In this document: piece by piece, positions 1 to 64,000 of the stretch
Layout of the letters: each line of letters starts with the position of its first letter
Numbering within the stretch: position 1 is the first letter of the stretch
Origin: Gammaproteobacteria bacterium
Lineage (GTDB): Bacteria; Pseudomonadota; Gammaproteobacteria; Enterobacterales; Psychrobiaceae
Direction: 5' to 3'
DNA length: 64,000 nucleotides
NCBI GenBank assembly: GCA_013214945.1
Contig: JABSRT010000002.1
Coordinates: 1-64,000 of the forward strand
Notes under the pieces: generated by a model
Seen by the model: only the letters and a program-made list of their open reading frames with translations
Told to the model about the DNA's origin: nothing
Databases searched by the model: none
Translations under genes and position numbers: made by a program

Positions 1-89
1 CAATTAATTGTGAAATAGTTTGAGTCATATACGCTCCCTTTACATAAGCCGCATTAGATCACAAAATTAACGGAATTGGTATTAGATAG

Positions 90-119
90 AGCCGCTGCAT
101 TAATTTTCAGCGGCTTTTT
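90..119 (+). terminator. Intrinsic terminator 1
   Basis: An 8-bp perfect stem, AGCCGCTG with CAGCGGCT, encloses an AT-rich loop and is followed by TTTTTC. It probably ends a transcript from left of the window. Confidence 0.8.
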
Positions 120-243
120 CGCGTCTGCAATATAATAATATTATCAACTCCATGGACGTTCGCCGCTGACGAAGTCAGTGCTAGAGTAGAGTCGAAGTCA
201 CGGAAAGAGCGACTTAGCCATTGTTAGACGCCTATTTAGAATA

Positions 244-273
244 AAGCCTCAGTCGAAAAACTGGGGCTTTTTT
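244..273 (+). terminator. Intrinsic terminator 2 (end of unit A)
   Basis: The stem GCCTCAG/CTGGGGC (one G-T pair) has the loop TCGAAAAA and is followed by six T. Confidence 0.8.
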
Positions 274-427
274 CGTTTGTGCGCTAAAAATATAATAAGC
301 TCAGGATCGTCGTTGCTAGCGGAGTACAAAAGACAAGATTAATCGTCAACGACGTAGTCGTTACGAGAGCAAGCTTGCAGCCACGCAAAGAACGACTTAG
401 CCATTGCCAATCACCTATTTAGGATAG

Positions 428-456
428 CGCCCCTGCAGAAATGCTGGGGCGTTTTT
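428..456 (+). terminator. Intrinsic terminator 3 (end of unit B)
   Basis: The stem CGCCCCTGC/GCTGGGGCG (one mismatch) is followed by TTTTTC. It has the same layout as terminator 2. Confidence 0.8.
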
Positions 457-653
457 CGTATGTGCGATAAAAGTTTCCTCGTCACAGAATGGTAACCGTC
501 AACCTTTTCTCAATATTTTTAAAGCGCAACTTGCCTAAGGATCGTTATGTACTAGACTCAACTAAGGTTACGGTTCTTAATTTTAAAATATCAAGATAAG
601 AAAATAACTGCTGTTGTACGTTAATTATTGGAAGCATGTAAAAGGATTTAATA

Positions 654-1742
654 ATGTCTCGTTCGTTTTCTTTATATCTCGATATTATTCGGTTCTTGGC
701 TGCGTTACTTGTCTTTTTGTATCACTCTAATCAAGATTTTCAGTTGTCGAATCCCCTCTTTCATATGGGGCATGAAGCTGTTGTGATATTTTTTGTTATG
801 TCAGGTTTTATCATTGCATTTTGTCGTGATGTTAAAGAAAAACATATCTCAGAATTTATAGTAAATAGGGCATCAAGAATTTATTCAGTGGTATTGCCTG
901 CAATCATACTGACATTGGCTGCAGACTTATTGGGTAATCAAATTGCCCCTGAGTTATATGGCGATCATTATGACTTAATCGCGGTTCGCATATTATCTAG
1001 CTTAGCCTTTACCAATGAACTCTGGGTCGTCTCGATCCAATCGTTGAGCAATGTACCATACTGGTCGATAAATTATGAGGTTTGGTATTACGTTATGTTT
1101 GCGGTAGTTTTTTATTCGCGCTCATGGGGCGTAGCAATGCTAGTCTGCATCTTGTTTGTGGTTGGGCCTAAAATTGCGATGTTAGCACCTTGTTGGTGGA
1201 TTGGGGTTTGGCTGTATCGAAAGAACCCTCTTGGTAATTGTTCACTAACATTAAACTCCATTATTTTTATCTGTTCTGTTTTGGCTTTTAGTTTATTTAT
1301 TAGTTATGGAATTTCTAGTGTTGGCTGGAATATGTTTGAAAGTTGGCTACCGCCCGAGTTGTTTCTCGAATTTGCTTTTTCGCGCAATTTTTTAAGTGAT
1401 TATTTATTAACGATGATTATTGTTGCTAATTTCGCATCAGCTAGAATTTTGTTTGCTAGTTTTGAGATTACTGAAAATAAAATCACCAGATTAATTAGGC
1501 ATTTGGCTAACTTCACATTCACGCTGTATTTATTGCACCAACCCTTGATTGAATTATTTACCGCAGTTTTATCTAAGTTTGAATTAAGCGCAGCAGTTAA
1601 TCACAGCATTACTGTTATTGGTATATTTATATTAATACTCTTTATTGGTCATCCGATAGAAAACAGCAAAAAGTTCTACCGTAACTATTTTAATAATTTA
1701 TTGCTAAAGCTGCCAATTTTTAATCGAGGTGAGCTGTCATGA
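654..1742 (+). CDS. Acyltransferase family 3 membrane protein (OafA-like)
   Basis: This is an integral membrane O-acyltransferase of the acyltransferase-3 family (362 aa), expected to transfer an acyl group to a sugar or other surface molecule. The N-terminus has the family pattern LDIIRFLAALLVFLYHS, with the conserved Arg and the catalytic-type His in the first membrane helix. GHEAVVIFFVMSGF at about residues 39-52 is the second hallmark. About ten hydrophobic segments follow, with a late FTLYLLHQP motif near residue 290. The start at 654 has a good ribosome site (AAAGGA). The stop overlaps the next start as ATGA, so it is co-translated with the deacetylase-like gene. The DNA is AT-rich compared with the metabolic genes to the right. 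The substrate is unknown. Confidence 0.85.
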   Translation: MSRSFSLYLDIIRFLAALLVFLYHSNQDFQLSNPLFHMGHEAVVIFFVMSGFIIAFCRDVKEKHISEFIVNRASRIYSVVLPAIILTLAADLLGNQIAPELYGDHYDLIAVRILSSLAFTNELWVVSIQSLSNVPYWSINYEVWYYVMFAVVFYSRSWGVAMLVCILFVVGPKIAMLAPCWWIGVWLYRKNPLGNCSLTLNSIIFICSVLAFSLFISYGISSVGWNMFESWLPPELFLEFAFSRNFLSDYLLTMIIVANFASARILFASFEITENKITRLIRHLANFTFTLYLLHQPLIELFTAVLSKFELSAAVNHSITVIGIFILILFIGHPIENSKKFYRNYFNNLLLKLPIFNRGELS

Positions 1743-2737
1743 ATAAAACCAAAGTATTTATTACGATAGATGTTGAAGCGTCGATCGCTGGTTGTTTTAG
1801 TGACCCGTCAAGATATAAACCATTACTAACACAGCCCGTTTATGGCTATAAAAATAGTGAGAGCCATGGTTTGGGTTTTATCCTGGCAACGTTAGCCAAA
1901 CATCAACTAAAGGCTACGTTTTTCACTGAGTCGTTGCAAAGCCGTTACTTTGGCTACGATTCTATGAGCGACGTGGTTGAAAAAATACAATCCTACCAGC
2001 AGGATATCCAACTGCATGTACATCCGTGTTGGACTAATTTTGATAATGGTACTGTTGTTTCAACAAAGTACAACGACCACTCGAGCGGAAGGTCGGCACA
2101 CGAAATGAACGATATTTTTGCAGAAGCGATTGAGCGGTTTATTAAGCTAGGTGCTGATAGGCCGGTAGCAGTTAGAACGGGCAGTTTCTCATGTGATATT
2201 GAAACCTTTAAATCATTAGCGAAACTCAAAATACCGTTATCTTCAAATGTTGCTATGGGAATTTCGCCACCGGCATCGGTTAAGCTGCAAAACTACCATG
2301 GCTTTCATGAGATAGAAGGTGTGATTGATCTGCCATTGACCACTTTTAACTCTTATTCGGTTCGCGGTAAACCGGTGCCTCGTAGTATGGCCGTTACAGC
2401 CTGTTCTGCCAAAGAAATCATAACAATCTTAAATCAGGCTCATCAGCAGCAATTAGATAGCGTGTGCATCTTAACTCATCCGTTTGAATTTTTTAAAATC
2501 AGCAATTTTCAGTATCATAATATTTGCAGCAATAAATTAACCCAGCAACGTTTTAAAACAATCTGTCAATTTTTGGCGAATAACACAGAGCGCTTTGTCA
2601 CCACTGATTTCAAGCAGTTAGCGAATTCTAAAATTAATGTCACGCAACACCCAGTATCGTTACAGGGCAGTTACCCACAAGCATTAACTCGGGCTGGGGC
2701 AAATTTTTGCTACGACAGCCTAAAAACTGTTATTTAA
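1739..2737 (+). CDS. Polysaccharide deacetylase-like protein (WalW type)
   Basis: This 332-aa protein looks like a carbohydrate esterase 4 / NodB-fold enzyme of the WalW type. It opens with FITIDVEAS, where DVE takes the place of the usual metal-binding Asp pair. It has a later QLHVHPCW motif near residue 95, matching the H-x-H metal site of deacetylases, and a THPFEFF segment near residue 248 that could supply the late catalytic His. No signal peptide is seen, so it probably acts in the cytoplasm. It overlaps the acyltransferase by ATGA and abuts the ATP-grasp gene, with ribosome site GAGGTGA. Deacetylation of an amide-bearing sugar is the family expectation. The actual substrate is not known. 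Confidence 0.75.
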   Translation: MNKTKVFITIDVEASIAGCFSDPSRYKPLLTQPVYGYKNSESHGLGFILATLAKHQLKATFFTESLQSRYFGYDSMSDVVEKIQSYQQDIQLHVHPCWTNFDNGTVVSTKYNDHSSGRSAHEMNDIFAEAIERFIKLGADRPVAVRTGSFSCDIETFKSLAKLKIPLSSNVAMGISPPASVKLQNYHGFHEIEGVIDLPLTTFNSYSVRGKPVPRSMAVTACSAKEIITILNQAHQQQLDSVCILTHPFEFFKISNFQYHNICSNKLTQQRFKTICQFLANNTERFVTTDFKQLANSKINVTQHPVSLQGSYPQALTRAGANFCYDSLKTVI

Positions 2738-3952
2738 ATGGAGTCATCATTGAAGTCAATTATAGTGCTAAGTGTAAATACACCGATTGGTTTAACTATC
2801 TTGAGAGATTTGGCTGAGCACGGTTACCGAACCATTGGTATCGGTGCCAATGGTTGCATTGGGCATGCTTCAAAGCATTGTCACCAAAGTGAGATTAGAG
2901 CATCAACCAAGGAGTTACTAATAGAGCAATTAGTATCACTATCTGAAACATACCCACTGTCTTGCTTAATTGCAATTAGCGAGTCAGACATTGCGCTATT
3001 AAATGAGAGCCGGGCTACGCTTGAGCCTAAATTAAAGCTGTTGATCCCACAATCACGCCAAATGGACATTGTGTTAGATAAAGCGTCGACGATAACCTAC
3101 GCTAAAAGCGTAGGTATCGATTGTCCTAAAACATGGCTGATAAAAGAGCTAAATGAGCTTGATGATATTGCAGCGGAACTAACCTTCCCATTGGTATTAA
3201 AGTGGGCTAATCCGTTACAAGTTCAGACTAAGCTGCAACAACAAGGTTTAACTCTTCATAAATTATTGTATGCGCTTAACTATCAACAGCTGTTCGAATT
3301 GCTTGCGCCCTATCAGAGCATCGGGTGCTTCCCTCTGATCCAGGCCTATTGTCATGGCGTTGGGCTTGGCCAGTTCTTTTTATGTAAAGATGGTGAGGTT
3401 CATCTTGAGTTTCAGCATATTAGAGAACATGAATGGCCGCCTGAAGGTGGCACATCAACGCGGTGCCGTTCGGTAGAGCTATCGCAGCATCAAGCTTGCC
3501 TTGAGCAATCAAAAGCATTATTAAAGAAAATTAATTGGCAAGGAGTTGCAATGGTTGAGTATCGATTTTGTGCTAAGCGCCAACAATATATTTTGATGGA
3601 AATTAACGGCCGATTTTGGGGAAGTTTAGCGCTGTCATATTACAGCGGTGTTGGTTTTGCGTCTGGCTTAGTTAAATTGTTTGGTGATAATAAATCGGTG
3701 CAACAAACTAACTATCGATTAGTGAGCGCGATATACATGATCCCTGAAGTAAAAAGACTGCTGCGAATTTCATTTCAGAAAAAAGCAATTAACGACCCCG
3801 TTTTTAAATCTTCGGCCAGCCAAAGTTTATGGTCGCTAATAACCAGTTACTGTAGTTTTAAATGTCATTACTTTGTGTTTAACTGGCAGGATCCTCGCCC
3901 CTTCTGGCAAGATATGCGCAACGTATTACGAAAAATAGCACAAGCCAAATAG
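2738..3952 (+). CDS. ATP-grasp domain protein (carboxylate-amine ligase type)
   Basis: This is a 404-aa ATP-grasp enzyme, a family that joins a carboxylate to an amine or thiol through an acyl phosphate. Residues 1-110 form a Rossmann-like pre-ATP-grasp region (IIVLSVNTPIGLTILRDL). The ATP-binding core includes FPLVLKWANP near residue 149 and the metal and nucleotide motif ILMEINGRFWGS near residue 283. The ATG follows directly on the TAA of the deacetylase with no clear ribosome site, so expression probably depends on translational coupling. Its stop is one base from the stop of the convergent phosphatase. The product cannot be named from sequence. A small amide or modified sugar is an inference from the neighbours. 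Confidence 0.75.
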   Translation: MESSLKSIIVLSVNTPIGLTILRDLAEHGYRTIGIGANGCIGHASKHCHQSEIRASTKELLIEQLVSLSETYPLSCLIAISESDIALLNESRATLEPKLKLLIPQSRQMDIVLDKASTITYAKSVGIDCPKTWLIKELNELDDIAAELTFPLVLKWANPLQVQTKLQQQGLTLHKLLYALNYQQLFELLAPYQSIGCFPLIQAYCHGVGLGQFFLCKDGEVHLEFQHIREHEWPPEGGTSTRCRSVELSQHQACLEQSKALLKKINWQGVAMVEYRFCAKRQQYILMEINGRFWGSLALSYYSGVGFASGLVKLFGDNKSVQQTNYRLVSAIYMIPEVKRLLRISFQKKAINDPVFKSSASQSLWSLITSYCSFKCHYFVFNWQDPRPFWQDMRNVLRKIAQAK

Positions 3953-3953
3953 C

Positions 3954-4508
3954 TTAAGAAGAACGAGCATTTGCAAAGAGAGTGACGACTTGATTGACCG
4001 CTGAGTCAATACGATTAAAACAACTATTGAAATAGGCTTCGCTGTGGGTAAAGGGGTCGTAAATTAACGCGCTACTCGGAGAAGAAAATAAGCCAAGTAA
4101 GCTCACTTGAACATCGGAATGTTCTAATACTGATGTGATTTTATCGAGGTGGCGATCCTCCATTACCAAAAACAAATCCCCTGAACTGACAATAAAATCA
4201 GTTAAATCTGTGGTTAAATGCTGTGAAAGGTCAACTCCCCGTACCATAGCCACTTTAGCTGCGACCTCATTAGCTGCTTGCCCTGTTGTAGTAGCGTAAC
4301 CAAGCGAGGCAACTTTGTCTGTGTTCTGCAGGGCTAAATAATGGGCATAAGACGAACGACAAATATTGCCTTGGCAAACAAAAACCAATCGTTTGACCTT
4401 GGACCAATCTAGATCTTTTTGTGCCTGATAATAGCCTAATTTATTTTTTACGTTATCTAGATGTGAACGAATAAAACCTCGGTAGGTTCCGTAGTTATTG
4501 CTAAACAT
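3954..4508 (-). CDS. Low-molecular-weight protein tyrosine phosphatase family
   Basis: This 184-aa protein has the P-loop signature C-x5-R-S (VCQGNICRSS, about residues 44-53) and the late general-acid motif YDPFTH (about residue 150), the two catalytic elements of low-molecular-weight tyrosine phosphatases. It is longer than the usual 145-160 aa because of about 35 N-terminal residues before the catalytic core. Such enzymes often sit with exopolysaccharide genes and dephosphorylate a BY-kinase, but no kinase is present here. The start at 4508 has a strong GGAGG site. It converges on the ATP-grasp gene with one base between the stops. Arsenate reductase of the related fold is a less likely alternative. 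Confidence 0.85.
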   Translation of the reverse strand: MFSNNYGTYRGFIRSHLDNVKNKLGYYQAQKDLDWSKVKRLVFVCQGNICRSSYAHYLALQNTDKVASLGYATTTGQAANEVAAKVAMVRGVDLSQHLTTDLTDFIVSSGDLFLVMEDRHLDKITSVLEHSDVQVSLLGLFSSPSSALIYDPFTHSEAYFNSCFNRIDSAVNQVVTLFANARSS

Positions 4509-4619
4509 AATTTATACCTCCAATGTATCAATTAATAATAGCTGGGCTTTTGATAAATGCTGTGATTTGGTTGCTCAATTCCTGTTATTAAAAATTAGGT
4601 TTAAACACCAGCGAATTAT

Positions 4620-4665
4620 GATCCTTAATTCGTTAAAATAGACGAGTTAAGGATCTTTTTAATAA
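4620..4665. terminator. Hairpin with T-run after purU
   Basis: A stem of about 14 bp (GATCCTTAATTCGT with ACGAGTTAAGGATC, one wobble) is followed on the plus strand by TTTTT. It lies between purU and the phosphatase. Its best T-run is on the plus strand, so it may block antisense reading as well as end purU. Confidence 0.55.
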
Positions 4666-4692
4666 TCATTAACCCGTCTGTTGGCATTGTTA

Positions 4693-5565
4693 CTATTTAG
4701 CGAAAACTACGGTCTTTTTATCGTGGACAAATATTCGATGTTCAATGTGATAACGAACCGCGCGTGACAAAGTCAGGCATTCAATATCACGCCCAGTTGC
4801 CGCGAGATCTTTTGGATAACAACAATGATCCACGGTTTCGACGCCTTGGGTAATGATTGGCCCTTCATCAAGATCGTCACTGACGTAATGAGCGGTGGCC
4901 CCGACGAGCTTAACGCCCTTATCATACGCTTGATAATAAGGCCGTGCGCCTTTAAAGCCTGGTAATAATGAGTGATGAATATTAATCGCCCAGCCCGATA
5001 ACTTTTGACACATCTCGCTTGATAATACCTGCATGTAACGCGCTAATATCACCAAGTCAGCGCCAGATTTTTCAATGATTTCCCACGTCTGAGCTTCTTG
5101 TTGCGGTTTAGTTTCTTTGCAGATTGGCAGGTGGTGATAAGGTAAACCATGCCACGTTGCTAGCTCTTCTAGATCTGGGTGATTAGAAATGATCGCCATG
5201 ATCTCAATGTCTAGATCTCCGGTTCGATAACGATAAAGTAGATCATTGAGGCAATGATCATGTTTCGAGACCATGATCACCACTTTAGTTTTGTTGGCTT
5301 TAGCGCAGAGCTGCCAGTCCATTTCAAAAGCGGCAGCCTTGTCTTTAAATGTGGCAATAAAATTGGCACGATCAAACTGCTGTGCTTGATCTGGTCTAAA
5401 TTCTATCCGAATGAAAAAACGATCTTTGTCGGTATCATCAAATGAATGAATTTCGTTAATGTAGCAACCTTGCTGATAAAGGAAACTGGTCACAACATCG
5501 ACCGTACCTGGTTTGCTTGGACAGCTCGCGGTAATGATCTGCGTTTGTAAATTGGTGGTGGACAT
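4693..5565 (-). CDS. purU: Formyltetrahydrofolate deformylase
   Basis: PurU hydrolyses 10-formyl-THF to formate and THF. The 290-aa length matches the family. An N-terminal ACT domain (about residues 8-85, TASCPSKPGTVDVVTSFL) precedes a formyltransferase fold carrying KVVIMVSKHDHCLNDLLYR, the catalytic INIHHSLLPGF motif (about residue 194) and a C-terminal DLDEGPII. The start is set by a GGAG ribosome site. It lies last in the glyA-soxBDAG run, which fits a role in clearing C1 units from sarcosine oxidation and freeing THF; the formate can go to the Fds dehydrogenase. A terminator-like hairpin separates it from soxG, so its expression may be lower than that of the sox genes. Confidence 0.95.
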   Translation of the reverse strand: MSTTNLQTQIITASCPSKPGTVDVVTSFLYQQGCYINEIHSFDDTDKDRFFIRIEFRPDQAQQFDRANFIATFKDKAAAFEMDWQLCAKANKTKVVIMVSKHDHCLNDLLYRYRTGDLDIEIMAIISNHPDLEELATWHGLPYHHLPICKETKPQQEAQTWEIIEKSGADLVILARYMQVLSSEMCQKLSGWAINIHHSLLPGFKGARPYYQAYDKGVKLVGATAHYVSDDLDEGPIITQGVETVDHCCYPKDLAATGRDIECLTLSRAVRYHIEHRIFVHDKKTVVFAK

Positions 5566-5580
5566 ATAGTTCTCCGAAAA

Positions 5581-5606
5581 CCGCCAATCAGAAGGCTGAT
5601 TGGCGG
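5581..5606 (-). terminator. Hairpin with short T-run between soxG and purU
   Basis: A perfect 11-bp stem (CCGCCAATCAG/CTGATTGGCGG) with a 4-nt loop is followed on the minus strand by TTTT. The purU ribosome site GGAG comes just after. It may act as a partial terminator or attenuator inside the operon. Confidence 0.65.
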
Positions 5607-5648
5607 TGTTAATATGGCAGGGCTTGTTTAGCTAAGTTTAGTTTAGCT

Positions 5649-6278
5649 TTATGATTTCGCGATAGTCAGGCCATATTCTAAGCTAGCTTGCTGGATCCAT
5701 AACCAAATATAATCAGAAAAACTGCGACGGATCACCAGTTGAAACTCTAACTCACCGGTACGTTTGATAATAGCGCCAGATTGGGCGAATGTCGTGCCAA
5801 TGACCTTGCCAATTGGGAAACTAGCTAAATGCATGTCATAACCCGTCGATTTTTTCATTAGGTTAATCACATCTTTACCGGCTAAATTGACAATGGTTTG
5901 CGCGCCGCTAATATCGCTGACGGCGAAATGGCCGGTTAAGTTTGATCTTAGCTTTGCTTCAACTTCAGCTTCGGTGCCCGATGCGACAATCACTAACCAT
6001 TCATCTGGCGCTAGCCACAGAATTTGGGTCTCGCCGCTACTAGCGCTTTCGCACGGGTTTACTGGCAAAGCCAATCCCAGTGTTTGCTCTATGCCTGCGA
6101 CAAAAGCAGGATCTTGAGCATTGCCACGTAAATTTAGGTGACCTAATAATTTGATCTCTTTAAGGATCACTCCACCGTTGCTGGTGTAGGCGGCTAGATT
6201 TTCGAGGTCGCCATGGTGCAATGGTGACTGTGCTAAGCTCGGATCATTGATGACATCACTAATAATGGAATTAGACAT
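5649..6278 (-). CDS. soxG: Sarcosine oxidase gamma subunit
   Basis: This is the smallest folate-fold-like subunit of heterotetrameric sarcosine oxidase. With the start chosen at 6278 the protein is 209 aa (MSNSIISDVINDP...). An AAGGAG site sits 9 bases before this ATG, and it overlaps the end of soxA by 8 bases as expected in sox operons. A longer reading from 6344 would lack such a site and would run deep into soxA. The family motif region ETQILWLAPDEWLVI (about residues 80-94) and the C-terminal FQLVIRRSFSDYIWLWI are present. It acts in the cytoplasm with SoxA, SoxB and SoxD. Confidence 0.93.
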   Translation of the reverse strand: MSNSIISDVINDPSLAQSPLHHGDLENLAAYTSNGGVILKEIKLLGHLNLRGNAQDPAFVAGIEQTLGLALPVNPCESASSGETQILWLAPDEWLVIVASGTEAEVEAKLRSNLTGHFAVSDISGAQTIVNLAGKDVINLMKKSTGYDMHLASFPIGKVIGTTFAQSGAIIKRTGELEFQLVIRRSFSDYIWLWIQQASLEYGLTIAKS

Positions 6279-9200
6279 TTTGACGATCTCCTTTTGGATC
6301 ATAAAACACCGGGCTGCAAATCTCGGCCTCAGCAGTAGTGCCATCGGCTAGCGGTAAATAAACCGTTTGACCTTGGCGGTTAATGCCGCCTTTCACTACT
6401 GCTAATGCGATTGAATAACCCAAGCAAGCACTGTAATAACTAGAGTTGACATGGCCAACCATAGTCATTGGGATCGGTTGATCCTTTTCGAATACGATTT
6501 GCGATCCTTCTGGCAATACAAATTTAGGATCTTTCGATTTTAAGCCAACCATTTGTTTGCGATCATCTCGCTGATTATCGAAACGGGTCCATGATCGTTT
6601 ACCAATATAGCTAAACTCTTTCTTTTTACCAACGACCCAGTTCATGTCTAAATCTTGCGGTGTGACCGAGCCATCAGTATCTTGACCGACAATGATAAAG
6701 CCTTTTTCTGCACGTAAAATATGCATGGTTTCAGTGCCGTACGGGGTAATGTTAAATTCTTTACCTGCATCCATCACTGCTTGCCACGTGTGCATGCCAA
6801 AGTTAGCCTGAACGTTAATTTCAAACGAGAGCTCACCGGTAAATGAAATCCGGAAGATCCGCGCTTTAACCCCTGCGACAGTTGCATTGATCCAATCCAT
6901 ATATTTAAAGGCGTCGTTGCTAACGTCTTGCTGACAAATTTTCTCTAAAACCTTGCGGCTGTTCGGGCCCGAGATGGTCATGGTCGACCATTGGTCTGTC
7001 ACGGTTGAAAAGTACACTTCAAGTTCTGGCCATTCGGTTTGATGCCATAACTCTAACCACTGCAATACGCCTGCTGCGCCGCCAGTGGTGGTAGTCATGA
7101 TAAAACGGTTATCATCAAGACAAGCGGTTACCCCGTCATCAAACACCATGCCGTCTTCTTTACACATCACGCCATAACGACATTTACCAACGGCAAGTTT
7201 GCTCCACGGATTGGTATAAACCCGGTTAAGGAATTCACGGGCATCTTTACCTTGGATATCAATTTTACCCAAGGTTGACGCATCTAAAATACCGACACTG
7301 TTACGGGTGGCTACACACTCACGCTCTAATGCTTGTTGCATGCTTTCGCCTACATGTGGGAAATACCACGGGCGTTTCCATTGGCCAACGTCTTCGAACT
7401 CTGCGCCATTGTCTAAATGCCATTGATGCATTGCGCTAAAGCGCGCCGGATCAAACAAGTGCTTAACATCTGCACCAGCAAGGGCGCCAAAGGTCGTTGG
7501 TGTGTACATTGGACGGAAAATGGTGGTGCCGGTTTCTGGAATCGTTTTGCCCAAAGATTTAGCGGTAATGGCCATGCCGTTAATGTTGCCAAGCTTGCCT
7601 TGGTCAGTACCAAAACCTAATGCGGTATAACGCTTAACGTGCTCAATCGACTCAAAACCTTCACGGTTAGCCAGTTCAATGCCAGCAGCGGTGACATCAT
7701 TTTGATAATCAACAAACTGCTTGGGCGCACGGCTGGTCGGTTTGGTGTGCGGAATATGGAATAGCGCCATTGCTGCAGACTCAACCGGATCTTGGGTTTG
7801 TGGCAAGGTGCCGCTGTAATGGCCGTTGCCAAAACTTGCTTTTTGGGCGGCAGTTGCCCCGGTAGAAAAGCCTGTTGCAAGTACTTTAGCCAGCGCATAA
7901 TCGCCGACCAAACCACCGCAAACGTGCTGTTTTTGCACTGTTTCGCCAGGCACAAAGCCGTTAACATCATCGCGCCATACCGGGCGACTGCCAGTATGTG
8001 ATGACAAGTGAATCACTGGGCTCCAACCACCTGAGCTAGCGACGGTATCACATTTAAGTAATGCAACTGGGCCAGTGACTTGGTCACCTTGAGTGTTGAG
8101 CCTGGCAATGTCGACTCCACTGACGCGCTTGCTGCCTTTAACTTCGATAATGCCATGACCAAACTTAATGGTGATGCCACGATCTATTGCTTGTTTGACT
8201 AAATCGCCGTCAGCGCTGCTACGTGTGTCGATAATCGCAACCACTTTACGGCCGGTATCATGCCAATCAATCGCCGTTTTGTAGGCGTTATCGTTAGTAG
8301 TCATTAACACTAATTCAGTGCCTGGTACTACCGAGTAACGGTTAATGTAGGTTGAAACAGCATTGGCTAACATACAGCCCGGCACATCATTATTGCCAAA
8401 GACTAATGGTCGCTCGTGCGAACCAGTCGCTAAAATTACTTGCTTAGCACGTACTTTATGAACGCGTTGACGGGTGCCAGCAACGTGCTCACCAAGGTGA
8501 TCGGTGCGGCGTTCGTTAATGCCTAAATAGTTATGATCGTAATAACCAAACACCGTACTGCGCGGCAATAACATCACGTTGTCTAAACTGGCTAATTCAC
8601 TGACGACTTCGTTAACCCACTGGGTCGGCACTTGTTCGCCAATAGCTTGTTTTGAGCATAATAAGTGGCCCCCGAACTCGTTTTGTTCGTCACTGATAAT
8701 GACACGGGCGCCAGTACGGGCTGCTGCTAAGGCTGCCGCAAGACCTGCTGGGCCGCCGCCAACAATCATGACATCACAGTGGTGATGCATTTTGTCGTAT
8801 GTGTCAGGATCTGGTTGTTGCGGGCTGCAGCCCAAACCAGCGCCTTTACGGATTAATTTTTCGTAAGACATCCACAGTGATTGCGGATACATAAAGGTTT
8901 TGTAGTAAAAACCCGGTGGCATCACGGCACCGCCAACTTTGCCAATCGCCGACATCATGTCGAAATCTACATTGGGCCAGCCATTGGTTGAAGTCGCGGT
9001 TAGGCCTTGATACAACTCGGTTTGGGTTGCGCGTGGATTTGGCACTGTCGTTGCCTGGTTAGAACCAACCTGAAAAATAGCATTAGGCTCTTGCGCATCA
9101 GCACTGATGATGCCACGTGGGCGGCTGTATTTAAAACTACGGCCGATAACATCAACGCCATTGGCTAACAGGGCTGAAGCGACGGTGTCGCCTTCAAAAC

Positions 9201-9291
9201 CTTGGTACTGCTTGCCATTAAAGGAGAATGTCAGGCTGTTGGCGCGGTTAATTCGCTCGTTGCTGGCATTAATACGATTGACTTGGCTCAT
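6271..9291 (-). CDS. soxA: Sarcosine oxidase alpha subunit
   Basis: This is the large subunit (1006 aa, usual length) of the four-subunit sarcosine oxidase, which converts sarcosine to glycine and passes the methyl carbon to THF as 5,10-methylene-THF. It has an N-terminal 2Fe-2S-like region with FNGKQYQGFEGDTVASALLA and FKYSRPRG. The NAD-binding Rossmann motif DVMIVGGGPAGLAAALAA is at about residue 174. The C-terminal half is a GcvT-like aminomethyltransferase domain containing GILDASTLGKIDIQG. The start has a GAGGG site and overlaps the soxD stop as ATGA. The subunit carries the NAD+ and folate sites in known enzymes. Confidence 0.97.
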   Translation of the reverse strand: MSQVNRINASNERINRANSLTFSFNGKQYQGFEGDTVASALLANGVDVIGRSFKYSRPRGIISADAQEPNAIFQVGSNQATTVPNPRATQTELYQGLTATSTNGWPNVDFDMMSAIGKVGGAVMPPGFYYKTFMYPQSLWMSYEKLIRKGAGLGCSPQQPDPDTYDKMHHHCDVMIVGGGPAGLAAALAAARTGARVIISDEQNEFGGHLLCSKQAIGEQVPTQWVNEVVSELASLDNVMLLPRSTVFGYYDHNYLGINERRTDHLGEHVAGTRQRVHKVRAKQVILATGSHERPLVFGNNDVPGCMLANAVSTYINRYSVVPGTELVLMTTNDNAYKTAIDWHDTGRKVVAIIDTRSSADGDLVKQAIDRGITIKFGHGIIEVKGSKRVSGVDIARLNTQGDQVTGPVALLKCDTVASSGGWSPVIHLSSHTGSRPVWRDDVNGFVPGETVQKQHVCGGLVGDYALAKVLATGFSTGATAAQKASFGNGHYSGTLPQTQDPVESAAMALFHIPHTKPTSRAPKQFVDYQNDVTAAGIELANREGFESIEHVKRYTALGFGTDQGKLGNINGMAITAKSLGKTIPETGTTIFRPMYTPTTFGALAGADVKHLFDPARFSAMHQWHLDNGAEFEDVGQWKRPWYFPHVGESMQQALERECVATRNSVGILDASTLGKIDIQGKDAREFLNRVYTNPWSKLAVGKCRYGVMCKEDGMVFDDGVTACLDDNRFIMTTTTGGAAGVLQWLELWHQTEWPELEVYFSTVTDQWSTMTISGPNSRKVLEKICQQDVSNDAFKYMDWINATVAGVKARIFRISFTGELSFEINVQANFGMHTWQAVMDAGKEFNITPYGTETMHILRAEKGFIIVGQDTDGSVTPQDLDMNWVVGKKKEFSYIGKRSWTRFDNQRDDRKQMVGLKSKDPKFVLPEGSQIVFEKDQPIPMTMVGHVNSSYYSACLGYSIALAVVKGGINRQGQTVYLPLADGTTAEAEICSPVFYDPKGDRQNV

Positions 9292-9581
9292 TTTTCGCCC
9301 TCACTAGTGAAACTTGGCTGTTGGCCAATTTTATAGGATTCGAGAATTTGGTAAGTGGCGGTATTACGGGTCACATTAAAAAACTTGCGACAGCCGGTCG
9401 CATGTAGCCATAACTCGTGATGGAGGCCGCGTGGATTTTTACGGAAAAATAAATACTCGGCCCACTGAGCATCGCTGAGCTCTTCAGGGTTTAACGGCCG
9501 CTTGATATGCGCCTGACCAGCCGGGGCAAATTCTTCTTCTTCGCGATCTTCTTCGCAATAGGGACAATGGATAAGCAACAT
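9288..9581 (-). CDS. soxD: Sarcosine oxidase delta subunit
   Basis: This is a small zinc-binding subunit (97 aa) of heterotetrameric sarcosine oxidase. The start MLLIHCPYCEEDREEEEF is typical, with the C-x2-C zinc pair. Later comes HELWLHATGCRKFFNVTRN, which provides the other ligands (His and Cys) in known structures. It lies 14 bases after soxB and overlaps soxA by four bases, the standard B-D-A-G order. Confidence 0.95.
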   Translation of the reverse strand: MLLIHCPYCEEDREEEEFAPAGQAHIKRPLNPEELSDAQWAEYLFFRKNPRGLHHELWLHATGCRKFFNVTRNTATYQILESYKIGQQPSFTSEGEK

Positions 9582-9595
9582 AAGATATATTCCCT

Positions 9596-10852
9596 TTAGT
9601 GTGCGACGCCGGCTGCGCCGTGCTCGTCGATAAGTTGGCCAGAGGTAAAGCGGTCGATAGTAAACGGCTTGGCTAGTGGATGTGGTTCGTCATGAGCAAT
9701 AGTGTGTGCAAAGACATGACCAGCCCCTGGCGTTGCTTTAAAGCCACCAGTGCCCCAGCCGCAGTTAAAGTACAAACCTTTGATATGCGTTTTTGAAATA
9801 ATCGGGCAGGCGTCTGGACACGTATCAACAATGCCACCCCAAGCGCGATTTAAACGAACGCGGCTAAAGATTGGGAACATTTCAACTATCGCGGCAATAG
9901 TGTGTTCAACCACATGGAACGAACCACGTTGGCCGTATCCGACATAACCATCAATGCCAGCGCCGATAACTAAATCGCCTTTGTCAGATTGACTGACGTA
10001 ACCGTGCACGTGATTAGACATGACTACCGTATCTAAAATTGGCTTAAGTGGCTCAGACACCATCGCTTGCAGTGGGTGAGATTCAAGCGGTAATTCCATA
10101 CCAACCATTTTGGCGATAACCGTTGAATTACCAGCGGCAACACAGGCAACTTTGGTTGCTGAAATATAACCACGGTTGGTTTCAACCCCAATCACAGCAC
10201 CATCTTTTTGACGAATACCAGTCACTTCAGTTTGCTGTAATAAATCAACGCCTAAGGCGCTGGCAGCACGGGCATAACCCCACGCGACAGCATCGTGACG
10301 CGCTGTACCTGCACGGGCTTGCCATGATGCGCCCATGACTGGGTAACGCGCGTTTTTAGAACAATCTAAAATCGGCACCATTTCTTGAACTTGAGCATTG
10401 CTTAATACCTCGCCGTCGATGCCATTAAGGCGATTGGCATTAACTCGGCGCTCGATGTCACGCATGTCTTGCAAGGTGTGGCCTAAGTTAAGCACGCCGC
10501 GCTGACTGAACATGAGGTTGTAGTTTAATTCTTGGGCCAATCCTTCCCACATTTTAAGTGAGTGCTCGTACAAGTGTGAGGCTTCGTCCCACAGGTAGTT
10601 AGAACGAACAATGGTGGTGTTACGGGCGGTATTACCGCCGCCAAGGTAGCCTTTTTCAACCACTGCAATGTTGGTCATGCCATGTTCTTTTGCTAAATAA
10701 TAAGCCGTTGCTAAGCCATGGCCACCACCACCAATGATGATGATGTCATAGTGTTTTTTCGCAACCGGATTGGTCCAAACGCGTTGCCAGTTTTCATGAA
10801 AACTTAATGAATGTTTTAACAGGCCGAACCCTGAATATTGTTGCATGGTCAT
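9596..10852 (-). CDS. soxB: Sarcosine oxidase beta subunit
   Basis: This is the FAD/FMN flavoprotein subunit (418 aa) that oxidises sarcosine. The DAO-fold FAD motif is at about residue 36 ([19 protein letters not shown]), followed by [19 protein letters not shown], the segment that carries the covalent-FMN His region in known SoxB proteins. The C-terminal [16 protein letters not shown] motif is also typical. It is preceded by 93 bases after glyA and is the first sox gene. All four subunits are intact here. Confidence 0.97.
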
Positions 10853-10945
10853 ACCTTCTTTATCGTGCCTAGCTCGAGGCTATTGTGCTGAAAAATGACT
10901 AAATTAATCGGCGCAGCCAATGCATGCGCCAGCGCCGTAAATTAT

Positions 10946-12196
10946 TTAACTGTAAACAGGGTTGGCATCACATAAGCCGAGTACCTTGCTTTTCACTTGC
11001 TCGATGACTTGCTCGTTGTTGATGTCATCCAGCACATCACAAATCCAACCTGTTAGTTGCGATACTTCGTCAAGTCCAAAACCTCGACTGGTGATTGCTG
11101 GTGTGCCAATACGCAGGCCACTGGTCACAAATGGTGATTGCGGATCGTTAGGCACTGAATTTTTATTAACCGTGATATTGGCGCGACCAAGCGCCGCGTC
11201 AGCATCTTTACCGGTGATGCCTTTGTCGATTAAGTCGAGTAAAAATAAGTGATTATCAGTACCGCCAGATACTACTTTATAACCACGTAGTTGAAATACT
11301 GAGGCCATTTCACGTGCATTAGCGATAACTTGTGCTTGGTAGGTGACATAGTCAGGGCTCATTGCTTCTTTAAATGAAATCGCTTTAGCGGCAATAACAT
11401 GCATTAACGGGCCACCTTGGCCAGCGGGGAATACCGCTGAATTTAATTGCTTAGCCAGCGCTTCGTCTCTTGCCAAAATTAAACCGCCGCGGGGACCGCG
11501 TAAAGTCTTATGAGTAGTGGTAGTAACAACATCGGCAATAGGCACCGGGTTCGGGTAAAGACCTGCAGCGACTAATCCAGCGACATGGGCCATATCAACA
11601 AATAACCACGCGCCAATGCTGTCGGCGATGTCACGAAAACGCTGCCAGTCAACAACTCGTGAGTAGGCCGAGAATCCGGCAATAATCATTTTAGGTTGGT
11701 GCTCTTGAGCGAGTTGTGCCACTTGATCGTAGTCGATTTCGCCAGTGCTTTCGTTTAGGCCGTACTGCACCGAGTTATAAATTTTACCCGAGAAGCTGAC
11801 TTTAGAGCCGTGGGTTAAGTGACCACCGTGAGCCAAGCTCATGCCCAACACTGTTTCGCCGGGCTTAAGCAGCGCCATAAAGACTGCTGCATTGGCTTGC
11901 GAGCCAGAGTGAGGTTGGACGTTAGCGTACTTGGCGCCGAATAACTCTTTGGCACGGTCGATCGCCAATTGTTCAATAGTATCGACATGTTCACAGCCAC
12001 CGTAATAACGTTTTCCTGGATAACCTTCAGCATATTTATTGGTTAACTGGGTGCCTTGCGCCTGCATTACCCGGGCGCTGGTATAGTTTTCTGAGGCAAT
12101 CAGCTCAACATGATCTTGCTGGCGGCGATCTTCACGTTGAATCGCTTGCCAAATTTGATCATCGAAACCTGCTATCTGGTCATTCTTATAAAACAT
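10946..12196 (-). CDS. glyA: Serine hydroxymethyltransferase of the betaine cluster
   Basis: This PLP enzyme (416 aa) converts glycine plus 5,10-methylene-THF to serine. The PLP lysine lies in [15 protein letters not shown] (about Lys230), and the N-terminal [10 protein letters not shown] and [14 protein letters not shown] motifs are present. A GGAG site precedes the start. It heads the run glyA-soxBDAG-purU. This position suggests a copy dedicated to using the two products of sarcosine oxidation; a separate housekeeping glyA elsewhere in the genome is likely but cannot be seen. The upstream leader contains a small hairpin and a TTACGACATT motif shared with the dgc operon promoter region. Confidence 0.96.
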
Positions 12197-12649
12197 ATCT
12201 ACTATCTCCGCCGTTAGCCCTGTTAATTGAGTAGGCCAGCCGTTAATTTTTTAGTGATAAGGAGTTATCCCTGATGTACCAAGATACTAGCTTGCGATCT
12301 GGCGGTAAATAGTTCCGCCAGCGCCATAATCAAGACTATTTACGACATTGAAATAGCGCTATTTTGTCGTTAATAACCCGAAATCAGTAAGGCTAGTGGA
12401 GGCTTATTAGAAATAAATTTGTCGATGATCTGATTGTTTTAGGTTGAAAGTCGGTCGCTGTTGCATTTACAGACTAAACTCTATGGGCATTTATCGTGTG
12501 CATGTGAACTTATTTTAGAAATTAAACAGCGCCGCTTTATCTAATTAAATCGGTTATAAAATACAGAGATTAAGCATTCTCAATCCTAGGTACAGTAGTA
12601 TTTAAAATAGGTAGATAAAACTTTGGTCAGTATTGTTTAAGGTTTGTTT
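12197..12649. promoter_or_regulatory. Divergent promoter region glyA / GGDEF-EAL gene
   Basis: This 450-bp gap contains no gene. It has a 7-bp stem hairpin (CTGGCGG/CCGCCAG, 12299-12321) in the glyA leader and the motif TTACGACATT at 12340-12349, also found upstream of the dgc operon. No glycine riboswitch core was recognised. Near the GGDEF-EAL gene there are AT-rich stretches but no promoter I would assign. Confidence 0.5.
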
Positions 12650-15600
12650 ATGGACATCTTCAGTCAGTTACCATCGGTTCGTCGCTTGATGAAAAAGCAA
12701 AATTCGAAGCATTTTATAATTATTGCTTTGTTGTGTTTTTTTGCACTGTGGTGGCAAGCAACTACTTGGTATGACACATACTTGGTCGAGCAGGAACGCG
12801 TGGAGATTAGCCATCAGCTGAGTCAACACGCCAGTGAATTGTCGCAAGTCATTCACAGTCGCTTTGCCCTGCTGCAAGGGTTAGCATCCTTTGTCGAAAC
12901 AGACATCGTTCCGCAGGCAAAGATAACGCCGGCAGCTAAGAAGCGGCTGGATACTTTTTTGTCGGGATTGTTTATCACTGGCTCAGGAATTCGTAATTTT
13001 GCTGTCGCGCCCAATGGTGTAATAGAGTACATCTCCCCGCTAAATGGTAATAAAGAAGCCTTTGGTTATGACTTATTAAATGATCCTAGCCCCAGTGGTG
13101 GCATTGTTTCACGCAGGGCAATTGAGCAGCGTTCTATGGCATTAACGGCCCCGATAACTCTTCGTCAGGGGGGGGTGGGTTTAATTGGACGTCAAGCAAT
13201 CTACCATAAGCAAGAAACGTGGGGCATCGTCAGTATGGTGCTGGATGTCAAATCGCTACTACGAGATGCAGGCACCCTCGACGCATCAGCACTCGGGCAT
13301 ATTGCGTTACGCGATCTCCGTGGTAATACATTCTTTGGAAGTGAGCAAGTTTTTACTCGGCACACAATTTCTCAACGGATTAAGCTTCCTGAGGGCTACT
13401 GGGAGCTGGGGGTCGATCCTTTATTTAAAAAGGAACAATCAAGCAAACAACTTAACGTGTTCAAGATTTCGCTGGCCGCATTTTTTTTATTGGTAACCGG
13501 TTTATTTTTTGCTTTTCAGCCAAGAAATTCAAATTTTATTAAACAGCCTGCTTTTCAAGGCGAGGTGGTACAGTCTGAAATCACAAAAGATGGTGGGCCT
13601 CCTGCGTGGTTACCACCGGCATTAACGGCCGCTGGGATTATTTGCGCCATAATAGCGTTTTATTTTTTTATGCAACGAAATGATCTTAGTACACAGCAAC
13701 AAAAGTTAGATAATGCAATGGTGACATTAACAAATACCTTGCAGCGCCGCCTTAAATCACATATTACCTTCCTTAACCTTACGAGCGCACAAATTGCGTT
13801 TCAGCACCTGAGTACACCTGCTTTTCAGTCACTAAGTTCCCGTTATATTACCGACCATTCTGGTTTGGCTAAAATTATCTGGGTGAGCCGTGAATTTACA
13901 ATTCTTGCTATGGCTCCGTATAAACATAATGAATCACTTATTGGAGCCGTTTTGTCGCATTCAGAAGCTAAACGTATTTCTGAGCAGATTAGTCAGCTGA
14001 AACAAGTTGTTTATAGCAATAAATACGTTAATGAGCGAGGTGAATCTGTTTTTGAAGTCTATGTACCAATAATCAATGAAAACCAGCTAATGGGTACGTT
14101 AGTTGGTGTTTATAGGATTGATACATTACTTGATGGTTTGGTGTCAGAATCACTTCATAGCGCCTATAAAGTTGAGCTATTAAACAGCCAAGGGAAAGTG
14201 CTTTATACCGATAATCAAGAAGGAAAAACGCTGCTCACGCAAACAACGGTAGTCAGTCCATTGCAGTCGGATATTTTATTAAGGCTGGGCAGTTATGAGA
14301 AAAATTCAAGTCAAAGTATGGTGTTATTATTATTATTATCGATGCTGCTTGCGATGGGGGTGACGATAAGTTTGTGGTTGCAATACCGCCAGAGCTGCAA
14401 ATACTGGCAGACAGGAAAATCATTGCATGCAAGCCAGCAACACTTTCGTGCGATAGCTCATGGTGCGCCGATGGCTATTGTGATTTCTAGGCCTCGTGAT
14501 GGCATTATTTTGTATGCTAACGCCCAGGCACAAACATTATTTCAACCTGATTTGTCATCGTCTAATTACGACAGGGCGATAGGTTATTGTGTTAATCGTA
14601 AAGATTATCGGAATATGCAAAGAGAGATGATTCGTAATGGTTACCTTGAAAATATTGAATTGGAATTGAAAAAAGGTGACCAAACGATATTTTGGGGGGG
14701 CGTATCGGCCAAGCGAGTGAGTTATGGTCAGGACACCGCCATTATTATTAGCGTGAATGATTTAACTGAGCGAAAAAAATATGAGGATCAATTATTTAAT
14801 CAGGCAAACTTTGATTTATTAACCGGATTACCAAATCGAGGGTTAGCCTTTGAGCGTCTCGAAAGAGCGTTAATTAAAGCGCGTCGAGAAGGTGGCTACT
14901 TGGCATTGATGATGCTAGATCTTGATCATTTTAAACAGATTAATGACAACTTTGGTCATGATGCTGGCGATTATTTACTAAAAGAAATTACCAAGCGAAT
15001 GACTGGATGCATTAGAGCCGGTGACACCGTAGCGCGTATTGGCGGTGATGAGTTTAGTTTATTGCTGCCTGAACTTGGCGACGCGATGGAAGCTGAGTTG
15101 ATCGCAGAAAAAATAATTGCAGCCTGCGCAGCGCCAGTGCTTTTTTGTCAGTATGAAATGGCGGTGGGTGTTAGCATCGGGATTGCCATTTATCCTGACG
15201 ATGGTGAGAATCACACCGTTCTATTCAAACATGCCGATATAGCAATGTACAAATGTAAAAATGAAGGCCGTAATAGCTTTCGTTTTTATACCGACAGAAT
15301 GAATGATCAGGCCTTGCTACAACTTAAAATTGAACAAGAGTTACGTCAGGTTCTCGCACGAAAAGAACTCTACCTTGAATATCAGCCATTAATTAATGTC
15401 ACTACCAATAACGTTGCTGGGGTTGAAGCATTGCTCCGTTGGGTTAATCCAACCTTGGGGCAGGTTAGTCCGCAAGACTTTATTCCGATCGCCGAACGCA
15501 TCGGTCTTATCAATGAGATTGGTCAGTGGGTGCTAGAAACAGCTTGCGCTCAAATTAAGCAATGGCAAAATAAACCTGGCATGCCATTGTATGTCGCAGT

Positions 15601-16099
15601 AAATGTGTCGGCCAGGCAATTGCGCGATGCTGATTTAGTGCAGATTGTTGCGGATGTTTTAGCCAAGTTCAATTTAGAACCCGCCGCGTTAGAGCTGGAA
15701 ATTACCGAAAGTGTGTTGCTGGGAAATACCGAAAAAAATAGCAAGACCTTGAAACAGCTCCACCAGATGGGACTCAGTTTAGCGATTGATCATTTCGGTA
15801 TTGGTTATTCGTCACTGAAGTATATTAGACGCTCGCAGTTTGATACGCTTAAAATAGATAGTTCATTTGTTGAAAGTGTCCCTGATGAATTGGCAGCGAC
15901 TCAATTGGTTAATGCTATGATTTCGATGGCCAATAATTTGGGGTTAAATGTCGTGGTCGAGGGAGTTGAAAATAAACAGCAACTTGATTTTGTAAGCCAC
16001 AGTCAGTTGGTGCAAGGGTTTTATTTAGCTAAACCAATGTCGGCCGAGAAAATAGAAGCATTTGTTAAGGCTAATCTGGCGTCTGACACCGATCAGTGA
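12650..16099 (+). CDS. Membrane CHASE-PAS-GGDEF-EAL cyclic-di-GMP protein
   Basis: This is a large inner-membrane signalling protein (1149 aa). It has a first membrane helix at about 22-40, a CHASE-type periplasmic sensor (IRNFAVAPNGVIEYISPL near residue 120), further helices at about 270 and 330, a second extracytoplasmic sensor region, a helix at about 550, a PAS domain (about 590-710), then GGDEF and EAL. The cyclase motif is intact (RIGGDEF, about 796-802) with an inhibitory-site RxxD five residues ahead. The EAL domain keeps EALLRW (about 926), NVSARQL, ITES and KIDSSF, but the DDFGTG motif reads DHFGIG (about 1047-1052), so phosphodiesterase activity may be altered. The ATG at 12650 (AAGG site) is preferred to a TTG two codons earlier. 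Its place inside the betaine island suggests sensing of a related compound, but this is a guess. Confidence 0.9.
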   Translation: MDIFSQLPSVRRLMKKQNSKHFIIIALLCFFALWWQATTWYDTYLVEQERVEISHQLSQHASELSQVIHSRFALLQGLASFVETDIVPQAKITPAAKKRLDTFLSGLFITGSGIRNFAVAPNGVIEYISPLNGNKEAFGYDLLNDPSPSGGIVSRRAIEQRSMALTAPITLRQGGVGLIGRQAIYHKQETWGIVSMVLDVKSLLRDAGTLDASALGHIALRDLRGNTFFGSEQVFTRHTISQRIKLPEGYWELGVDPLFKKEQSSKQLNVFKISLAAFFLLVTGLFFAFQPRNSNFIKQPAFQGEVVQSEITKDGGPPAWLPPALTAAGIICAIIAFYFFMQRNDLSTQQQKLDNAMVTLTNTLQRRLKSHITFLNLTSAQIAFQHLSTPAFQSLSSRYITDHSGLAKIIWVSREFTILAMAPYKHNESLIGAVLSHSEAKRISEQISQLKQVVYSNKYVNERGESVFEVYVPIINENQLMGTLVGVYRIDTLLDGLVSESLHSAYKVELLNSQGKVLYTDNQEGKTLLTQTTVVSPLQSDILLRLGSYEKNSSQSMVLLLLLSMLLAMGVTISLWLQYRQSCKYWQTGKSLHASQQHFRAIAHGAPMAIVISRPRDGIILYANAQAQTLFQPDLSSSNYDRAIGYCVNRKDYRNMQREMIRNGYLENIELELKKGDQTIFWGGVSAKRVSYGQDTAIIISVNDLTERKKYEDQLFNQANFDLLTGLPNRGLAFERLERALIKARREGGYLALMMLDLDHFKQINDNFGHDAGDYLLKEITKRMTGCIRAGDTVARIGGDEFSLLLPELGDAMEAELIAEKIIAACAAPVLFCQYEMAVGVSIGIAIYPDDGENHTVLFKHADIAMYKCKNEGRNSFRFYTDRMNDQALLQLKIEQELRQVLARKELYLEYQPLINVTTNNVAGVEALLRWVNPTLGQVSPQDFIPIAERIGLINEIGQWVLETACAQIKQWQNKPGMPLYVAVNVSARQLRDADLVQIVADVLAKFNLEPAALELEITESVLLGNTEKNSKTLKQLHQMGLSLAIDHFGIGYSSLKYIRRSQFDTLKIDSSFVESVPDELAATQLVNAMISMANNLGLNVVVEGVENKQQLDFVSHSQLVQGFYLAKPMSAEKIEAFVKANLASDTDQ

Positions 16100-16125
16100 C
16101 AACGACCATCAGCTGGTGGCCGTTG
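16100..16125. terminator. Hairpin between convergent genes
   Basis: A nearly perfect inverted repeat (CAACGACCA...TGGCCGTTG, one mismatch) begins directly after the TGA of the GGDEF-EAL gene and lies before the end of gbcB. It has no strong T-run. A shared terminator is likely. Confidence 0.5.
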
Positions 16126-16151
16126 CTATTACAGCTTAATCAGATATATGC

Positions 16152-17246
16152 CTAGTATTCGACGACAACATCGCCAATAGGTACGCTGCAGCAGGTAAGA
16201 ATAAATCCGGCTGCGACATCTTCATCGGTGATACCACCATTATGCGACATTTCCACTTCACCGTGGGTTTTTTGCACTTTACAAGTACCACAAATCCCCA
16301 TACCACAGGCTTTAGGTATATGTAGTCCAACCCTAGATGCTGCGACATGTACTGTTTCACCGGGATTGATTTTAACCGACTTACCCGTGGTGCTAAACTC
16401 AACAGAGACCATTGAGTCTGGATCTAGTACGATATTAGCCGCAACTTCTGCTTGTTGTTCAGCGTCTTGTTGCGCTTCTTCTGGTGGCGCGCCAAAGCTT
16501 TCTTCATAGTAGTTTGCCATGTCAAAACCAAGGCTTTTTAACATCTTTTTGACGGCGACCATATACGGCGTTGGACCACAACAATAAACAGTGCGCTCCA
16601 TAAAGTCGGGCGCAATAATTCTTAACTTATCTTCATCGAGGAAGCCGCTGAACCCACTCCAACTTTGGCCAATCTCATAACGTTCACATATAAGATTGAG
16701 GTTGAAATTGGTAATTCTTGAGTCCATATATTCAAGTTCGCGGCCAAAAATAATATCACTTGGTGTGCGCGCACTATGGGCAAAAACAATGTCGACATTA
16801 CCATTGGTATCGAACCACCAACGGGCCATTGACATTACAGGGGTAATGCCCACCCCGCCTGAGAGCAATAACACTTTTTCGCTCGTTATATCAATACAGT
16901 TAAATACTCCGACCGGACCGTGAACCGCCAGATGATCACCTTGGCTCAGGTTGTCATGCAGCCAGTTCGATACTAACCCGCCAGGAACACGTTTGACGGT
17001 AATCGAAAAACTGTATGGCACTGACGGCGAAGAAGAAATGGTATAACTTCGCATTATTTGCTCGCCTTCGATCTCCAATTCAAAGGTAACAAATTGACCG
17101 GGCTTGAAAAAATGCATCACAGGCTCGGTTGATGTAAAGCAATAGGTGCGCACATCGGTGGTTTCATCAATGACTTTTACGCACTCAACATTGTGCCGGC
17201 CATTTATCCATGTTTGGGTGTTGATGTCTTGTAAATTACTACTCAT
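16152..17246 (-). CDS. gbcB: Glycine betaine demethylase reductase subunit
   Basis: This NAD(P)H-dependent flavin and iron-sulfur reductase (364 aa from this start) passes electrons to the Rieske oxygenase GbcA. The flavin motif RSYTISSSP (about residue 80), the nucleotide motif GGVGITPVMSM (about 145) and a C-terminal plant-type 2Fe-2S domain with CGMGICGTC plus a late Cys (LTCCSVP) are all visible. The ATG at 17246 (MSSNLQDINTQ) is preferred over 17282 because homologues start close to the conserved region, although its ribosome site is weak. It is divergent from gbcA across a 335-bp regulatory region. Confidence 0.92.
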   Translation of the reverse strand: MSSNLQDINTQTWINGRHNVECVKVIDETTDVRTYCFTSTEPVMHFFKPGQFVTFELEIEGEQIMRSYTISSSPSVPYSFSITVKRVPGGLVSNWLHDNLSQGDHLAVHGPVGVFNCIDITSEKVLLLSGGVGITPVMSMARWWFDTNGNVDIVFAHSARTPSDIIFGRELEYMDSRITNFNLNLICERYEIGQSWSGFSGFLDEDKLRIIAPDFMERTVYCCGPTPYMVAVKKMLKSLGFDMANYYEESFGAPPEEAQQDAEQQAEVAANIVLDPDSMVSVEFSTTGKSVKINPGETVHVAASRVGLHIPKACGMGICGTCKVQKTHGEVEMSHNGGITDEDVAAGFILTCCSVPIGDVVVEY

Positions 17247-17318
17247 AAGGATCCCGTGATTCAGCTCTTTTATCAGTATCAAATATCCGGCACTTAGTGG
17301 CCAACTACTTAGCTGAAA

Positions 17319-17327
17319 ACGACACGT
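17319..17327 (-). promoter_or_regulatory. ACGTGTCGT motif near gbcB/gbcA
   Basis: On the minus strand this reads ACGTGTCGT, the same nonamer as at 29727-29735 before the dgc operon. It may be a half-site for the GbdR-like regulator. This is an inference from shared position only. Confidence 0.35.
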
Positions 17328-17375
17328 TATTAGTTGTTTAAACCAATGAGGAAAAAATTGGCAAAATAGTTTGTG

Positions 17376-17393
17376 AATTGATCCGGATCAATT
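17376..17393. promoter_or_regulatory. 18-bp perfect palindrome in the gbcB/gbcA region
   Basis: AATTGATCCGGATCAATT is perfectly self-complementary and sits in the middle of the divergent gbcB/gbcA intergenic region. Its size and symmetry fit an operator for a dimeric repressor. The regulator is unknown, and the AraC-type GbdR-like protein would not be expected to use such a palindrome. Confidence 0.55.
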
Positions 17394-17581
17394 TCTGATG
17401 CGGTACTCGCCGTTTGGTCGGAATTGACAAATAACACGGTCGCTTTTAGATAAATTGAAGCAGACGCTGAGCGGCAAAATGATAACAATCACCGAGCCAT
17501 CGATTTTTCGTTATTAATTGAATTGGCCAAGCTTAAAAACGACATCCAGTGACAGACACTGGTTTACGAAAGGAATTAGTC

Positions 17582-18850
17582 ATGGCATGCATTAGCGAAC
17601 TACAAAACATAAATATTAGTGCGGCTGAAACATTGGCACAGTCAGTTGCTCAGCAGTTAGAAGCCCACCCTGTTTCTTATTCATTACCGCAGCCATTTTA
17701 TAATGATCAGGCGTATTTTGAACTAGAAATGGAACAAATATTTTATAAAGAATGGCTGTTCGCAGGCATTACTTGTGAAATCCCTGATAATGGTAGTTTT
17801 ATTACGCTGCAAGTAGGCGACAATCCAATTACGATTATTCGGGATCAAAACGGTGAAGTGAGAGCATTCCACAATGTTTGTCGCCACCGCGGGTCTAAAC
17901 TGTGCTTGGTTAAGCAGGGCAAGGTGCCTAAATTAGTTTGTCCTTATCATCAGTGGACTTATGAACTCGATGGCAACCTGTTGTTCGCGGGCACCGAAAT
18001 GGGCGATCAGTTTGATAAGGCTGATTTTGGTTTACACAGTGTCCATTGCCGCACCGCTGGTGGCTATATTTACATTTCACTTTGTGACAATCCAACTAAT
18101 ATTGATGGTTTCTTTGATGACTTAACTAAGTATCTTGAACCCTATGATTTAGATAATGCCAAAGTTGCAGTTGAAAGCACGTTAGTTGAAGACGCGAATT
18201 GGAAGCTCGTGATTGAAAATAATCGTGAATGTTATCATTGCAATGGTGCACACCCTGAGCTGCTAAATTCACTATTGGAATGGGATGATACTGAAGACCC
18301 ACGCGCCAGTGAGCAATTTAAAGCGCAAGTCGCCGCAAAGCAGGCTACTTGGGAAGCCGAAGGCATTCCATATAAGCATGTTGCCCATGGCCATGGTTTG
18401 CGTAATCGGATAGTTCGGATGCCGTTGTTGGAAGGCACAGTCTCGATGACTATTGATGGCAAAGCGGCTTGTAAAAAATTAATGGGCCGGATCAAAAATC
18501 CTGATATGGGCTCAATGCGAATTTTGCACCTGCCAAACTCATGGAGTCACGCCATGGGCGATCATCTCATTGCGTTTCAGGTCGTACCATTGGGGCCACA
18601 AAAAACCCAAGTGACGACCAAATGGTTAGTTCATAAAGATGCGGTCGAAGGCGTAGATTATAATGTCGAGCAAATGCGCCGCGTGTGGGATGCAACCAAT
18701 GCTCAAGATCGGACCTTGGCCGAAAACAATCAAAAAGGCATTAACTCGATGGCTTATCAGCCTGGGCCTTATTCGCAGACTTATGAATTTGGTGTAGTTA
18801 ACTTTATTGATTGGTTTAGCGATACGATGCAAAAAAACATCGCGAATTAA
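17582..18850 (+). CDS. gbcA: Glycine betaine demethylase oxygenase subunit (Rieske)
   Basis: This Rieske non-haem iron oxygenase (422 aa from this start) removes one methyl group from glycine betaine, giving dimethylglycine and formaldehyde. The Rieske 2Fe-2S ligands are clear (CRHRGSKLC at about residues 100-108 and CPYHQW at about 120-125). The mononuclear iron site ENNRECYHCNGAHPE lies at about 210-225. The ATG at 17582 has a good AAGGAATT site and is preferred to 17549. It is divergent from its reductase partner gbcB and is followed by a terminator, so it is probably monocistronic. Confidence 0.94.
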   Translation: MACISELQNINISAAETLAQSVAQQLEAHPVSYSLPQPFYNDQAYFELEMEQIFYKEWLFAGITCEIPDNGSFITLQVGDNPITIIRDQNGEVRAFHNVCRHRGSKLCLVKQGKVPKLVCPYHQWTYELDGNLLFAGTEMGDQFDKADFGLHSVHCRTAGGYIYISLCDNPTNIDGFFDDLTKYLEPYDLDNAKVAVESTLVEDANWKLVIENNRECYHCNGAHPELLNSLLEWDDTEDPRASEQFKAQVAAKQATWEAEGIPYKHVAHGHGLRNRIVRMPLLEGTVSMTIDGKAACKKLMGRIKNPDMGSMRILHLPNSWSHAMGDHLIAFQVVPLGPQKTQVTTKWLVHKDAVEGVDYNVEQMRRVWDATNAQDRTLAENNQKGINSMAYQPGPYSQTYEFGVVNFIDWFSDTMQKNIAN

Positions 18851-18875
18851 TCCTTATCAGACAAAAATATCATTC

Positions 18876-18899
18876 AAAAGCGCTAATTAGCGCTTTTTT
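18876..18899 (+). terminator. Intrinsic terminator of gbcA
   Basis: AAAAGCGCTAATTAGCGCTTTTTT forms a compact stem GCGCTAATTAGCGC flanked by A-run and T-run, 26 bases after the gbcA stop. Confidence 0.85.
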
Positions 18900-19585
18900 A
18901 TGGCATAATTGGCGCCGATGTCGGTATTTTCCAGCTTTCTTCAGCTTAAGTTAGTCAATATCAGCCCAATAATGACATTTTCATCTTAGTGATTTAAACA
19001 AATGATAGATTTAGCGTGGTATGCCTGCGGCTGTGGGTCGTTACGTTATTTATTGTCTATGTATAATTGCAGAGATGCACAAGATTGTCAGCAATCTCTA
19101 CGTCGGCGCACATATATTATTCCCATCTGTTTTTCTTCATAAAAACGATCACTAAATTATTGTTATTGGTAAAGTTAGGCTCAAATGTTAGTCGGTTGAG
19201 GTCCTACCGATGTCGCATATAGATAGCTTGATATGGCACATCTCTGTCTAAATAGTAGGCGCGTTGTGGGTTGTTCACGAGTGAAGAACAAGCGCAATTT
19301 ATACCAATTACATTAAATTTATGATCTTGTTGTGCGTGGATAAAATTAATTCAGACAAGGCGCTCGATTGAGTAATAGCTAGCTATTAGGAATGAGAGCA
19401 ACGCCCTATTAATGGGTTTTATCAAGCACAGGTGGTCACTTAATTAATGGGATTGGTATTAGTGGTTATTTACACTAATAGCTGAGCAAAACGTAATGAA
19501 AGAATCAGGTTAGTAATTTTATCGCGTTAAAGCTACTAACTAGGTTCTTTGTTTTATAATAACAAATAGAAAAGGCGGTTTTTTC
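18900..19585. other. Intergenic region before the BCCT gene
   Basis: No gene is seen here. A 159-bp repeat with inverted ends lies at 19301-19459. The last 120 bases before the ATG are AT-rich and presumably hold the transporter promoter. The motifs shared by the other betaine promoters were not found here. Confidence 0.6.
19301..19459. repeat. MITE-like element with ATACCAAT inverted ends
   Basis: The left end reads ATACCAATTACATTAA and the right end, reversed, reads ATACCAATCCCATTAA, so the 159-bp unit has 16-bp terminal inverted repeats with two mismatches. The inside contains an inverted AGCTAGCT-like core and no coding capacity. The same end sequence recurs as a short hairpin between dgcA and dgcB (33636-33672) and singly near 66-86 and 53178. 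This pattern is typical of small non-autonomous dispersed repeats in marine gammaproteobacteria. Confidence 0.65.
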
Positions 19586-21178
19586 ATGACAGCAAATCAT
19601 GGTTGGTTAAAGGGGATGAATCCCGTAACAACCCTATTTTCAATGGCAATAATTACTGCGTTCGTATTGGCCGGTGTATTTTATACCGAACAATCGGCGA
19701 CGTTCTTTAATGCTGTTTCAGGTTGGATACTGGATTATCTCAAGTGGTATTACATTGGCATTGTAGCGATATTTTTGTTTTTTTGTATTTGGCTAGCGTT
19801 TAGTCGGTACGGGAATTTACGATTGGGCGATGATGACTCGCGTCCCGAATATAGCAATTTCTCGTGGTTTTCGATGTTATTTAGTGCCGGTATGGGCATT
19901 GGATTAGTATTTTGGTCGATTGCTGAGCCGATTTATCACTTTCAGAGCAACCCGTTTATTACTGAGGGTTTAACTCCAGAAGCTGCACAAATGGCGATGC
20001 GTTTAACGTTTTTCCATTGGGGTCTGCACCCATGGGCCATTTATGTCGTGGTTGGTTTGTCGTTATCGTATTTTTGTTACCGTAAAAAACTGCCATTAAC
20101 CATTCGTTCTGCATTATACCCGCTAATTGGCGATAAAATGTATGGTCCTATTGGCCATGCCGTCGATATTCTTGCGGTATTTGGTACCGTATTTGGGGTG
20201 GCTACGTCGTTAGGTCTTGGTGTTACTCAAATGAATACCGGTCTTAATACGATGTTTGGCATGGAAGTATCACTGAATAATCAAATGATGCTGATTTTCG
20301 TTATTTCGGCGATTGCGACTCTTTCAGTAGTATCTGGTGTTGGGCGTGGGGTTAAAATCCTGTCTGAAGTCAACATGTGGTTAACTATCGGTATTTTAGT
20401 ATTCTTATTATGCTTTGGCCCGACCCGTTATTTACTGGGCAGCTTGTTACAAAATACCGGTGATTATCTTGGTAATGTATTAGCGCTTAGTACGTGGACT
20501 GATTCTAACGAAAATAGCAAATGGCAAACGTGGTGGACCGCATTTTATTGGGGCTGGTGGATGGCTTGGGCACCTTTTGTCGGCATGTTTATCGCTCGCA
20601 TCTCTAAAGGCCGAACTATTCGTGAGTTTATCGTTGGCGTTTTACTGGTACCGACCTTCCTTGGTTTTATCTGGTTAACGTTGTTTGGCAGCACCGCAAT
20701 TTATATTGAGCTGTTTCATCAGGTGACTAACCAAGCCGGTGAATTAGTAGCGGCGGCAGGTCAAGCAGGCATTATCGATGCAGTTAAAGCCGATGTAACG
20801 TCAGCGCTTTATGTCACGCTAGATAAACTAGACGCTGGTGTTTTTGGCACCGCAGCTGCATTTTTAGCGACCTTGTTAATAGCGACTTACTTTGTGACAT
20901 CGTCAGATTCTGGCACCTTAGTGGTGACTACAATTTTATCGATGGGCAATGAAAACCCACCAACCGCTCATCGTGTGATGTGGGGTATGGGCGAAGGTGC
21001 TGTGGCAGCAATCTTGTTAATGGTTGGCGGGCTTAAAGCATTGCAAACGGCCTCGATCACGGCGGCCTTACCATTCTCGTTCGTGATGATTATCATGATG
21101 TGGGGTTTGGTAAAGTCATTACGTCAAGAAAAAATCGAGCCTTGTGTTAAGCATACTGCTGAAACTGCGACTAGCTAG
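19586..21178 (+). CDS. BCCT-family glycine betaine/carnitine/choline transporter
   Basis: This inner-membrane symporter (530 aa, 12 predicted helices) is of the betaine-choline-carnitine family. The glycine-rich stretch GMGIGLVFWSIAEP (about residues 104-117) has the GMGIG form linked to Na+ coupling, as in BetP, rather than the GMGID form of the carnitine antiporter CaiT. The aromatic substrate box FYWGWWMAWAPFVGMF is at about 317-332. There are no long charged N- or C-terminal tails, so osmotic gating like that of BetP is not evident, which fits nutrient uptake. It is near gbcA and is flanked by terminators. Betaine is the likely substrate from context. Confidence 0.92.
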   Translation: MTANHGWLKGMNPVTTLFSMAIITAFVLAGVFYTEQSATFFNAVSGWILDYLKWYYIGIVAIFLFFCIWLAFSRYGNLRLGDDDSRPEYSNFSWFSMLFSAGMGIGLVFWSIAEPIYHFQSNPFITEGLTPEAAQMAMRLTFFHWGLHPWAIYVVVGLSLSYFCYRKKLPLTIRSALYPLIGDKMYGPIGHAVDILAVFGTVFGVATSLGLGVTQMNTGLNTMFGMEVSLNNQMMLIFVISAIATLSVVSGVGRGVKILSEVNMWLTIGILVFLLCFGPTRYLLGSLLQNTGDYLGNVLALSTWTDSNENSKWQTWWTAFYWGWWMAWAPFVGMFIARISKGRTIREFIVGVLLVPTFLGFIWLTLFGSTAIYIELFHQVTNQAGELVAAAGQAGIIDAVKADVTSALYVTLDKLDAGVFGTAAAFLATLLIATYFVTSSDSGTLVVTTILSMGNENPPTAHRVMWGMGEGAVAAILLMVGGLKALQTASITAALPFSFVMIIMMWGLVKSLRQEKIEPCVKHTAETATS

Positions 21179-21222
21179 GTTATAACAAACTTATTATTTA
21201 ATGTTGTAATAGCACGGTCAGC

Positions 21223-21257
21223 AAAACGCCAGTGATTATAAATCACTGGCGTTTTTT
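21223..21257. terminator. Bidirectional intrinsic terminator
   Basis: A perfect 15-bp stem (AAAACGCCAGTGATT with AATCACTGGCGTTTT) has A-run and T-run on the two sides. It lies between the convergent BCCT and cupin genes and can serve both. Confidence 0.9.
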
Positions 21258-21288
21258 ATTGCCGCAATTAACGCACAGCACAGATTAA

Positions 21289-21606
21289 TTAATTAGTATA
21301 ATGAACAGCCAACCACAGGGTTTCAATGCCGGGCTCGGTCCATGCTACTCGGTGTTTTTGATGCGGGGTAATGATTAAGTGATCCCCTGGTTTTAATGTC
21401 ACCGAGGTTTGATTGTCAAACTCGATAATCGCTTGACCTTTAAGCACAGCAACCCATTCGTGGTGCGCTTGATCATACCAGCCAGTCTCTGGCGAACGGT
21501 GGCCTTTAGAGACAATTCGTTCAATCTTAACTGACTCACCTTGTGCTAGTACCTCAAAAAATTCGCTGCTTAAATCAGTCGTTGTTAGCTCGAATAGATT
21601 GGCCAT
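21289..21606 (-). CDS. Small cupin-domain protein
   Basis: This is a single-domain cupin of 105 aa. It has the conserved AHHEWVAVLKGQAIIEF motif (about residues 46-62) and LKPGDHLIITPHQKHRVAW (about 71-89), which provide the metal-binding His and Glu pattern of small cupins. It follows the formate dehydrogenase genes on the same strand after a 180-bp gap, so it may be transcribed with them or alone. Small cupins may be enzymes or folding scaffolds. No specific role can be assigned. Confidence 0.8.
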   Translation of the reverse strand: MANLFELTTTDLSSEFFEVLAQGESVKIERIVSKGHRSPETGWYDQAHHEWVAVLKGQAIIEFDNQTSVTLKPGDHLIITPHQKHRVAWTEPGIETLWLAVHYTN

Positions 21607-21786
21607 TTTAGGTTAACTCTAGTGGGGAGGTATTGATAAAAATAGCGGATAAAATGGCAAAGGGAAAGCTGATAGTTGAAAGTGATATTTAACCTGAGTT
21701 CTGGATAAGAACGGCTAAGCCATTAGCAACATGCCACGCAGAGGCGCGAGGCATGGGCACGTTGATTTAGTTGTAATCGAGCTAGC

Positions 21787-22008
21787 TTAGTGAACCAACT
21801 GCTTAGCTGCTTGCTTAACGAGTGGCTCAATCTCAAAGGTATCGAGTTCAATGGCTTCGAACAGTTGTTGGCGCATACTGGGGGCCCAAAACTTTTGAAT
21901 ATGGCTGGCGATTTCAATAATACATTGCTGTTGTTCTTTGCCATGGGCTAGGTTGATGGCTATTTGATTGGCCATAAAAACAATTGAATTTAATCTGCTA
22001 TCGGACAT
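21787..22008 (-). CDS. fdsD: Formate dehydrogenase delta subunit
   Basis: This 73-aa protein matches the FdsD family. VFMANQIAINL in the N-terminal half and the central IQKFWAPSMRQQLFE are the recognisable features. It is the last gene of the NAD-linked formate dehydrogenase cluster, after fdhD, as in Cupriavidus and Rhodobacter operons. The subunit is small and is needed for assembly or stability of the complex in studied species. A GAGAAAGAG site precedes the start. Confidence 0.88.
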   Translation of the reverse strand: MSDSRLNSIVFMANQIAINLAHGKEQQQCIIEIASHIQKFWAPSMRQQLFEAIELDTFEIEPLVKQAAKQLVH

Positions 22009-22113
22009 TGCTCTTTCTCACTCATTGCTATCAGGTGCTGGTTAGGCCCAGTTGTTAACTAAGGTTGTGAAATAAGGTTCTTAGCTCAAGTTCTTAATTA
22101 AGTGGTTAAATGG

Positions 22114-23037
22114 TTAAGTATAAAAAGTATGGCGGCCATCGCGGGCAAACCCTACTAGGGTTAGGCCATGTTGCTCTGCTAAGGATATCGCCAAACTAGT
22201 GGGTGCTGATACCGCCACTAACATGCTGATCCCGGCTGACTTTGCCTTGATCACCATTTCATAACTGGCACGACTAGAAATCAGCGCAAAACCCATAGCA
22301 AGATCGGTAATTGGTGCTGCACTTGTTAGCAAGCAGCCAACTAGTTTATCTAAGGCGTTATGACGACCAACATCTTCTTTGGCCACCATAATATTGCCTT
22401 GCAGATCGCACCATGCAGCGCCATGAACAGCGCCCGTTAGTTGCTGTAATGGCTGATACTGTTGCAGCTGGGCAACCGCCCGTTGAATAGCCTGATCGCT
22501 CACTTTAATTTTAGCGCTGTTGTCAGGTTCTGCATTGTCTAGAGATCGATTGTCTGGTGCTAGATAGTCTTGCGCTATTACGGCCTTCGATGTCCGCGCT
22601 TGCATCGCTTGTTGCAGCGACTCTGCGCCGCACAAACCACAGCCTGTGCGTCCGGTCAGGTTGCGGCGTTGCTGCTTAAGGTGCCACATAGCCCGTGACG
22701 AAATACTAATATTAACTTCGATGCCCAGTGGCTGTGAGCAAATATCAATGTGTGAAATTTCCTGTGCGCTATTAATAATGCCTTCGCTAAGGCTAAAGCC
22801 GAGTGCTAGCTCAGCTAAGTCAGCCGGGGTAGCCATCATTACCACATGAGAAATACCGTTATAGACTAAGGCAACCGCTGTTTCTTGAGCAATGTCATTA
22901 GGCTGCTGAGTTATTTCGCCACCAGACCATTGCCAAACCTGATGGCTTAAACTGGTCGCAGTAGGCTGCTTTTCATTGTCTGCTGCCATATTTAAACTCG
23001 TTTGATCTAAAGCGGCTAATGCCGAAGTTAATCCCAT
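22114..23037 (-). CDS. fdhD: Formate dehydrogenase sulfurtransferase FdhD
   Basis: FdhD passes sulfur from a cysteine desulfurase to the molybdenum cofactor of formate dehydrogenase. The essential C-x2-C pair is seen in GRTGCGLCGAESL (about residue 130). Other family motifs are HVVMMATPADLAELALGF near residue 64 and EDVGRHNALDKL near 220. The length of 307 aa is a little over the E. coli protein because of an N-terminal extension. The ATG at 23037 has AGGTG ahead and is preferred to the GTG three codons earlier. It directly follows fdsA. Confidence 0.93.
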   Translation of the reverse strand: MGLTSALAALDQTSLNMAADNEKQPTATSLSHQVWQWSGGEITQQPNDIAQETAVALVYNGISHVVMMATPADLAELALGFSLSEGIINSAQEISHIDICSQPLGIEVNISISSRAMWHLKQQRRNLTGRTGCGLCGAESLQQAMQARTSKAVIAQDYLAPDNRSLDNAEPDNSAKIKVSDQAIQRAVAQLQQYQPLQQLTGAVHGAAWCDLQGNIMVAKEDVGRHNALDKLVGCLLTSAAPITDLAMGFALISSRASYEMVIKAKSAGISMLVAVSAPTSLAISLAEQHGLTLVGFARDGRHTFYT

Positions 23038-23046
23038 GTTAAGCAC

Positions 23047-25929
23047 CTAAGGTTTGGTTATTGTCGCTTGCTCAAGCAAGTGTTGCTGGCGCTTGGAAAA
23101 GTGCTGATAGTCAGCTTGCCATTGCGACGGTTCACTCACCTTGGTTGCTTCAACCGCGGTAACCTTGTATTCAGGACAATTAGTCGCCCAATCGGAATTA
23201 TCCGTCGTTACCACATTAGCACCACTCATCGGGTGATGGAAAGTCGTGTAGACCACACCAGGCTGCATCCGCTCGCTAATTTTTGCGCGCAGGGCAGTGG
23301 TGCCAGCGCGGCTGGCAATGCCAACCCAGTCGCCGTCGTTAATGCCGCGATCTTGAGCGTCGGTCGGGTGAATTTCAAATTTGTCTTCACCATGCCACAC
23401 TTGGTTTTGGGTCCGCCTGGTTTGGGCGCCAACATTATATTGACTCAAAATTCGGCCGGTGGTTAATAACAGCGGAAAGCGTTTATTGACTTTTTCTGGG
23501 GTCGCAATATATTCGGTAATCGCAAAGCTACCGGCCTTACCGACAAAATCTTTGGTATGCATAATCGGCGTGCCAAGTGGCGATTGTTCGTTACACGGCC
23601 ACTGAATACTGCCCAGCTCTTCTAAGCGATCATAATTAACACCATGGAAACTTGGGGTTAAGCGGGCAATTTCATCCATGATCTCACTCGGATGCTCATA
23701 ATTCATTTCATAACCAAGCGCTTTAGCCAGTGCAATAGTCACTTGCCAATCTTCTTTACCTGCAAGTGCTGGCATCAGCTTTCTAACGCGTGAAATGCGG
23801 CGTTCGGCATTGGTAAAGGTGCCATTTTTTTCCATAAATGATGAGCCGGGTAAAAATACATGAGCGTACTTAGCGGTTTCATTAAGGAAAATATCCTGCA
23901 CGATAATGCATTCCATTGAGGTTAGGGCTTTTTGAACATGCTGGGTATTGGGATCTGACTGGGCAATATCTTCGCCCTGACAATACAAACCTTTAAAGTT
24001 GCCATGAATCGCGCTTTCAAACATGTTAGGAATTCGTAAACCTGGCTCATGATCTAAGGTCACTTGCCATTCTTGCTCGAATAACGCGCGAGTCTCATTA
24101 TCGCTAACGTGACGGTAGCCTGGTAGTTCATGGGGGAAAGACCCCATGTCACAAGCTCCTTGCACGTTGTTTTGGCCGCGCAATGGGTTAACCCCCACAC
24201 CATCACGGCCAAGATTGCCCGTGACCAACGCTAAGTTGGCAATCGCCATCACCGAAGACGACCCTTGTGAATGTTCGGTCACGCCCAAGCCATAATAGAT
24301 TGCGCCGTTGCCTGCCGTGGCGTAAAGGCGGGCTGCCGCCCGTAACTCCTGCGCATCAACGCCGGTAATCTCGGCGGTATTTTCTGGTGCGTGGCGTGGA
24401 TCGCTAATATGGCTATGCCATTGCTGGAAAGCTTTATCGTCGCAACGATCGGCGATAAAGTCCTTGTCTTCGAGTCCTTCACTAACAATGACATGGGCTA
24501 AAGCATTTAGCAGCGCAACGTTAGTACCTGGGCGAAGTTTAAGGTGATGTTGCGCCTTAACATGGGGGCCATCGACCAAATCGATCGATCGAGGATCGAC
24601 CACAATTAACTTGGCCCCTTGACGCAAACGCTTCTTGAGCAATGAACCAAATACCGGGTGAGCATCGGTCGGGTTAGCACCGATAACGAAAATGACATCA
24701 GCAGCCATCACCGAGTCGAAGGTTTGCGTGCCAGCTGACTCATTAAGGGTCGCTTTAAGGCCGTAACCCGTTGGTGAGTGACAAACGCGGGCGCAGGTAT
24801 CAACGTTGTTATTACCAAAAGCGGCGCGAACCAGCTTTTGTACCAAATAAGTTTCTTCATTGGTACAGCGCGAAGACGTAATTGCGCCGATGCTGTCACG
24901 GCCATGATGCAGCTGAATGCTTTTAAGGCGGTTGGCGGCAAAGGCAAGTGCGGCTTCCCAGCTGACTTGTTGCCATGGCTGGTCAATGCTGTCGCGGATC
25001 ATCGGGCTGGTAATACGATCTTTATGGGTGGCATAACCAAAAGCGAAGCGGCCTTTGACACATGAATGGCCTTGGTTTGCTTGACCGTTTTTGTCTGGCA
25101 CCATTCTTAAGACCTTGTCGCCTTTCATGTCGGCTCTAAATGAGCAGCCAACGCCACAGTAAGCACAAGTAGTAACGATGCTATGATCAGGTTGGCCTTG
25201 ATCGATCACCGACTTTTCCATCAGGGTCGAGGTTGGGCATGCCTGAACACAGGCGCCACAAGAAACACAATCTGAATCAATAAATTTGTCATTTTGACCA
25301 GCTGATATTTTTGAATCAAAACCACGGCCATCAACGGTAAGGGCAAAAGTGCCCTGAACTTCTTCACAAGCCCTGACACAGCGCGAGCAAACAATGCATT
25401 TCGACGCGTCGAAGCTGAAATAAGGGTTAGAATCATCGGTCGGGGCATCGAGATGATTTTCGCCATCGAAACCATAACGAACCTCACGTAAACCAACGGT
25501 CCCTGCCATGTCTTGCAGCTCACAGTCACCATTAGCTGGACAGGTTAAACAGTCGAGCGGGTGATCTGAAATATAAAGCTCCATGATGTTACGGCGTAAT
25601 TTAGCCAGATCATTATTTTGCGTTACAACCTTCATGCCTTCACGCACAGGAGTGGTACATGAAGCTGGCATGCCGCGCATACCTTCAATGCTAACCGCGC
25701 ACAGGCGACAGGATCCATAGGGTTCTAAGTTGTCACTGGCACAGAGTTTAGGAATATTGATGTCGACTAATGCCGCAGCGCGCATCACTGAAGTACCTTC
25801 GGCGACTGTTACTTTAACGCCATCGACTACGATACTGACCTGAACGTCGGAAAATTTTTCCGGGGTGCCAAGATCGCGGGTACTCATATTGCGAGTGCTG
25901 TCTGTTTTAGGATCAAAATATTGGATCAT
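23047..25929 (-). CDS. fdsA: NAD-dependent formate dehydrogenase alpha subunit
   Basis: This is the catalytic subunit (960 aa) that oxidises formate to CO2 at a molybdenum bis-MGD centre. Domains in order are an N-terminal 2Fe-2S domain (GSCRLC, about residue 72), an NDH-1 G-type cluster (HPLDCLTCPANGDC), a two-cluster ferredoxin (CIVCSRC and CVSCGAC), an Fe4S4 motif (CAYCGVGC, about residue 258), the molybdopterin oxidoreductase core and a C-terminal dinucleotide-binding domain. The catalytic residue is Cys (about Cys383 in CARVCHSPTG), not selenocysteine. It works with FdsB and FdsG to reduce NAD+. It is one base from fdsB. Confidence 0.96.
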   Translation of the reverse strand: MIQYFDPKTDSTRNMSTRDLGTPEKFSDVQVSIVVDGVKVTVAEGTSVMRAAALVDINIPKLCASDNLEPYGSCRLCAVSIEGMRGMPASCTTPVREGMKVVTQNNDLAKLRRNIMELYISDHPLDCLTCPANGDCELQDMAGTVGLREVRYGFDGENHLDAPTDDSNPYFSFDASKCIVCSRCVRACEEVQGTFALTVDGRGFDSKISAGQNDKFIDSDCVSCGACVQACPTSTLMEKSVIDQGQPDHSIVTTCAYCGVGCSFRADMKGDKVLRMVPDKNGQANQGHSCVKGRFAFGYATHKDRITSPMIRDSIDQPWQQVSWEAALAFAANRLKSIQLHHGRDSIGAITSSRCTNEETYLVQKLVRAAFGNNNVDTCARVCHSPTGYGLKATLNESAGTQTFDSVMAADVIFVIGANPTDAHPVFGSLLKKRLRQGAKLIVVDPRSIDLVDGPHVKAQHHLKLRPGTNVALLNALAHVIVSEGLEDKDFIADRCDDKAFQQWHSHISDPRHAPENTAEITGVDAQELRAAARLYATAGNGAIYYGLGVTEHSQGSSSVMAIANLALVTGNLGRDGVGVNPLRGQNNVQGACDMGSFPHELPGYRHVSDNETRALFEQEWQVTLDHEPGLRIPNMFESAIHGNFKGLYCQGEDIAQSDPNTQHVQKALTSMECIIVQDIFLNETAKYAHVFLPGSSFMEKNGTFTNAERRISRVRKLMPALAGKEDWQVTIALAKALGYEMNYEHPSEIMDEIARLTPSFHGVNYDRLEELGSIQWPCNEQSPLGTPIMHTKDFVGKAGSFAITEYIATPEKVNKRFPLLLTTGRILSQYNVGAQTRRTQNQVWHGEDKFEIHPTDAQDRGINDGDWVGIASRAGTTALRAKISERMQPGVVYTTFHHPMSGANVVTTDNSDWATNCPEYKVTAVEATKVSEPSQWQADYQHFSKRQQHLLEQATITKP

Positions 25930-25930
25930 T

Positions 25931-27598
25931 TTACGGCGCCTCTGTGCTTGACGGTTGTTGCTCTGCTGGCTGAGAGTCGGTTAGGCTGAAATCGCTCGGG
26001 AAAAATTTAAGCGCGCTGCGTACCGGAAACGGGGTCATGCCGCCCATGGCGCATAAGGAGCCAAATTCCATGGTGTCACATAAATCATTCAGCAGTTCGA
26101 GGTGGGCTGGGCGTTGCTCGTCATCTGCCGCGAGCAGTTTGTCGATCACTTCAACGCCACGGGTTGAGCCAATGCGACAAGGGGTACATTTACCGCATGA
26201 CTCGGCGACACAAAACTCCATTGCAAAACGCGCTTGCGCGGCCATGTCGACGCTGTCGTCGAAAATGACAATGCCGCCGTGACCTAACACGGCGCCAATT
26301 GCAGAAAATGCTTCATAATCAAGCGGGGTATCCCACTGATGTTGTGGCAAATAAGCGCCAAGAGGGCCGCCAACCTGAATACTGCGCATTGGTCGTTTAG
26401 TTTTGGTGCCCTTACCATAACGTGCGATTAATTCTTTTAAACTGATGCCAAAGGCCAGTTCAACCAAGCCACCCTGAGCGACGTTGCCAGCTAGCTGAAT
26501 TGGTAAGGTGCCGCGTGAGCGGCCAATGCCGTAATCGCGATAGGCTTCGCCACCATAACTTAAAATATAAGGTACCGAGGCCAAAGAAATAACGTTGTTT
26601 ACTATGGTTGGTCGACCAAATAATCCTTCAATGGCTGGCAAGGGCGGTTTGGCCCGCACTAAGCCGCGTTTGCCCTCAAGGCTTTCAAGCAACGAGGTTT
26701 CTTCACCACAAATATAAGCGCCGGCCCCGAGTCGCACTTCCAAATTGAAATTAAAATCATGGCCGCAAATATTGTCACCGACAAAACCAGCCGCTTGAGC
26801 ATTGGCAATAGCTTGATTAAGGATCTTATGCGCTTGCGGATATTCGCTGCGCAAATAGATGTAACCTTGATTGGCGCCAACCGCTAGGCCAGCAATGATC
26901 ATGCCTTCGATTAATACGAAAGGATCACCTTCCATTAACATTCTATCGGCAAAGGTGCCCGAGTCACCTTCATCGGCATTACACACAATATATTTTTGCT
27001 GCGGCACTTCGTCTAACACTGTTTGCCATTTGATCCCAGTCGGAAACGCTGCGCCACCACGGCCGCGCAATCCTGATGTTTTTACTTGATCAACAATTTG
27101 CTGTGGTGATTTCTCCAGCGCCTGTTGCAGTCCGACAAAACCACCGTTGGCCTGATAATCGGCAACATCGATGGGATCGATAACCCCAACCCGGGCAAAG
27201 GTTAAGCGTTGCTGCTCTTTAAGCCACGGGATTTGTTCGGTTAAGCCAAGACATAACGGGTGGTTGGTCACATCGTTAAAAGCTTGAGCGTTAAGAATTT
27301 CGCTGACATCAGCGGGTTTGACTGGGCCATAAGCGACTCGACCTTGTGGTGTTTCAACTTCTAACAATGGTTCTAGCCAAAACATGCCGCGCGAACCATT
27401 ACGTACTAAGGTTGCCGCTAACTCGGGTTGTAACTTTAGTTGGCGGCTCACTTGGTCGGCGATCAAGTCGCTGCCTTTAGAGCGGGCGGTGGTATCGAGA
27501 GAAACATACACTCGTTTACTAAGTAGGTGCTTACTTGAGTTACTTGAGTTACTTGAGTTACTTGAGTTAGTTGAGCTGGTGGCTTGATTAGGACTCAT
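25931..27598 (-). CDS. fdsB: NAD-dependent formate dehydrogenase beta subunit
   Basis: This diaphorase subunit (555 aa) is homologous to the 51-kDa subunit NuoF. It carries FMN, NAD and a 4Fe-4S cluster. RGRGGAAFPTGIKW (about residue 194), CNADEGDSGTF, GAGAYICGEETSLLESLEG and ESCGKCTPCR (about residue 477) are the diagnostic motifs. The N-terminus has five NSS-like tripeptides encoded by a 9-bp tandem repeat (27531-27575), making the extreme N-terminus low complexity. The start overlaps the fdsG stop as ATGA. Confidence 0.95.
   Translation of the reverse strand: MSPNQATSSTNSSNSSNSSNSSKHLLSKRVYVSLDTTARSKGSDLIADQVSRQLKLQPELAATLVRNGSRGMFWLEPLLEVETPQGRVAYGPVKPADVSEILNAQAFNDVTNHPLCLGLTEQIPWLKEQQRLTFARVGVIDPIDVADYQANGGFVGLQQALEKSPQQIVDQVKTSGLRGRGGAAFPTGIKWQTVLDEVPQQKYIVCNADEGDSGTFADRMLMEGDPFVLIEGMIIAGLAVGANQGYIYLRSEYPQAHKILNQAIANAQAAGFVGDNICGHDFNFNLEVRLGAGAYICGEETSLLESLEGKRGLVRAKPPLPAIEGLFGRPTIVNNVISLASVPYILSYGGEAYRDYGIGRSRGTLPIQLAGNVAQGGLVELAFGISLKELIARYGKGTKTKRPMRSIQVGGPLGAYLPQHQWDTPLDYEAFSAIGAVLGHGGIVIFDDSVDMAAQARFAMEFCVAESCGKCTPCRIGSTRGVEVIDKLLAADDEQRPAHLELLNDLCDTMEFGSLCAMGGMTPFPVRSALKFFPSDFSLTDSQPAEQQPSSTEAP
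27531..27575. repeat. 9-bp tandem repeat inside fdsB
   Basis: Five copies of TTACTTGAG (the last is TTAGTTGAG) lie in tandem. The unit is a multiple of three, so change in copy number would alter only the length of the Asn-Ser-Ser run at the FdsB N-terminus. Confidence 0.9.
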
Positions 27599-28083
27599 GA
27601 TAGTTCCAACGCGTAAGTAGATAATGAATCGACAATGGTTAAAAATTTCTCACCATCAACTTCGCCATGAATATCGTCGCCAATTCTAATCGCCGGAGAA
27701 CAAGCACAATTGCCAAGGCAATAAACTGGCTCGAGGCTGTAACGTTGATCTTTAGTGGTTTGATGATAGTCGATGCCGAGTTTTTGCTTAACCTGCTGTT
27801 CGAGTGCTCGTGACCCCATCGCCTGACAAGATTCTCCGCGGCACACTTCAATAATATGAACCCCTGGTTTACTAGTTCTAAAGTGGTGATAAAAACTAAT
27901 GACGCCATGTACTTCTGCACGCGACAAATTGAGCGCAGTCGCGATTTGATTAATGGCTACTTCTGGTAGGTAACCGATTTTATCCTGAATACCATGCAGT
28001 ATCGGCAACATCGCTCCTGGCAATGTCTGATTTTGTTTTATTATGGCGATGATCTGTTGGCGATCCTCGTTGCTAATACTCAT
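27595..28083 (-). CDS. fdsG: NAD-dependent formate dehydrogenase gamma subunit
   Basis: This is a NuoE-like 2Fe-2S subunit (162 aa). The thioredoxin-like ferredoxin ligands appear as CRGESCQAMG (about residue 82) and CLGNCACSP (about residue 125). The N-terminal helical bundle QTLPGAMLPILHGIQDKIGY is typical of the 24-kDa subunit family. The ATG at 28083 lies 5 to 8 bases after GAGG and is preferred to the GTG four codons upstream. It is the first gene of fdsGBA-fdhD-fdsD. Confidence 0.94.
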   Translation of the reverse strand: MSISNEDRQQIIAIIKQNQTLPGAMLPILHGIQDKIGYLPEVAINQIATALNLSRAEVHGVISFYHHFRTSKPGVHIIEVCRGESCQAMGSRALEQQVKQKLGIDYHQTTKDQRYSLEPVYCLGNCACSPAIRIGDDIHGEVDGEKFLTIVDSLSTYALELS

Positions 28084-28095
28084 AGTAATCCTCAC

Positions 28096-28481
28096 ACTCT
28101 TTGACTTAACTTTGGTATTTACCCTTAGCCTGCAATGATCGGTGATTTATTTTGATATCGCATACCCAATAAAGACAGTCTCTTATCTGATTAAGACATC
28201 GGTATAATATTTGACCATTGCGATAAGTTAAATTATTGTTACAAAGTGTCGTTTATTGATACGTCGCTGTCGTTAATTGGAAGCACCAAAAACAGTTTAC
28301 TTTTATTGTTGTCACAAGTTAATTGTGGGTATTATTAGGGAGAATAAGGTCTTGCAATAAACGTTTGAAAAATCACGATTAATCCAAAATATATTGGGTA
28401 GTCTACTTATTAGATAAAGAATCAGGAATGACCCAGTATTTGGGTCGTATAACCCGATCTAAGCCAGAGTCGAGGTGTGTG
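28096..28481. promoter_or_regulatory. Divergent promoter region fdsG / GbdR-like regulator
   Basis: No gene is seen here. The region contains a cluster of GTCG-type motifs, AGTGTCGTT at 28245-28253 and ACGTCGCTGTCGTTAA at 28261-28276, similar to motifs before the dgc operon and gbcAB. These are candidate binding sites for the neighbouring AraC-type regulator, for its own control or for the fds operon. Confidence 0.45.
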
Positions 28482-29531
28482 ATGTCTCCACAACAATTTG
28501 TTAGCAATAATGCCGAACCATCCTGTTTTCATATTGGTTTTTTACTCCAGCCAAATTTTACCATGTTGGCGCTTTCATCAGCGATTGAGCCCCTGCGAAT
28601 GGCAAATCAGCTATCGGGTAAAACACTCTATCGCTGGACCACCATTAGCGAAGACGGTCGCAGCGTTACCGCCAGTGACGGTTTAACGCTGTCGGTCGAC
28701 AGCTCCATTGGTTATTTTGACAAATATGATAGCGTGATGGTTTGTGGCGGCGTTGGCATTAAAAACACGGTCACACGCAATACCTTGAGTTGGCTTTGTC
28801 AATTGTCACGTTGTCACATTCCGCTTGGTGGCATTTGCACTGGCAGTTATTTACTGGCTAAAGCCGGTTTATTAGATGGCTACCATTGTACTATTCATTG
28901 GGAACAATTAGCGGGCTGGCAAGAAGAGTTCCCGTATATCCATAGTAGTAATCAACTGTTTATTAATGATCGCGATCGCATGACGTGTTCCGGTGGCACA
29001 GCCCCGATGGACATGATGTTGCAAGTGATCCGTAAAGCGCATGGCAAAGATTTATCGGCTGCGATATCTGACATGTTCACCCACGAGCACATGAGAGACG
29101 AGTCGGATCAACAGCGGGTGCCATTGCAACATGTAGTAGGTGCTACTCAATCAAAATTACAAGATGTTGTTGGTTTAATGGAAGCGAACATTGAAGAAAT
29201 CTTGTGCCTCGATGAATTGGCGCAGTATGTCAGTTTGTCGCGCCGACAGCTGGAGCGTTTGTTCCAGAAATATCTCCATTGCTCACCATATCGTTATTAC
29301 TTGCAGTTGCGGTTAACTAGAGCGCGCCAATTGCTTAAGCAAACTAACATGTCGATTATTGAAGTGGCTATTGCTTGCGGTTTTGTGTCAACGCCACATT
29401 TTAGTAAATGTTATCGCAATTCTTTTAATCTGCCGCCGCGTGATGAGCGCAACAATGCTTATGGCGATAACTTGCTGCCAGGGGCAATGGGTGAATCGAG
29501 TTTTGGCTCTGCGCCAGTAGCGCGTCATTAA
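28482..29531 (+). CDS. gbdR: GlxA-family AraC transcription regulator, GbdR-like
   Basis: This regulator (349 aa) has an N-terminal DJ-1/PfpI-like ligand domain (IGFLLQPNFTMLALSSAIEPLRMAN, read in parts, about residues 17-42; GGICTGSYLLAKAG near residue 120) and a C-terminal AraC helix-turn-helix pair (SLSRRQLERLFQKYL and VAIACGFVSTPHFSKCYR). In Pseudomonas GbdR, of the same architecture, activates the gbc, dgc and sox genes when betaine or dimethylglycine is present. The setting between fds and dgc genes fits that role. The ATG at 28482 has a GAGG site and is preferred to 28428. Assignment as GbdR is by context and architecture. Confidence 0.82.
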   Translation: MSPQQFVSNNAEPSCFHIGFLLQPNFTMLALSSAIEPLRMANQLSGKTLYRWTTISEDGRSVTASDGLTLSVDSSIGYFDKYDSVMVCGGVGIKNTVTRNTLSWLCQLSRCHIPLGGICTGSYLLAKAGLLDGYHCTIHWEQLAGWQEEFPYIHSSNQLFINDRDRMTCSGGTAPMDMMLQVIRKAHGKDLSAAISDMFTHEHMRDESDQQRVPLQHVVGATQSKLQDVVGLMEANIEEILCLDELAQYVSLSRRQLERLFQKYLHCSPYRYYLQLRLTRARQLLKQTNMSIIEVAIACGFVSTPHFSKCYRNSFNLPPRDERNNAYGDNLLPGAMGESSFGSAPVARH

Positions 29532-29859
29532 TTTCTAGCGGTAGGCCTACGTTCGTTAGGCCTACTCTCATTTCTACCTCTGCTAAACCTCTACAATAAA
29601 ATCAGTCTGTTATAAAGATTAGCTGATGATAATAATCCGCTAACTGCTTTACCACTGTGACTAATTTTATGACCTGTTACTAAGGGATTACGACATTTAC
29701 GACCACCACGACGTTTTTGGCAATATACGTGTCGTATTCACCCAAACTGCCTAAATTAGCGGTGCTAGACTGATTTTAGTTTAAATATCCCTGTGGCCAT
29801 AACTTCGTTTGTTAGCGAATTTAATGGTCAATAAAGTGCTTGATGAATGAGGTCAGTGA
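29532..29859. promoter_or_regulatory. Upstream region of the dgc operon with repeated ACGAC/GTCGT motifs
   Basis: No gene is seen here. TTACGACATTTACGACC (29688-29704), CCACGACG (29706-29713) and ACGTGTCGT (29727-29735) are packed into 50 bases. TTACGACATT is identical to a decamer in the glyA leader and ACGTGTCGT to a nonamer before gbcB. AraC-type activators bind such direct half-sites, so a GbdR-like operator is the favoured reading. Confidence 0.5.
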
Positions 29860-30855
29860 ATGAATAGCCAACTAATGGACAACGCGCAAGCGTTACATCG
29901 CAGTTCAACAATTATCGATGGTTTGGTGATCGCCAAATGGAACCGTGACCTGTTTGAAGACATGGCCCGCGGCGGCTTAACTGCAGCCAACTGTACTGTG
30001 TCGGTCTGGGAAGGTTTTCAGGCAACCATTGATAATATTGCCCAATTTAACCAATTTTATCGTGATAACAGCGATTTAATTATGCCGGTTCATACCACCG
30101 CCGATATCGCCCGCGCTAAAGAACTGGGTAAAACAGGGATCATTTTAGGCTTTCAAAATGCGAATGCCTTTGAAGATCAAATCGGTTATGTCGAGATCTT
30201 TAAAAAGCTTGGGGTTGGCGTGGTGCAAATGGCTTACAACACCCAGAATTTAGTGGGCACTGGCTGTTATGAACGTGATGGTGGTTTGTCGGGGTTTGGG
30301 CGTGAAATAGTCGCCGAAATGAATAATGTTGGCGTGATGTGTGATCTATCGCATGTTGGCCCAACAACCTCAACAGAAGTTATTTTAGCCTCAGAGAAGC
30401 CAGTCTGTTATTCACACTGTTTACCTTATGGCTTAAAAGAGCATCCGCGTAATAAGAAAGATCAAGAGCTACGATTTATCGCTGAACACGGCGGTTTTAT
30501 TGGCGTTACCATGTTTGCACCTTTCTTAAGAAATGGCATTAATTCAACGGTGCATGATTATGTTGAAGCGATAGATTACGTGATTAACCTGGCAGGTGAA
30601 GACTGTGTTGGCATTGGTACTGATTTTACCCAAGGCCATGATCAGGCATTTTTCGACATGCTGACTCACGATAAAGGTTATGCCCGCCGGTTAACTGATT
30701 TTGGCACAATTATTAACCCAGAAGGCATTCGGACCTTGGGTGAATTTCCTAATCTGACCTATGCGATGCTAGAAGCTGGCTGGTCAGAATCTAAAGTTAA
30801 AAAAATTATGGGCGAGAACTGGGTTCGTGTCCTAAAAGATGTCTGGGGAGAATAG
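29860..30855 (+). CDS. Membrane dipeptidase family protein of the dgc operon
   Basis: This 331-aa zinc peptidase is of the renal dipeptidase family M19. Motifs include STIIDGLVIAKWNRD at the N-terminus (where H-x-D is usual, the His is not present), VMCDLSHVGPTTS (about residue 161) and DCVGIGTDFTQGH (about residue 247). The Pseudomonas betaine operon starts with a similar gene (PA5396). No signal peptide or membrane helix is seen despite the family name, so it is probably cytoplasmic. The absence of the first H-x-D pair suggests altered metal binding. The substrate is unknown; a role in handling a betaine-related amide is an inference from the operon. It is 3 bases from the next gene. Confidence 0.85.
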   Translation: MNSQLMDNAQALHRSSTIIDGLVIAKWNRDLFEDMARGGLTAANCTVSVWEGFQATIDNIAQFNQFYRDNSDLIMPVHTTADIARAKELGKTGIILGFQNANAFEDQIGYVEIFKKLGVGVVQMAYNTQNLVGTGCYERDGGLSGFGREIVAEMNNVGVMCDLSHVGPTTSTEVILASEKPVCYSHCLPYGLKEHPRNKKDQELRFIAEHGGFIGVTMFAPFLRNGINSTVHDYVEAIDYVINLAGEDCVGIGTDFTQGHDQAFFDMLTHDKGYARRLTDFGTIINPEGIRTLGEFPNLTYAMLEAGWSESKVKKIMGENWVRVLKDVWGE

Positions 30856-30858
30856 ACA

Positions 30859-31425
30859 ATGACAACAGCTACAACTACAAAATCACACAGCCCTGCGCGC
30901 TCACATAGTCCTGAAATGCCGATTGAAGTCGACAGTGAAACAGGCGTATGGACCACCGACGCCTTGCCAATGCTTTATGTGCCACGCCATTTCTTTGTCA
31001 ATAACCACATCGGCATTGAAGAAGAACTTGGCGCCGAACGCTATGCCCAAGTTTTATATAAAGCTGGTTACAAGTCAGCGTATTACTGGTGTGAAAAAGA
31101 AGCCCAAGAACATGGTATTAGCGGCGCTGAAGTGTTTGAACATTACATGAAACGATTGTCACAACGTGGCTGGGGTTTCTTTATTACCGAACAACTTGAT
31201 CTCGAAAAAGGCACCGCACGAATTCGCTTAGAAAACTCAGCATTCGTTTATCAATACGGTCAGGTTAATCGCAAGGTCGATTACATGTTTACCGGTTGGT
31301 TTGCTGGCGCGATGGATCAAATTGCTGACAGCCTGGGTTTCGACGTCAAAACAGTGGCAGAGCAAACACAGTGCGCGGCAGAAGACGGCTGTGATTTTGG
31401 CATATTCGAAGTTAAGCCTTTGTAA
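30859..31425 (+). CDS. DUF5943-type protein of the betaine/dimethylglycine operon
   Basis: This 188-aa protein corresponds by position and length to PA5397 (DUF5943) of the Pseudomonas dgc operon. The first 20 residues are Thr/Ser/His rich and low complexity. The middle has LPMLYVPRHFFVNNHIGIEE and a C-terminal region with several Cys (CAAEDGC), like 4-vinyl reductase/V4R-type small-molecule domains. No catalytic motif is recognised and no signal peptide is seen. It is always next to dgcA in this arrangement, which suggests a role in dimethylglycine demethylation or in assembly of DgcAB. The function is not known. Confidence 0.8.
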   Translation: MTTATTTKSHSPARSHSPEMPIEVDSETGVWTTDALPMLYVPRHFFVNNHIGIEEELGAERYAQVLYKAGYKSAYYWCEKEAQEHGISGAEVFEHYMKRLSQRGWGFFITEQLDLEKGTARIRLENSAFVYQYGQVNRKVDYMFTGWFAGAMDQIADSLGFDVKTVAEQTQCAAEDGCDFGIFEVKPL

Positions 31426-31535
31426 TATAAGCTTTGTAATTCATAAAAATAATAAAAAATAGCAATGAGTTAATCAGCGATGGGCTGTAGTGAGCCCATG
31501 GTTTATAACAATAATAAGCACATCAGGAGCTCGTC

Positions 31536-33596
31536 ATGGCGCAGTTTGACGCATTATTTAAGCCATTAAAAATCAATAATCTGACCATTCGTAATCGCGT
31601 GGTTAGTACGGCGCACGCCGAAGTTTATGCAACCGAAGGCGGCATGACAACCGAACGTTACATTAAATACTACGAAGAAAAAGCCAAAGGTGGTGTTGGC
31701 CTTTCAATTTGTGGCGGCTCGAGTGTGGTGTCTATCGACAGCCCGCAGGGCTGGTGGAAATCGGTCAATTTATCAACCGACCGGATTATTCCGCATTTTC
31801 AAAATTTAGCCGACGCGGTGCACAAGCACGGCGGAAAAATTATGATCCAAATTACCCACATGGGGCGGCGTTCTCGATGGGATGGCGGCAACTGGAGCAC
31901 CTTGGTCAGCCCAAGTGGTATTCGCGAGCCAGTTCACCGCGCGACCTGTAAAACGATTGAAATTGAAGAAATGTACCGAATTATTGGTGACTACGCCAAA
32001 GCGGCGGGTCGGGCCAAAGCGGGTGGTCTTGACGGCATTGAATTGTCGGCAGTACACCAGCATTTAATCGATCAGTTCTGGAGCCCACGGGTTAACCAGC
32101 GTGATGACGAATGGGGCGGTAGTTTTGAAAACCGGATGCGTTTTGGCATGGAAGTGCTTAAAGCGGTTCGTGAAGAAGTTGGGCGCGATTTTGTGGTTGG
32201 TTTGCGAATTTGTGGCGATGAGTTCCACCCTGATGGTCTTAACCATGACGACATGAAAAAAATTGCAGCTTATTACGACGAAACAGGCTTAATTGATTTC
32301 TTTAGTGTGATTGGCTCGGGTTGTGATACTCACAATACGCTAGCCAACGTTATTCCGAACATGAGTTATCCACCTGAACCATTTTTGCATTTAGCGGCTG
32401 GGATCAAAGAAGTGGTAAACGTGCCAGTAATGCACGCACAAAATATTAAAGATCCTACCCAAGCTCAGCGTATTTTAGAGAGTGGTTATGTTGATTTTGT
32501 TGGCATGACTCGTGCGCATATCGCCGATCCTCATTTGATCGCTAAGATCAAACTCAATCAGGTAGATCAAATTAAGCAGTGCGTTGGTGCCAACTATTGC
32601 ATCGATCGCCAGTACCAAGGGTTGGATGTGTTATGCATTCAAAACGCGGCAACCTCGCGTGAATCAACCATGCCGCACATCATTGGGAAAACCACGGGAG
32701 TGATCCGTAAAGTGGTGATCGTTGGTGGTGGTCCGGCGGGCATGGAAGCGGCTCGGGTGTGTGCTGAACGTGGCCATGAAGTGATTTTAATTGAAAAGAA
32801 TCCAGAGCTTGGTGGCCAAATTACCATTGCCTCTAAAGCGCCACAGCGTGACCAAATTGCCGGGATTACCCGTTGGTTCGCGATGGAACTAAACCGTTTG
32901 GGCATTGATTTACGCCTAGATACCGCGGCCGATGAAGCAATGATCCGTGACTTGCGGCCCGATGTCGTTATTTTAGCCGTCGGCGGCCAACCATTTTTAG
33001 CGCAAAATCCCCATTGGGGCGCTGAAGAAGGCCTAGTCGTTAGCACTTGGGATATCTTGAGTGGCAAAGTCGCACCGGGTAAAAATGTGCTGGTTTATGA
33101 CACCATCTGTGAATTTAGCGGCCTGTCGGCGGCTGATTTCTTGGCCCAAAATGGCTCGTTGGTTGAAATGGTTACTGATGATATCAAGCCAGGCGCTGCG
33201 GTTGGTGGCACCACATTCCCGACTTACTATCGCAGCCTGTATCAAAAAGATGTGATCATGACTTCAGACATGTTGCTGGAAAAAGTTTATCGCGAAGGTG
33301 ACAAGTTAGTCGCAGTACTCGAGAACGAATATACCGGTCAGCAAGAAGAGCGCGTGGTTGATCAGGTTGTGATCGAAAATGGGGTGCGTCCTGACGAGCA
33401 AATATACCTGCAGCTTAAACAAGATTCACGCAACAAAGGTCAGATCGATATTGAAGCCTTATATGCAGCGCAGCCACAACCAGCGCTGAGTGAAGCGAGC
33501 GACGGCTATTTGTTGTATCGCATTGGTGATTGCGTATCACAACGTAATACGCATGCTGCGATCTACGATGCGTTGCGTTTGTGTAAGGATTTTTAA
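31536..33596 (+). CDS. dgcA: Dimethylglycine demethylase subunit DgcA
   Basis: This flavoprotein (686 aa) is of the trimethylamine/dimethylamine dehydrogenase family and converts dimethylglycine to sarcosine. It has an N-terminal Old-Yellow-Enzyme TIM barrel (FKPLKINNLTIRNRVV; MIQITHMGRRS), an iron-sulfur linker and a C-terminal FAD/NAD-type Rossmann domain (VVIVGGGPAGMEAARV, about residue 392). In the linker the usual C-x2-C-x2-C...C set reads Cys349, Ala352, Cys355, Cys367, so one of the four ligands is Ala. A clear AGGAG site precedes the start. It is followed after 136 bp by dgcB, with two hairpins between. Confidence 0.93.
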   Translation: MAQFDALFKPLKINNLTIRNRVVSTAHAEVYATEGGMTTERYIKYYEEKAKGGVGLSICGGSSVVSIDSPQGWWKSVNLSTDRIIPHFQNLADAVHKHGGKIMIQITHMGRRSRWDGGNWSTLVSPSGIREPVHRATCKTIEIEEMYRIIGDYAKAAGRAKAGGLDGIELSAVHQHLIDQFWSPRVNQRDDEWGGSFENRMRFGMEVLKAVREEVGRDFVVGLRICGDEFHPDGLNHDDMKKIAAYYDETGLIDFFSVIGSGCDTHNTLANVIPNMSYPPEPFLHLAAGIKEVVNVPVMHAQNIKDPTQAQRILESGYVDFVGMTRAHIADPHLIAKIKLNQVDQIKQCVGANYCIDRQYQGLDVLCIQNAATSRESTMPHIIGKTTGVIRKVVIVGGGPAGMEAARVCAERGHEVILIEKNPELGGQITIASKAPQRDQIAGITRWFAMELNRLGIDLRLDTAADEAMIRDLRPDVVILAVGGQPFLAQNPHWGAEEGLVVSTWDILSGKVAPGKNVLVYDTICEFSGLSAADFLAQNGSLVEMVTDDIKPGAAVGGTTFPTYYRSLYQKDVIMTSDMLLEKVYREGDKLVAVLENEYTGQQEERVVDQVVIENGVRPDEQIYLQLKQDSRNKGQIDIEALYAAQPQPALSEASDGYLLYRIGDCVSQRNTHAAIYDALRLCKDF

Positions 33597-33732
33597 ACCT
33601 GAGCCCTTTGGATATTCAATCCAGAACTAGGCAGGTTAATACCAATCACCTTTTTAATGTAATTGGTATTAATACTTGGTGTTGCTACGTCATGTAGCAA
33701 CACCCGTTCGATATTAATAATTAGGATTTGCT
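33597..33732. other. dgcA-dgcB gap with two hairpins
   Basis: The gap holds an inverted repeat (TTAATACCAATCAC...GTAATTGGTATTAA, 33636-33672) made of the end sequences of the MITE-like repeat. A second perfect 11-bp stem follows (GGTGTTGCTAC/GTAGCAACACC, 33678-33704). Neither has a T-run, so they may process or stabilise the operon mRNA rather than terminate it. Confidence 0.6.
33636..33672. repeat. Solo hairpin from ATACCAAT repeat ends
   Basis: Two inverted copies of the ATACCAATNAC end motif face each other across a 9-nt loop. It looks like a deletion derivative of the element at 19301-19459, with the interior lost. Confidence 0.55.
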
Positions 33733-35697
33733 ATGTCCTCTTCCGAATTTCTTGGCCAATTTATCCCAGTACTTATTGCGCTTGCATTATTGCTGACGAT
33801 TGTTGGTGCGTTGCGCCGAGCAGCACTGTGGCGACAGGGGCAGCCATCACCAGTATATTGGGCTGGTTTGTTGGCCATTCCGCGTCGTTATCTTACTGAT
33901 TTACACCATGTCGTCGCACGCGATAAATACATGTCTAATACTCACGTGGCGACCGCTGGTGGCTTTGTATTGTCATCAATTTTAATCATCTTGGTTTATT
34001 TGTTTAAAGTGGAGCTGCAACTGCTGAGCTGGGCGCTATTGTTGTCGTCATTGCTGATGTTTGTTGGCAGTATTTTTGTGATGATCCGCCGTCGCAATCC
34101 ACCCCCTAATTTGTCGTTGGGAAAATGGCAGCGTTTGCCAAAAAGCATCATGGCTTTTGCCGCGACATTTTTTGTCCTGACTCTGCCAGCTACTGGTATT
34201 TTACCGAGCGACAGTGGCAGTTGGTTGCTGACCTTGGTATTAGTCGCCGGCATTATCTGGGGTATTGGCGAAATGTTTTTCGGCATGACCTGGGGCGGGC
34301 CAATGAAGCACGCTTTTGCTGGCGCGCTTCATCTAGGTTTGCATCGTCGTCAAGAACGTTTTGGCGGTGGCCGTTCAACGGGATTAAAGGCTATTGATTT
34401 ATCCGCAGCCAAATTAGGGGTCGAAAAACCCGAAGACTTTAAATGGAATCAGTTACTGGGTTTTGATGCCTGCGTTGAATGTGGCCGTTGTGAAAAAGCG
34501 TGTCCTGCTTTCGCAGCTGGCCAGCCACTTAATCCTAAAAAACTGATCCAAGACATGGTGGTTGGTTTGGCTGGTGGCACCGATGCTAACTTTGCTGGTA
34601 GTCCTTATCCGGGTATTGAAGTAGGCACTCATAAAGGCGGTGCGATCATTCCGATCGTCAATAGCTTGGTTGAGCCTGAAACATTATGGTCTTGTACGAC
34701 CTGTCGTGCCTGCGTGGAGGAGTGTCCGATGATGATCGAACATGTTGATGCTATTGTCGATATGCGCCGATTCGAAACCTTAGAAAAAGGCCAAACTCCG
34801 GGCAAGGGCAGTGAAATTCTGGAAAACTTTAGCGCGACTGATAATCCCAATGGTTTTGCACCATCGAGTAGAATGCACTGGGCGGCGGATCAAAACTTAA
34901 CGGTATTTGGTCAAGGCTCTTCTTCACAAGAGATAGTGATGCAAGCAGATGTCTTGTTGTGGGTGGGTGAAGCAGCTTTTGATATGCGTAATCAGCGAAC
35001 TTTGCGGGCGATGATCAAACTGCTACGCGCCGCTAAGGTCAATTTTGCGGTACTTGGTGATAGTGAATGTGACAGTGGTGATCTAGCCCGTCGTTTAGGT
35101 GACGAAGCAACCTTTCAGCGCCTAGCTAAAACCAATATTGCGACGATGGCGGCATTTGAATTTAATTCGATCATCACAGCCGATCCTCATGCATTTCATT
35201 GTCTTAAAAATGAATATAAAGAATTTGGTGGTGATTATCAGGTGTTCCATCACACGGGTTTCTTTGCTGAATTAGTCAAAGAAGGCAAGTTACAGCTTGA
35301 TCCAGCTAAGGATCTATCGCTGACTTATCATGATCCTTGTTACCTTGGGCGTTATAACGGCGAGTATGATGCGCCGCGTTATTTGCTGGAACAAATGGGG
35401 ATCAAGATCAAAGAAATGGATCGTAGCCAGTCAACCGCACGTTGTTGTGGCGGTGGGGGCGGCGCACCCGTGACCGATATTCCTGGCAAGCAGCGGATCC
35501 CTGATATGCGAATGGAAGACGCCAAAGCAACCAGCGCAGAAATTGTTGCGGTTGCTTGTCCACAGTGTAGCTTAATGTTGGAAGGCGTAGTTGAGCCACG
35601 ACCACAGGTTAAGGACATTGCCGAGCTATTACTCGACGCGTTAATTGAGCGACCGCTGGTCGCCCCGGTCAAAAACTTGGCTAAGGAGCTTGTCTAA
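33733..35697 (+). CDS. dgcB: Dimethylglycine demethylase subunit DgcB (membrane Fe-S protein)
   Basis: This 654-aa protein has about five N-terminal membrane helices (to about residue 190), then a cytoplasmic part with two 4Fe-4S motifs (CVECGRCEKACP at about 247 and CTTCRACVEECP at about 323) and two CCG domains of the heterodisulfide reductase type (CYLGRYNGEYDAPR; ARCCGGGGG; ACPQCSLML). Together with DgcA and the ETF genes that follow, it should pass electrons from dimethylglycine to the quinone pool. A good AGGA site precedes the ATG. The stop TAA shares its last base with the etfA start. Confidence 0.93.
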   Translation: MSSSEFLGQFIPVLIALALLLTIVGALRRAALWRQGQPSPVYWAGLLAIPRRYLTDLHHVVARDKYMSNTHVATAGGFVLSSILIILVYLFKVELQLLSWALLLSSLLMFVGSIFVMIRRRNPPPNLSLGKWQRLPKSIMAFAATFFVLTLPATGILPSDSGSWLLTLVLVAGIIWGIGEMFFGMTWGGPMKHAFAGALHLGLHRRQERFGGGRSTGLKAIDLSAAKLGVEKPEDFKWNQLLGFDACVECGRCEKACPAFAAGQPLNPKKLIQDMVVGLAGGTDANFAGSPYPGIEVGTHKGGAIIPIVNSLVEPETLWSCTTCRACVEECPMMIEHVDAIVDMRRFETLEKGQTPGKGSEILENFSATDNPNGFAPSSRMHWAADQNLTVFGQGSSSQEIVMQADVLLWVGEAAFDMRNQRTLRAMIKLLRAAKVNFAVLGDSECDSGDLARRLGDEATFQRLAKTNIATMAAFEFNSIITADPHAFHCLKNEYKEFGGDYQVFHHTGFFAELVKEGKLQLDPAKDLSLTYHDPCYLGRYNGEYDAPRYLLEQMGIKIKEMDRSQSTARCCGGGGGAPVTDIPGKQRIPDMRMEDAKATSAEIVAVACPQCSLMLEGVVEPRPQVKDIAELLLDALIERPLVAPVKNLAKELV

Positions 35698-36926
35698 TGA
35701 GTGAACTATTTAGACGCGATCCGCGTGCCCAATGGATTGCTCGTAATCGATTGCACCCACTGCATCAAGCAACAGCAGCCGGGCCTGTTTACGGCCCGAG
35801 CGGTTTATTACGCAAAAATGTCCATGGTTTAGGGTTTATTGGTCCTAATGGTCTTAAACGTATTGATCGTTCTGGCAACTCAAGTGGCGACGCTAGCGGT
35901 CGCCGCGGCAGTGGGCCAGCACAAGCGGCCGTGGTATTGCCGTTGCATCAGGTGAGTAAGCCAGACTTTACGATTGTAGTGGCACTAGATCTGGTTTCTG
36001 GTCGTCTTAATGGTCACGACAAAGATACCCTTGGTTTAGCCCAGCAATTGGCCAATCACAATGGTGCTAATGGTGTGGTGATAGCCGTCGCTTTTGGTGA
36101 ATTAAAGGATGATAACCTTGATCATGCGGGAGTAGATCGCTTGATCCACTTAAGCGGCAATCAGTATTACGATTATGATCCTGAGCAGCGCTGTCGTGAT
36201 CTTGGTGTTATTGTTAAGCAATTTAATCCGCAGCATATTCTATTGCCCGACAGCATCAATGGTGGCGGCGATCTCGGTCGCCGTTTGGCCGCTAAGCTCA
36301 AACTTCGCCCTGCTTGTGGGGTTTGGAAGTTAGACCACGACAACATTGTTTGTCGTGGCAGTGCGGGCAAGACCGACATCACTCGTGCATTATCTCGCTT
36401 GTTATTAGTGATGGAAGAATGTAGCGAACCGGTCAGTGAAACGCGTCATGAGCAACTAGCGCTGACGGTTGAATCTAACAAGGCTAAATCATTGATCGTT
36501 GATCACGGCAATGTTGAGGTTGATCCTAATGCGATCCCACTCGGTGAAGCAGGCTTTATTTTATCGGGTGGTAACGGCATTGCCGATTGGCCCGGCTTTC
36601 ATCAGGCGGCTGCAACCTTGGGCGCAACTGAAGGCGCGAGCCGTGTGGCAGTCGATGACGGCTTTATGCCGCGCACCCGCCAAGTTGGGGCAACAGGCAG
36701 CTGGGTTACAGCACAGGTTTATATTGCGGTGGGTATCTCTGGCGCAATCCAGCACATGCAGGGCATAGGTCAATGTGACAAGGTGGTCGCGATTAATACC
36801 GATGAGGGTTGTGACATGGTTAAACGTGCCGATTTGAGCGCAATTGGCGACAGTAGCGAAATATTAGCGAGTTTGGTCGATTTAGTCTTGCAGCATAAAG
36901 CGGGAGAAAATAAAGATGTCGCTTAA
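35697..36926 (+). CDS. etfA: Electron transfer flavoprotein alpha subunit of the dgc operon
   Basis: This 409-aa protein is longer than housekeeping EtfA (about 310 aa). It has an N-terminal extension of about 90 residues rich in Arg and Gly, then the flavodoxin-like domain and the C-terminal FAD-binding domain. The diagnostic segment is GATGSWVTAQVYIAVGISGA near residue 340, followed by VVAINTDEGCDM. It accepts electrons from DgcA. It overlaps dgcB by one base and etfB by 11 bases, which points to coupled translation. The Pseudomonas operon has the same pair (PA5400 and PA5401). Confidence 0.9.
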   Translation: MSELFRRDPRAQWIARNRLHPLHQATAAGPVYGPSGLLRKNVHGLGFIGPNGLKRIDRSGNSSGDASGRRGSGPAQAAVVLPLHQVSKPDFTIVVALDLVSGRLNGHDKDTLGLAQQLANHNGANGVVIAVAFGELKDDNLDHAGVDRLIHLSGNQYYDYDPEQRCRDLGVIVKQFNPQHILLPDSINGGGDLGRRLAAKLKLRPACGVWKLDHDNIVCRGSAGKTDITRALSRLLLVMEECSEPVSETRHEQLALTVESNKAKSLIVDHGNVEVDPNAIPLGEAGFILSGGNGIADWPGFHQAAATLGATEGASRVAVDDGFMPRTRQVGATGSWVTAQVYIAVGISGAIQHMQGIGQCDKVVAINTDEGCDMVKRADLSAIGDSSEILASLVDLVLQHKAGENKDVA

Positions 36927-37710
36927 TCATGAACTATCTATTGTTACGCTGGTTTCGGTCGGTGAGCATCCAGCATCAGGGCGAGCGCGCCGCGCCGAGC
37001 AAGATGCTCGCGCTGTAGAGCTTGGGTTGAAATTAGTCGGTGACAAACTGCAAACAATCTACGCGGGTTCGGCTAGTGATAAGCAGGCTACAAGCGCGTT
37101 ACGCAGTTATCTTGGCATGGGCTTGAGTGAAGTAATCTTACTGGATTTACCAGAGCAAGCTGATGCAGCAATTGGCTTGGTTGAGCATTTCAAAAGTAGC
37201 CAGTGCCCTGACATTATCTTAACAGGGGTACGAGCTGAAAGCGGAGAATCGTCGGGCATGATGCCGTATTTACTCGCTGAGCAATTAGGCATGACGGTGA
37301 TAAGTTCGATTGCAGATATCTTGTCGATTGATGTTAACGCTAAGCAAGCCGAAATATTACAAGCCTTACCTCGTGGTCAACGCCGCAAGGTTAAGGTCAG
37401 TTTACCGCTGGTTGCTAGCGTTGATATGGCAGCAAGCGAACCGCGTCAAAGTGCCTTTGGTCCTGCTATGCGTGGTCAAATCAATGCTGAAACTAGCCAC
37501 AGCGAAGACGATATCGAGCGCTTGCAATGGCAGACGGCACCCGCTAAAAAACGACCTAAGCGCCTTAAGATCGTAAAAGCCAAAACGGCAGCCGATCGTT
37601 TTAAAGCAGCCACAGCAAAAGCCGCTGGCGGCGGTGGCAAAGTGGTTCATGGCACACAAGAGTCGGCGCAGGCTATTTTCGATTTGCTCAAAGAAGAGGG
37701 TATGCTGTAA
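36916..37710 (+). CDS. etfB: Electron transfer flavoprotein beta subunit of the dgc operon
   Basis: This is the AMP-binding beta subunit (264 aa) of the ETF paired with the preceding gene. It shows SGRARRAEQDARAVELGLKL at the N-terminus and DIILTGVRAESGESSGMMPYLLA in the core, matching the TGxRAE-type motif. The basic Lys/Arg-rich C-terminus (KKRPKRLKIVKAK) may dock on the alpha subunit or the membrane. It is the last gene of the dgc operon; a hairpin follows. Confidence 0.9.
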   Translation: MSLNHELSIVTLVSVGEHPASGRARRAEQDARAVELGLKLVGDKLQTIYAGSASDKQATSALRSYLGMGLSEVILLDLPEQADAAIGLVEHFKSSQCPDIILTGVRAESGESSGMMPYLLAEQLGMTVISSIADILSIDVNAKQAEILQALPRGQRRKVKVSLPLVASVDMAASEPRQSAFGPAMRGQINAETSHSEDDIERLQWQTAPAKKRPKRLKIVKAKTAADRFKAATAKAAGGGGKVVHGTQESAQAIFDLLKEEGML

Positions 37711-37723
37711 CTGGCGATATTTT

Positions 37724-37745
37724 GTGCTGCACAAGGTTGCAGCAC
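37724..37745 (+). terminator. Hairpin at the end of the dgc operon
   Basis: A 7-bp stem GTGCTGC/GCAGCAC with an 8-nt loop lies 14 bases after the etfB stop. The T-rich tail is weak. Confidence 0.5.
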
Positions 37746-37988
37746 TATTGTTGCTTTAGGGTTGCGGTAACGTTGTGATTTGGGCTATTTTGTTGCGAAA
37801 TGACCTGCCTTTTCGTTGCTTTTGTCCTTGGTTACCGTTTGTTAACATGTTGAGGTTAAATATTCGCCTTAACTTGTCACTTCGCGCCGCTTGTAACATT
37901 TTTGCAACTAGATGTTATTTAATCTGTTGGCTCTATATTTGTACGATTTTTAAATGTATTAGACGTGAATAAATAACTTGTTGCAAAC

Positions 37989-38007
37989 GATAACTATTGC
38001 CATTATC
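37989..38007 (+). promoter_or_regulatory. Fur-box-like site before the TonB receptor
   Basis: GATAACTATTGCCATTATC matches 13 of 19 positions of the classical Fur box, with both outer arms (GATAA and CATTATC) conserved. It lies 30 bases before the receptor ATG. Confidence 0.6.
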
Positions 38008-38037
38008 ATCCCGTTTTATTTTTAATGTATAATTGAT

Positions 38038-40521
38038 ATGAAACCATTTCGTCTTTCGCTGCTCGCGGTTGCTTGTAGCTCAGTACTCTTACCCTCAAGC
38101 TTGTTTGCGGCGCAGCAAACCCAAGAAATGCTAGTACCAGTCGAAGCTAGTAAAGCGGTAGCAGAAACAGCTTCTGCAAACGAAGAAGTCGATAATGTCA
38201 CTGTGTACGGCAGACAAAACCAAGTGGTGATGAATTCAGGCTTAGCGACCAAATCTGACATGTCGCTGATGGAAACGCCTGCAGCAGTGGTTATCGTTGA
38301 TGAAAAGCTGATCAGTGTGCAAGGTGTTAATGATCTTCAAGATCTTATTCGTAATATCAGTGGCGTTACTCAAGCAGGTAATAACTACGGAATAGGTGAT
38401 AACTTAATGATCCGCGGTTTGGGTGCTAACTATACGACTGATGGGATGTATGGTGGTGCCGGTCTTAGCAACACGTTTAACCCAACACGTTCATTGACCA
38501 ATGTTGAGTCAATGGAAGTACTGAAAGGACCTGCCACTGGCCTTTATGGTATGGGCAGTGCTGGTGGCGTGATCAATTTAATTGAAAAAAAACCACAATT
38601 TGAAAAGCACCATGAATTAGAGCTTGAACTTGGCCAGTGGGATAGCCGTGCGTTAAGTTTCGATAGCACTGGTGGTCTAACCGAAAAATTGGCTTATCGT
38701 ACCGTCGTTAAATCAGCGCGTAGTGACGGTTATCGCAACATTGGTACCGACCGAGATGAGATTTATAGCTCGCTTAAATATCTGCTCGGCGAACGTCAAA
38801 GTTTAACGGTGTCGGCAGCCTACATTAAGGATTCTATTGCGGTGGATTCTATCGGCCACCCTATTCGGATTTTTAATAGCGCATCTGTTGGCGATAAAAC
38901 AGCGGGCCAAGTCGGCTGGCAAGATCTGATTAACGATCCTGGCGGCAATGGCATCGTGTTAACCGACGCACAGCGCCAAGAGCTGAGCGACTCACTTGCC
39001 GCTAATGATGGCTTAACGCCGTTTTCTTTTGGCAGTGCAGGCATTATTTCGCCCATTGCTAAAGATAACTCGGGTAAAGAGTTAAGGTTTAAGATTGCTC
39101 ATGAAATTGAAATTAATGATAATTTATCCTTAAATCAACAGCTGCAGTTACGTAATTATGAGTCAGGTTTTACCCGTCAAACGGGGGCTTATAACTATGT
39201 GTATTGGAACCGTCAAGGTACCATTAATGCCGATCCGCGTGCCCCTTTAGTTGAAAACGGAGTGTTGTACCCGTTTGCGGCGCGCCGTCAAGAATACCGT
39301 AAAGTTTCTGCAGACGAGAAATCATGGCAATATTTTGCTGATCTACGTTATGACTTCGAGTTCGCTGGCATTGATAATGAATTGCTCGTTAACGCCAACT
39401 TTGAACAACGCGAAGTGCGCTTTCAGCAATACTCAATTTATGACGCTGATAAAGTGATTAAAGATGAAAGCGGCAATGTGATCTATCAAGGTCAGCATCC
39501 TTACATTTATGATCTTCGCAATCCGAACTGGGGTTCCGGCTCGTTCGAAGATTACGATCCGTTATTGACCAGTAATTACAACAAAAAAGTCAGTGCATGG
39601 GGCGTTGGTTTACAACACGTCGGTTACTTTGAAAATGGCTTCACGACCCGAGTTGGTATCGCATTTAATGAGATAAAGCAACAGTATGAACATTTAGGTG
39701 TCGATGCACGCTATCGAGCCAGTGCGGCGGCGCCAACACCAGAAGTTGATACAACAGATAACGGCACAACCTATAACTTAGGTATGACCTACATGCCAAT
39801 TGACGATCTGGCGTTATTTGTTAACTACTCTAAAGGCCGCACAGCTTATGGCGTGTTAAGTAGTGTCAAAGGCGATGGTAGCGACAGAGAAGACTCTGAG
39901 TCAGTAAGTACTGATCTCGGTGTTCGTTATAAAGCTTTTGATGACCAAGTATTAAGCTCGTTAGTATTGTTTAAGAGCGCCCGTACTAATTTACGTTATA
40001 GCAACCCTGACTTTGACCAAGGTGTGACTGGACCTGAGGTTGCACAGTATTTTTACAATGGCAAAGACGAAACAACAGGTGTTGAACTTGATATTAACGC
40101 TCACTTGAGTGAGCGTTGGTTGCTCAACGTCAATGGTACTTACCAAGATGCTCGTAATAAGCAAGACCCAACCAGCAGCAGCTTTGATACTCGTCAAAAA
40201 GGTGTGCCTTATGTAACGGCTAGCACCTGGTTAACCTATGGTGCCCAGTTCTTAGCGCTACCTAACCCGATTGATATTAGTTTTGGCGTGAAATATGTCG
40301 ATAAACGAAGCACCAACTCAACCAGCTTCGGCATTCCTGACGGTCATGTAGCAAGTTATACAGTTTATGACTCGGCGATTGGCTATCAAGCTGACAACTG
40401 GAAGTTACGGTTAAATCTTAATAACTTGCTTAACGAAGTCTATTACAATAAAGCGATGTTCCTGGGTGGTATGCCAGGCGAAGAGCGTAATGTTAAGTTG
40501 ACCTTTAACTACCAATTATAA
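38038..40521 (+). CDS. TonB-dependent siderophore-type outer membrane receptor
   Basis: This is an outer membrane receptor (827 aa) of the TonB-dependent siderophore family. It has a signal peptide (MKPFRLSLLAVACSSVLLPS...LFAA), a TonB-box-like VDNVTVYGR near residue 52, a plug domain with LMETPAAVVIVDEKLI and LKGPATGLYGMGSAGGVIN, a 22-strand barrel region and the usual aromatic C-terminus (LTFNYQL). Substrate specificity cannot be read from sequence. A hydroxamate or catecholate iron chelate is likely in view of the Fur-like site. No ribosome site is visible before the ATG, which follows AT-rich DNA, so the start is less certain than the frame. Confidence 0.92.
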   Translation: MKPFRLSLLAVACSSVLLPSSLFAAQQTQEMLVPVEASKAVAETASANEEVDNVTVYGRQNQVVMNSGLATKSDMSLMETPAAVVIVDEKLISVQGVNDLQDLIRNISGVTQAGNNYGIGDNLMIRGLGANYTTDGMYGGAGLSNTFNPTRSLTNVESMEVLKGPATGLYGMGSAGGVINLIEKKPQFEKHHELELELGQWDSRALSFDSTGGLTEKLAYRTVVKSARSDGYRNIGTDRDEIYSSLKYLLGERQSLTVSAAYIKDSIAVDSIGHPIRIFNSASVGDKTAGQVGWQDLINDPGGNGIVLTDAQRQELSDSLAANDGLTPFSFGSAGIISPIAKDNSGKELRFKIAHEIEINDNLSLNQQLQLRNYESGFTRQTGAYNYVYWNRQGTINADPRAPLVENGVLYPFAARRQEYRKVSADEKSWQYFADLRYDFEFAGIDNELLVNANFEQREVRFQQYSIYDADKVIKDESGNVIYQGQHPYIYDLRNPNWGSGSFEDYDPLLTSNYNKKVSAWGVGLQHVGYFENGFTTRVGIAFNEIKQQYEHLGVDARYRASAAAPTPEVDTTDNGTTYNLGMTYMPIDDLALFVNYSKGRTAYGVLSSVKGDGSDREDSESVSTDLGVRYKAFDDQVLSSLVLFKSARTNLRYSNPDFDQGVTGPEVAQYFYNGKDETTGVELDINAHLSERWLLNVNGTYQDARNKQDPTSSSFDTRQKGVPYVTASTWLTYGAQFLALPNPIDISFGVKYVDKRSTNSTSFGIPDGHVASYTVYDSAIGYQADNWKLRLNLNNLLNEVYYNKAMFLGGMPGEERNVKLTFNYQL

Positions 40522-40574
40522 CAAGTGTCTAGATAAGCGCTAAAGCCAATGCTTAAGGGCTATAGCAGTTAACA

Positions 40575-40599
40575 AACGCAGCCAAATGGCTGCGTTTTT
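40575..40599 (+). terminator. Intrinsic terminator of the TonB receptor
   Basis: AACGCAGCC and GGCTGCGTT form a 9-bp stem with an AAAT-type loop and a TTTTG tail. Confidence 0.85.
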
Positions 40600-40601
40600 G
40601 T

Positions 40602-41355
40602 TTATTGATCAGTGTGAAGGGCTGGCTCATAAACAATCAGTTGATTCATACCGTTTTGCTTAGCTTGTTGCAGCGCGATATCAGCATTTTTAATAATTGA
40701 AGCCGCTGAACTGTCGGACTGCCAATGAGTGCAGCAACCGATACTCACCGTAATGTTACCAACATCTTGAGAGTGGCTTGATTGGATATGACTACAGATT
40801 TTAATCGCAATACTTGTTAATTTTTCTTGATCAATCGTTGGGTAAATAATTAGAAACTCGTCGCTCGCCCACCGACCAATAATGTTGCTTTGGTTGATGC
40901 CTTTTTGCAGTAACAGCGCTAGTCTTTTTAGAATGTTATCGTCGACTTAGTAGTCGAAGTTATCATTGACCAAGATTGAAATAGTCACGACAAGCCAAGC
41001 AACGGCTTCAAGTTGATCGTTGTAATAAATAGGGCTAATCGCTGATACCATCCAGCCTAAACCTGCGGGATTTAGATAAGCTTTGGTCCAAACCGTATTG
41101 CGCTCAGGATTGTGATTTTGATCGGCAAAGTAGCAAAAATTGTTATCCTTTAGCACTATATCTGGACCAAATTGCGACGGTACATCCGTAATAAAGGAAT
41201 AAGTTCGATTCATATCGTCGTTTGTGTTCAAGTAGGCTTGCGTGACTATGCTATTGGTATCAACAATACTTTTAAGTAAGGGATCTAGTGGTTCGCTACA
41301 GCTAGCTTTGGTATCTATTTTGGTGATTTTGAACAACAGAGGCTCGGCCCACCAT
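40602..41355 (-). pseudogene. Decayed membrane-sensor diguanylate cyclase
   Basis: One minus-strand frame runs from about 41355 to the stop at 40602 and is broken by a single in-frame TAA at 40947-40949. The upstream part (41336-40950) is the distal half of a double-Cache sensor domain, with YLNPAGLGWMVSAISPIYYN. The downstream part is the C-terminal half of a GGDEF domain, with VDDNILKRLALLLQ, GRWASDEFL (the GGDEF motif reduced to ASDEF), NITVSIGC and NADIALQQAKQNGMN. The membrane helices, linker and first half of GGDEF between them are missing, and in-frame stops precede the Cache part. It is a 5'-truncated gene with an internal deletion and a nonsense codon, and no cyclase activity is expected. 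Confidence 0.85.
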
Positions 41356-41376
41356 TATTAAGATTTATTAGCCTTG

Positions 41377-41829
41377 CTATAACTCGTTCAGTTGTTGATT
41401 GCTCAGTTCCATTAACAGGGAATTTAATGCCATTAATTGGCTTTTCAATAGCTCTAATTACTGCTGTGATTCTGAATCTTGTTGATTTTGTAATTGCTGG
41501 ATTTGCTGCATGATTTCGCGTATTTGTTGGTTAAGTTCGTCAATAATGTCTGCAATCGAGTTGGTTGAGTCGGTTTCTGTTACTGAAAGGTTGTTTTTCG
41601 CTTGATGCTCGGTGAGCTCGCGACCATAAGCATGGCGTTGCGCTTGCGATATTTTTTATTGCCCTTGCCCTTGGGCAGATATGGTAAGGACTGTTGATGC
41701 TGTCTCTGGTGAGGTTGGTGCGCTTACTTTAGTAACCGGAACCGGGGTGATATTGCCGTTATTATCTCTGCTAGCATTATGATTTATTGGTGCCGTATTA
41801 ATGTCGACAAACTTTCCTATTGAATTCAT
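41377..41829 (-). pseudogene. Small Gln-rich protein gene with two in-frame TAA codons
   Basis: A frame of 150 codons starts with ATG at 41829 (MNSIGKFVDINTAPINHN; GAGAG site ahead) and is broken by TAA at 41658-41656 and 41460-41458, ending with TAG at 41379-41377. The encoded chain continues sensibly across both stops: a Ser/Thr/Pro-rich N-terminus, then SQAQRHAYGRELTEHQAK, then a coiled-coil region with ELNQQIREIMQQIQQLQNQQ and LELLKSQLMALNSLLMEL. Both stops lie where Gln would fit (after GQGQ and after ESQQ), so CAA to TAA changes are likely. I do not recognise the family. It precedes the decayed diguanylate cyclase on the same strand. Confidence 0.7.
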
Positions 41830-41864
41830 TACGCTCTCTATTTAATTGTCGACAACTCAAGCAA

Positions 41865-42668
41865 TTACTTTAGCATGCCAGATCCTGATTTTTGATGACT
41901 TAGCTCAATAGGTCCGAGCTGATATTTATTTAAAATTTGCTGATATCTTTCCGTCGTGATCAGCTTTTTTATTTCAATTGAAAATTGCTTAGCCAGTTGC
42001 TTGGCGGCAGGCTTCGCTTTTGAAAATGCGAAAAAAGCCGGAGCGACATCAATCTGCGGGTTAATAAAGTCAATTTTATCGAATATTTCAGCGTGTTTAG
42101 CATGCATACTTATAACGGATTTATTGGCGACCGCCAAATCTATTCTTGCTCGAAGTAACATTCTAAGTAGCTGAGACTCATCGACAGCTAACTGTTTATT
42201 TAGCTCTTGAGCATTGTCATAGGCGGCGCCATGTGAGGAACCTCTAACATTGCCAAACTTATAATGCTTCAACTTGCTAAGATCACCGTCAAACTCAATG
42301 GCAGCGCCTCTTTTGCTTACCAAATAACTGCTGTCATATATATGGGGAATATCAGTGTAGATGACGTCTGCTTGCCTCGCTGGCGTTTTGAAATATAGAA
42401 TGACCATATCTATATTACCTTGACGTAAATATAGTTGAATGCGTGACCAAGGATACTGCTCAAACACTAATGTGTGGCCTAAGTTGGCTGCAATATGTTG
42501 AGCTATTTCGATAACAGCACCGCGCATCACACCATCTTGTTCGAAGTAATACGGCGGGTAGTAAATGTTGCCGATCCCGACTTTAAGCTCTTTTGCTTGC
42601 ACTATTAACGACGATGTCACTAGCACGCTGCACGAGAGCAATAACGCGAATAATTTTGTTGAGACCAT
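41865..42668 (-). CDS. Periplasmic solute-binding protein, family 3 type
   Basis: This 267-aa protein is of the bacterial extracellular solute-binding protein family 3 (amino-acid-type Venus flytrap). It has a signal peptide (FALLLSCSVLVTSSLIVQA) followed by KELKVGIGNIYYPPYYFEQDG, the usual first strand and ligand loop. No ABC permease or ATPase gene is adjacent, so it may be an orphan sensor partner or a remnant of a signalling locus; the two pseudogenes directly downstream on the same strand support this idea weakly. A strong GGAGAG site precedes the ATG. The ligand is unknown. Confidence 0.85.
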   Translation of the reverse strand: MVSTKLFALLLSCSVLVTSSLIVQAKELKVGIGNIYYPPYYFEQDGVMRGAVIEIAQHIAANLGHTLVFEQYPWSRIQLYLRQGNIDMVILYFKTPARQADVIYTDIPHIYDSSYLVSKRGAAIEFDGDLSKLKHYKFGNVRGSSHGAAYDNAQELNKQLAVDESQLLRMLLRARIDLAVANKSVISMHAKHAEIFDKIDFINPQIDVAPAFFAFSKAKPAAKQLAKQFSIEIKKLITTERYQQILNKYQLGPIELSHQKSGSGMLK

Positions 42669-42931
42669 ACTCTCTCCTTTATCAGCATAAAATATGTGAC
42701 ATTAAACCTGTGTCATTGTAGTTAATGAACTGCGTATCAGCAAAATGGCTAGCACTTAATCTGAAAACATTTCGAAATATATTCGATGGCAGAGGGGAAA
42801 GAGTTAAGTCAGCTTAGTACATATTAGTAGTGGCAATGAAGTGAGCGATTTTGTAACGAGCATAAACGGACTAAATCAATGATTCTTTGGTTAGTCCGTA
42901 AATGTCAGGTGTTTAGCAAAATTTGGTGGAA

Positions 42932-43354
42932 TTAATGCAGTACTTGAGGTTCTTCGTTTAACCACGCTGCGGTTGCCTCTAACGCTTCGAGACAGTTTTC
43001 ACAAATAGGATAATGTTCGCTAAAATCGAGCAATGGACTAAGAGTTACCGTTAAGGCGTGCATTAACTTGGTACGAAATGACGGAGATAAAGAGTCATTT
43101 TGTAGCGAGGTTAGCGGCCATTGGTGCGCCATGGTCAGGTAGCGTAGAGCCGCCTTGTGTTGATCTTGCACTTCAAATAAAGCAGACAACTTATGCAGGC
43201 TATTAATCCACGCCATCATTAATTGAAAGTCTTCGCGATCATTAGCCCATTCCTGCTCGATTAAATCGATCGCATTAAAATAATATTGTTCGGCATCAAG
43301 CCAGCGATATTGCTGACTGCATGCATCGCCATTGTTAATAAAATCTTGCCACAT
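42932..43354 (-). CDS. Hypothetical protein with TPR-like helices
   Basis: This is a 140-aa protein without a signal peptide or membrane helix. Helical segments such as WLDAEQYYFNAIDLIEQEW and HKAALRYLTMAHQWPL resemble tetratricopeptide repeats, and a C-terminal C-x2-C pair (ICENCLEAL) is present. It is divergent from the pseudoazurin gene, and a Fur box (43394-43412) lies 40 bases before its start, so iron control is likely. I do not recognise a named family. A role linked to iron limitation is an inference from the site only. Confidence 0.7.
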   Translation of the reverse strand: MWQDFINNGDACSQQYRWLDAEQYYFNAIDLIEQEWANDREDFQLMMAWINSLHKLSALFEVQDQHKAALRYLTMAHQWPLTSLQNDSLSPSFRTKLMHALTVTLSPLLDFSEHYPICENCLEALEATAAWLNEEPQVLH

Positions 43355-43393
43355 CAGCGGATAGACCTACGAAAGTTAATAGTTAGCCTATTT

Positions 43394-43412
43394 GTAACTG
43401 ATAATCATTATC
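43394..43412. promoter_or_regulatory. Fur box 1
   Basis: GTAACTGATAATCATTATC matches 16 of 19 positions of the classical Fur box GATAATGATAATCATTATC. It lies in the promoter region of the divergent TPR-like gene. Confidence 0.85.
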
Positions 43413-43459
43413 AAGTAAAGTGGTTTTTTATAATCAAATGGTAGCACTCGATAATGGTT

Positions 43460-43478
43460 GTAATTGATAATCATTATC
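43460..43478. promoter_or_regulatory. Fur box 2 before pseudoazurin
   Basis: GTAATTGATAATCATTATC matches 16 of 19 positions of the classical Fur box and lies 43 bases before the pseudoazurin start, where it would block the promoter. Confidence 0.87.
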
Positions 43479-43521
43479 ATTAAAATGGTGCGTTTATCAA
43501 TTCACTGGTGGAAAATATCTT

Positions 43522-43971
43522 ATGATCAAACGTACAACAATGACTGCTACAGTACTGACGCTATTGGCTTGTAGTTCATGGCTTAATGCGGCTGAGTTTA
43601 CCGTAAAAATGCTTACTTCTGGTGCTAATGGCCAGATAATGGTAATGGAACCTGCTTATCTTAAAATAGCGCCAGGCGACACCGTAAATTTTGTGCCAGC
43701 AGATCCTAGTCATAATGCGCAATCGGTATCAATTCCGGCGGGGGCAAGTTCGTTTGCTACGCCTATGGGCAAAGAGGGCAAGGTTACTTTCGGCAAGGAA
43801 GGCGTTTATGTCTACAAATGTTTACCACATGTAACGCTTGGCATGGTGGGCGTTATTCAGGTTGGCAAGGCGGTTAATCTTGAGCAAACAAAGCAATTTC
43901 TAACTGGGTTTAAGTCAACGATCGCGATGAATAAAGAGCGAGTTGATCAATATATTGCACAGGTTAAATAG
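43522..43971 (+). CDS. Pseudoazurin (periplasmic blue copper protein)
   Basis: This 149-aa cupredoxin has a signal peptide (TMTATVLTLLACSSWLNAAEF). The type-1 copper ligands are visible: His in DPSHNAQSV (about residue 60) and the Cys-His-Met set in YVYKCLPHVTLGMVG (about residues 98-112). Pseudoazurins carry electrons in the periplasm to nitrite or nitrous oxide reductase or to terminal oxidases. None of those enzymes is in the window. Two Fur boxes upstream suggest induction when iron is short, when a copper carrier could replace a cytochrome c. It converges on fdhA with a hairpin-rich gap. Confidence 0.92.
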   Translation: MIKRTTMTATVLTLLACSSWLNAAEFTVKMLTSGANGQIMVMEPAYLKIAPGDTVNFVPADPSHNAQSVSIPAGASSFATPMGKEGKVTFGKEGVYVYKCLPHVTLGMVGVIQVGKAVNLEQTKQFLTGFKSTIAMNKERVDQYIAQVK

Positions 43972-44066
43972 CAAGTTGATTAAGAGATCTCATTAAGTAA
44001 TAACGAGATCTAATCTTAATGATCTGGACATGATCAGGGCATGATCTAAAGATAAGATCATCAAAA

Positions 44067-44102
44067 AGATGATCTGGCTATCTTGCGGTAGCCAGATCAT
44101 CT
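44067..44102. terminator. Strong bidirectional hairpin between pseudoazurin and fdhA
   Basis: A perfect 14-bp stem (AGATGATCTGGCTA with TAGCCAGATCATCT) has an 8-nt loop. Its left arm can also pair with AGATCATC at 44055-44062 across an AAAAA loop, so two exclusive folds are possible. No long T-run follows. Confidence 0.65.
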
Positions 44103-44128
44103 AATAATCTGAGAGCCAGATGTTATCG

Positions 44129-45331
44129 TTAAGCGACCATACCGTGAGGATCGATCACAAACTTTTTAGCCGCGCCATGATCAAATGCATCATAACCTTC
44201 TGGTGCGCCATCAAGTGAAATAACCTGAACATTAACCGCTTTGGCAATGTCGATTTTATCCCACAAAATAGCCTGCATCAGATTGCGATGATACTTCATC
44301 ACCGGACACTGACCCGTGACCATATAATGAGACTTAGCCCAACCAAGACCAAAATTCATGCTTAGCTGACCAGTTTTAGCCGCTTCTGTTGCTGCACCGG
44401 GATCGCCAGTAACATACAAGCCAGGAATACCAATGCCACCCCCGGCACGAGTCACTTCCATCATGGTATTAAGCACAATGGCAGGTTGCTCTTTATGATG
44501 GCTACAGCCATGGCTGTGAGCTTCAAAACCAACACAATCGACACCGCAATCGACCTCTGGCGTGCCGAGGATCTGTTCGATCATTTCGTGAACCGGAGTA
44601 TCTTGACGTAAATCGATGGTTTCACAACCAAAGCTGCGTGCCTGAGCTAGGCGATCAGGGTTCATGTCGCCAACAATCACACAAGCCGCGCCTAATAATT
44701 GAGCTGAAGCTGCTGATGCCAGACCCACTGGTCCTGCGCCAGCGATATAAACCGTTGAACCTGGTTTAACGCCAGCACTAACCGCGCCGTGATAACCGGT
44801 CGGGAAAATGTCAGATAACATGGTAAGATCTTTTATTTTTTCTAATGCTTGATCTTTATCTGGAAATTTAAGCAGATTAAAGTCGGCATAAGGCACCATC
44901 ACATATTCTGATTGCCCACCAACCCAGCCGCCCATATCAACATAACCAAAGGCAGCGCCAGCGCGACCAGGGTTTACATTAAGACAAATGCCCGTCATGC
45001 CTTCTTTACAATTGCGACAACGGCCACAAGCGATATTAAATGGTACAGACACAATGTCGCCCACTTCTAAATATTCTACATCACGACCTTTTTCGATCAC
45101 CATGCCAGTAATTTCATGGCCGAGCACTAAACCCGGTTCAGCGGTCGTACGGCCGCGTACCATGTGCTGGTCACTACCACAAATATTGGTGGTAACAACT
45201 TTTAAGATCACACCATGCTGGCAAGATCTATTGCCAATAGCGAGTTTAGGGTAGGCAATATTTTGTATTTCAACACTGCCAGGGCCGGTATAAACCACGC
45301 CACGGTTTCCATGATTTGAACACATATTCAA
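44129..45331 (-). CDS. fdhA: Glutathione-independent formaldehyde dehydrogenase
   Basis: This zinc-dependent medium-chain dehydrogenase (400 aa) oxidises formaldehyde to formate with NAD+, as in Pseudomonas putida FdhA. The N-terminus GNRGVVYTGPGSVEIQNI is diagnostic. The catalytic zinc region TNICGSDQHMVRGRT and GLVLGHEITG is present, as are the structural-zinc cysteines (IACGRCRNCKEGMTGIC, about residues 97-113) and the nucleotide motif VYIAGAGPVGLASAASA. In betaine catabolism it removes the formaldehyde released by GbcAB and DgcAB. It is a separate transcription unit about 6.4 kb from the end of the dgc operon. Confidence 0.94.
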   Translation of the reverse strand: MNMCSNHGNRGVVYTGPGSVEIQNIAYPKLAIGNRSCQHGVILKVVTTNICGSDQHMVRGRTTAEPGLVLGHEITGMVIEKGRDVEYLEVGDIVSVPFNIACGRCRNCKEGMTGICLNVNPGRAGAAFGYVDMGGWVGGQSEYVMVPYADFNLLKFPDKDQALEKIKDLTMLSDIFPTGYHGAVSAGVKPGSTVYIAGAGPVGLASAASAQLLGAACVIVGDMNPDRLAQARSFGCETIDLRQDTPVHEMIEQILGTPEVDCGVDCVGFEAHSHGCSHHKEQPAIVLNTMMEVTRAGGGIGIPGLYVTGDPGAATEAAKTGQLSMNFGLGWAKSHYMVTGQCPVMKYHRNLMQAILWDKIDIAKAVNVQVISLDGAPEGYDAFDHGAAKKFVIDPHGMVA

Positions 45332-45684
45332 GCTCTCTTATTATCGCAATGGCATTGCCTACGTGATAGTACGTTGCCATTGATATTTTAGATGAATTAT
45401 TGCCAGTAACACGACGGTGGATACGGCAATTTCGAGGTCCTAAACCACCTGTTTTGTAGCGGGTTTGTTCCTGCAAATTTAACAGCTGGTTAACTATCAG
45501 ATTAACGTGTTGCGAGTTTATTAGGCATGCCTATTCAAGACATCTGCATGCCTTAAAATGACAAACGGGTGTTTTAATTTAGAGAGAGGTATTAAAGTTA
45601 GTGAGTTATTAAATGTTTTGTGGCTGGCTTTAATAATCTAAAGTCAGCCACTTTGTAATGGTGTCGCTTGGCACCATTAATTGA
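45332..45684. other. Gap between fdhA and the NhaC gene
   Basis: No gene is seen here. Two hairpins lie near the NhaC end, TGGCTGGCTTTA/TAAAGTCAGCCA (45621-45650) and TAATGGTG/CACCATTA (45656-45679), without T-runs on the minus strand. The fdhA promoter must lie in the right part of the gap; no clear -35/-10 pair is assigned. Confidence 0.5.
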
Positions 45685-47178
45685 TCAAACGTTGCCCGTT
45701 TTAAGGCTGTTTGGAGTTAATTCAGCCAGCTGCTCTTGCGCTTGGCGCTGGGCGTCTGCCAGCTCGATATCAGATATCTTGGGCGAGAATCGTCCTAACG
45801 CAGCATAAATCAAGCCGATGATTGGTGATAACCAACAGGCGAATGCCAATGGAATATAAAGTAAGTTCTCGATATTACCTTCAGCTATACCAAGCCCCAG
45901 TGAGGTGATAACAATAGCGCCGCCTGCATTCCATGGAATTAATGGTGAAATTAGAGTGCCACCTTCTTCAACAGCGCGAGAAAGGTTAAGTTTTGAATAA
46001 CCTTGTTTAACATAAGTTGGTGCGAACATCCGGGCCGGCAGAGCAATTGACAGGTAAGGGTCGCCAGCAATTAAGTTGGTCGCAACCGCGGTTCCTGTAG
46101 CAGCAGCTTGCAGGCCAAAGAATGAATTGACCCGACGTAGCATCGTTTCAACAATGGTATCTAAACAGTGAGTTCGCTCTAGCGCGCCGCCAAAACCTAA
46201 GGAAATTATCACTAAGGTGATAACCCAAGTCATTGATTGAATGCCACCACGATTTAACAAGCTGTCGATTTCGCTGACGCCAGTTTCAATTTTGTAACCG
46301 GACTGCATATAGTTGAATACATCATGCAATGAAGCGTCTTGCGCTAGCATCGCCATAATTGCGCCAACCGCCACACCGGCAAATAATGATGGTAATGCCG
46401 GCATTCTTTTTAGCGCCAAGGCAATAACTAGTAATGGCGGTAGCAATAACATCCATGACAGAGTGAAGTTACTCTCTAAACCAGTGGTGATCGCTGCAAT
46501 TTTAGAAAAGTCGACTTGGGTTGAACCAATGATGTTAAAACCGACGAACAAGTAAATAACTAACGCTATCAGCATTGCCGGCACGGTCGTTGGCATCATA
46601 TTGCGAATGTGGTCAAACAGGTTGACCCCCGTTACTGCTGGTGCCAAGTTTGTGGTGTCTGAAAGTGGCGATATTTTATCACCAAAAAAAGCACCGGATA
46701 CTATGGCACCTGCGGTCCAGTACATTGGAATATCAAAACCGGCGCCAATGCCCATTAAGGCTAAACCAACGGTACCGACGGTGCCCCAAGAGGTGCCGAG
46801 CGAGACCGAAACTACAGCACAAAGGATCATGCCAGCCGCTAGGAATAATTCTGGCGTTAGCACTTTTAGGCCGTAATAAATCAATACTGGCACAGTACCG
46901 CTGGCAATCCAAACCCCAACGATCATGCCGACCGTGATTAAAATAGCGATTGAAGGTAGCCCAACTTTGATCACGTGCATCACACCGCTTTCGATGTCGT
47001 CCCAACGATAACCGCGAAACCAACCTAAGGTTGCGGTGATGGCCAAACCAATCGCTAGTGGGATGTGCGGGGTAAAGTCTCCGAAATAAAACAGTTGGAC
47101 TGCGAGTACTACAAGCGTCAGAGCAATGGGCAATATAGCCATGCCGAAACTGGGTTTTAAATTTTTGTTATTATTCAT
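45685..47178 (-). CDS. nhaC: NhaC-family Na+/H+ antiporter
   Basis: This is an inner-membrane antiporter (497 aa, about 12 helices) of the NhaC family. Recognisable parts are FDIPMYWTAGAIVSGAFFGDKISPLSDTTN (in pieces, about residues 148-177), with the acidic GDKISPLSDTTN segment conserved in the family, and SLGTSWGTVGTVGLALMG. It exports Na+ in exchange for protons or a related organic ion. A role in extruding Na+ brought in by Na+-coupled betaine uptake is an inference. It is divergent from the response-regulator operon and may be its target. Confidence 0.92.
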   Translation of the reverse strand: MNNNKNLKPSFGMAILPIALTLVVLAVQLFYFGDFTPHIPLAIGLAITATLGWFRGYRWDDIESGVMHVIKVGLPSIAILITVGMIVGVWIASGTVPVLIYYGLKVLTPELFLAAGMILCAVVSVSLGTSWGTVGTVGLALMGIGAGFDIPMYWTAGAIVSGAFFGDKISPLSDTTNLAPAVTGVNLFDHIRNMMPTTVPAMLIALVIYLFVGFNIIGSTQVDFSKIAAITTGLESNFTLSWMLLLPPLLVIALALKRMPALPSLFAGVAVGAIMAMLAQDASLHDVFNYMQSGYKIETGVSEIDSLLNRGGIQSMTWVITLVIISLGFGGALERTHCLDTIVETMLRRVNSFFGLQAAATGTAVATNLIAGDPYLSIALPARMFAPTYVKQGYSKLNLSRAVEEGGTLISPLIPWNAGGAIVITSLGLGIAEGNIENLLYIPLAFACWLSPIIGLIYAALGRFSPKISDIELADAQRQAQEQLAELTPNSLKTGNV

Positions 47179-47482
47179 TGTTTAGCTCCAGTTAAACCTA
47201 GGGAAATAATTTACGGGATCAAAACACCTTAATTTCGGCTCACTAACTTGAGGTGTTTTTTTAGCCTGCGCTCAAAACACTAACTGTTAGATGTAAATCA
47301 GCGATTAACAACTTGTAACAATATGTAAATGGGAGATGGTTGTTTTTACGGCTGTACAAGGAAGGTAATCAAGCCTTTTCAAGTTGTTTGAACTTGTGCT
47401 AAGTTGGCGCCTAAATATTGTCGATAGCTCATAATGTTAAACCAGATGCTAAGACTGAAAATGCGACAGTGAGGGGATAATC
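47179..47482. promoter_or_regulatory. Divergent region nhaC / response regulator
   Basis: No gene is seen here. An inverted repeat AAAACACCT...AGGTGTTTT followed by TTT (47221-47262) lies 43 bases before the nhaC start, reading as a terminator on the plus strand and as a leader hairpin on the minus strand. The rest holds AT-rich DNA and the GAGGGG ribosome site of the regulator. Confidence 0.55.
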
Positions 47483-48211
47483 ATGCAGACAGATGCGACT
47501 ATTTTAGTGGTTGATGATGATCAGCTGACCCGACAGTGCTTGGGAAGTTATTTTGAAAACGCAGGTTACCGGGTTTTTTATGCCCAAACTGCAGAGCAAG
47601 CCGAGCAGCTATTAGCGCGTGAATCGGTTGAGCTTATCTTGCTTGATATTCGGATGCCGGGTAAGGATGGCCTGACTCTGACCCGTGAGTTACGAGTAAC
47701 TAGCGAGGTCGGTATTATTTTAGTCACAGGGAGCCAGGATGAGGTTGATCGCTTAATTGGGTTAGAGTGCGGTGCTGATGAATATGTGACCAAGCCTTTT
47801 AATCCGCGTGAAATTTTAGCTCGGGTTAAAAACCTAGTGCGGCGAGTTAGGTTGTGCCGTCAAATTCAATTACAAGATCATAAATCGGGCAGGATCACAG
47901 CGTTTGATCGCTGGCAACTTAATCCGCTATTACGACAGTTAATAGATCAAAAAAATAATCAAGTGCAATTGACTGAGGGAGAATTTCAATTGCTCAAGAC
48001 TTTAATGGATCACGGAGGCAAGATCATGAGCCGTGATCAAATTCTTGATCAAATTCGTAATCGCGAATGGGTACCAAATGATCGAACCGTTGATGTCTTA
48101 ATTGGTCGCTTACGCCGAAAGCTCGGCGATGATCCTGCTAGCCCGCGTTTGATCTTAACCGTACATGGGGCAGGATATTTATTTACATCTAAGCTGGTTG
48201 ATGTCAGATGA
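47483..48211 (+). CDS. OmpR/TorR-type response regulator
   Basis: This 242-aa two-component regulator has a receiver domain with the acidic pair in ILVVDDDQLTR, the phospho-acceptor Asp in LILLDIRMPGKDG (about residue 54), the Thr in IILVTGSQDE and Lys in YVTKPFNPRE. The C-terminal winged helix has LTEGEFQLLKTLMDHGG and ILTVHGAGYLF. The sequence is closest in feel to TorR. A GAGGGG site precedes the ATG. It overlaps the next gene by ATGA. Targets are probably in or near the divergent nhaC. Confidence 0.9.
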   Translation: MQTDATILVVDDDQLTRQCLGSYFENAGYRVFYAQTAEQAEQLLARESVELILLDIRMPGKDGLTLTRELRVTSEVGIILVTGSQDEVDRLIGLECGADEYVTKPFNPREILARVKNLVRRVRLCRQIQLQDHKSGRITAFDRWQLNPLLRQLIDQKNNQVQLTEGEFQLLKTLMDHGGKIMSRDQILDQIRNREWVPNDRTVDVLIGRLRRKLGDDPASPRLILTVHGAGYLFTSKLVDVR

Positions 48212-48990
48212 AATACATCGCTGTGTTATGGCTGTGTGGAGTCTTTTTTAGTAGTCAGGCTCGTGAATTAATCGCCTGCGGTCATCCCGATTATCCGCCA
48301 GTATCTTGGGCCGAAAATAATCGATTAGTCGGTGTGGCTCCAACGGTAGTTCGTCAGTTATTTAAAGAGCTTGGTTATGAGGTAAAACTTCAAGCATTAG
48401 GCAATTGGAAGCGGTGCTTGTTGGAAGTAAGCAAGGGCCGAGCAGACATTGTAGTAGCGGCTTATCATATAAAAAGTCGCGAACCATTTTTAGATTTTAG
48501 CACGCAACCTATTATGGCTGATCCAATCGGGATCTTTGTTAATAGCGACAAAATCAGCCACTATCAATCACAAGTCGATCTTAAAGGCAAAACCACTGGT
48601 TTATTATTGGGCGATAGTTTTGGCGATCAATTTGATCGTTTTATCAAGCAGCACACCAAGATCGAATATGTTTCTCAAGGGCAACAAAACTTTGAGAAAT
48701 TGGCACTGGCCAGAATCGACTTTATGCCCATAGGCATTAGTACTGGCGCGTTGCAAAGTCAAAAGCTCGGCTATCAACAACAAATTAGTTTGGCCCCTTT
48801 AACGATAAATACAGAACATTATTTTCTGGCGTTGGGGCGAGGCAGTAAATTGAGTCAGCATTTACCCTACCTCAATCGGCGTTTGAGTGAGCTTGAAGCG
48901 AGTGGCGAAATTAAGCGACTAATAACTAAATTTAGTCAGCGCTATCTTAAGCTTGAGCATCAATCTGAGGTTAACATTGAAGCGAACTAA
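48208..48990 (+). CDS. Periplasmic solute-binding protein of a sensor operon (family 3)
   Basis: This 260-aa protein has a short signal peptide ([18 protein letters not shown]) followed by [20 protein letters not shown], typical of family-3 solute-binding proteins of the amino-acid Venus-flytrap type. It lies between the response regulator and the hybrid kinase, overlapping both, and there is no transporter gene. A ligand-binding partner of the kinase, like TorT for TorS, is therefore the likely role, though TorT is of another fold. The ligand is not known. Confidence 0.85.
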
Positions 48991-51343
48991 AGCCACTAAG
49001 CTGCGTCATTTAACCCAGTACGCTAAAGAGCATCCGCTGGGTTATCGGATGATGTTATATGTCACCTTATCGAGCTGTATTTTTATTGTGTTATCGACCG
49101 CTTTGCAGGTCGTGGTCGATTATCGCCGCGAAATGCGCAATATCGATCATCAGCTACAGCTAGTGCGTAGCAGTTATTTGGCTAGCTTGTCGCGCAGTTT
49201 ATGGGATCTTGATCAAGGGCAGCTTAATTTGCAGTTAAAGGGCATTAAAGCAATGCCAGATATTGCCTATCTTGAATTAGAGGATCATAGCGCGCAGCGA
49301 ACAATACGTCTGCCGCAGCAGTTTACATTGGCAGATCAACAAGTGAGGATCCATCGCTTTGATCTTAGCGTGATCAAAGGAAATGGCACACCGCGACATT
49401 TGGGGCGACTGGCAATCGCGACTGATTTGTCTGCGATCTATAGTCGAGTGTGGCGCACAGGTTTTAGTATTTTATTTAATCAAACGTTGCTCGTATTAAT
49501 GATCATGGTGGTGATCATGATCATTTTGCAGCGTCAGATCACCCGCCACCTTGAAGGAATGGCGCGCTATAGCCGCGAGATCGGGGCTGGTGAGTTCGAA
49601 GCGCCATTGGTATTACAGCGCAGTAAGCCAAGCAAACCCGACGAATTAGATCAGTTAGCAGCGGCGCTTAATGATATGCGATTGGCGATTGGCCAAGACA
49701 TAGATCGGCGAGATCAAGAGCAGCAGGCGCTACGCTATAACCGTGATCAACTCCAGCAAATGGTTGATGTGCGCACATTAAGCCTGCAACAAGCCAAAGA
49801 AGCTGCCGAGCAAGCCAATAATGCTAAGTCACAGTTTTTGTCGACCATGAGCCATGAAATACGCACGCCGATGAATGGCATGCTTGGCATGATCCAATTG
49901 CTAAGCAATGACCAAATGAGCACGCTGCAACAACAACGAATTGATATATTGCACGACTCGACCCAAGCCTTGCTTGAAACCTTTGATCATGTGTTGCGTT
50001 ATGGTCAGTTAGAGGAGGGCGGTTATGTCTGCGTGAAATCGTACTTTTCGCTCCAGCAACTACTCGATAGTGTAGTGGGGCTGATGTTATCTAAAGCGCA
50101 GCAAAAGAACTTAAATTTGCGGCTTGAGTTTTCGCAATCATTGCTTTCGTATTATGGCGCGGCAGGCAGCTTGCGCCAAATTTTGACTAATTTGTTAGCC
50201 AATGCGATTAAGTTTAGTGAGCAGGGTGAAATCGTCTTGCAAGTCGAGGTGCTTGAAACAACGGCGCAAACACAGCAGTTGTGTTTTTCGGTCAAAGATA
50301 ACGGTATTGGCATTGAGCCTGAGTTGTGCCAACAAATATTTGAGCGATTTGTGCAGGCCGACGAGTCAATTACGCGCCGTTTTGGTGGCACCGGATTAGG
50401 TTTGTCTATTTGTCGTCAGTTGAGCGAGGCAATGGGCGCACGCATTGGGGTAGAAAGTAGCCCCGGTCAAGGCAGTTGTTTTTGGTTGCAGGCCAATTTT
50501 CAGCTGGCTAACGCCAGTGATGTACTTGCCAATAATCCGCTGCCGCAGCTGCCCGATCTTAATATCTTGTTAGTTGAAGATGTGGAAATTAATCAGCAAG
50601 TGGTTAAGGGCTTGCTTGAACAGCACAGCTTAACCTTGGTTGAGGATGGTGCAAGCGCTATCAAGTTAGCCTGCCTACAACGTTTTGATATTATTTTGAT
50701 GGATATGCACCTGCCCGGATTAAGTGGTCTTGATGTTAGCCGACATATTTGGCAACACCGACAAAGTCACAATCGCGCGACCCCGATTATTGCCTTAACG
50801 GCGAGTGTCCGTCCTGCCGATATTGAGCGTTATCTTAACGCCGGATTGCAAGGTGTCGTTGCAAAGCCGGTTCAGCGCGATGTATTGCTAACTGTGTTGC
50901 AAGACGCGCTTTCGCAGCGCCCTGCTAATGAACTAAATGAGCAACCGCTGATTGAGGCTAAACCGTCATTTGCCTTGTCCGATCCAGCGACTTTGGCAAT
51001 GCATATTGAATTTCTTGGTGAGAAGAAACTTAACCAGTTAATGCAGAGCTTTGTGGTGACAATGCAAGATACTTGGCCCGATTTACAGCATCAGGTTCGC
51101 CAAGGCGACCGCCATCAAGTGCTAGAGCTAGCCCATAAATTGGCTGGGTGTTGTGACATGTTAGGTTTTGCGCGAGCAAGTTTGCAATTACGGCAATTAG
51201 AGCAAGCTGCAGCATCGACTAGCTTTGAATTGTTAGAGCAACAGTTAGAACAACAGATAGAACAACAGCTAGAACAACAGATAGTATCGCTGCAATCAGT
51301 TATCGCCCAAAGTATTGAGTTCGCTCAAGCCTATTGCGACTAA
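48977..51343 (+). CDS. Hybrid sensor histidine kinase (HAMP-HisKA-HATPase-REC-Hpt)
   Basis: This is a membrane-bound hybrid kinase (788 aa from this start) with two membrane helices (about residues 27-47 and 163-185) around a periplasmic part, a HAMP region, the His-box [15 protein letters not shown] (His about 292), ATP-binding motifs [22 protein letters not shown] and [13 protein letters not shown], a receiver ([20 protein letters not shown]) and a C-terminal Hpt with [13 protein letters not shown]. It is a full phosphorelay like TorS. The start is a TTG at 48977 with GAGG six bases ahead, overlapping the binding-protein gene by 14 bases; a TTG eight codons earlier is possible. The C-terminus carries a 12-bp repeat. 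Confidence 0.9.
51233..51280 (+). repeat. 12-bp tandem repeat at the kinase C-terminus
   Basis: Four copies of NTAGARCAACAG lie in tandem and encode the repeats LEQQ/IEQQ. Changes in copy number keep the frame. Confidence 0.85.
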
Positions 51344-51462
51344 ACCCTATCGCTAACTTTGATCTTATACATTAAGACGATACAATTGATAATAATGAAA
51401 TCAACCGCACAAATTTAAGCTTAAAGTCGCGCTTGATCGGGCTAATTAATAGATTGGAATAT

Positions 51463-53085
51463 ATGGAACATAAACTACAAGAATTGGCGCAGCGCTTTTT
51501 AGGCCAGTCAATTGCAGGGCATTTCGCCGCTGATAATCAGCGCTTTAACCAATTTAGTATCGACGCTGGTGGCTTGCTGCTCGATTATTCAAAGCAGAAC
51601 CTCAACGCGGAGGTGATATCACAATTAGTTGACTGGGCTAATGAGCGTGGCTTGACGAGCAAAATTAATGCGATGTTTAATGGCGAAAAAATTAATAATA
51701 CTGAAGATCGCGCAGTTTTACATACTATTTTGCGGGCGCCAGCAGCAACTCAACTTGAGGTATTAGGAGGTGAACTCGCTGCTGAAGTACAGCAAACAGA
51801 TCGTAAGATGGCGCAAATCGTTAAGCAGTTATTGGCAGGTGAGCGCTGTGGTTTTAGCGGCAAGGTCTTTACTGATGTGATAGCTGTTGGCATTGGTGGT
51901 TCATATTACGGGCCTAAAGTTTGCCATGAAGCATTAAAGCCCTATCATCAGTCGCAACTTAACGTTCATTACCTAGCTAATGTCGACGGTACGGCAGTCG
52001 CTGGTAAGTTAGCGCAACTTAATCCTGAAACGACCCTAGTGGTGGTTATTTCAAAAACCTTTACCACCCAAGAAACCATGCTTAATGCCAAAGCGTTAAC
52101 AACTTGGCTAAAACAGGCGGGTTGTAATGAGGCACAGTTGGCGTTGCATTTAATTGCAGTGTCGGCAGCGCCGCTTAAGGCGCAAGCGTTTGGCGTGGCG
52201 CCTGACAATATTTTACCGATGTGGGACTGGGTTGGCGGCCGATTCTCGTTATGGTCGGCAGTTGGTTTTCCATTAGCTTGTGCGATAGGTTATGACAATT
52301 TTGAGCAATTGCGTGCCGGTGCTTATGAGATTGACCAGCATTTATTAACCGCGCCGTTAAGCCAAAATATGCCAGTGCTATTGGCGTTAATCGGCATTTG
52401 GAACTGCAGCTTTATGGGGTATAACAGCTTGGCTGTTTTGCCTTATGACCACTTATTGCGTGATTTCCCCGGCTATTTACAGCAAGTCGATATGGAAAGC
52501 AGCGGTAAGCGGGTTGATGTCGACGGTAACGAGATAACGCTGGCGGTTGCCCCTATTGTATTTGGTCAAGAAGGCACCAACGGTCAGCATGCATTTATGC
52601 AGTTAATGCATCAAAGTCATCAAGTGATCCCGGTTGAATTTATGGTGGCGCTGCAGGGGCAAAGTCATTACACCGAGCATCACCAAGTATTGGTCGCCAA
52701 TTGCTTTGCCCAAAGCGAAGCCTTAATGCAAGGTAAAACGGTGAGCCAAGCTTATGCTGAGTGCTTGGCCGAAGGAAAAAGTGAACAGCAGGCGCGTGCA
52801 TTAGCACCACATAAAATGATGCCGGGCAATTCACCCAGCTCGACCCTTGTTTATGAAAAGCTAAGCCCTAAAGTACTGGGCAGTATCATGGCGTTGTATG
52901 AGCACAAGATATTTGTGCAGGGTGCAATGTGGAACCTTAACTCGTTTGATCAGTGGGGCGTTGAATTGGGTAAATGTCTTGGTAATTCAGTGATGGCGGT
53001 CTTTAACGGCGCTACTAACGAGCAGCTTTCAGGCTCGACTCAGGCCTTGATTGAGCGCTTTAAACACGCTGAACTTAAGTCGTAA
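51463..53085 (+). CDS. pgi: Glucose-6-phosphate isomerase
   Basis: Pgi interconverts glucose-6-phosphate and fructose-6-phosphate (540 aa). VIAVGIGGSYYGPKV, the signature WDWVGGRFSLWSAVGFPLA (about residues 257-275), MESSGKRVD, FGQEGTNGQHAFMQL and the C-terminal FDQWGVELGKCLG motif are all present. The ATG at 51463 (MEHKLQ) is preferred to one ten codons earlier because it fits the family length; the ribosome site (GGAA) is weak. With manC and manB it forms a sugar-phosphate block leading to GDP-mannose. Confidence 0.96.
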   Translation: MEHKLQELAQRFLGQSIAGHFAADNQRFNQFSIDAGGLLLDYSKQNLNAEVISQLVDWANERGLTSKINAMFNGEKINNTEDRAVLHTILRAPAATQLEVLGGELAAEVQQTDRKMAQIVKQLLAGERCGFSGKVFTDVIAVGIGGSYYGPKVCHEALKPYHQSQLNVHYLANVDGTAVAGKLAQLNPETTLVVVISKTFTTQETMLNAKALTTWLKQAGCNEAQLALHLIAVSAAPLKAQAFGVAPDNILPMWDWVGGRFSLWSAVGFPLACAIGYDNFEQLRAGAYEIDQHLLTAPLSQNMPVLLALIGIWNCSFMGYNSLAVLPYDHLLRDFPGYLQQVDMESSGKRVDVDGNEITLAVAPIVFGQEGTNGQHAFMQLMHQSHQVIPVEFMVALQGQSHYTEHHQVLVANCFAQSEALMQGKTVSQAYAECLAEGKSEQQARALAPHKMMPGNSPSSTLVYEKLSPKVLGSIMALYEHKIFVQGAMWNLNSFDQWGVELGKCLGNSVMAVFNGATNEQLSGSTQALIERFKHAELKS

Positions 53086-53116
53086 CTATCTTCGTTATCT
53101 CCTAGCTCTGCACTGC

Positions 53117-53152
53117 TCGCCGCGCTAAAATAAGCCTTTTATTGCGCGGCGA
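53117..53152. terminator. GC-rich hairpin between pgi and manC
   Basis: A 9-bp stem TCGCCGCGC/GCGCGGCGA extends inward through TAAAA/TTTTA. No T-run follows. It may end or process the pgi transcript. Confidence 0.45.
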
Positions 53153-53211
53153 TAATATTCCCCTATACTTTTAATCATACCAATCGCATTTTTTATATCA
53201 GGGAGTGATTT

Positions 53212-54642
53212 ATGTTAGTTCCAGTAATTATGGCTGGAGGTTCTGGTACTCGGCTGTGGCCGTTATCACGTCAGCACTTTCCAAAGCAATTCTTACCCTT
53301 AGTCAATGAATCCACCATGCTGCAAACCACCCTAAGTCGTTTAGAAGGTTTACCGATTGAGCGCTCAATTACCATTTGCAATGAGCAGCATCGCTTTATC
53401 GTCGCAGAGCAGTTAAGACGCACCGGTGAGTTAGGCACGATAATTTTGGAGCCGGCAGCTAAAAATACCGCACCGGCGTTGGCACTGGCGGCGTTAAGCG
53501 CTCAAAGCAGCGGCGAAGATCCAGTTTTGTTGGTATTAGCTGCTGACCATGTAATCGAAGATGAAGCGGCGTTTCAGAACGCGGTGAGCCGAGCGCTGGT
53601 ATTTGCCCAGCAAGACAAATTAGTCACCTTTGGCATAGTGCCAGTCGAAGCGCATACCGGTTATGGTTATATCAAACAAGGAAGCAGCCTCGACAATGGC
53701 GCCTATCAAGTTGATAGTTTTATTGAAAAACCCGACGCACAAACAGCGCAACAATATCTCGAGTCTGGGCAGTATCTTTGGAATAGCGGCATGTTTTTAT
53801 TTAAAGCCAGCCGTTATCTCGAAGCCTTGGGGCGTTTCCGTCCCGATATTTTAAGCGCTTGTCAGCAATCTATCGCGACCCTTGAGCCTGATTTAGACTT
53901 TGTGCGGGTCGACCCAATTGCCTTTGCAAAATGTCCTGCCGAATCGATTGATTATGCAGTAATGGAGCCATTAGCATCGCTTGGCGATGATGTGGTGGTA
54001 ATGCCGCTCGATGCCGGCTGGAATGATGTTGGCAGTTGGTCTTCATTGTGGAAATTGGCAGAAAAAGACTCAGCAGGCAATCACTTGCACGGTGATGTTA
54101 TCGCCCACGATACGAATAACAGCTATGTGCGGGCGCAAAATCGCTTAGTGGCGACGATTGGCATCGATAACTTAGTGGTCGTAGATACACCAGACGCGCT
54201 TTTAGTGGCGAGCCTTGATCGGGTGCAAGACGTAAAAATCATTGTTGAGCAATTAAAACAACAGCGCCGCACCGAGGCGACCACGCATCGTGAAGTGTAT
54301 CGGCCGTGGGGAAAATATGACTCGATTGATAGTGGTGAGCGCCATCAAGTGAAACACATTACGGTAAAGCCCGGGGGTAAATTGTCGGTGCAAATGCACC
54401 ATCATCGGGCTGAGCACTGGATTATTGTTAGCGGCACGGCGTTAGTAACCAATGGTGATAACGAAATATTATTAACTGAAAACCAGTCGACCTATATTCC
54501 AATTGGGGTTAAACATGCGCTGGAAAACCCAGGTAAAATTGCGCTAGAGCTAATCGAAGTGCAATCGGGCGCTTATTTAGGCGAAGACGATATAGTGCGT
54601 TTTGAAGATATCTATGGCCGTGTGAACAAGAAAAACCTTTAA
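53212..54642 (+). CDS. manC: Mannose-1-phosphate guanylyltransferase / mannose-6-phosphate isomerase
   Basis: This bifunctional type-II enzyme (476 aa) makes GDP-mannose and interconverts fructose-6-P and mannose-6-P. The nucleotidyltransferase signature [19 protein letters not shown] is at residues 9-27, [14 protein letters not shown] lies in the middle, and the C-terminal cupin-fold isomerase domain has [22 protein letters not shown] site precedes the ATG. manB lies 25 bases downstream. GDP-mannose would serve surface polysaccharide synthesis; no such export cluster is next to it. Confidence 0.96.
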
Positions 54643-54667
54643 TCACTTAACATCGCAGGAGGCGATA

Positions 54668-56035
54668 ATGACCACCGAACTAAGCTGTTTTAAAGCCTAT
54701 GATATTCGCGGTAAGTTAGGCAGTGAGCTTAACGAAGATATCGCGTATCGGATTGGCCGCGCCTATGGTCAGTTTCTTAACCCGACCACGGTAGTTGTTG
54801 GTGGTGACATTCGGCTAAGTTCAGATGCATTAAAGCAGGCACTGGCTAATGGTTTGTTAGACTCAGGGGTCGACGTGATAGATCTTGGCATGACCGGGAC
54901 CGAAGAAATTTATTTTGCGACCCAAAATTTAGCAGTCGATGGTGGCATTGAAGTCACAGCCAGTCATAACCCGCGTGACTATAATGGCATGAAATTAGTG
55001 CGTGATAACGGCAAACCTATTAGTGGCGATAGCGGCTTGAACGAGATAAAGCAGCTGGTGGCACTTAATCAGTTTACCCCAGTGACTAAGCGTGGTCGCT
55101 TAAGCCGTGGTGACAACCTAGCACCTTATATTGATCACTTAATGAGTTATATTAAGCCGCAAAATATTCGACGCTTAAAATTAGTGGTTAATGCGGGCAA
55201 TGGCGCGGCGGGCCATGTAATTGATGCAATTGAAGCACAGTTTAAACAGCTTGGCATTGAGGTTGAATTTATTAAGGTTCATCACCAGCCCGATGGTCAT
55301 TTCCCCAACGGTATTCCCAACCCCTTGTTAATTGAAAATCGCGCAGCCACTAGCGAGGCAGTGATTAAACATGGTGCCGACATGGGCATTGCGTGGGATG
55401 GCGATTTTGACCGTTGTTTTTTGTTTGACGAGCAAGGGCAGTTTATTGAAGGGTATTATATTGTTGGTTTGTTGGGAGAAGCGTTTTTGAGCCACAATGG
55501 CGGCGCTAAAATTATTCATGATCCACGGCTCACCTGGAACACGATAGACTTAGTTGAACAGGCGGGCGGTCAGGCGATTATTTGTAAAACGGGTCATGCC
55601 TTTATTAAAGAGCGGATGCGCCAAGAAGATGCGGTCTATGGCGGTGAAATGAGTGCCCATCATTATTTTCGCGATTTCGGTTATTGCGATTCAGGCATGA
55701 TCCCTTGGTTGTTAATTACTGAAATGTTGTCGCTAAAAAATCAATCGCTATCGCAATTAGTGGCGCAGCGCATTGCGTTGTTTCCGGCGTCGGGAGAAAT
55801 TAATAGCACCTTGGCCGAGCCGCAGGTTGCGATTGCTCGAGTTAAAGCACGGTTTGATGCAGGAGCCGTCAAGGTTGAACACATTGACGGCTTGAGCATT
55901 GAACATCTAAATTGGCGCTTTAATTTACGCAGCTCCAATACCGAACCTGTGGTGCGGCTTAATGTTGAATCGCGCGGCGATGTCGCATTGATGCAACAAA
56001 AGACCCGCGAAATTTTAGCGTTGTTAACGAATTAG
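54668..56035 (+). CDS. manB: Phosphomannomutase
   Basis: This 455-aa alpha-D-phosphohexomutase interconverts mannose-6-P and mannose-1-P. The catalytic phosphoserine motif [13 protein letters not shown] (about residues 97-109), the Mg-binding DGDFDRC (about 241-247), the sugar loop [18 protein letters not shown] and the phosphate loop [12 protein letters not shown] are all complete. AGGAGG lies just before the ATG. Operon with manC. The stop abuts that of the convergent EamA gene. Confidence 0.96.
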
Positions 56036-56935
56036 TCAGTCGCTAGTTTGGCGCTGTTGCCGTTTTTTGTTATTAAAGAACATTGCGATGGTACCAGCGC
56101 TAACAATGATTGCGGCGCCCGCATACCATTGGTTAGTCGGGTATTCTTGCCACCAAATAGCACCAACTAATGCGGCGAACAAAATTGAACTGTAACTTAA
56201 TAAGCCGATAGTCGTTGCTGGTGCGATAGTAAATGCCTTAGTTAGCATCAATTGTGCCGCGACCGCGCCAAACCCTAAGACCAATAACAGCCCTAAACTG
56301 GCTAAGCTAATCGGTTGCCACGCCAGTGGTAATAACAAGCCGCTGATAATAAATGACAAAAATGAGAAGTAGAATACGATACGTTGACTCGACTCAGTGG
56401 CGGTCATTTTACTTATAGTCGCTTTAGATACCGCCACTAACATTGCGCCGATAATAATCATCACAACTAATCCAGTACTAATGCCCGCATTAGCGCCTTG
56501 CTCATTACTTTTGGCGTACAAACATAATAAAACCCCGACAAACCCTAAGATAACCGAACAGATCCCCGCTTTGCTTTGCGGCTGCTTTAACCACAGGGCG
56601 GCCAACACCGGAATAAAAAAGGGTGCCAGCATTAGCACCATCGCGGCGTTGACTAAATCGGTATGAGTGATGGCATAAAAGTAGATAAACATCGCACTTA
56701 ATCCGGCAGTGGCCCTGAGCAGGTGCAGTTGTATTTTTTCGGTGCGCACTGCGCTGAGTCTTTTTCTAAACAACCATGGTAATAGCGGCAGCAGTGAAAA
56801 TAAATTGCGAAAGAAGATCATTTGAATTTGGCTGACCTCGGCACTGAGATATTTCACGAGTGCACTCAGGCCTGCAAAGATCATTTCTGAGGCTAGCACT
56901 AATATTACGCCGTATAACAGGTGGATTTGTCGCAT
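56036..56935 (-). CDS. EamA/DMT-family membrane transporter
   Basis: This is a drug/metabolite transporter superfamily protein (299 aa) with ten predicted helices in two EamA repeats (SALVKYLSAEVSQIQMIFFRN in the first half; ITHTDLVNAAMVLMLAPFFIP). It is probably a small-molecule exporter in the inner membrane. The C-terminus is short and basic (NNKKRQQRQ), as usual for the positive-inside rule. It is convergent with manB and divergent from ubiF. The substrate is unknown. Confidence 0.88.
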   Translation of the reverse strand: MRQIHLLYGVILVLASEMIFAGLSALVKYLSAEVSQIQMIFFRNLFSLLPLLPWLFRKRLSAVRTEKIQLHLLRATAGLSAMFIYFYAITHTDLVNAAMVLMLAPFFIPVLAALWLKQPQSKAGICSVILGFVGVLLCLYAKSNEQGANAGISTGLVVMIIIGAMLVAVSKATISKMTATESSQRIVFYFSFLSFIISGLLLPLAWQPISLASLGLLLVLGFGAVAAQLMLTKAFTIAPATTIGLLSYSSILFAALVGAIWWQEYPTNQWYAGAAIIVSAGTIAMFFNNKKRQQRQTSD

Positions 56936-57038
56936 CTGGATTCTTTTGGATTGATGAAGGCGTTATTATCTAATATCAATGGCTATCTCGCTAGAGTGTG
57001 CATAAAATATGTCGAGAAATTATTGAAGCGGAAATGAG

Positions 57039-58205
57039 ATGCAACAGTTTGATATTGTCATTGTCGGTGGTGGCATGGTCGGTGGCGCGCTAGCGTGTGC
57101 ATTAGCCCCTTTAGGGTTAACGATTGCGCTGGTGGAACAACACACCCCAACTCCTTACCAAAAAGAACAGCCGATGGATCTGCGGGTTTCGGCGATAAGC
57201 GCAGCTTCAGAACAGTTACTGACTCAAGTGGGTGCTTGGCAACATCTTAGCGAGATGCGCACTTGCCCTTACCGTTTTTTAGAAACGTGGGAAACAGACA
57301 ATAGTCATTTGCTGTTTGACAGTGCCACGATGTCGCGTGACCATTTAGGTCACATTATTGAAAACAGATTAATTCAATTGGCCTTATGGCAACAGCTAGC
57401 AACCTTTGACAATGTGACTATCTTAGCTGGGCAGACAATTACTGATATTGAGCCGTGCAGCGATGGTTATGCGTTAACGATTGGCGAGCAGCAGCTCAGT
57501 TGCAACTTGTTGGTTGGCGCTGATGGCGCCAATTCGTTAGTACGTCAAAAGGCTAATATCGGCATAACAGCATGGGATTACCGCCAACATGCGATGTTAA
57601 TCAATATTACAACGGCATGTGAGCAGCAAGATATTACGTGGCAGCAATTCACAACTAATGGCCCGCGTGCCTTATTGCCTTTAGCTGGCAATAAAGCCTC
57701 ATTAGTGTGGTATGACAGTCCTGCGACGATCAGGCGTTTATCAGCTTTACCATTGATCCAGCTTAAGCAGAAAATCATTAATGAGTTTCCAGATCGGTTG
57801 GGACAATTTGACGTTGATGATCGCGGCTCGTTCCCGTTAACCCGTCGTCATGCACATACTTACTATAAAGATAACTTAGTCTTGTTGGGGGATGCCGCTC
57901 ATACGATTAATCCGTTGGCCGGGCAGGGTGTCAACTTAGGCTTTAAGGATGTCATCAAATTAAGTGAGCTAATTCATCACGCTCATAGCCAAGGTAAATG
58001 CTGGTGGCATGTCGATACACTAAATGCATATCAAAAATCGCGTAAGCCAGACAATTTGTTGATGCAAAGCGCGATGGATGTATTTTATTTAACCTTTAGC
58101 AATCACCGTGGCCCAATTAAGTTACTGCGTAATACTGCTCTTAAGCTGGCTCAGCAGTCACACTGGGGTAAAAAACAGGTAATGAAGTACGCAATGGGCC
58201 TATAA
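57039..58205 (+). CDS. ubiF: Ubiquinone hydroxylase UbiF (2-octaprenyl-3-methyl-6-methoxybenzoquinol hydroxylase)
   Basis: This FAD-dependent monooxygenase (388 aa) introduces the C6 hydroxyl in aerobic ubiquinone synthesis. The GxGxxG FAD motif IVGGGMVGGALACALAP is at the N-terminus. The segments RVSAISAASEQLL and CPYRFLETWETDN match E. coli UbiF better than UbiH. The second FAD motif LLGDAAHTINPLAGQGVNLG is at about residues 283-302. It is monocistronic, with the tRNA cluster next on the same strand. Confidence 0.9.
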   Translation: MQQFDIVIVGGGMVGGALACALAPLGLTIALVEQHTPTPYQKEQPMDLRVSAISAASEQLLTQVGAWQHLSEMRTCPYRFLETWETDNSHLLFDSATMSRDHLGHIIENRLIQLALWQQLATFDNVTILAGQTITDIEPCSDGYALTIGEQQLSCNLLVGADGANSLVRQKANIGITAWDYRQHAMLINITTACEQQDITWQQFTTNGPRALLPLAGNKASLVWYDSPATIRRLSALPLIQLKQKIINEFPDRLGQFDVDDRGSFPLTRRHAHTYYKDNLVLLGDAAHTINPLAGQGVNLGFKDVIKLSELIHHAHSQGKCWWHVDTLNAYQKSRKPDNLLMQSAMDVFYLTFSNHRGPIKLLRNTALKLAQQSHWGKKQVMKYAMGL

Positions 58206-58291
58206 TTGCTTTGTTATGGCACGTTTTATGTGCGTTATGTCTACAAAATGGACAGACGGTAACAAAGTCGATAAAAAGCGAAAAAAAACTA

Positions 58292-58320
58292 TTGACGGTT
58301 GCGTGCTTCATCCGCATAAT
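58292..58320 (+). promoter_or_regulatory. Sigma-70 promoter of the tRNA cluster
   Basis: TTGACG (58292-58297) and CATAAT (58315-58320) are separated by 17 bases and followed by a GC-rich ACGCCGC discriminator, typical of stable-RNA promoters. They lie about 70 bases before tRNA-Leu. Confidence 0.8.
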
Positions 58321-58390
58321 ACGCCGCACTTAAAGAGAACGGCGCAGCGATGTGGTCTTTGACCTGTTGAGCTCTATCTTGAAGTATTGT

Positions 58391-58475
58391 GCGGGGGTGG
58401 CGGAATTGGTAGACGCGCTAGATTTAGGTTCTAGTATCCTAGGGTGTGAGAGTTCAAGTCTCTCTTCCCGCACCA
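58391..58475 (+). tRNA. tRNA-Leu (anticodon TAG)
   Basis: This 85-nt tRNA with long variable arm has a complete cloverleaf, GCGGGGG/TCCCGC acceptor, anticodon loop TTTAGGT in stem CTAGA/TCTAG and encoded CCA. Confidence 0.96.
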
Positions 58476-58522
58476 TTTATTTATTCAAGGTTTACTTTGA
58501 ATAAGTAGATAAACATTTTAGT

Positions 58523-58597
58523 TGGGATATAGCCAAGCGGTAAGGCAGCGGGTTTTGATCCCGTCATTCCAAGGTTCAAATCCTTGTATCCCAGCCA
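58523..58597 (+). tRNA. tRNA-Gln (anticodon TTG), copy 1
   Basis: This 75-nt tRNA has TGGGATA acceptor start, anticodon loop TTTTGAT in stem GCGGG/CCCGT and encoded CCA. Confidence 0.96.
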
Positions 58598-58672
58598 CTT
58601 TTTTAAAGTGGAGTTAACCTCGGTTAACATTAGAATGACGACAGCGTGAACGGCTGTAAAACGTTTAGTGAT

Positions 58673-58749
58673 GGCTACGTAGCTCAGCTGGTTAGAGCAC
58701 ATCACTCATAATGATGGGGTCACAGGTTCGAATCCCGTCGTAGCCACCA
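58673..58749 (+). tRNA. tRNA-Met, elongator (anticodon CAT)
   Basis: This 77-nt tRNA has GGCTACG/CGTAGCC acceptor, anticodon loop CTCATAA in stem CATCA/TGATG and encoded CCA. The initiator features (three G-C pairs and a mismatched first pair) are absent. Confidence 0.95.
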
Positions 58750-58796
58750 TATTTCTTTTATGTTATCTCAACGTATTAGAAATGAATAAGTTTAGT

Positions 58797-58871
58797 TGGG
58801 ATATAGCCAAGCGGTAAGGCAGCGGGTTTTGATCCCGTCATTCCAAGGTTCAAATCCTTGTATCCCAGCCA
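58797..58871 (+). tRNA. tRNA-Gln (anticodon TTG), copy 2
   Basis: This gene is identical to copy 1 over all 75 nt and is flanked by a similar upstream sequence, which points to recent duplication. Confidence 0.96.
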
Positions 58872-58950
58872 ACTATTCTTCTCGTTAAAAGCGAGTGATG
58901 TTATAAGAAATTCACCCTTTTTATAATGTTAAGCAGTAAAACTTTGTTAT

Positions 58951-59035
58951 GCGGGGGTGGCGGAATTGGTAGACGCGCTAGATTTAGGTTCTAGTATCGC
59001 AAGGTGTGAGAGTTCAAGTCTCTCTTCCCGCACCA
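58951..59035 (+). tRNA. tRNA-Leu (anticodon TAG), copy 2
   Basis: This gene is identical to the first tRNA-Leu except at the variable arm (CGCAAG in place of CCTAGG). It has encoded CCA and is followed by a terminator. Confidence 0.96.
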
Positions 59036-59063
59036 TTTATTAAAAAAGAACGAACTAAAAGAC

Positions 59064-59088
59064 AGTCGCTTAATTGCGATTTTTTTTG
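59064..59088 (+). terminator. Terminator after tRNA-Leu copy 2
   Basis: The stem AGTCGC/GCGATT with a 6-nt loop is followed by eight T. Confidence 0.75.
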
Positions 59089-59186
59089 GTCTATAGAAAA
59101 GTAACTTTCTCAAGTAGCTTAAGTAAAGAAAGGCGAAACGAAGTTTTGCGAACACCCTCAAGTGATCGTAAATGCTACCGCGACGC

Positions 59187-59287
59187 GTGAGAGTTCAAGT
59201 CTCTCTTCCCGCACCATTTATTACAAAAGTACGAACTAAAAGACAGTCGCTTAAATGCGATTTTTTTTGGTCTGTAGAAAAGTAACT
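59187..59287 (+). repeat. Tandem duplicate of the tRNA-Leu 3' end and its terminator
   Basis: The first 30 bases (59187-59216) are identical to the T-arm and 3' acceptor strand of tRNA-Leu, including CCA. The following 70 bases repeat the downstream region 59036-59106 with a few changes. The 5' two thirds of the tRNA are missing, so this is a fragment, not a gene. The repeat distance is 181 bp. Confidence 0.9.
59245..59268 (+). terminator. Duplicate terminator
   Basis: The stem AGTCGC/GCGATT with TTAAAT loop and eight T is a second copy of the terminator at 59064-59088. Confidence 0.75.
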
Positions 59288-59416
59288 AATACGGTTGATA
59301 TGTTATACAAGGCTCCTTTGTGAAGACTAAGCCGTGCTTAGGAATATGCTACTATTCGTCTATCGACAGCTAATCTAAGATTAAGTATGCAGGACGCCAA
59401 GAAAACAGGGGCCAAG

Positions 59417-59929
59417 ATGAGCGATATTTTACCAAGTGATAATCAGGCGCTCGAGATCCCTCAAAGACAGGCAAGATGGTTGCTATTTTTATTATTGCTA
59501 GCGAGTGTCTTTTTTGCATTCGGCATATTCTTGCCGATGATCTCTATTACTAAATTTATGATAATCAGTAATGATTTTTCTATCATATCGGCAATACTCG
59601 AGCTGTGGCGAAATGGTCAAATACTGTTATTTATTGCAGTTGCTGGGTTTAGCGTGGTGCTGCCAATAATGAAAATTATGGTGCTGTTTAAATTACTCTC
59701 GATAAAATTAACCAACAACCTCAAAACACAACGTTACCTCCACTTAATGCATGAATACGGCCGTTGGGCGATGTTAGATGTCATGGTGGTGGCGGTTTTA
59801 ATTGTGACTGTAAAACTTGGGCCTATTGTTAGTATAAAAGTACATTCTGGCTTGTTTGTGTTTGGCGCCGCCGTTTTATTAATAATGCTAATTACCCAAA
59901 AAGTAGTGGCCCTAACAAAGCAGCGATAG
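59417..59929 (+). CDS. PqiA-like membrane protein
   Basis: This 170-aa integral membrane protein with four predicted helices resembles the paraquat-inducible protein A family. The first helix carries FGIFLPMISITKF, and LPIMKIMVLFKLLSIKL and YGRWAMLDVMVVAVLIVTVKLGP are the family-typical central segments (WAMLDVMVV is the best motif). It has one PqiA unit only, without the N-terminal zinc ribbon. The ATG at 59417 has a GGGG site, which favours it over 59387. It lies between the tRNA cluster and purH. The function is unknown; a role in envelope lipid transport is known only for the larger PqiAB systems. Confidence 0.75.
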   Translation: MSDILPSDNQALEIPQRQARWLLFLLLLASVFFAFGIFLPMISITKFMIISNDFSIISAILELWRNGQILLFIAVAGFSVVLPIMKIMVLFKLLSIKLTNNLKTQRYLHLMHEYGRWAMLDVMVVAVLIVTVKLGPIVSIKVHSGLFVFGAAVLLIMLITQKVVALTKQR

Positions 59930-60219
59930 CCGTGACCATTGAAAATGCTGCAACGGTGCTATCAGTCACGCAACGCAGCAATAATCTAGGCTCCTAATTT
60001 TTAGGTTAATTATCCTCAAATAAATTTATTCTTAAATTAATGGTAATTATTTGCCACTTAGATCACATTTTCTTGTAAAATGTCGGCCTTAAATTTGAGT
60101 TACATCACAATCAAAATACTTAATGAGATGGAACGGCTGCTTGCATCCGGTTTAACTCGAGATTTTACTCTTTAAACTATTTTAATTATTACTCTTTAAC
60201 TATGAGGCTTTTGCATAAT
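59930..60219. promoter_or_regulatory. Upstream region of purH
   Basis: No gene is seen here. The gap is AT-rich. A purine-repressor palindrome was looked for and not clearly found. TGAGG lies 14 bases before the chosen ATG, a loose ribosome site. Confidence 0.4.
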
Positions 60220-61806
60220 ATGTCAGCATCAAGACCTATCAAACGCGCTTTATTAAGCGTTTCAGATAAAAACGGTATCGTCGAATTCGCACGTTCACTA
60301 AGCGAGCAAGGCATTGAAATTCTTTCAACGGGTGGTACCGCCAAACTGCTGGAAGCAAACGGAGTTAGTTGTATCGAAGTGTCTGATTACACCGGACACC
60401 CAGAAATCATGGATGGTCGCGTTAAAACACTGCACCCTAAAATTCACGGTGGTATTTTAGCCCGTCGCGGCGTTGACGAAGACGTAATGGCGCAAAATAA
60501 TATCAACCCAATCGATATGGTTGTGGTTAACCTTTACCCTTTTGCCGATACCGTGGCTAAAGAAGGTTGTTCACTGGAAGATGCGATTGAAAATATCGAT
60601 ATCGGTGGACCAACAATGGTGCGTTCAACGGCTAAAAACCACAAAGATACGACTATTATCGTTAATGCTAGCGATTACGATCGCGTATTAAGCGAAATGA
60701 AAGAAAATGACGGTTCACTAACTTATCAGACTCGTTTTGATCTCGCGATTGCCGCTTTTGAGCATACCGCAGCTTACGACGGCATGATCGCCAACTACTT
60801 CGGCACCATGGTGCCATCGCACGGTGAGCCAAGTGAAGACGGGTCTAAATTCGCTCGTACTTTCAATAGCCAATTTATTAAGCAGCAAGACTTACGCTAC
60901 GGTGAAAACAGCCATCAAAAAGCGGCATTTTATGTTGAAGAAAACCCAGCTGAAGCGTCGGTATCTACCGCTAAGCAACTACAAGGTAAAGCGTTATCAT
61001 TTAATAATATCGCAGATACTGATTCGGCCCTTGAGTGTGTTAAAGAATTCGATCAGCCAGCTTGTGTTATCGTAAAACACGCAAACCCATGTGGCGTTGC
61101 GATTGGCGATGATATTTTGTCAGCTTATGAACGTGCTTTTAAAACGGATCCAACGTCAGCCTTTGGTGGCATTATCGCTTTTAACCGCGAATTAGACGCA
61201 GCAACGGCCCAAGCCATTGTTGATCGTCAATTTGTTGAAGTTATTATTGCACCTGCTGTCAGTGACGAAGCACAAAAAATTGTAGCGGCTAAGAAAAATG
61301 TTCGCTTGCTAGAATGTGGTGAGTTTACCGCTAAAGCACCTGCCTACGATTACAAACGCGTTAATGGCGGCATGTTAGTGCAAGACAAAGATTTAGGTCA
61401 GGTTACCCTAGCCGATCTAAAGATTGTGTCTAAGCGTCAGCCAAGCGAGCAAGAACTAACGGATCTTATGTTCTGTTGGAAAGTCGCTAAATTCGTTAAG
61501 TCGAACGCGATTGTTTATGCCCGTGACGGCATGACCATTGGCGTTGGCGCTGGCCAAATGAGCCGCGTTTACTCAGCAAAAGTTGCCGGTATTAAAGCCC
61601 AAGACGAAGGGCTAGTTGTGGAAGGTAGCGTAATGGCTTCTGATGCATTTTTCCCATTCCGTGATGGTATCGATGCAGCAGCTGCTGCAGGCATTAGCTG
61701 TGTTATTCAGCCGGGTGGTTCAATTCGTGATGAAGAAATCATTGCCGCTGCAGATGAAGCGAACATGACCATGATCTTCACTGGCATGCGTCACTTCCGC
61801 CATTAA
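60220..61806 (+). CDS. purH: AICAR transformylase / IMP cyclohydrolase
   Basis: This bifunctional enzyme (528 aa) catalyses the last two steps of IMP synthesis, using 10-formyl-THF. The cyclohydrolase half starts [20 protein letters not shown] and has [11 protein letters not shown]. The transformylase half includes the catalytic Lys-His pair in [12 protein letters not shown], and the C-terminus [15 protein letters not shown]...TGMRHFRH is typical. The ATG at 60220 gives the usual length of 528-529 aa. purD lies 200 bp downstream on the same strand. It draws on the same folate pool as PurU and GlyA. Confidence 0.97.
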
Positions 61807-62006
61807 GATTTTTTGTTGAGCTAATCTCGGACTTTGTGACGAACCAAGCTTGAGGTTATCTATACCAAAAATCATTGAAATTGCAGTGAAGCCGTCAAAC
61901 ATTGAATAGCATGAGCTTATGTTTTATAAGTGATTGTTATTCTAAGCGAAGACAATAAAGCTGCGGTTTCAAGGATGACGGGTATATACATATTAAGGTA
62001 TTACAG

Positions 62007-63290
62007 ATGAATGTATTAGTTATCGGTGGCGGTGGTCGCGAGCATGCATTGGCATGGAAAGCGGCACAGTCGACTAAGGTTAGTAAAGTTTTTGTTGCTC
62101 CGGGTAATGCGGGCACTACCTTAGAATCTAAGCTTGAAAATATCGCGCTTGATGTTAATGACATCGAAGGCTTAATCGCCTTTGCAAAATCAAATGACGT
62201 AACAGTGACTATTGTCGGCCCAGAAGCGCCGTTAGTGATTGGCGTGGTTGACGCGTTTGAAGCGGCCGGACTTAACTGTTTTGGTCCACGTCAGGGCGCA
62301 GCTCAACTTGAAGGCTCTAAAGCTTTTGCTAAAGACTTTTTAGACCGTCATAACATTCCAACCGCTTGGTATCAAAATTTTACCGAAGTTGAGCCAGCTT
62401 TGGCTTATGTTCGTGAAAAAGGTGCGCCAATAGTAATCAAGGCCGACGGCCTAGCTGCTGGTAAAGGCGTGATCGTTGCAATGACTTTGGCTGAAGCTGA
62501 AGACGCGATTGAAGATATGCTAGCTGGCAATGTTTTTGGTGATGCTGGTAGTCGTGTAGTCATTGAAGAGTTTCTTGATGGTGAAGAAGCGTCATTTATC
62601 GTGATGGTTGACGGTAAAAACGTATTGCCAATGGCAACTAGTCAAGATCATAAACGTGTTGGCAATGGTGATACGGGTCCAAATACTGGCGGTATGGGTG
62701 CTTATTCTCCTGCTCCTGTTGTAACGGCTGAGATTCATGATCGTATTATGAACGAAGTTATTTACCCAACCGTAGAAGGCATGGCGGCAGAAGGCAATAC
62801 TTATACTGGCTTCCTTTACGCTGGCCTAATGATCATGAGTGACGGCACGCCAAAAGTTATCGAGTTTAACTGTCGTTTTGGTGATCCAGAAACTCAACCA
62901 ATCATGATGCGCTTAAAGTCAGATTTGGTTGAATTGGTTGAAGCGTCTTTTGCGCAAAAGCTAGATCAGGTTACTGCTGATTTTGATAGGCGACCTGCTG
63001 TTGGTGTCGTGCTAGCGGCTGGTGGTTATCCTAGCGATTATGCCAAAGGTGATGTTATCACTAACATTCCTAGTGCGACTGCTGATACTAAAGTATTTCA
63101 CGCCGGCACTAAGCTTAATGGTAGCGACGTGGTAACAGCCGGTGGTCGAGTGCTTTGTGCAACAGCACTGGGCAATACGGTGACGCAGGCGCAGCAACGT
63201 GCTTATCAAGTTGCAGAGCAAATTCGTTGGGATAAAGCTTTTTATCGTACCGACATTGCTTACCGTGCTATCGCGCGCGAACAGTCTTAG
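62007..63290 (+). CDS. purD: Phosphoribosylamine-glycine ligase
   Basis: PurD joins glycine to phosphoribosylamine with ATP in purine synthesis (427 aa). It has MNVLVIGGGGREHALAWKA at the N-terminus, the ATP-grasp core (PIVIKADGLAAGKGVIVA and EEFLDGEEASFIVM), the signature FNCRFGDPETQ near residue 290 and the C-terminal RxDIAYRAI. An AAGG site precedes the ATG. It is paired with purH as in other gammaproteobacteria. Confidence 0.97.
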   Translation: MNVLVIGGGGREHALAWKAAQSTKVSKVFVAPGNAGTTLESKLENIALDVNDIEGLIAFAKSNDVTVTIVGPEAPLVIGVVDAFEAAGLNCFGPRQGAAQLEGSKAFAKDFLDRHNIPTAWYQNFTEVEPALAYVREKGAPIVIKADGLAAGKGVIVAMTLAEAEDAIEDMLAGNVFGDAGSRVVIEEFLDGEEASFIVMVDGKNVLPMATSQDHKRVGNGDTGPNTGGMGAYSPAPVVTAEIHDRIMNEVIYPTVEGMAAEGNTYTGFLYAGLMIMSDGTPKVIEFNCRFGDPETQPIMMRLKSDLVELVEASFAQKLDQVTADFDRRPAVGVVLAAGGYPSDYAKGDVITNIPSATADTKVFHAGTKLNGSDVVTAGGRVLCATALGNTVTQAQQRAYQVAEQIRWDKAFYRTDIAYRAIAREQS

Positions 63291-63300
63291 TTTGACTGAT

Positions 63301-63329
63301 ACTCAGGTTAGCGCCTTGCTAACCTGAGT
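63301..63329 (+). terminator. Hairpin after purD
   Basis: A perfect 12-bp stem (ACTCAGGTTAGC with GCTAACCTGAGT) and a 5-nt loop lie 10 bases after the purD stop. The tail (ACTTTATC) is only partly T-rich. Confidence 0.75.
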
Positions 63330-63428
63330 ACTTTATCGAAAGTTATCCCGCTTAAATACCTACGCATAAATTATCTGTTTTGAGTTCACGATTCTAAGTC
63401 TCAGTCCAATTCTTTTAACCCGCTTTAC

Positions 63429-63457
63429 TTGCTCTATTTTTATCCTCTGGTTATAAT
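63429..63457 (+). promoter_or_regulatory. Sigma-70 promoter of rplY
   Basis: TTGCTC and TATAAT are separated by 17 bases and followed by a GC-rich GCCGCTCC, typical of growth-rate-controlled ribosomal genes. Confidence 0.7.
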
Positions 63458-63482
63458 GCCGCTCCGAATTTTTCGGAAACGC

Positions 63483-63507
63483 GGGGATTTTGGTCGCAAA
63501 AATCCTC
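63483..63507 (+). promoter_or_regulatory. Leader hairpin of rplY
   Basis: A stem of nine pairs (GGGGATTTT with AAAAATCCTC, one G-T pair) around GGTCGCA lies in the untranslated leader, 33 bases before the ATG. It could mimic the 5S rRNA site of L25 for autoregulation. This is an inference. Confidence 0.4.
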
Positions 63508-63540
63508 AACCTTAAATACATTTATTTGGAGACATTAACA

Positions 63541-64000
63541 TGTCTAATATTATTCTTGATGCAGAACTTCGTACAGACCTAGGGAAAGGTGCGAGCCGCC
63601 GCCTACGTCACGCGAATCAAATGCCTGCAATCATCTACGGTGGCGAAGCTGCTCCTATTTCGATCACGCTAGCTCAAAACAAATTCTTCAAAGCTCAAGA
63701 AGAAGAAGCATTTTACTCTTCAATTCTTACTATCAAAGTTGACGGTAAAGAAGAGAAAGTAATCGTTAAAGCTATGCAACGTCACAGCCACAAGCCAATC
63801 GTTAACCACGCTGACTTCCTACGTGTTGACGAAACTCACGAAATCCACACTCAAGTGCCTGTACACTTCCTAAACGAAGATACTAACGCAGCACTTAAAG
63901 CTGGCGGCGTTATCTCTCACAACATGAGCACTGTTGAAGTTGCATGTTTGCCTGCTAACCTTCCTGAGTTCATCGAAGTTGATGTTGCTGCTCTAGAAGT
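63541..64000 (+). CDS. rplY: 50S ribosomal protein L25/Ctc type, 3' end outside window
   Basis: The frame runs from the ATG at 63541 (GGAG site) to the window edge without a stop, giving 153 codons. The N-terminus MSNIILDAELRTDLGKGASR, the L25 core with RLRHANQMPAIIYGG, and the Ctc C-terminal domain (VHFLNEDTNAALKAGGVISH, EVACLPANLPEFIEVDV) identify the long form of L25 (about 200 aa), which binds 5S rRNA. The gene is cut by the window, not broken. Confidence 0.95.

Follow-up and report, generated by a model that had tools for sequence, protein, structure and literature searches.

Bacterial pseudogenes accompanied by an intact paralogue at another place in the same genome are a known kind. 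We analysed a probable case in the window, a 64,000-nucleotide stretch of a gammaproteobacterial draft genome (contig JABSRT010000002.1, positions 1 to 64,000), where two neighbouring minus-strand frames occupy positions 40602–41829. One of them aligns with diguanylate cyclases of the sensor-HAMP-GGDEF arrangement, represented by a paralogue on another contig of the same genome (C1) and by a homologue in genome G246, the aligned parts being a piece of the sensor and, of the GGDEF domain, the C-terminal two thirds. The other resembles the coiled-coil genes that sister genomes carry next to a met-zincin gene (DUF4953), and has, as they do, about 150 residues, a Gln/Glu-rich composition and an alignable C-terminal helix. 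Both homologous frames are disrupted relative to their intact relatives, and we consider it very probable, from sequence comparison, that the locus consists of two adjacent, fairly recent pseudogenes produced by ordinary point mutation and deletion.

Results

Two interrupted coding frames

The coiled-coil frame (41829–41377, minus strand; the coiled coil was recognised by eye) comprises 150 codons, with TAA at codons 58 (41656–41658) and 124 (41458–41460), and runs to a TAG at 41377–41379. The cyclase frame (41354–40602, minus strand) contains a single internal TAA at 40947–40949 and terminates with TAA at 40602–40604. Sequence and translation agreed with the original prediction on the three premature TAA codons, the residue contexts quoted for them and the TAG. 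The frames had also been described as otherwise sensible, and this held: each has uninterrupted homologues, and each carries fewer stops than base composition would give. Against 2000 simple base shuffles per frame, we observed two stops in 150 codons of the coiled-coil frame (shuffle mean 8.5, sd 2.8, lowest 1) and one in 250 codons of the cyclase frame (shuffle mean 15.3, sd 3.7, lowest 4). The deficit of the coiled-coil frame is modest when taken alone; both frames are evidently coding remnants, the stronger proof being the uninterrupted homologues of each. Beyond the cyclase remnant lies a TonB receptor gene (named by eye; 38038–40521, plus strand) that ends in TAA, with a terminator-like hairpin (40574–40597, plus strand) between the two.

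The cyclase remnant and its intact paralogue

We compared the cyclase remnant (40602–41354, minus strand) with the intact 657-residue paralogue on C1, to which a DNA search aligned it as two separate blocks with identities of 74% and 68%. The sensor of the paralogue matched the Pfam family MCP-like_PDC_1 above the cut-off (dCache_1 and HAMP matches fell below theirs), and its GGDEF match was well over the cut-off. The 3′ part of the window copy matched GGDEF with an E-value of 1.5e-18 over profile positions 56–161 of 161; its sensor fragment (114 codons, 70% amino acid identity to the paralogue) gave no Pfam match of its own, and neither the ORF list nor the translation offered an in-frame ATG ahead of that fragment.

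Anchor alignment revealed that 831 bp of the paralogue are absent, in frame, from the window copy, whose two sides join near 40967–40969 (minus strand). The missing segment corresponds to paralogue codons 260–536, which encode the remaining sensor, a membrane helix (judged by eye), a HAMP-like stretch and the initial third of the GGDEF domain, so that 44 out of 152 residues in the GGDEF match of the paralogue are lost. The motif ATGAT stands in the paralogue at both ends of this segment, an arrangement compatible with deletion between short direct repeats. A further in-frame loss of about 387 bp near the 5′ end of the window copy (junction 41323–41326, minus strand) is tentative, since the 5′ piece matches at 13 of 18 bases and the runner-up position in the paralogue reaches 12 of 18. 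Both losses had escaped the original prediction. What is left contains neither a complete GGDEF domain as found in a working enzyme, given the truncated profile match, the deleted residues and an altered signature motif (ASDEF), nor the succession of sensor, membrane helix and HAMP linker, since the HAMP-like stretch, with the helix assigned there by eye, falls within the deletion.

Point changes were also found at conserved positions. Among residues present in both the paralogue and G246, two Gly beside the stop have become Asp and one Gly in the motif RWAGDEF (paralogue) has become Ser (RWASDEF in the window copy), and the window sensor is changed at residues common to the paralogue and all six outgroups (for example, Gly to Trp and Asp to Val). 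Private departures at outgroup-conserved columns numbered five in the window sensor versus three in that of the paralogue, scored with all six outgroups; in GGDEF they numbered nine (stop included) versus 12, scored with G246 as the sole outgroup, the others being degenerate or carrying other domains there. The window copy thus shows no clear excess of such departures, and it is their nature that suggests decay.

These lesions bear on two other readings of the locus. Errors of assembly or sequencing in intact genes might be suspected in a draft assembly of 59 contigs; however, an 831-bp loss, three stops and altered conserved residues gathered in one locus are unlike random base errors, and the listed neighbouring genes are open, making this reading highly improbable. 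Programmed readthrough, in which TAA would be read as Gln and the genes would still work, had been put forward as possible but less likely, and accords with frames that stay open on either side of the stops and with two stops at Gln positions. Readthrough alone could not restore the cyclase, however, because, whatever happens at the stop, the product would lack the membrane helix (judged by eye), part of the sensor and the first third of the catalytic domain. Furthermore, TAA terminates 25 of the 41 long ORFs of the window (at least 130 codons), that of the TonB receptor next door too; the five tRNAs of the window, which were the only Rfam matches, have the anticodons tag, ttg, cat, ttg and tag, none of which reads TAA; and no stop stands at the matching sites in the five coiled-coil homologues, while the paralogue and the six outgroups in the alignment likewise have none there (G252 not being comparable). 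We regard the chance that these genes are still expressed through recoding as close to negligible.

The sensor type is sparse among relatives: nine of 394 genomes of the order, this one included, reached an E-value of 1e-12, as did none of the eight other genus members, in which weaker sensor matches occurred, most of them in much longer proteins. Given this sparse distribution, the cyclase gene looks accessory in the genus. The G246 cyclase is 43% identical to the C1 paralogue. Scanning genome contigs with the intact paralogue gave 38 loci, whose best segments were 25–43% identical and lay within query residues 335–657 only; of the sensor region they can touch no more than the end, and none of the 38 served as an outgroup. 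A plasmid collection gave no DNA-similarity match.

A perfect short hairpin (TCGACT-TAGT-AGTCGA, 40942–40957) encloses the premature stop of the cyclase remnant. It is terminator-like, and four such hairpins occur in 2.5 kb where 2.3 are expected; its position around the stop is probably due to chance.

The coiled-coil gene

Protein search identified matches to the coiled-coil protein (41377–41829, minus strand) in six of 58 genomes, this one included. The five homologues (in G002, G005, G006, G007 and G013) are 25–36% identical to it and have uninterrupted frames. An order-wide search of 394 genomes at an E-value of 1e-8 retained only G002 and the genome itself among the candidates scored, at most nine per genome, so that distant homologues may be missed. 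The two longer pieces of the gene and two homologues matched no Pfam family above a cut-off, and one homologue reached 22.7 of 120 bits against FspA, far below the cut-off.

A met-zincin gene (DUF4953) adjoins the homologue in G002, G005, G006 and G007, and none stands beside that of G013 within the 3.3 kb examined. We found no met-zincin match in the present genome; as a control, one was present in seven of the nine genus genomes and absent from G000 and G001. The coiled-coil gene of the window is therefore in a different setting from those of its relatives. When 36000–47200 was searched as DNA against the nine genus genomes (this one included), no sister genome matched over the coiled-coil gene, and inside the cyclase remnant the single sister match spanned 40 bases, in G006. 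With sister matches of at most that length, there is no empty or intact sister site for comparison.

The TAG at 41377–41379 probably marks the gene's own end, or lies near it: the codon stands in the variable tail, the homologues extend one to seven residues beyond this point, and two further stops follow within four codons. Because the homologues are so distant, it is the two internal stops that would indicate relaxed selection on this gene.

Residues expected at the stops

The original prediction had every premature stop replacing Gln, each by a C-to-T change from CAA. Comparison with relatives upheld this at two sites and not at the third. At 40947–40949, CAA occurs in the paralogue and in three outgroups (G246, G101 and G050), CAG in G086 and a Ser codon in G069, while G252 carries another domain and is not comparable. 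At 41458–41460, Gln is found in all five coiled-coil homologues, encoded by CAA in four and CAG in one. At 41656–41658, however, the five homologues have Glu (GAG), Glu (GAG), Ala, Ala and Lys, with Gln in none; this codon directly follows a GGGCAA GGGCAA repeat, where the local alignment is uncertain, and Gln there is possible, though not indicated.

We then considered how often chance would place stops at Gln. CAA and CAG make up 20 of the 150 codons of the coiled-coil frame and 15 of the 250 of the cyclase remnant, and Gln codons account for 29% and 16%, respectively, of the single-base changes that give a stop if there is no mutational bias. These shares rise to 45% and 24% under a twofold transition bias, and to 62% and 32% under a fourfold one; for the whole intact paralogue they are 8%, 15% and 24% (no, twofold and fourfold bias). 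As Gln codons supply a sizeable share of possible stops in both frames, finding two of three stops at Gln is not remarkable, and it fits some transition bias better than none. A signature of stops only at Gln can hence arise from Gln-rich frames and normal transition bias.

Mutation spectrum and timing of inactivation

Cytosine deamination or hypermutation acting on this locus would be expected to turn Gln codons into stops, and some features point that way: a single C-to-T change separates two of the three stops from the Gln codon present in the homologues, and some of the Gly losses (to Asp and to Ser) are of the G-to-A type. Substitutions were counted over 235 codons, 227 of them with G246, leaving out the first nine sensor codons (misaligned near the 5′ junction). 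Polarised by G246, the window lineage acquired 40 transitions and 34 transversions, and the paralogue lineage 35 and 38. C>T and G>A changes together made up 22 of 74 in the window lineage, a slightly larger share than the 17 of 73 in the paralogue lineage, but the difference was not significant (Fisher p = 0.46); GC-to-AT versus AT-to-GC changes stood at 26:30 and 25:36, respectively (p = 0.58), and T>C was the commonest single type in the window lineage (13 changes). With Gln found in none of the five homologues at the third stop, Gln-rich frames and a deletion as the main lesion, the biased process suggested at the outset is unsupported, and we judge it very unlikely. Because the outgroup is distant and most of the changes probably arose before the inactivation, a brief burst of recent date could be concealed among them; nothing positive indicates one. 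Ordinary point mutation together with deletion accounts better for these data.

Differences between the window copy and the paralogue at first, second and third codon positions number 21/16/53 over the 114 sensor codons, and 37/28/52 over 113 GGDEF codons. Since the excess at third positions is still visible, most of the divergence probably accumulated while both copies were under selection, which would have been lost late. Three stops correspond to approximately 0.056 neutral substitutions per site (Poisson range 0.012–0.163), a rough age for the inactivation. The proposal that selection was lost recently thus gains support, in the sense of fairly recently.

Neighbourhood of the locus

Around the locus there are two families of short direct repeats and six inverted pairs, among the latter a perfect 11-base inverted pair (40482–40492 and 41827–41837) that flanks the two pseudogenes; we take them to be chance occurrences in 1.4 kb. 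Directly upstream, at 41865–42668 (minus strand), is an intact stand-alone solute-binding gene (SBP_bac_3), whose best match in the eight other genus genomes is just 26% identical, so that it likewise looks accessory.

Farther along, two perfect copies of GATAATCATTATC, which we presume to be Fur-box-like, occur at 43400–43412 and 43466–43478, upstream of a gene of the plastocyanin/azurin family (43522–43971; Pfam Copper-bind, E 1.1e-13). The motif has four strand-matches with at most one mismatch (0.16 expected), and the 31–33 bases around its first copy match G001 and G003 at 97%. A short intergenic sequence at 42835–42879, followed by the inverted repeat CGGACTAA...TTAGTCCG (noted by eye), recurs in five of the nine genus genomes, ten times in G002, with one more copy on contig C2 of the present genome; it may be a dispersed repeat, or else a leader or terminator element that these genomes share. 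The tRNA genes form a cluster at 58391–59035 (plus strand) in the order Leu(tag)-Gln(ttg)-Met(cat)-Gln(ttg)-Leu(tag), which is symmetric, as if partly duplicated.

Discussion

The intact paralogue and homologues, the stops and the 831-bp loss bear out the view that 40602–41829 holds two adjacent decayed genes. In the sequence of events that we propose, a coiled-coil gene and a membrane sensor-GGDEF gene, neighbours on the minus strand, would have lost selection and decayed together, by ordinary point mutation and deletion, into pseudogenes. The cyclase may have become dispensable because the C1 paralogue made it redundant or because the signal was lost, and the 831-bp deletion would have been an event between short repeats. 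Neither frame is predicted to yield a functional product.

The lengths of both cyclase losses (387 and 831 bp) are divisible by three, and a shorter protein may therefore have been produced at one time. It is conceivable, though we think it very doubtful, that before the stops arose a short regulator composed of the sensor and a partial GGDEF domain, without cyclase activity, was kept for a time with the coiled-coil protein. The reading of two pseudogenes decayed by ordinary mutation has a simple consequence for annotation: 40602–41829 can be recorded as two pseudogenes, and a mutator or recoding hypothesis is unneeded.

The finding is an ordinary one, of a kind already known. Compared with sensor-HAMP-GGDEF cyclases, the window copy is without paralogue codons 260–536 and has acquired a stop; compared with the coiled-coil genes of sister genomes, the window copy is broken and located elsewhere. 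Premature stops, an internal deletion and changed conserved residues are likewise the features of known pseudogenes with an intact paralogue, from which this locus does not differ in kind.
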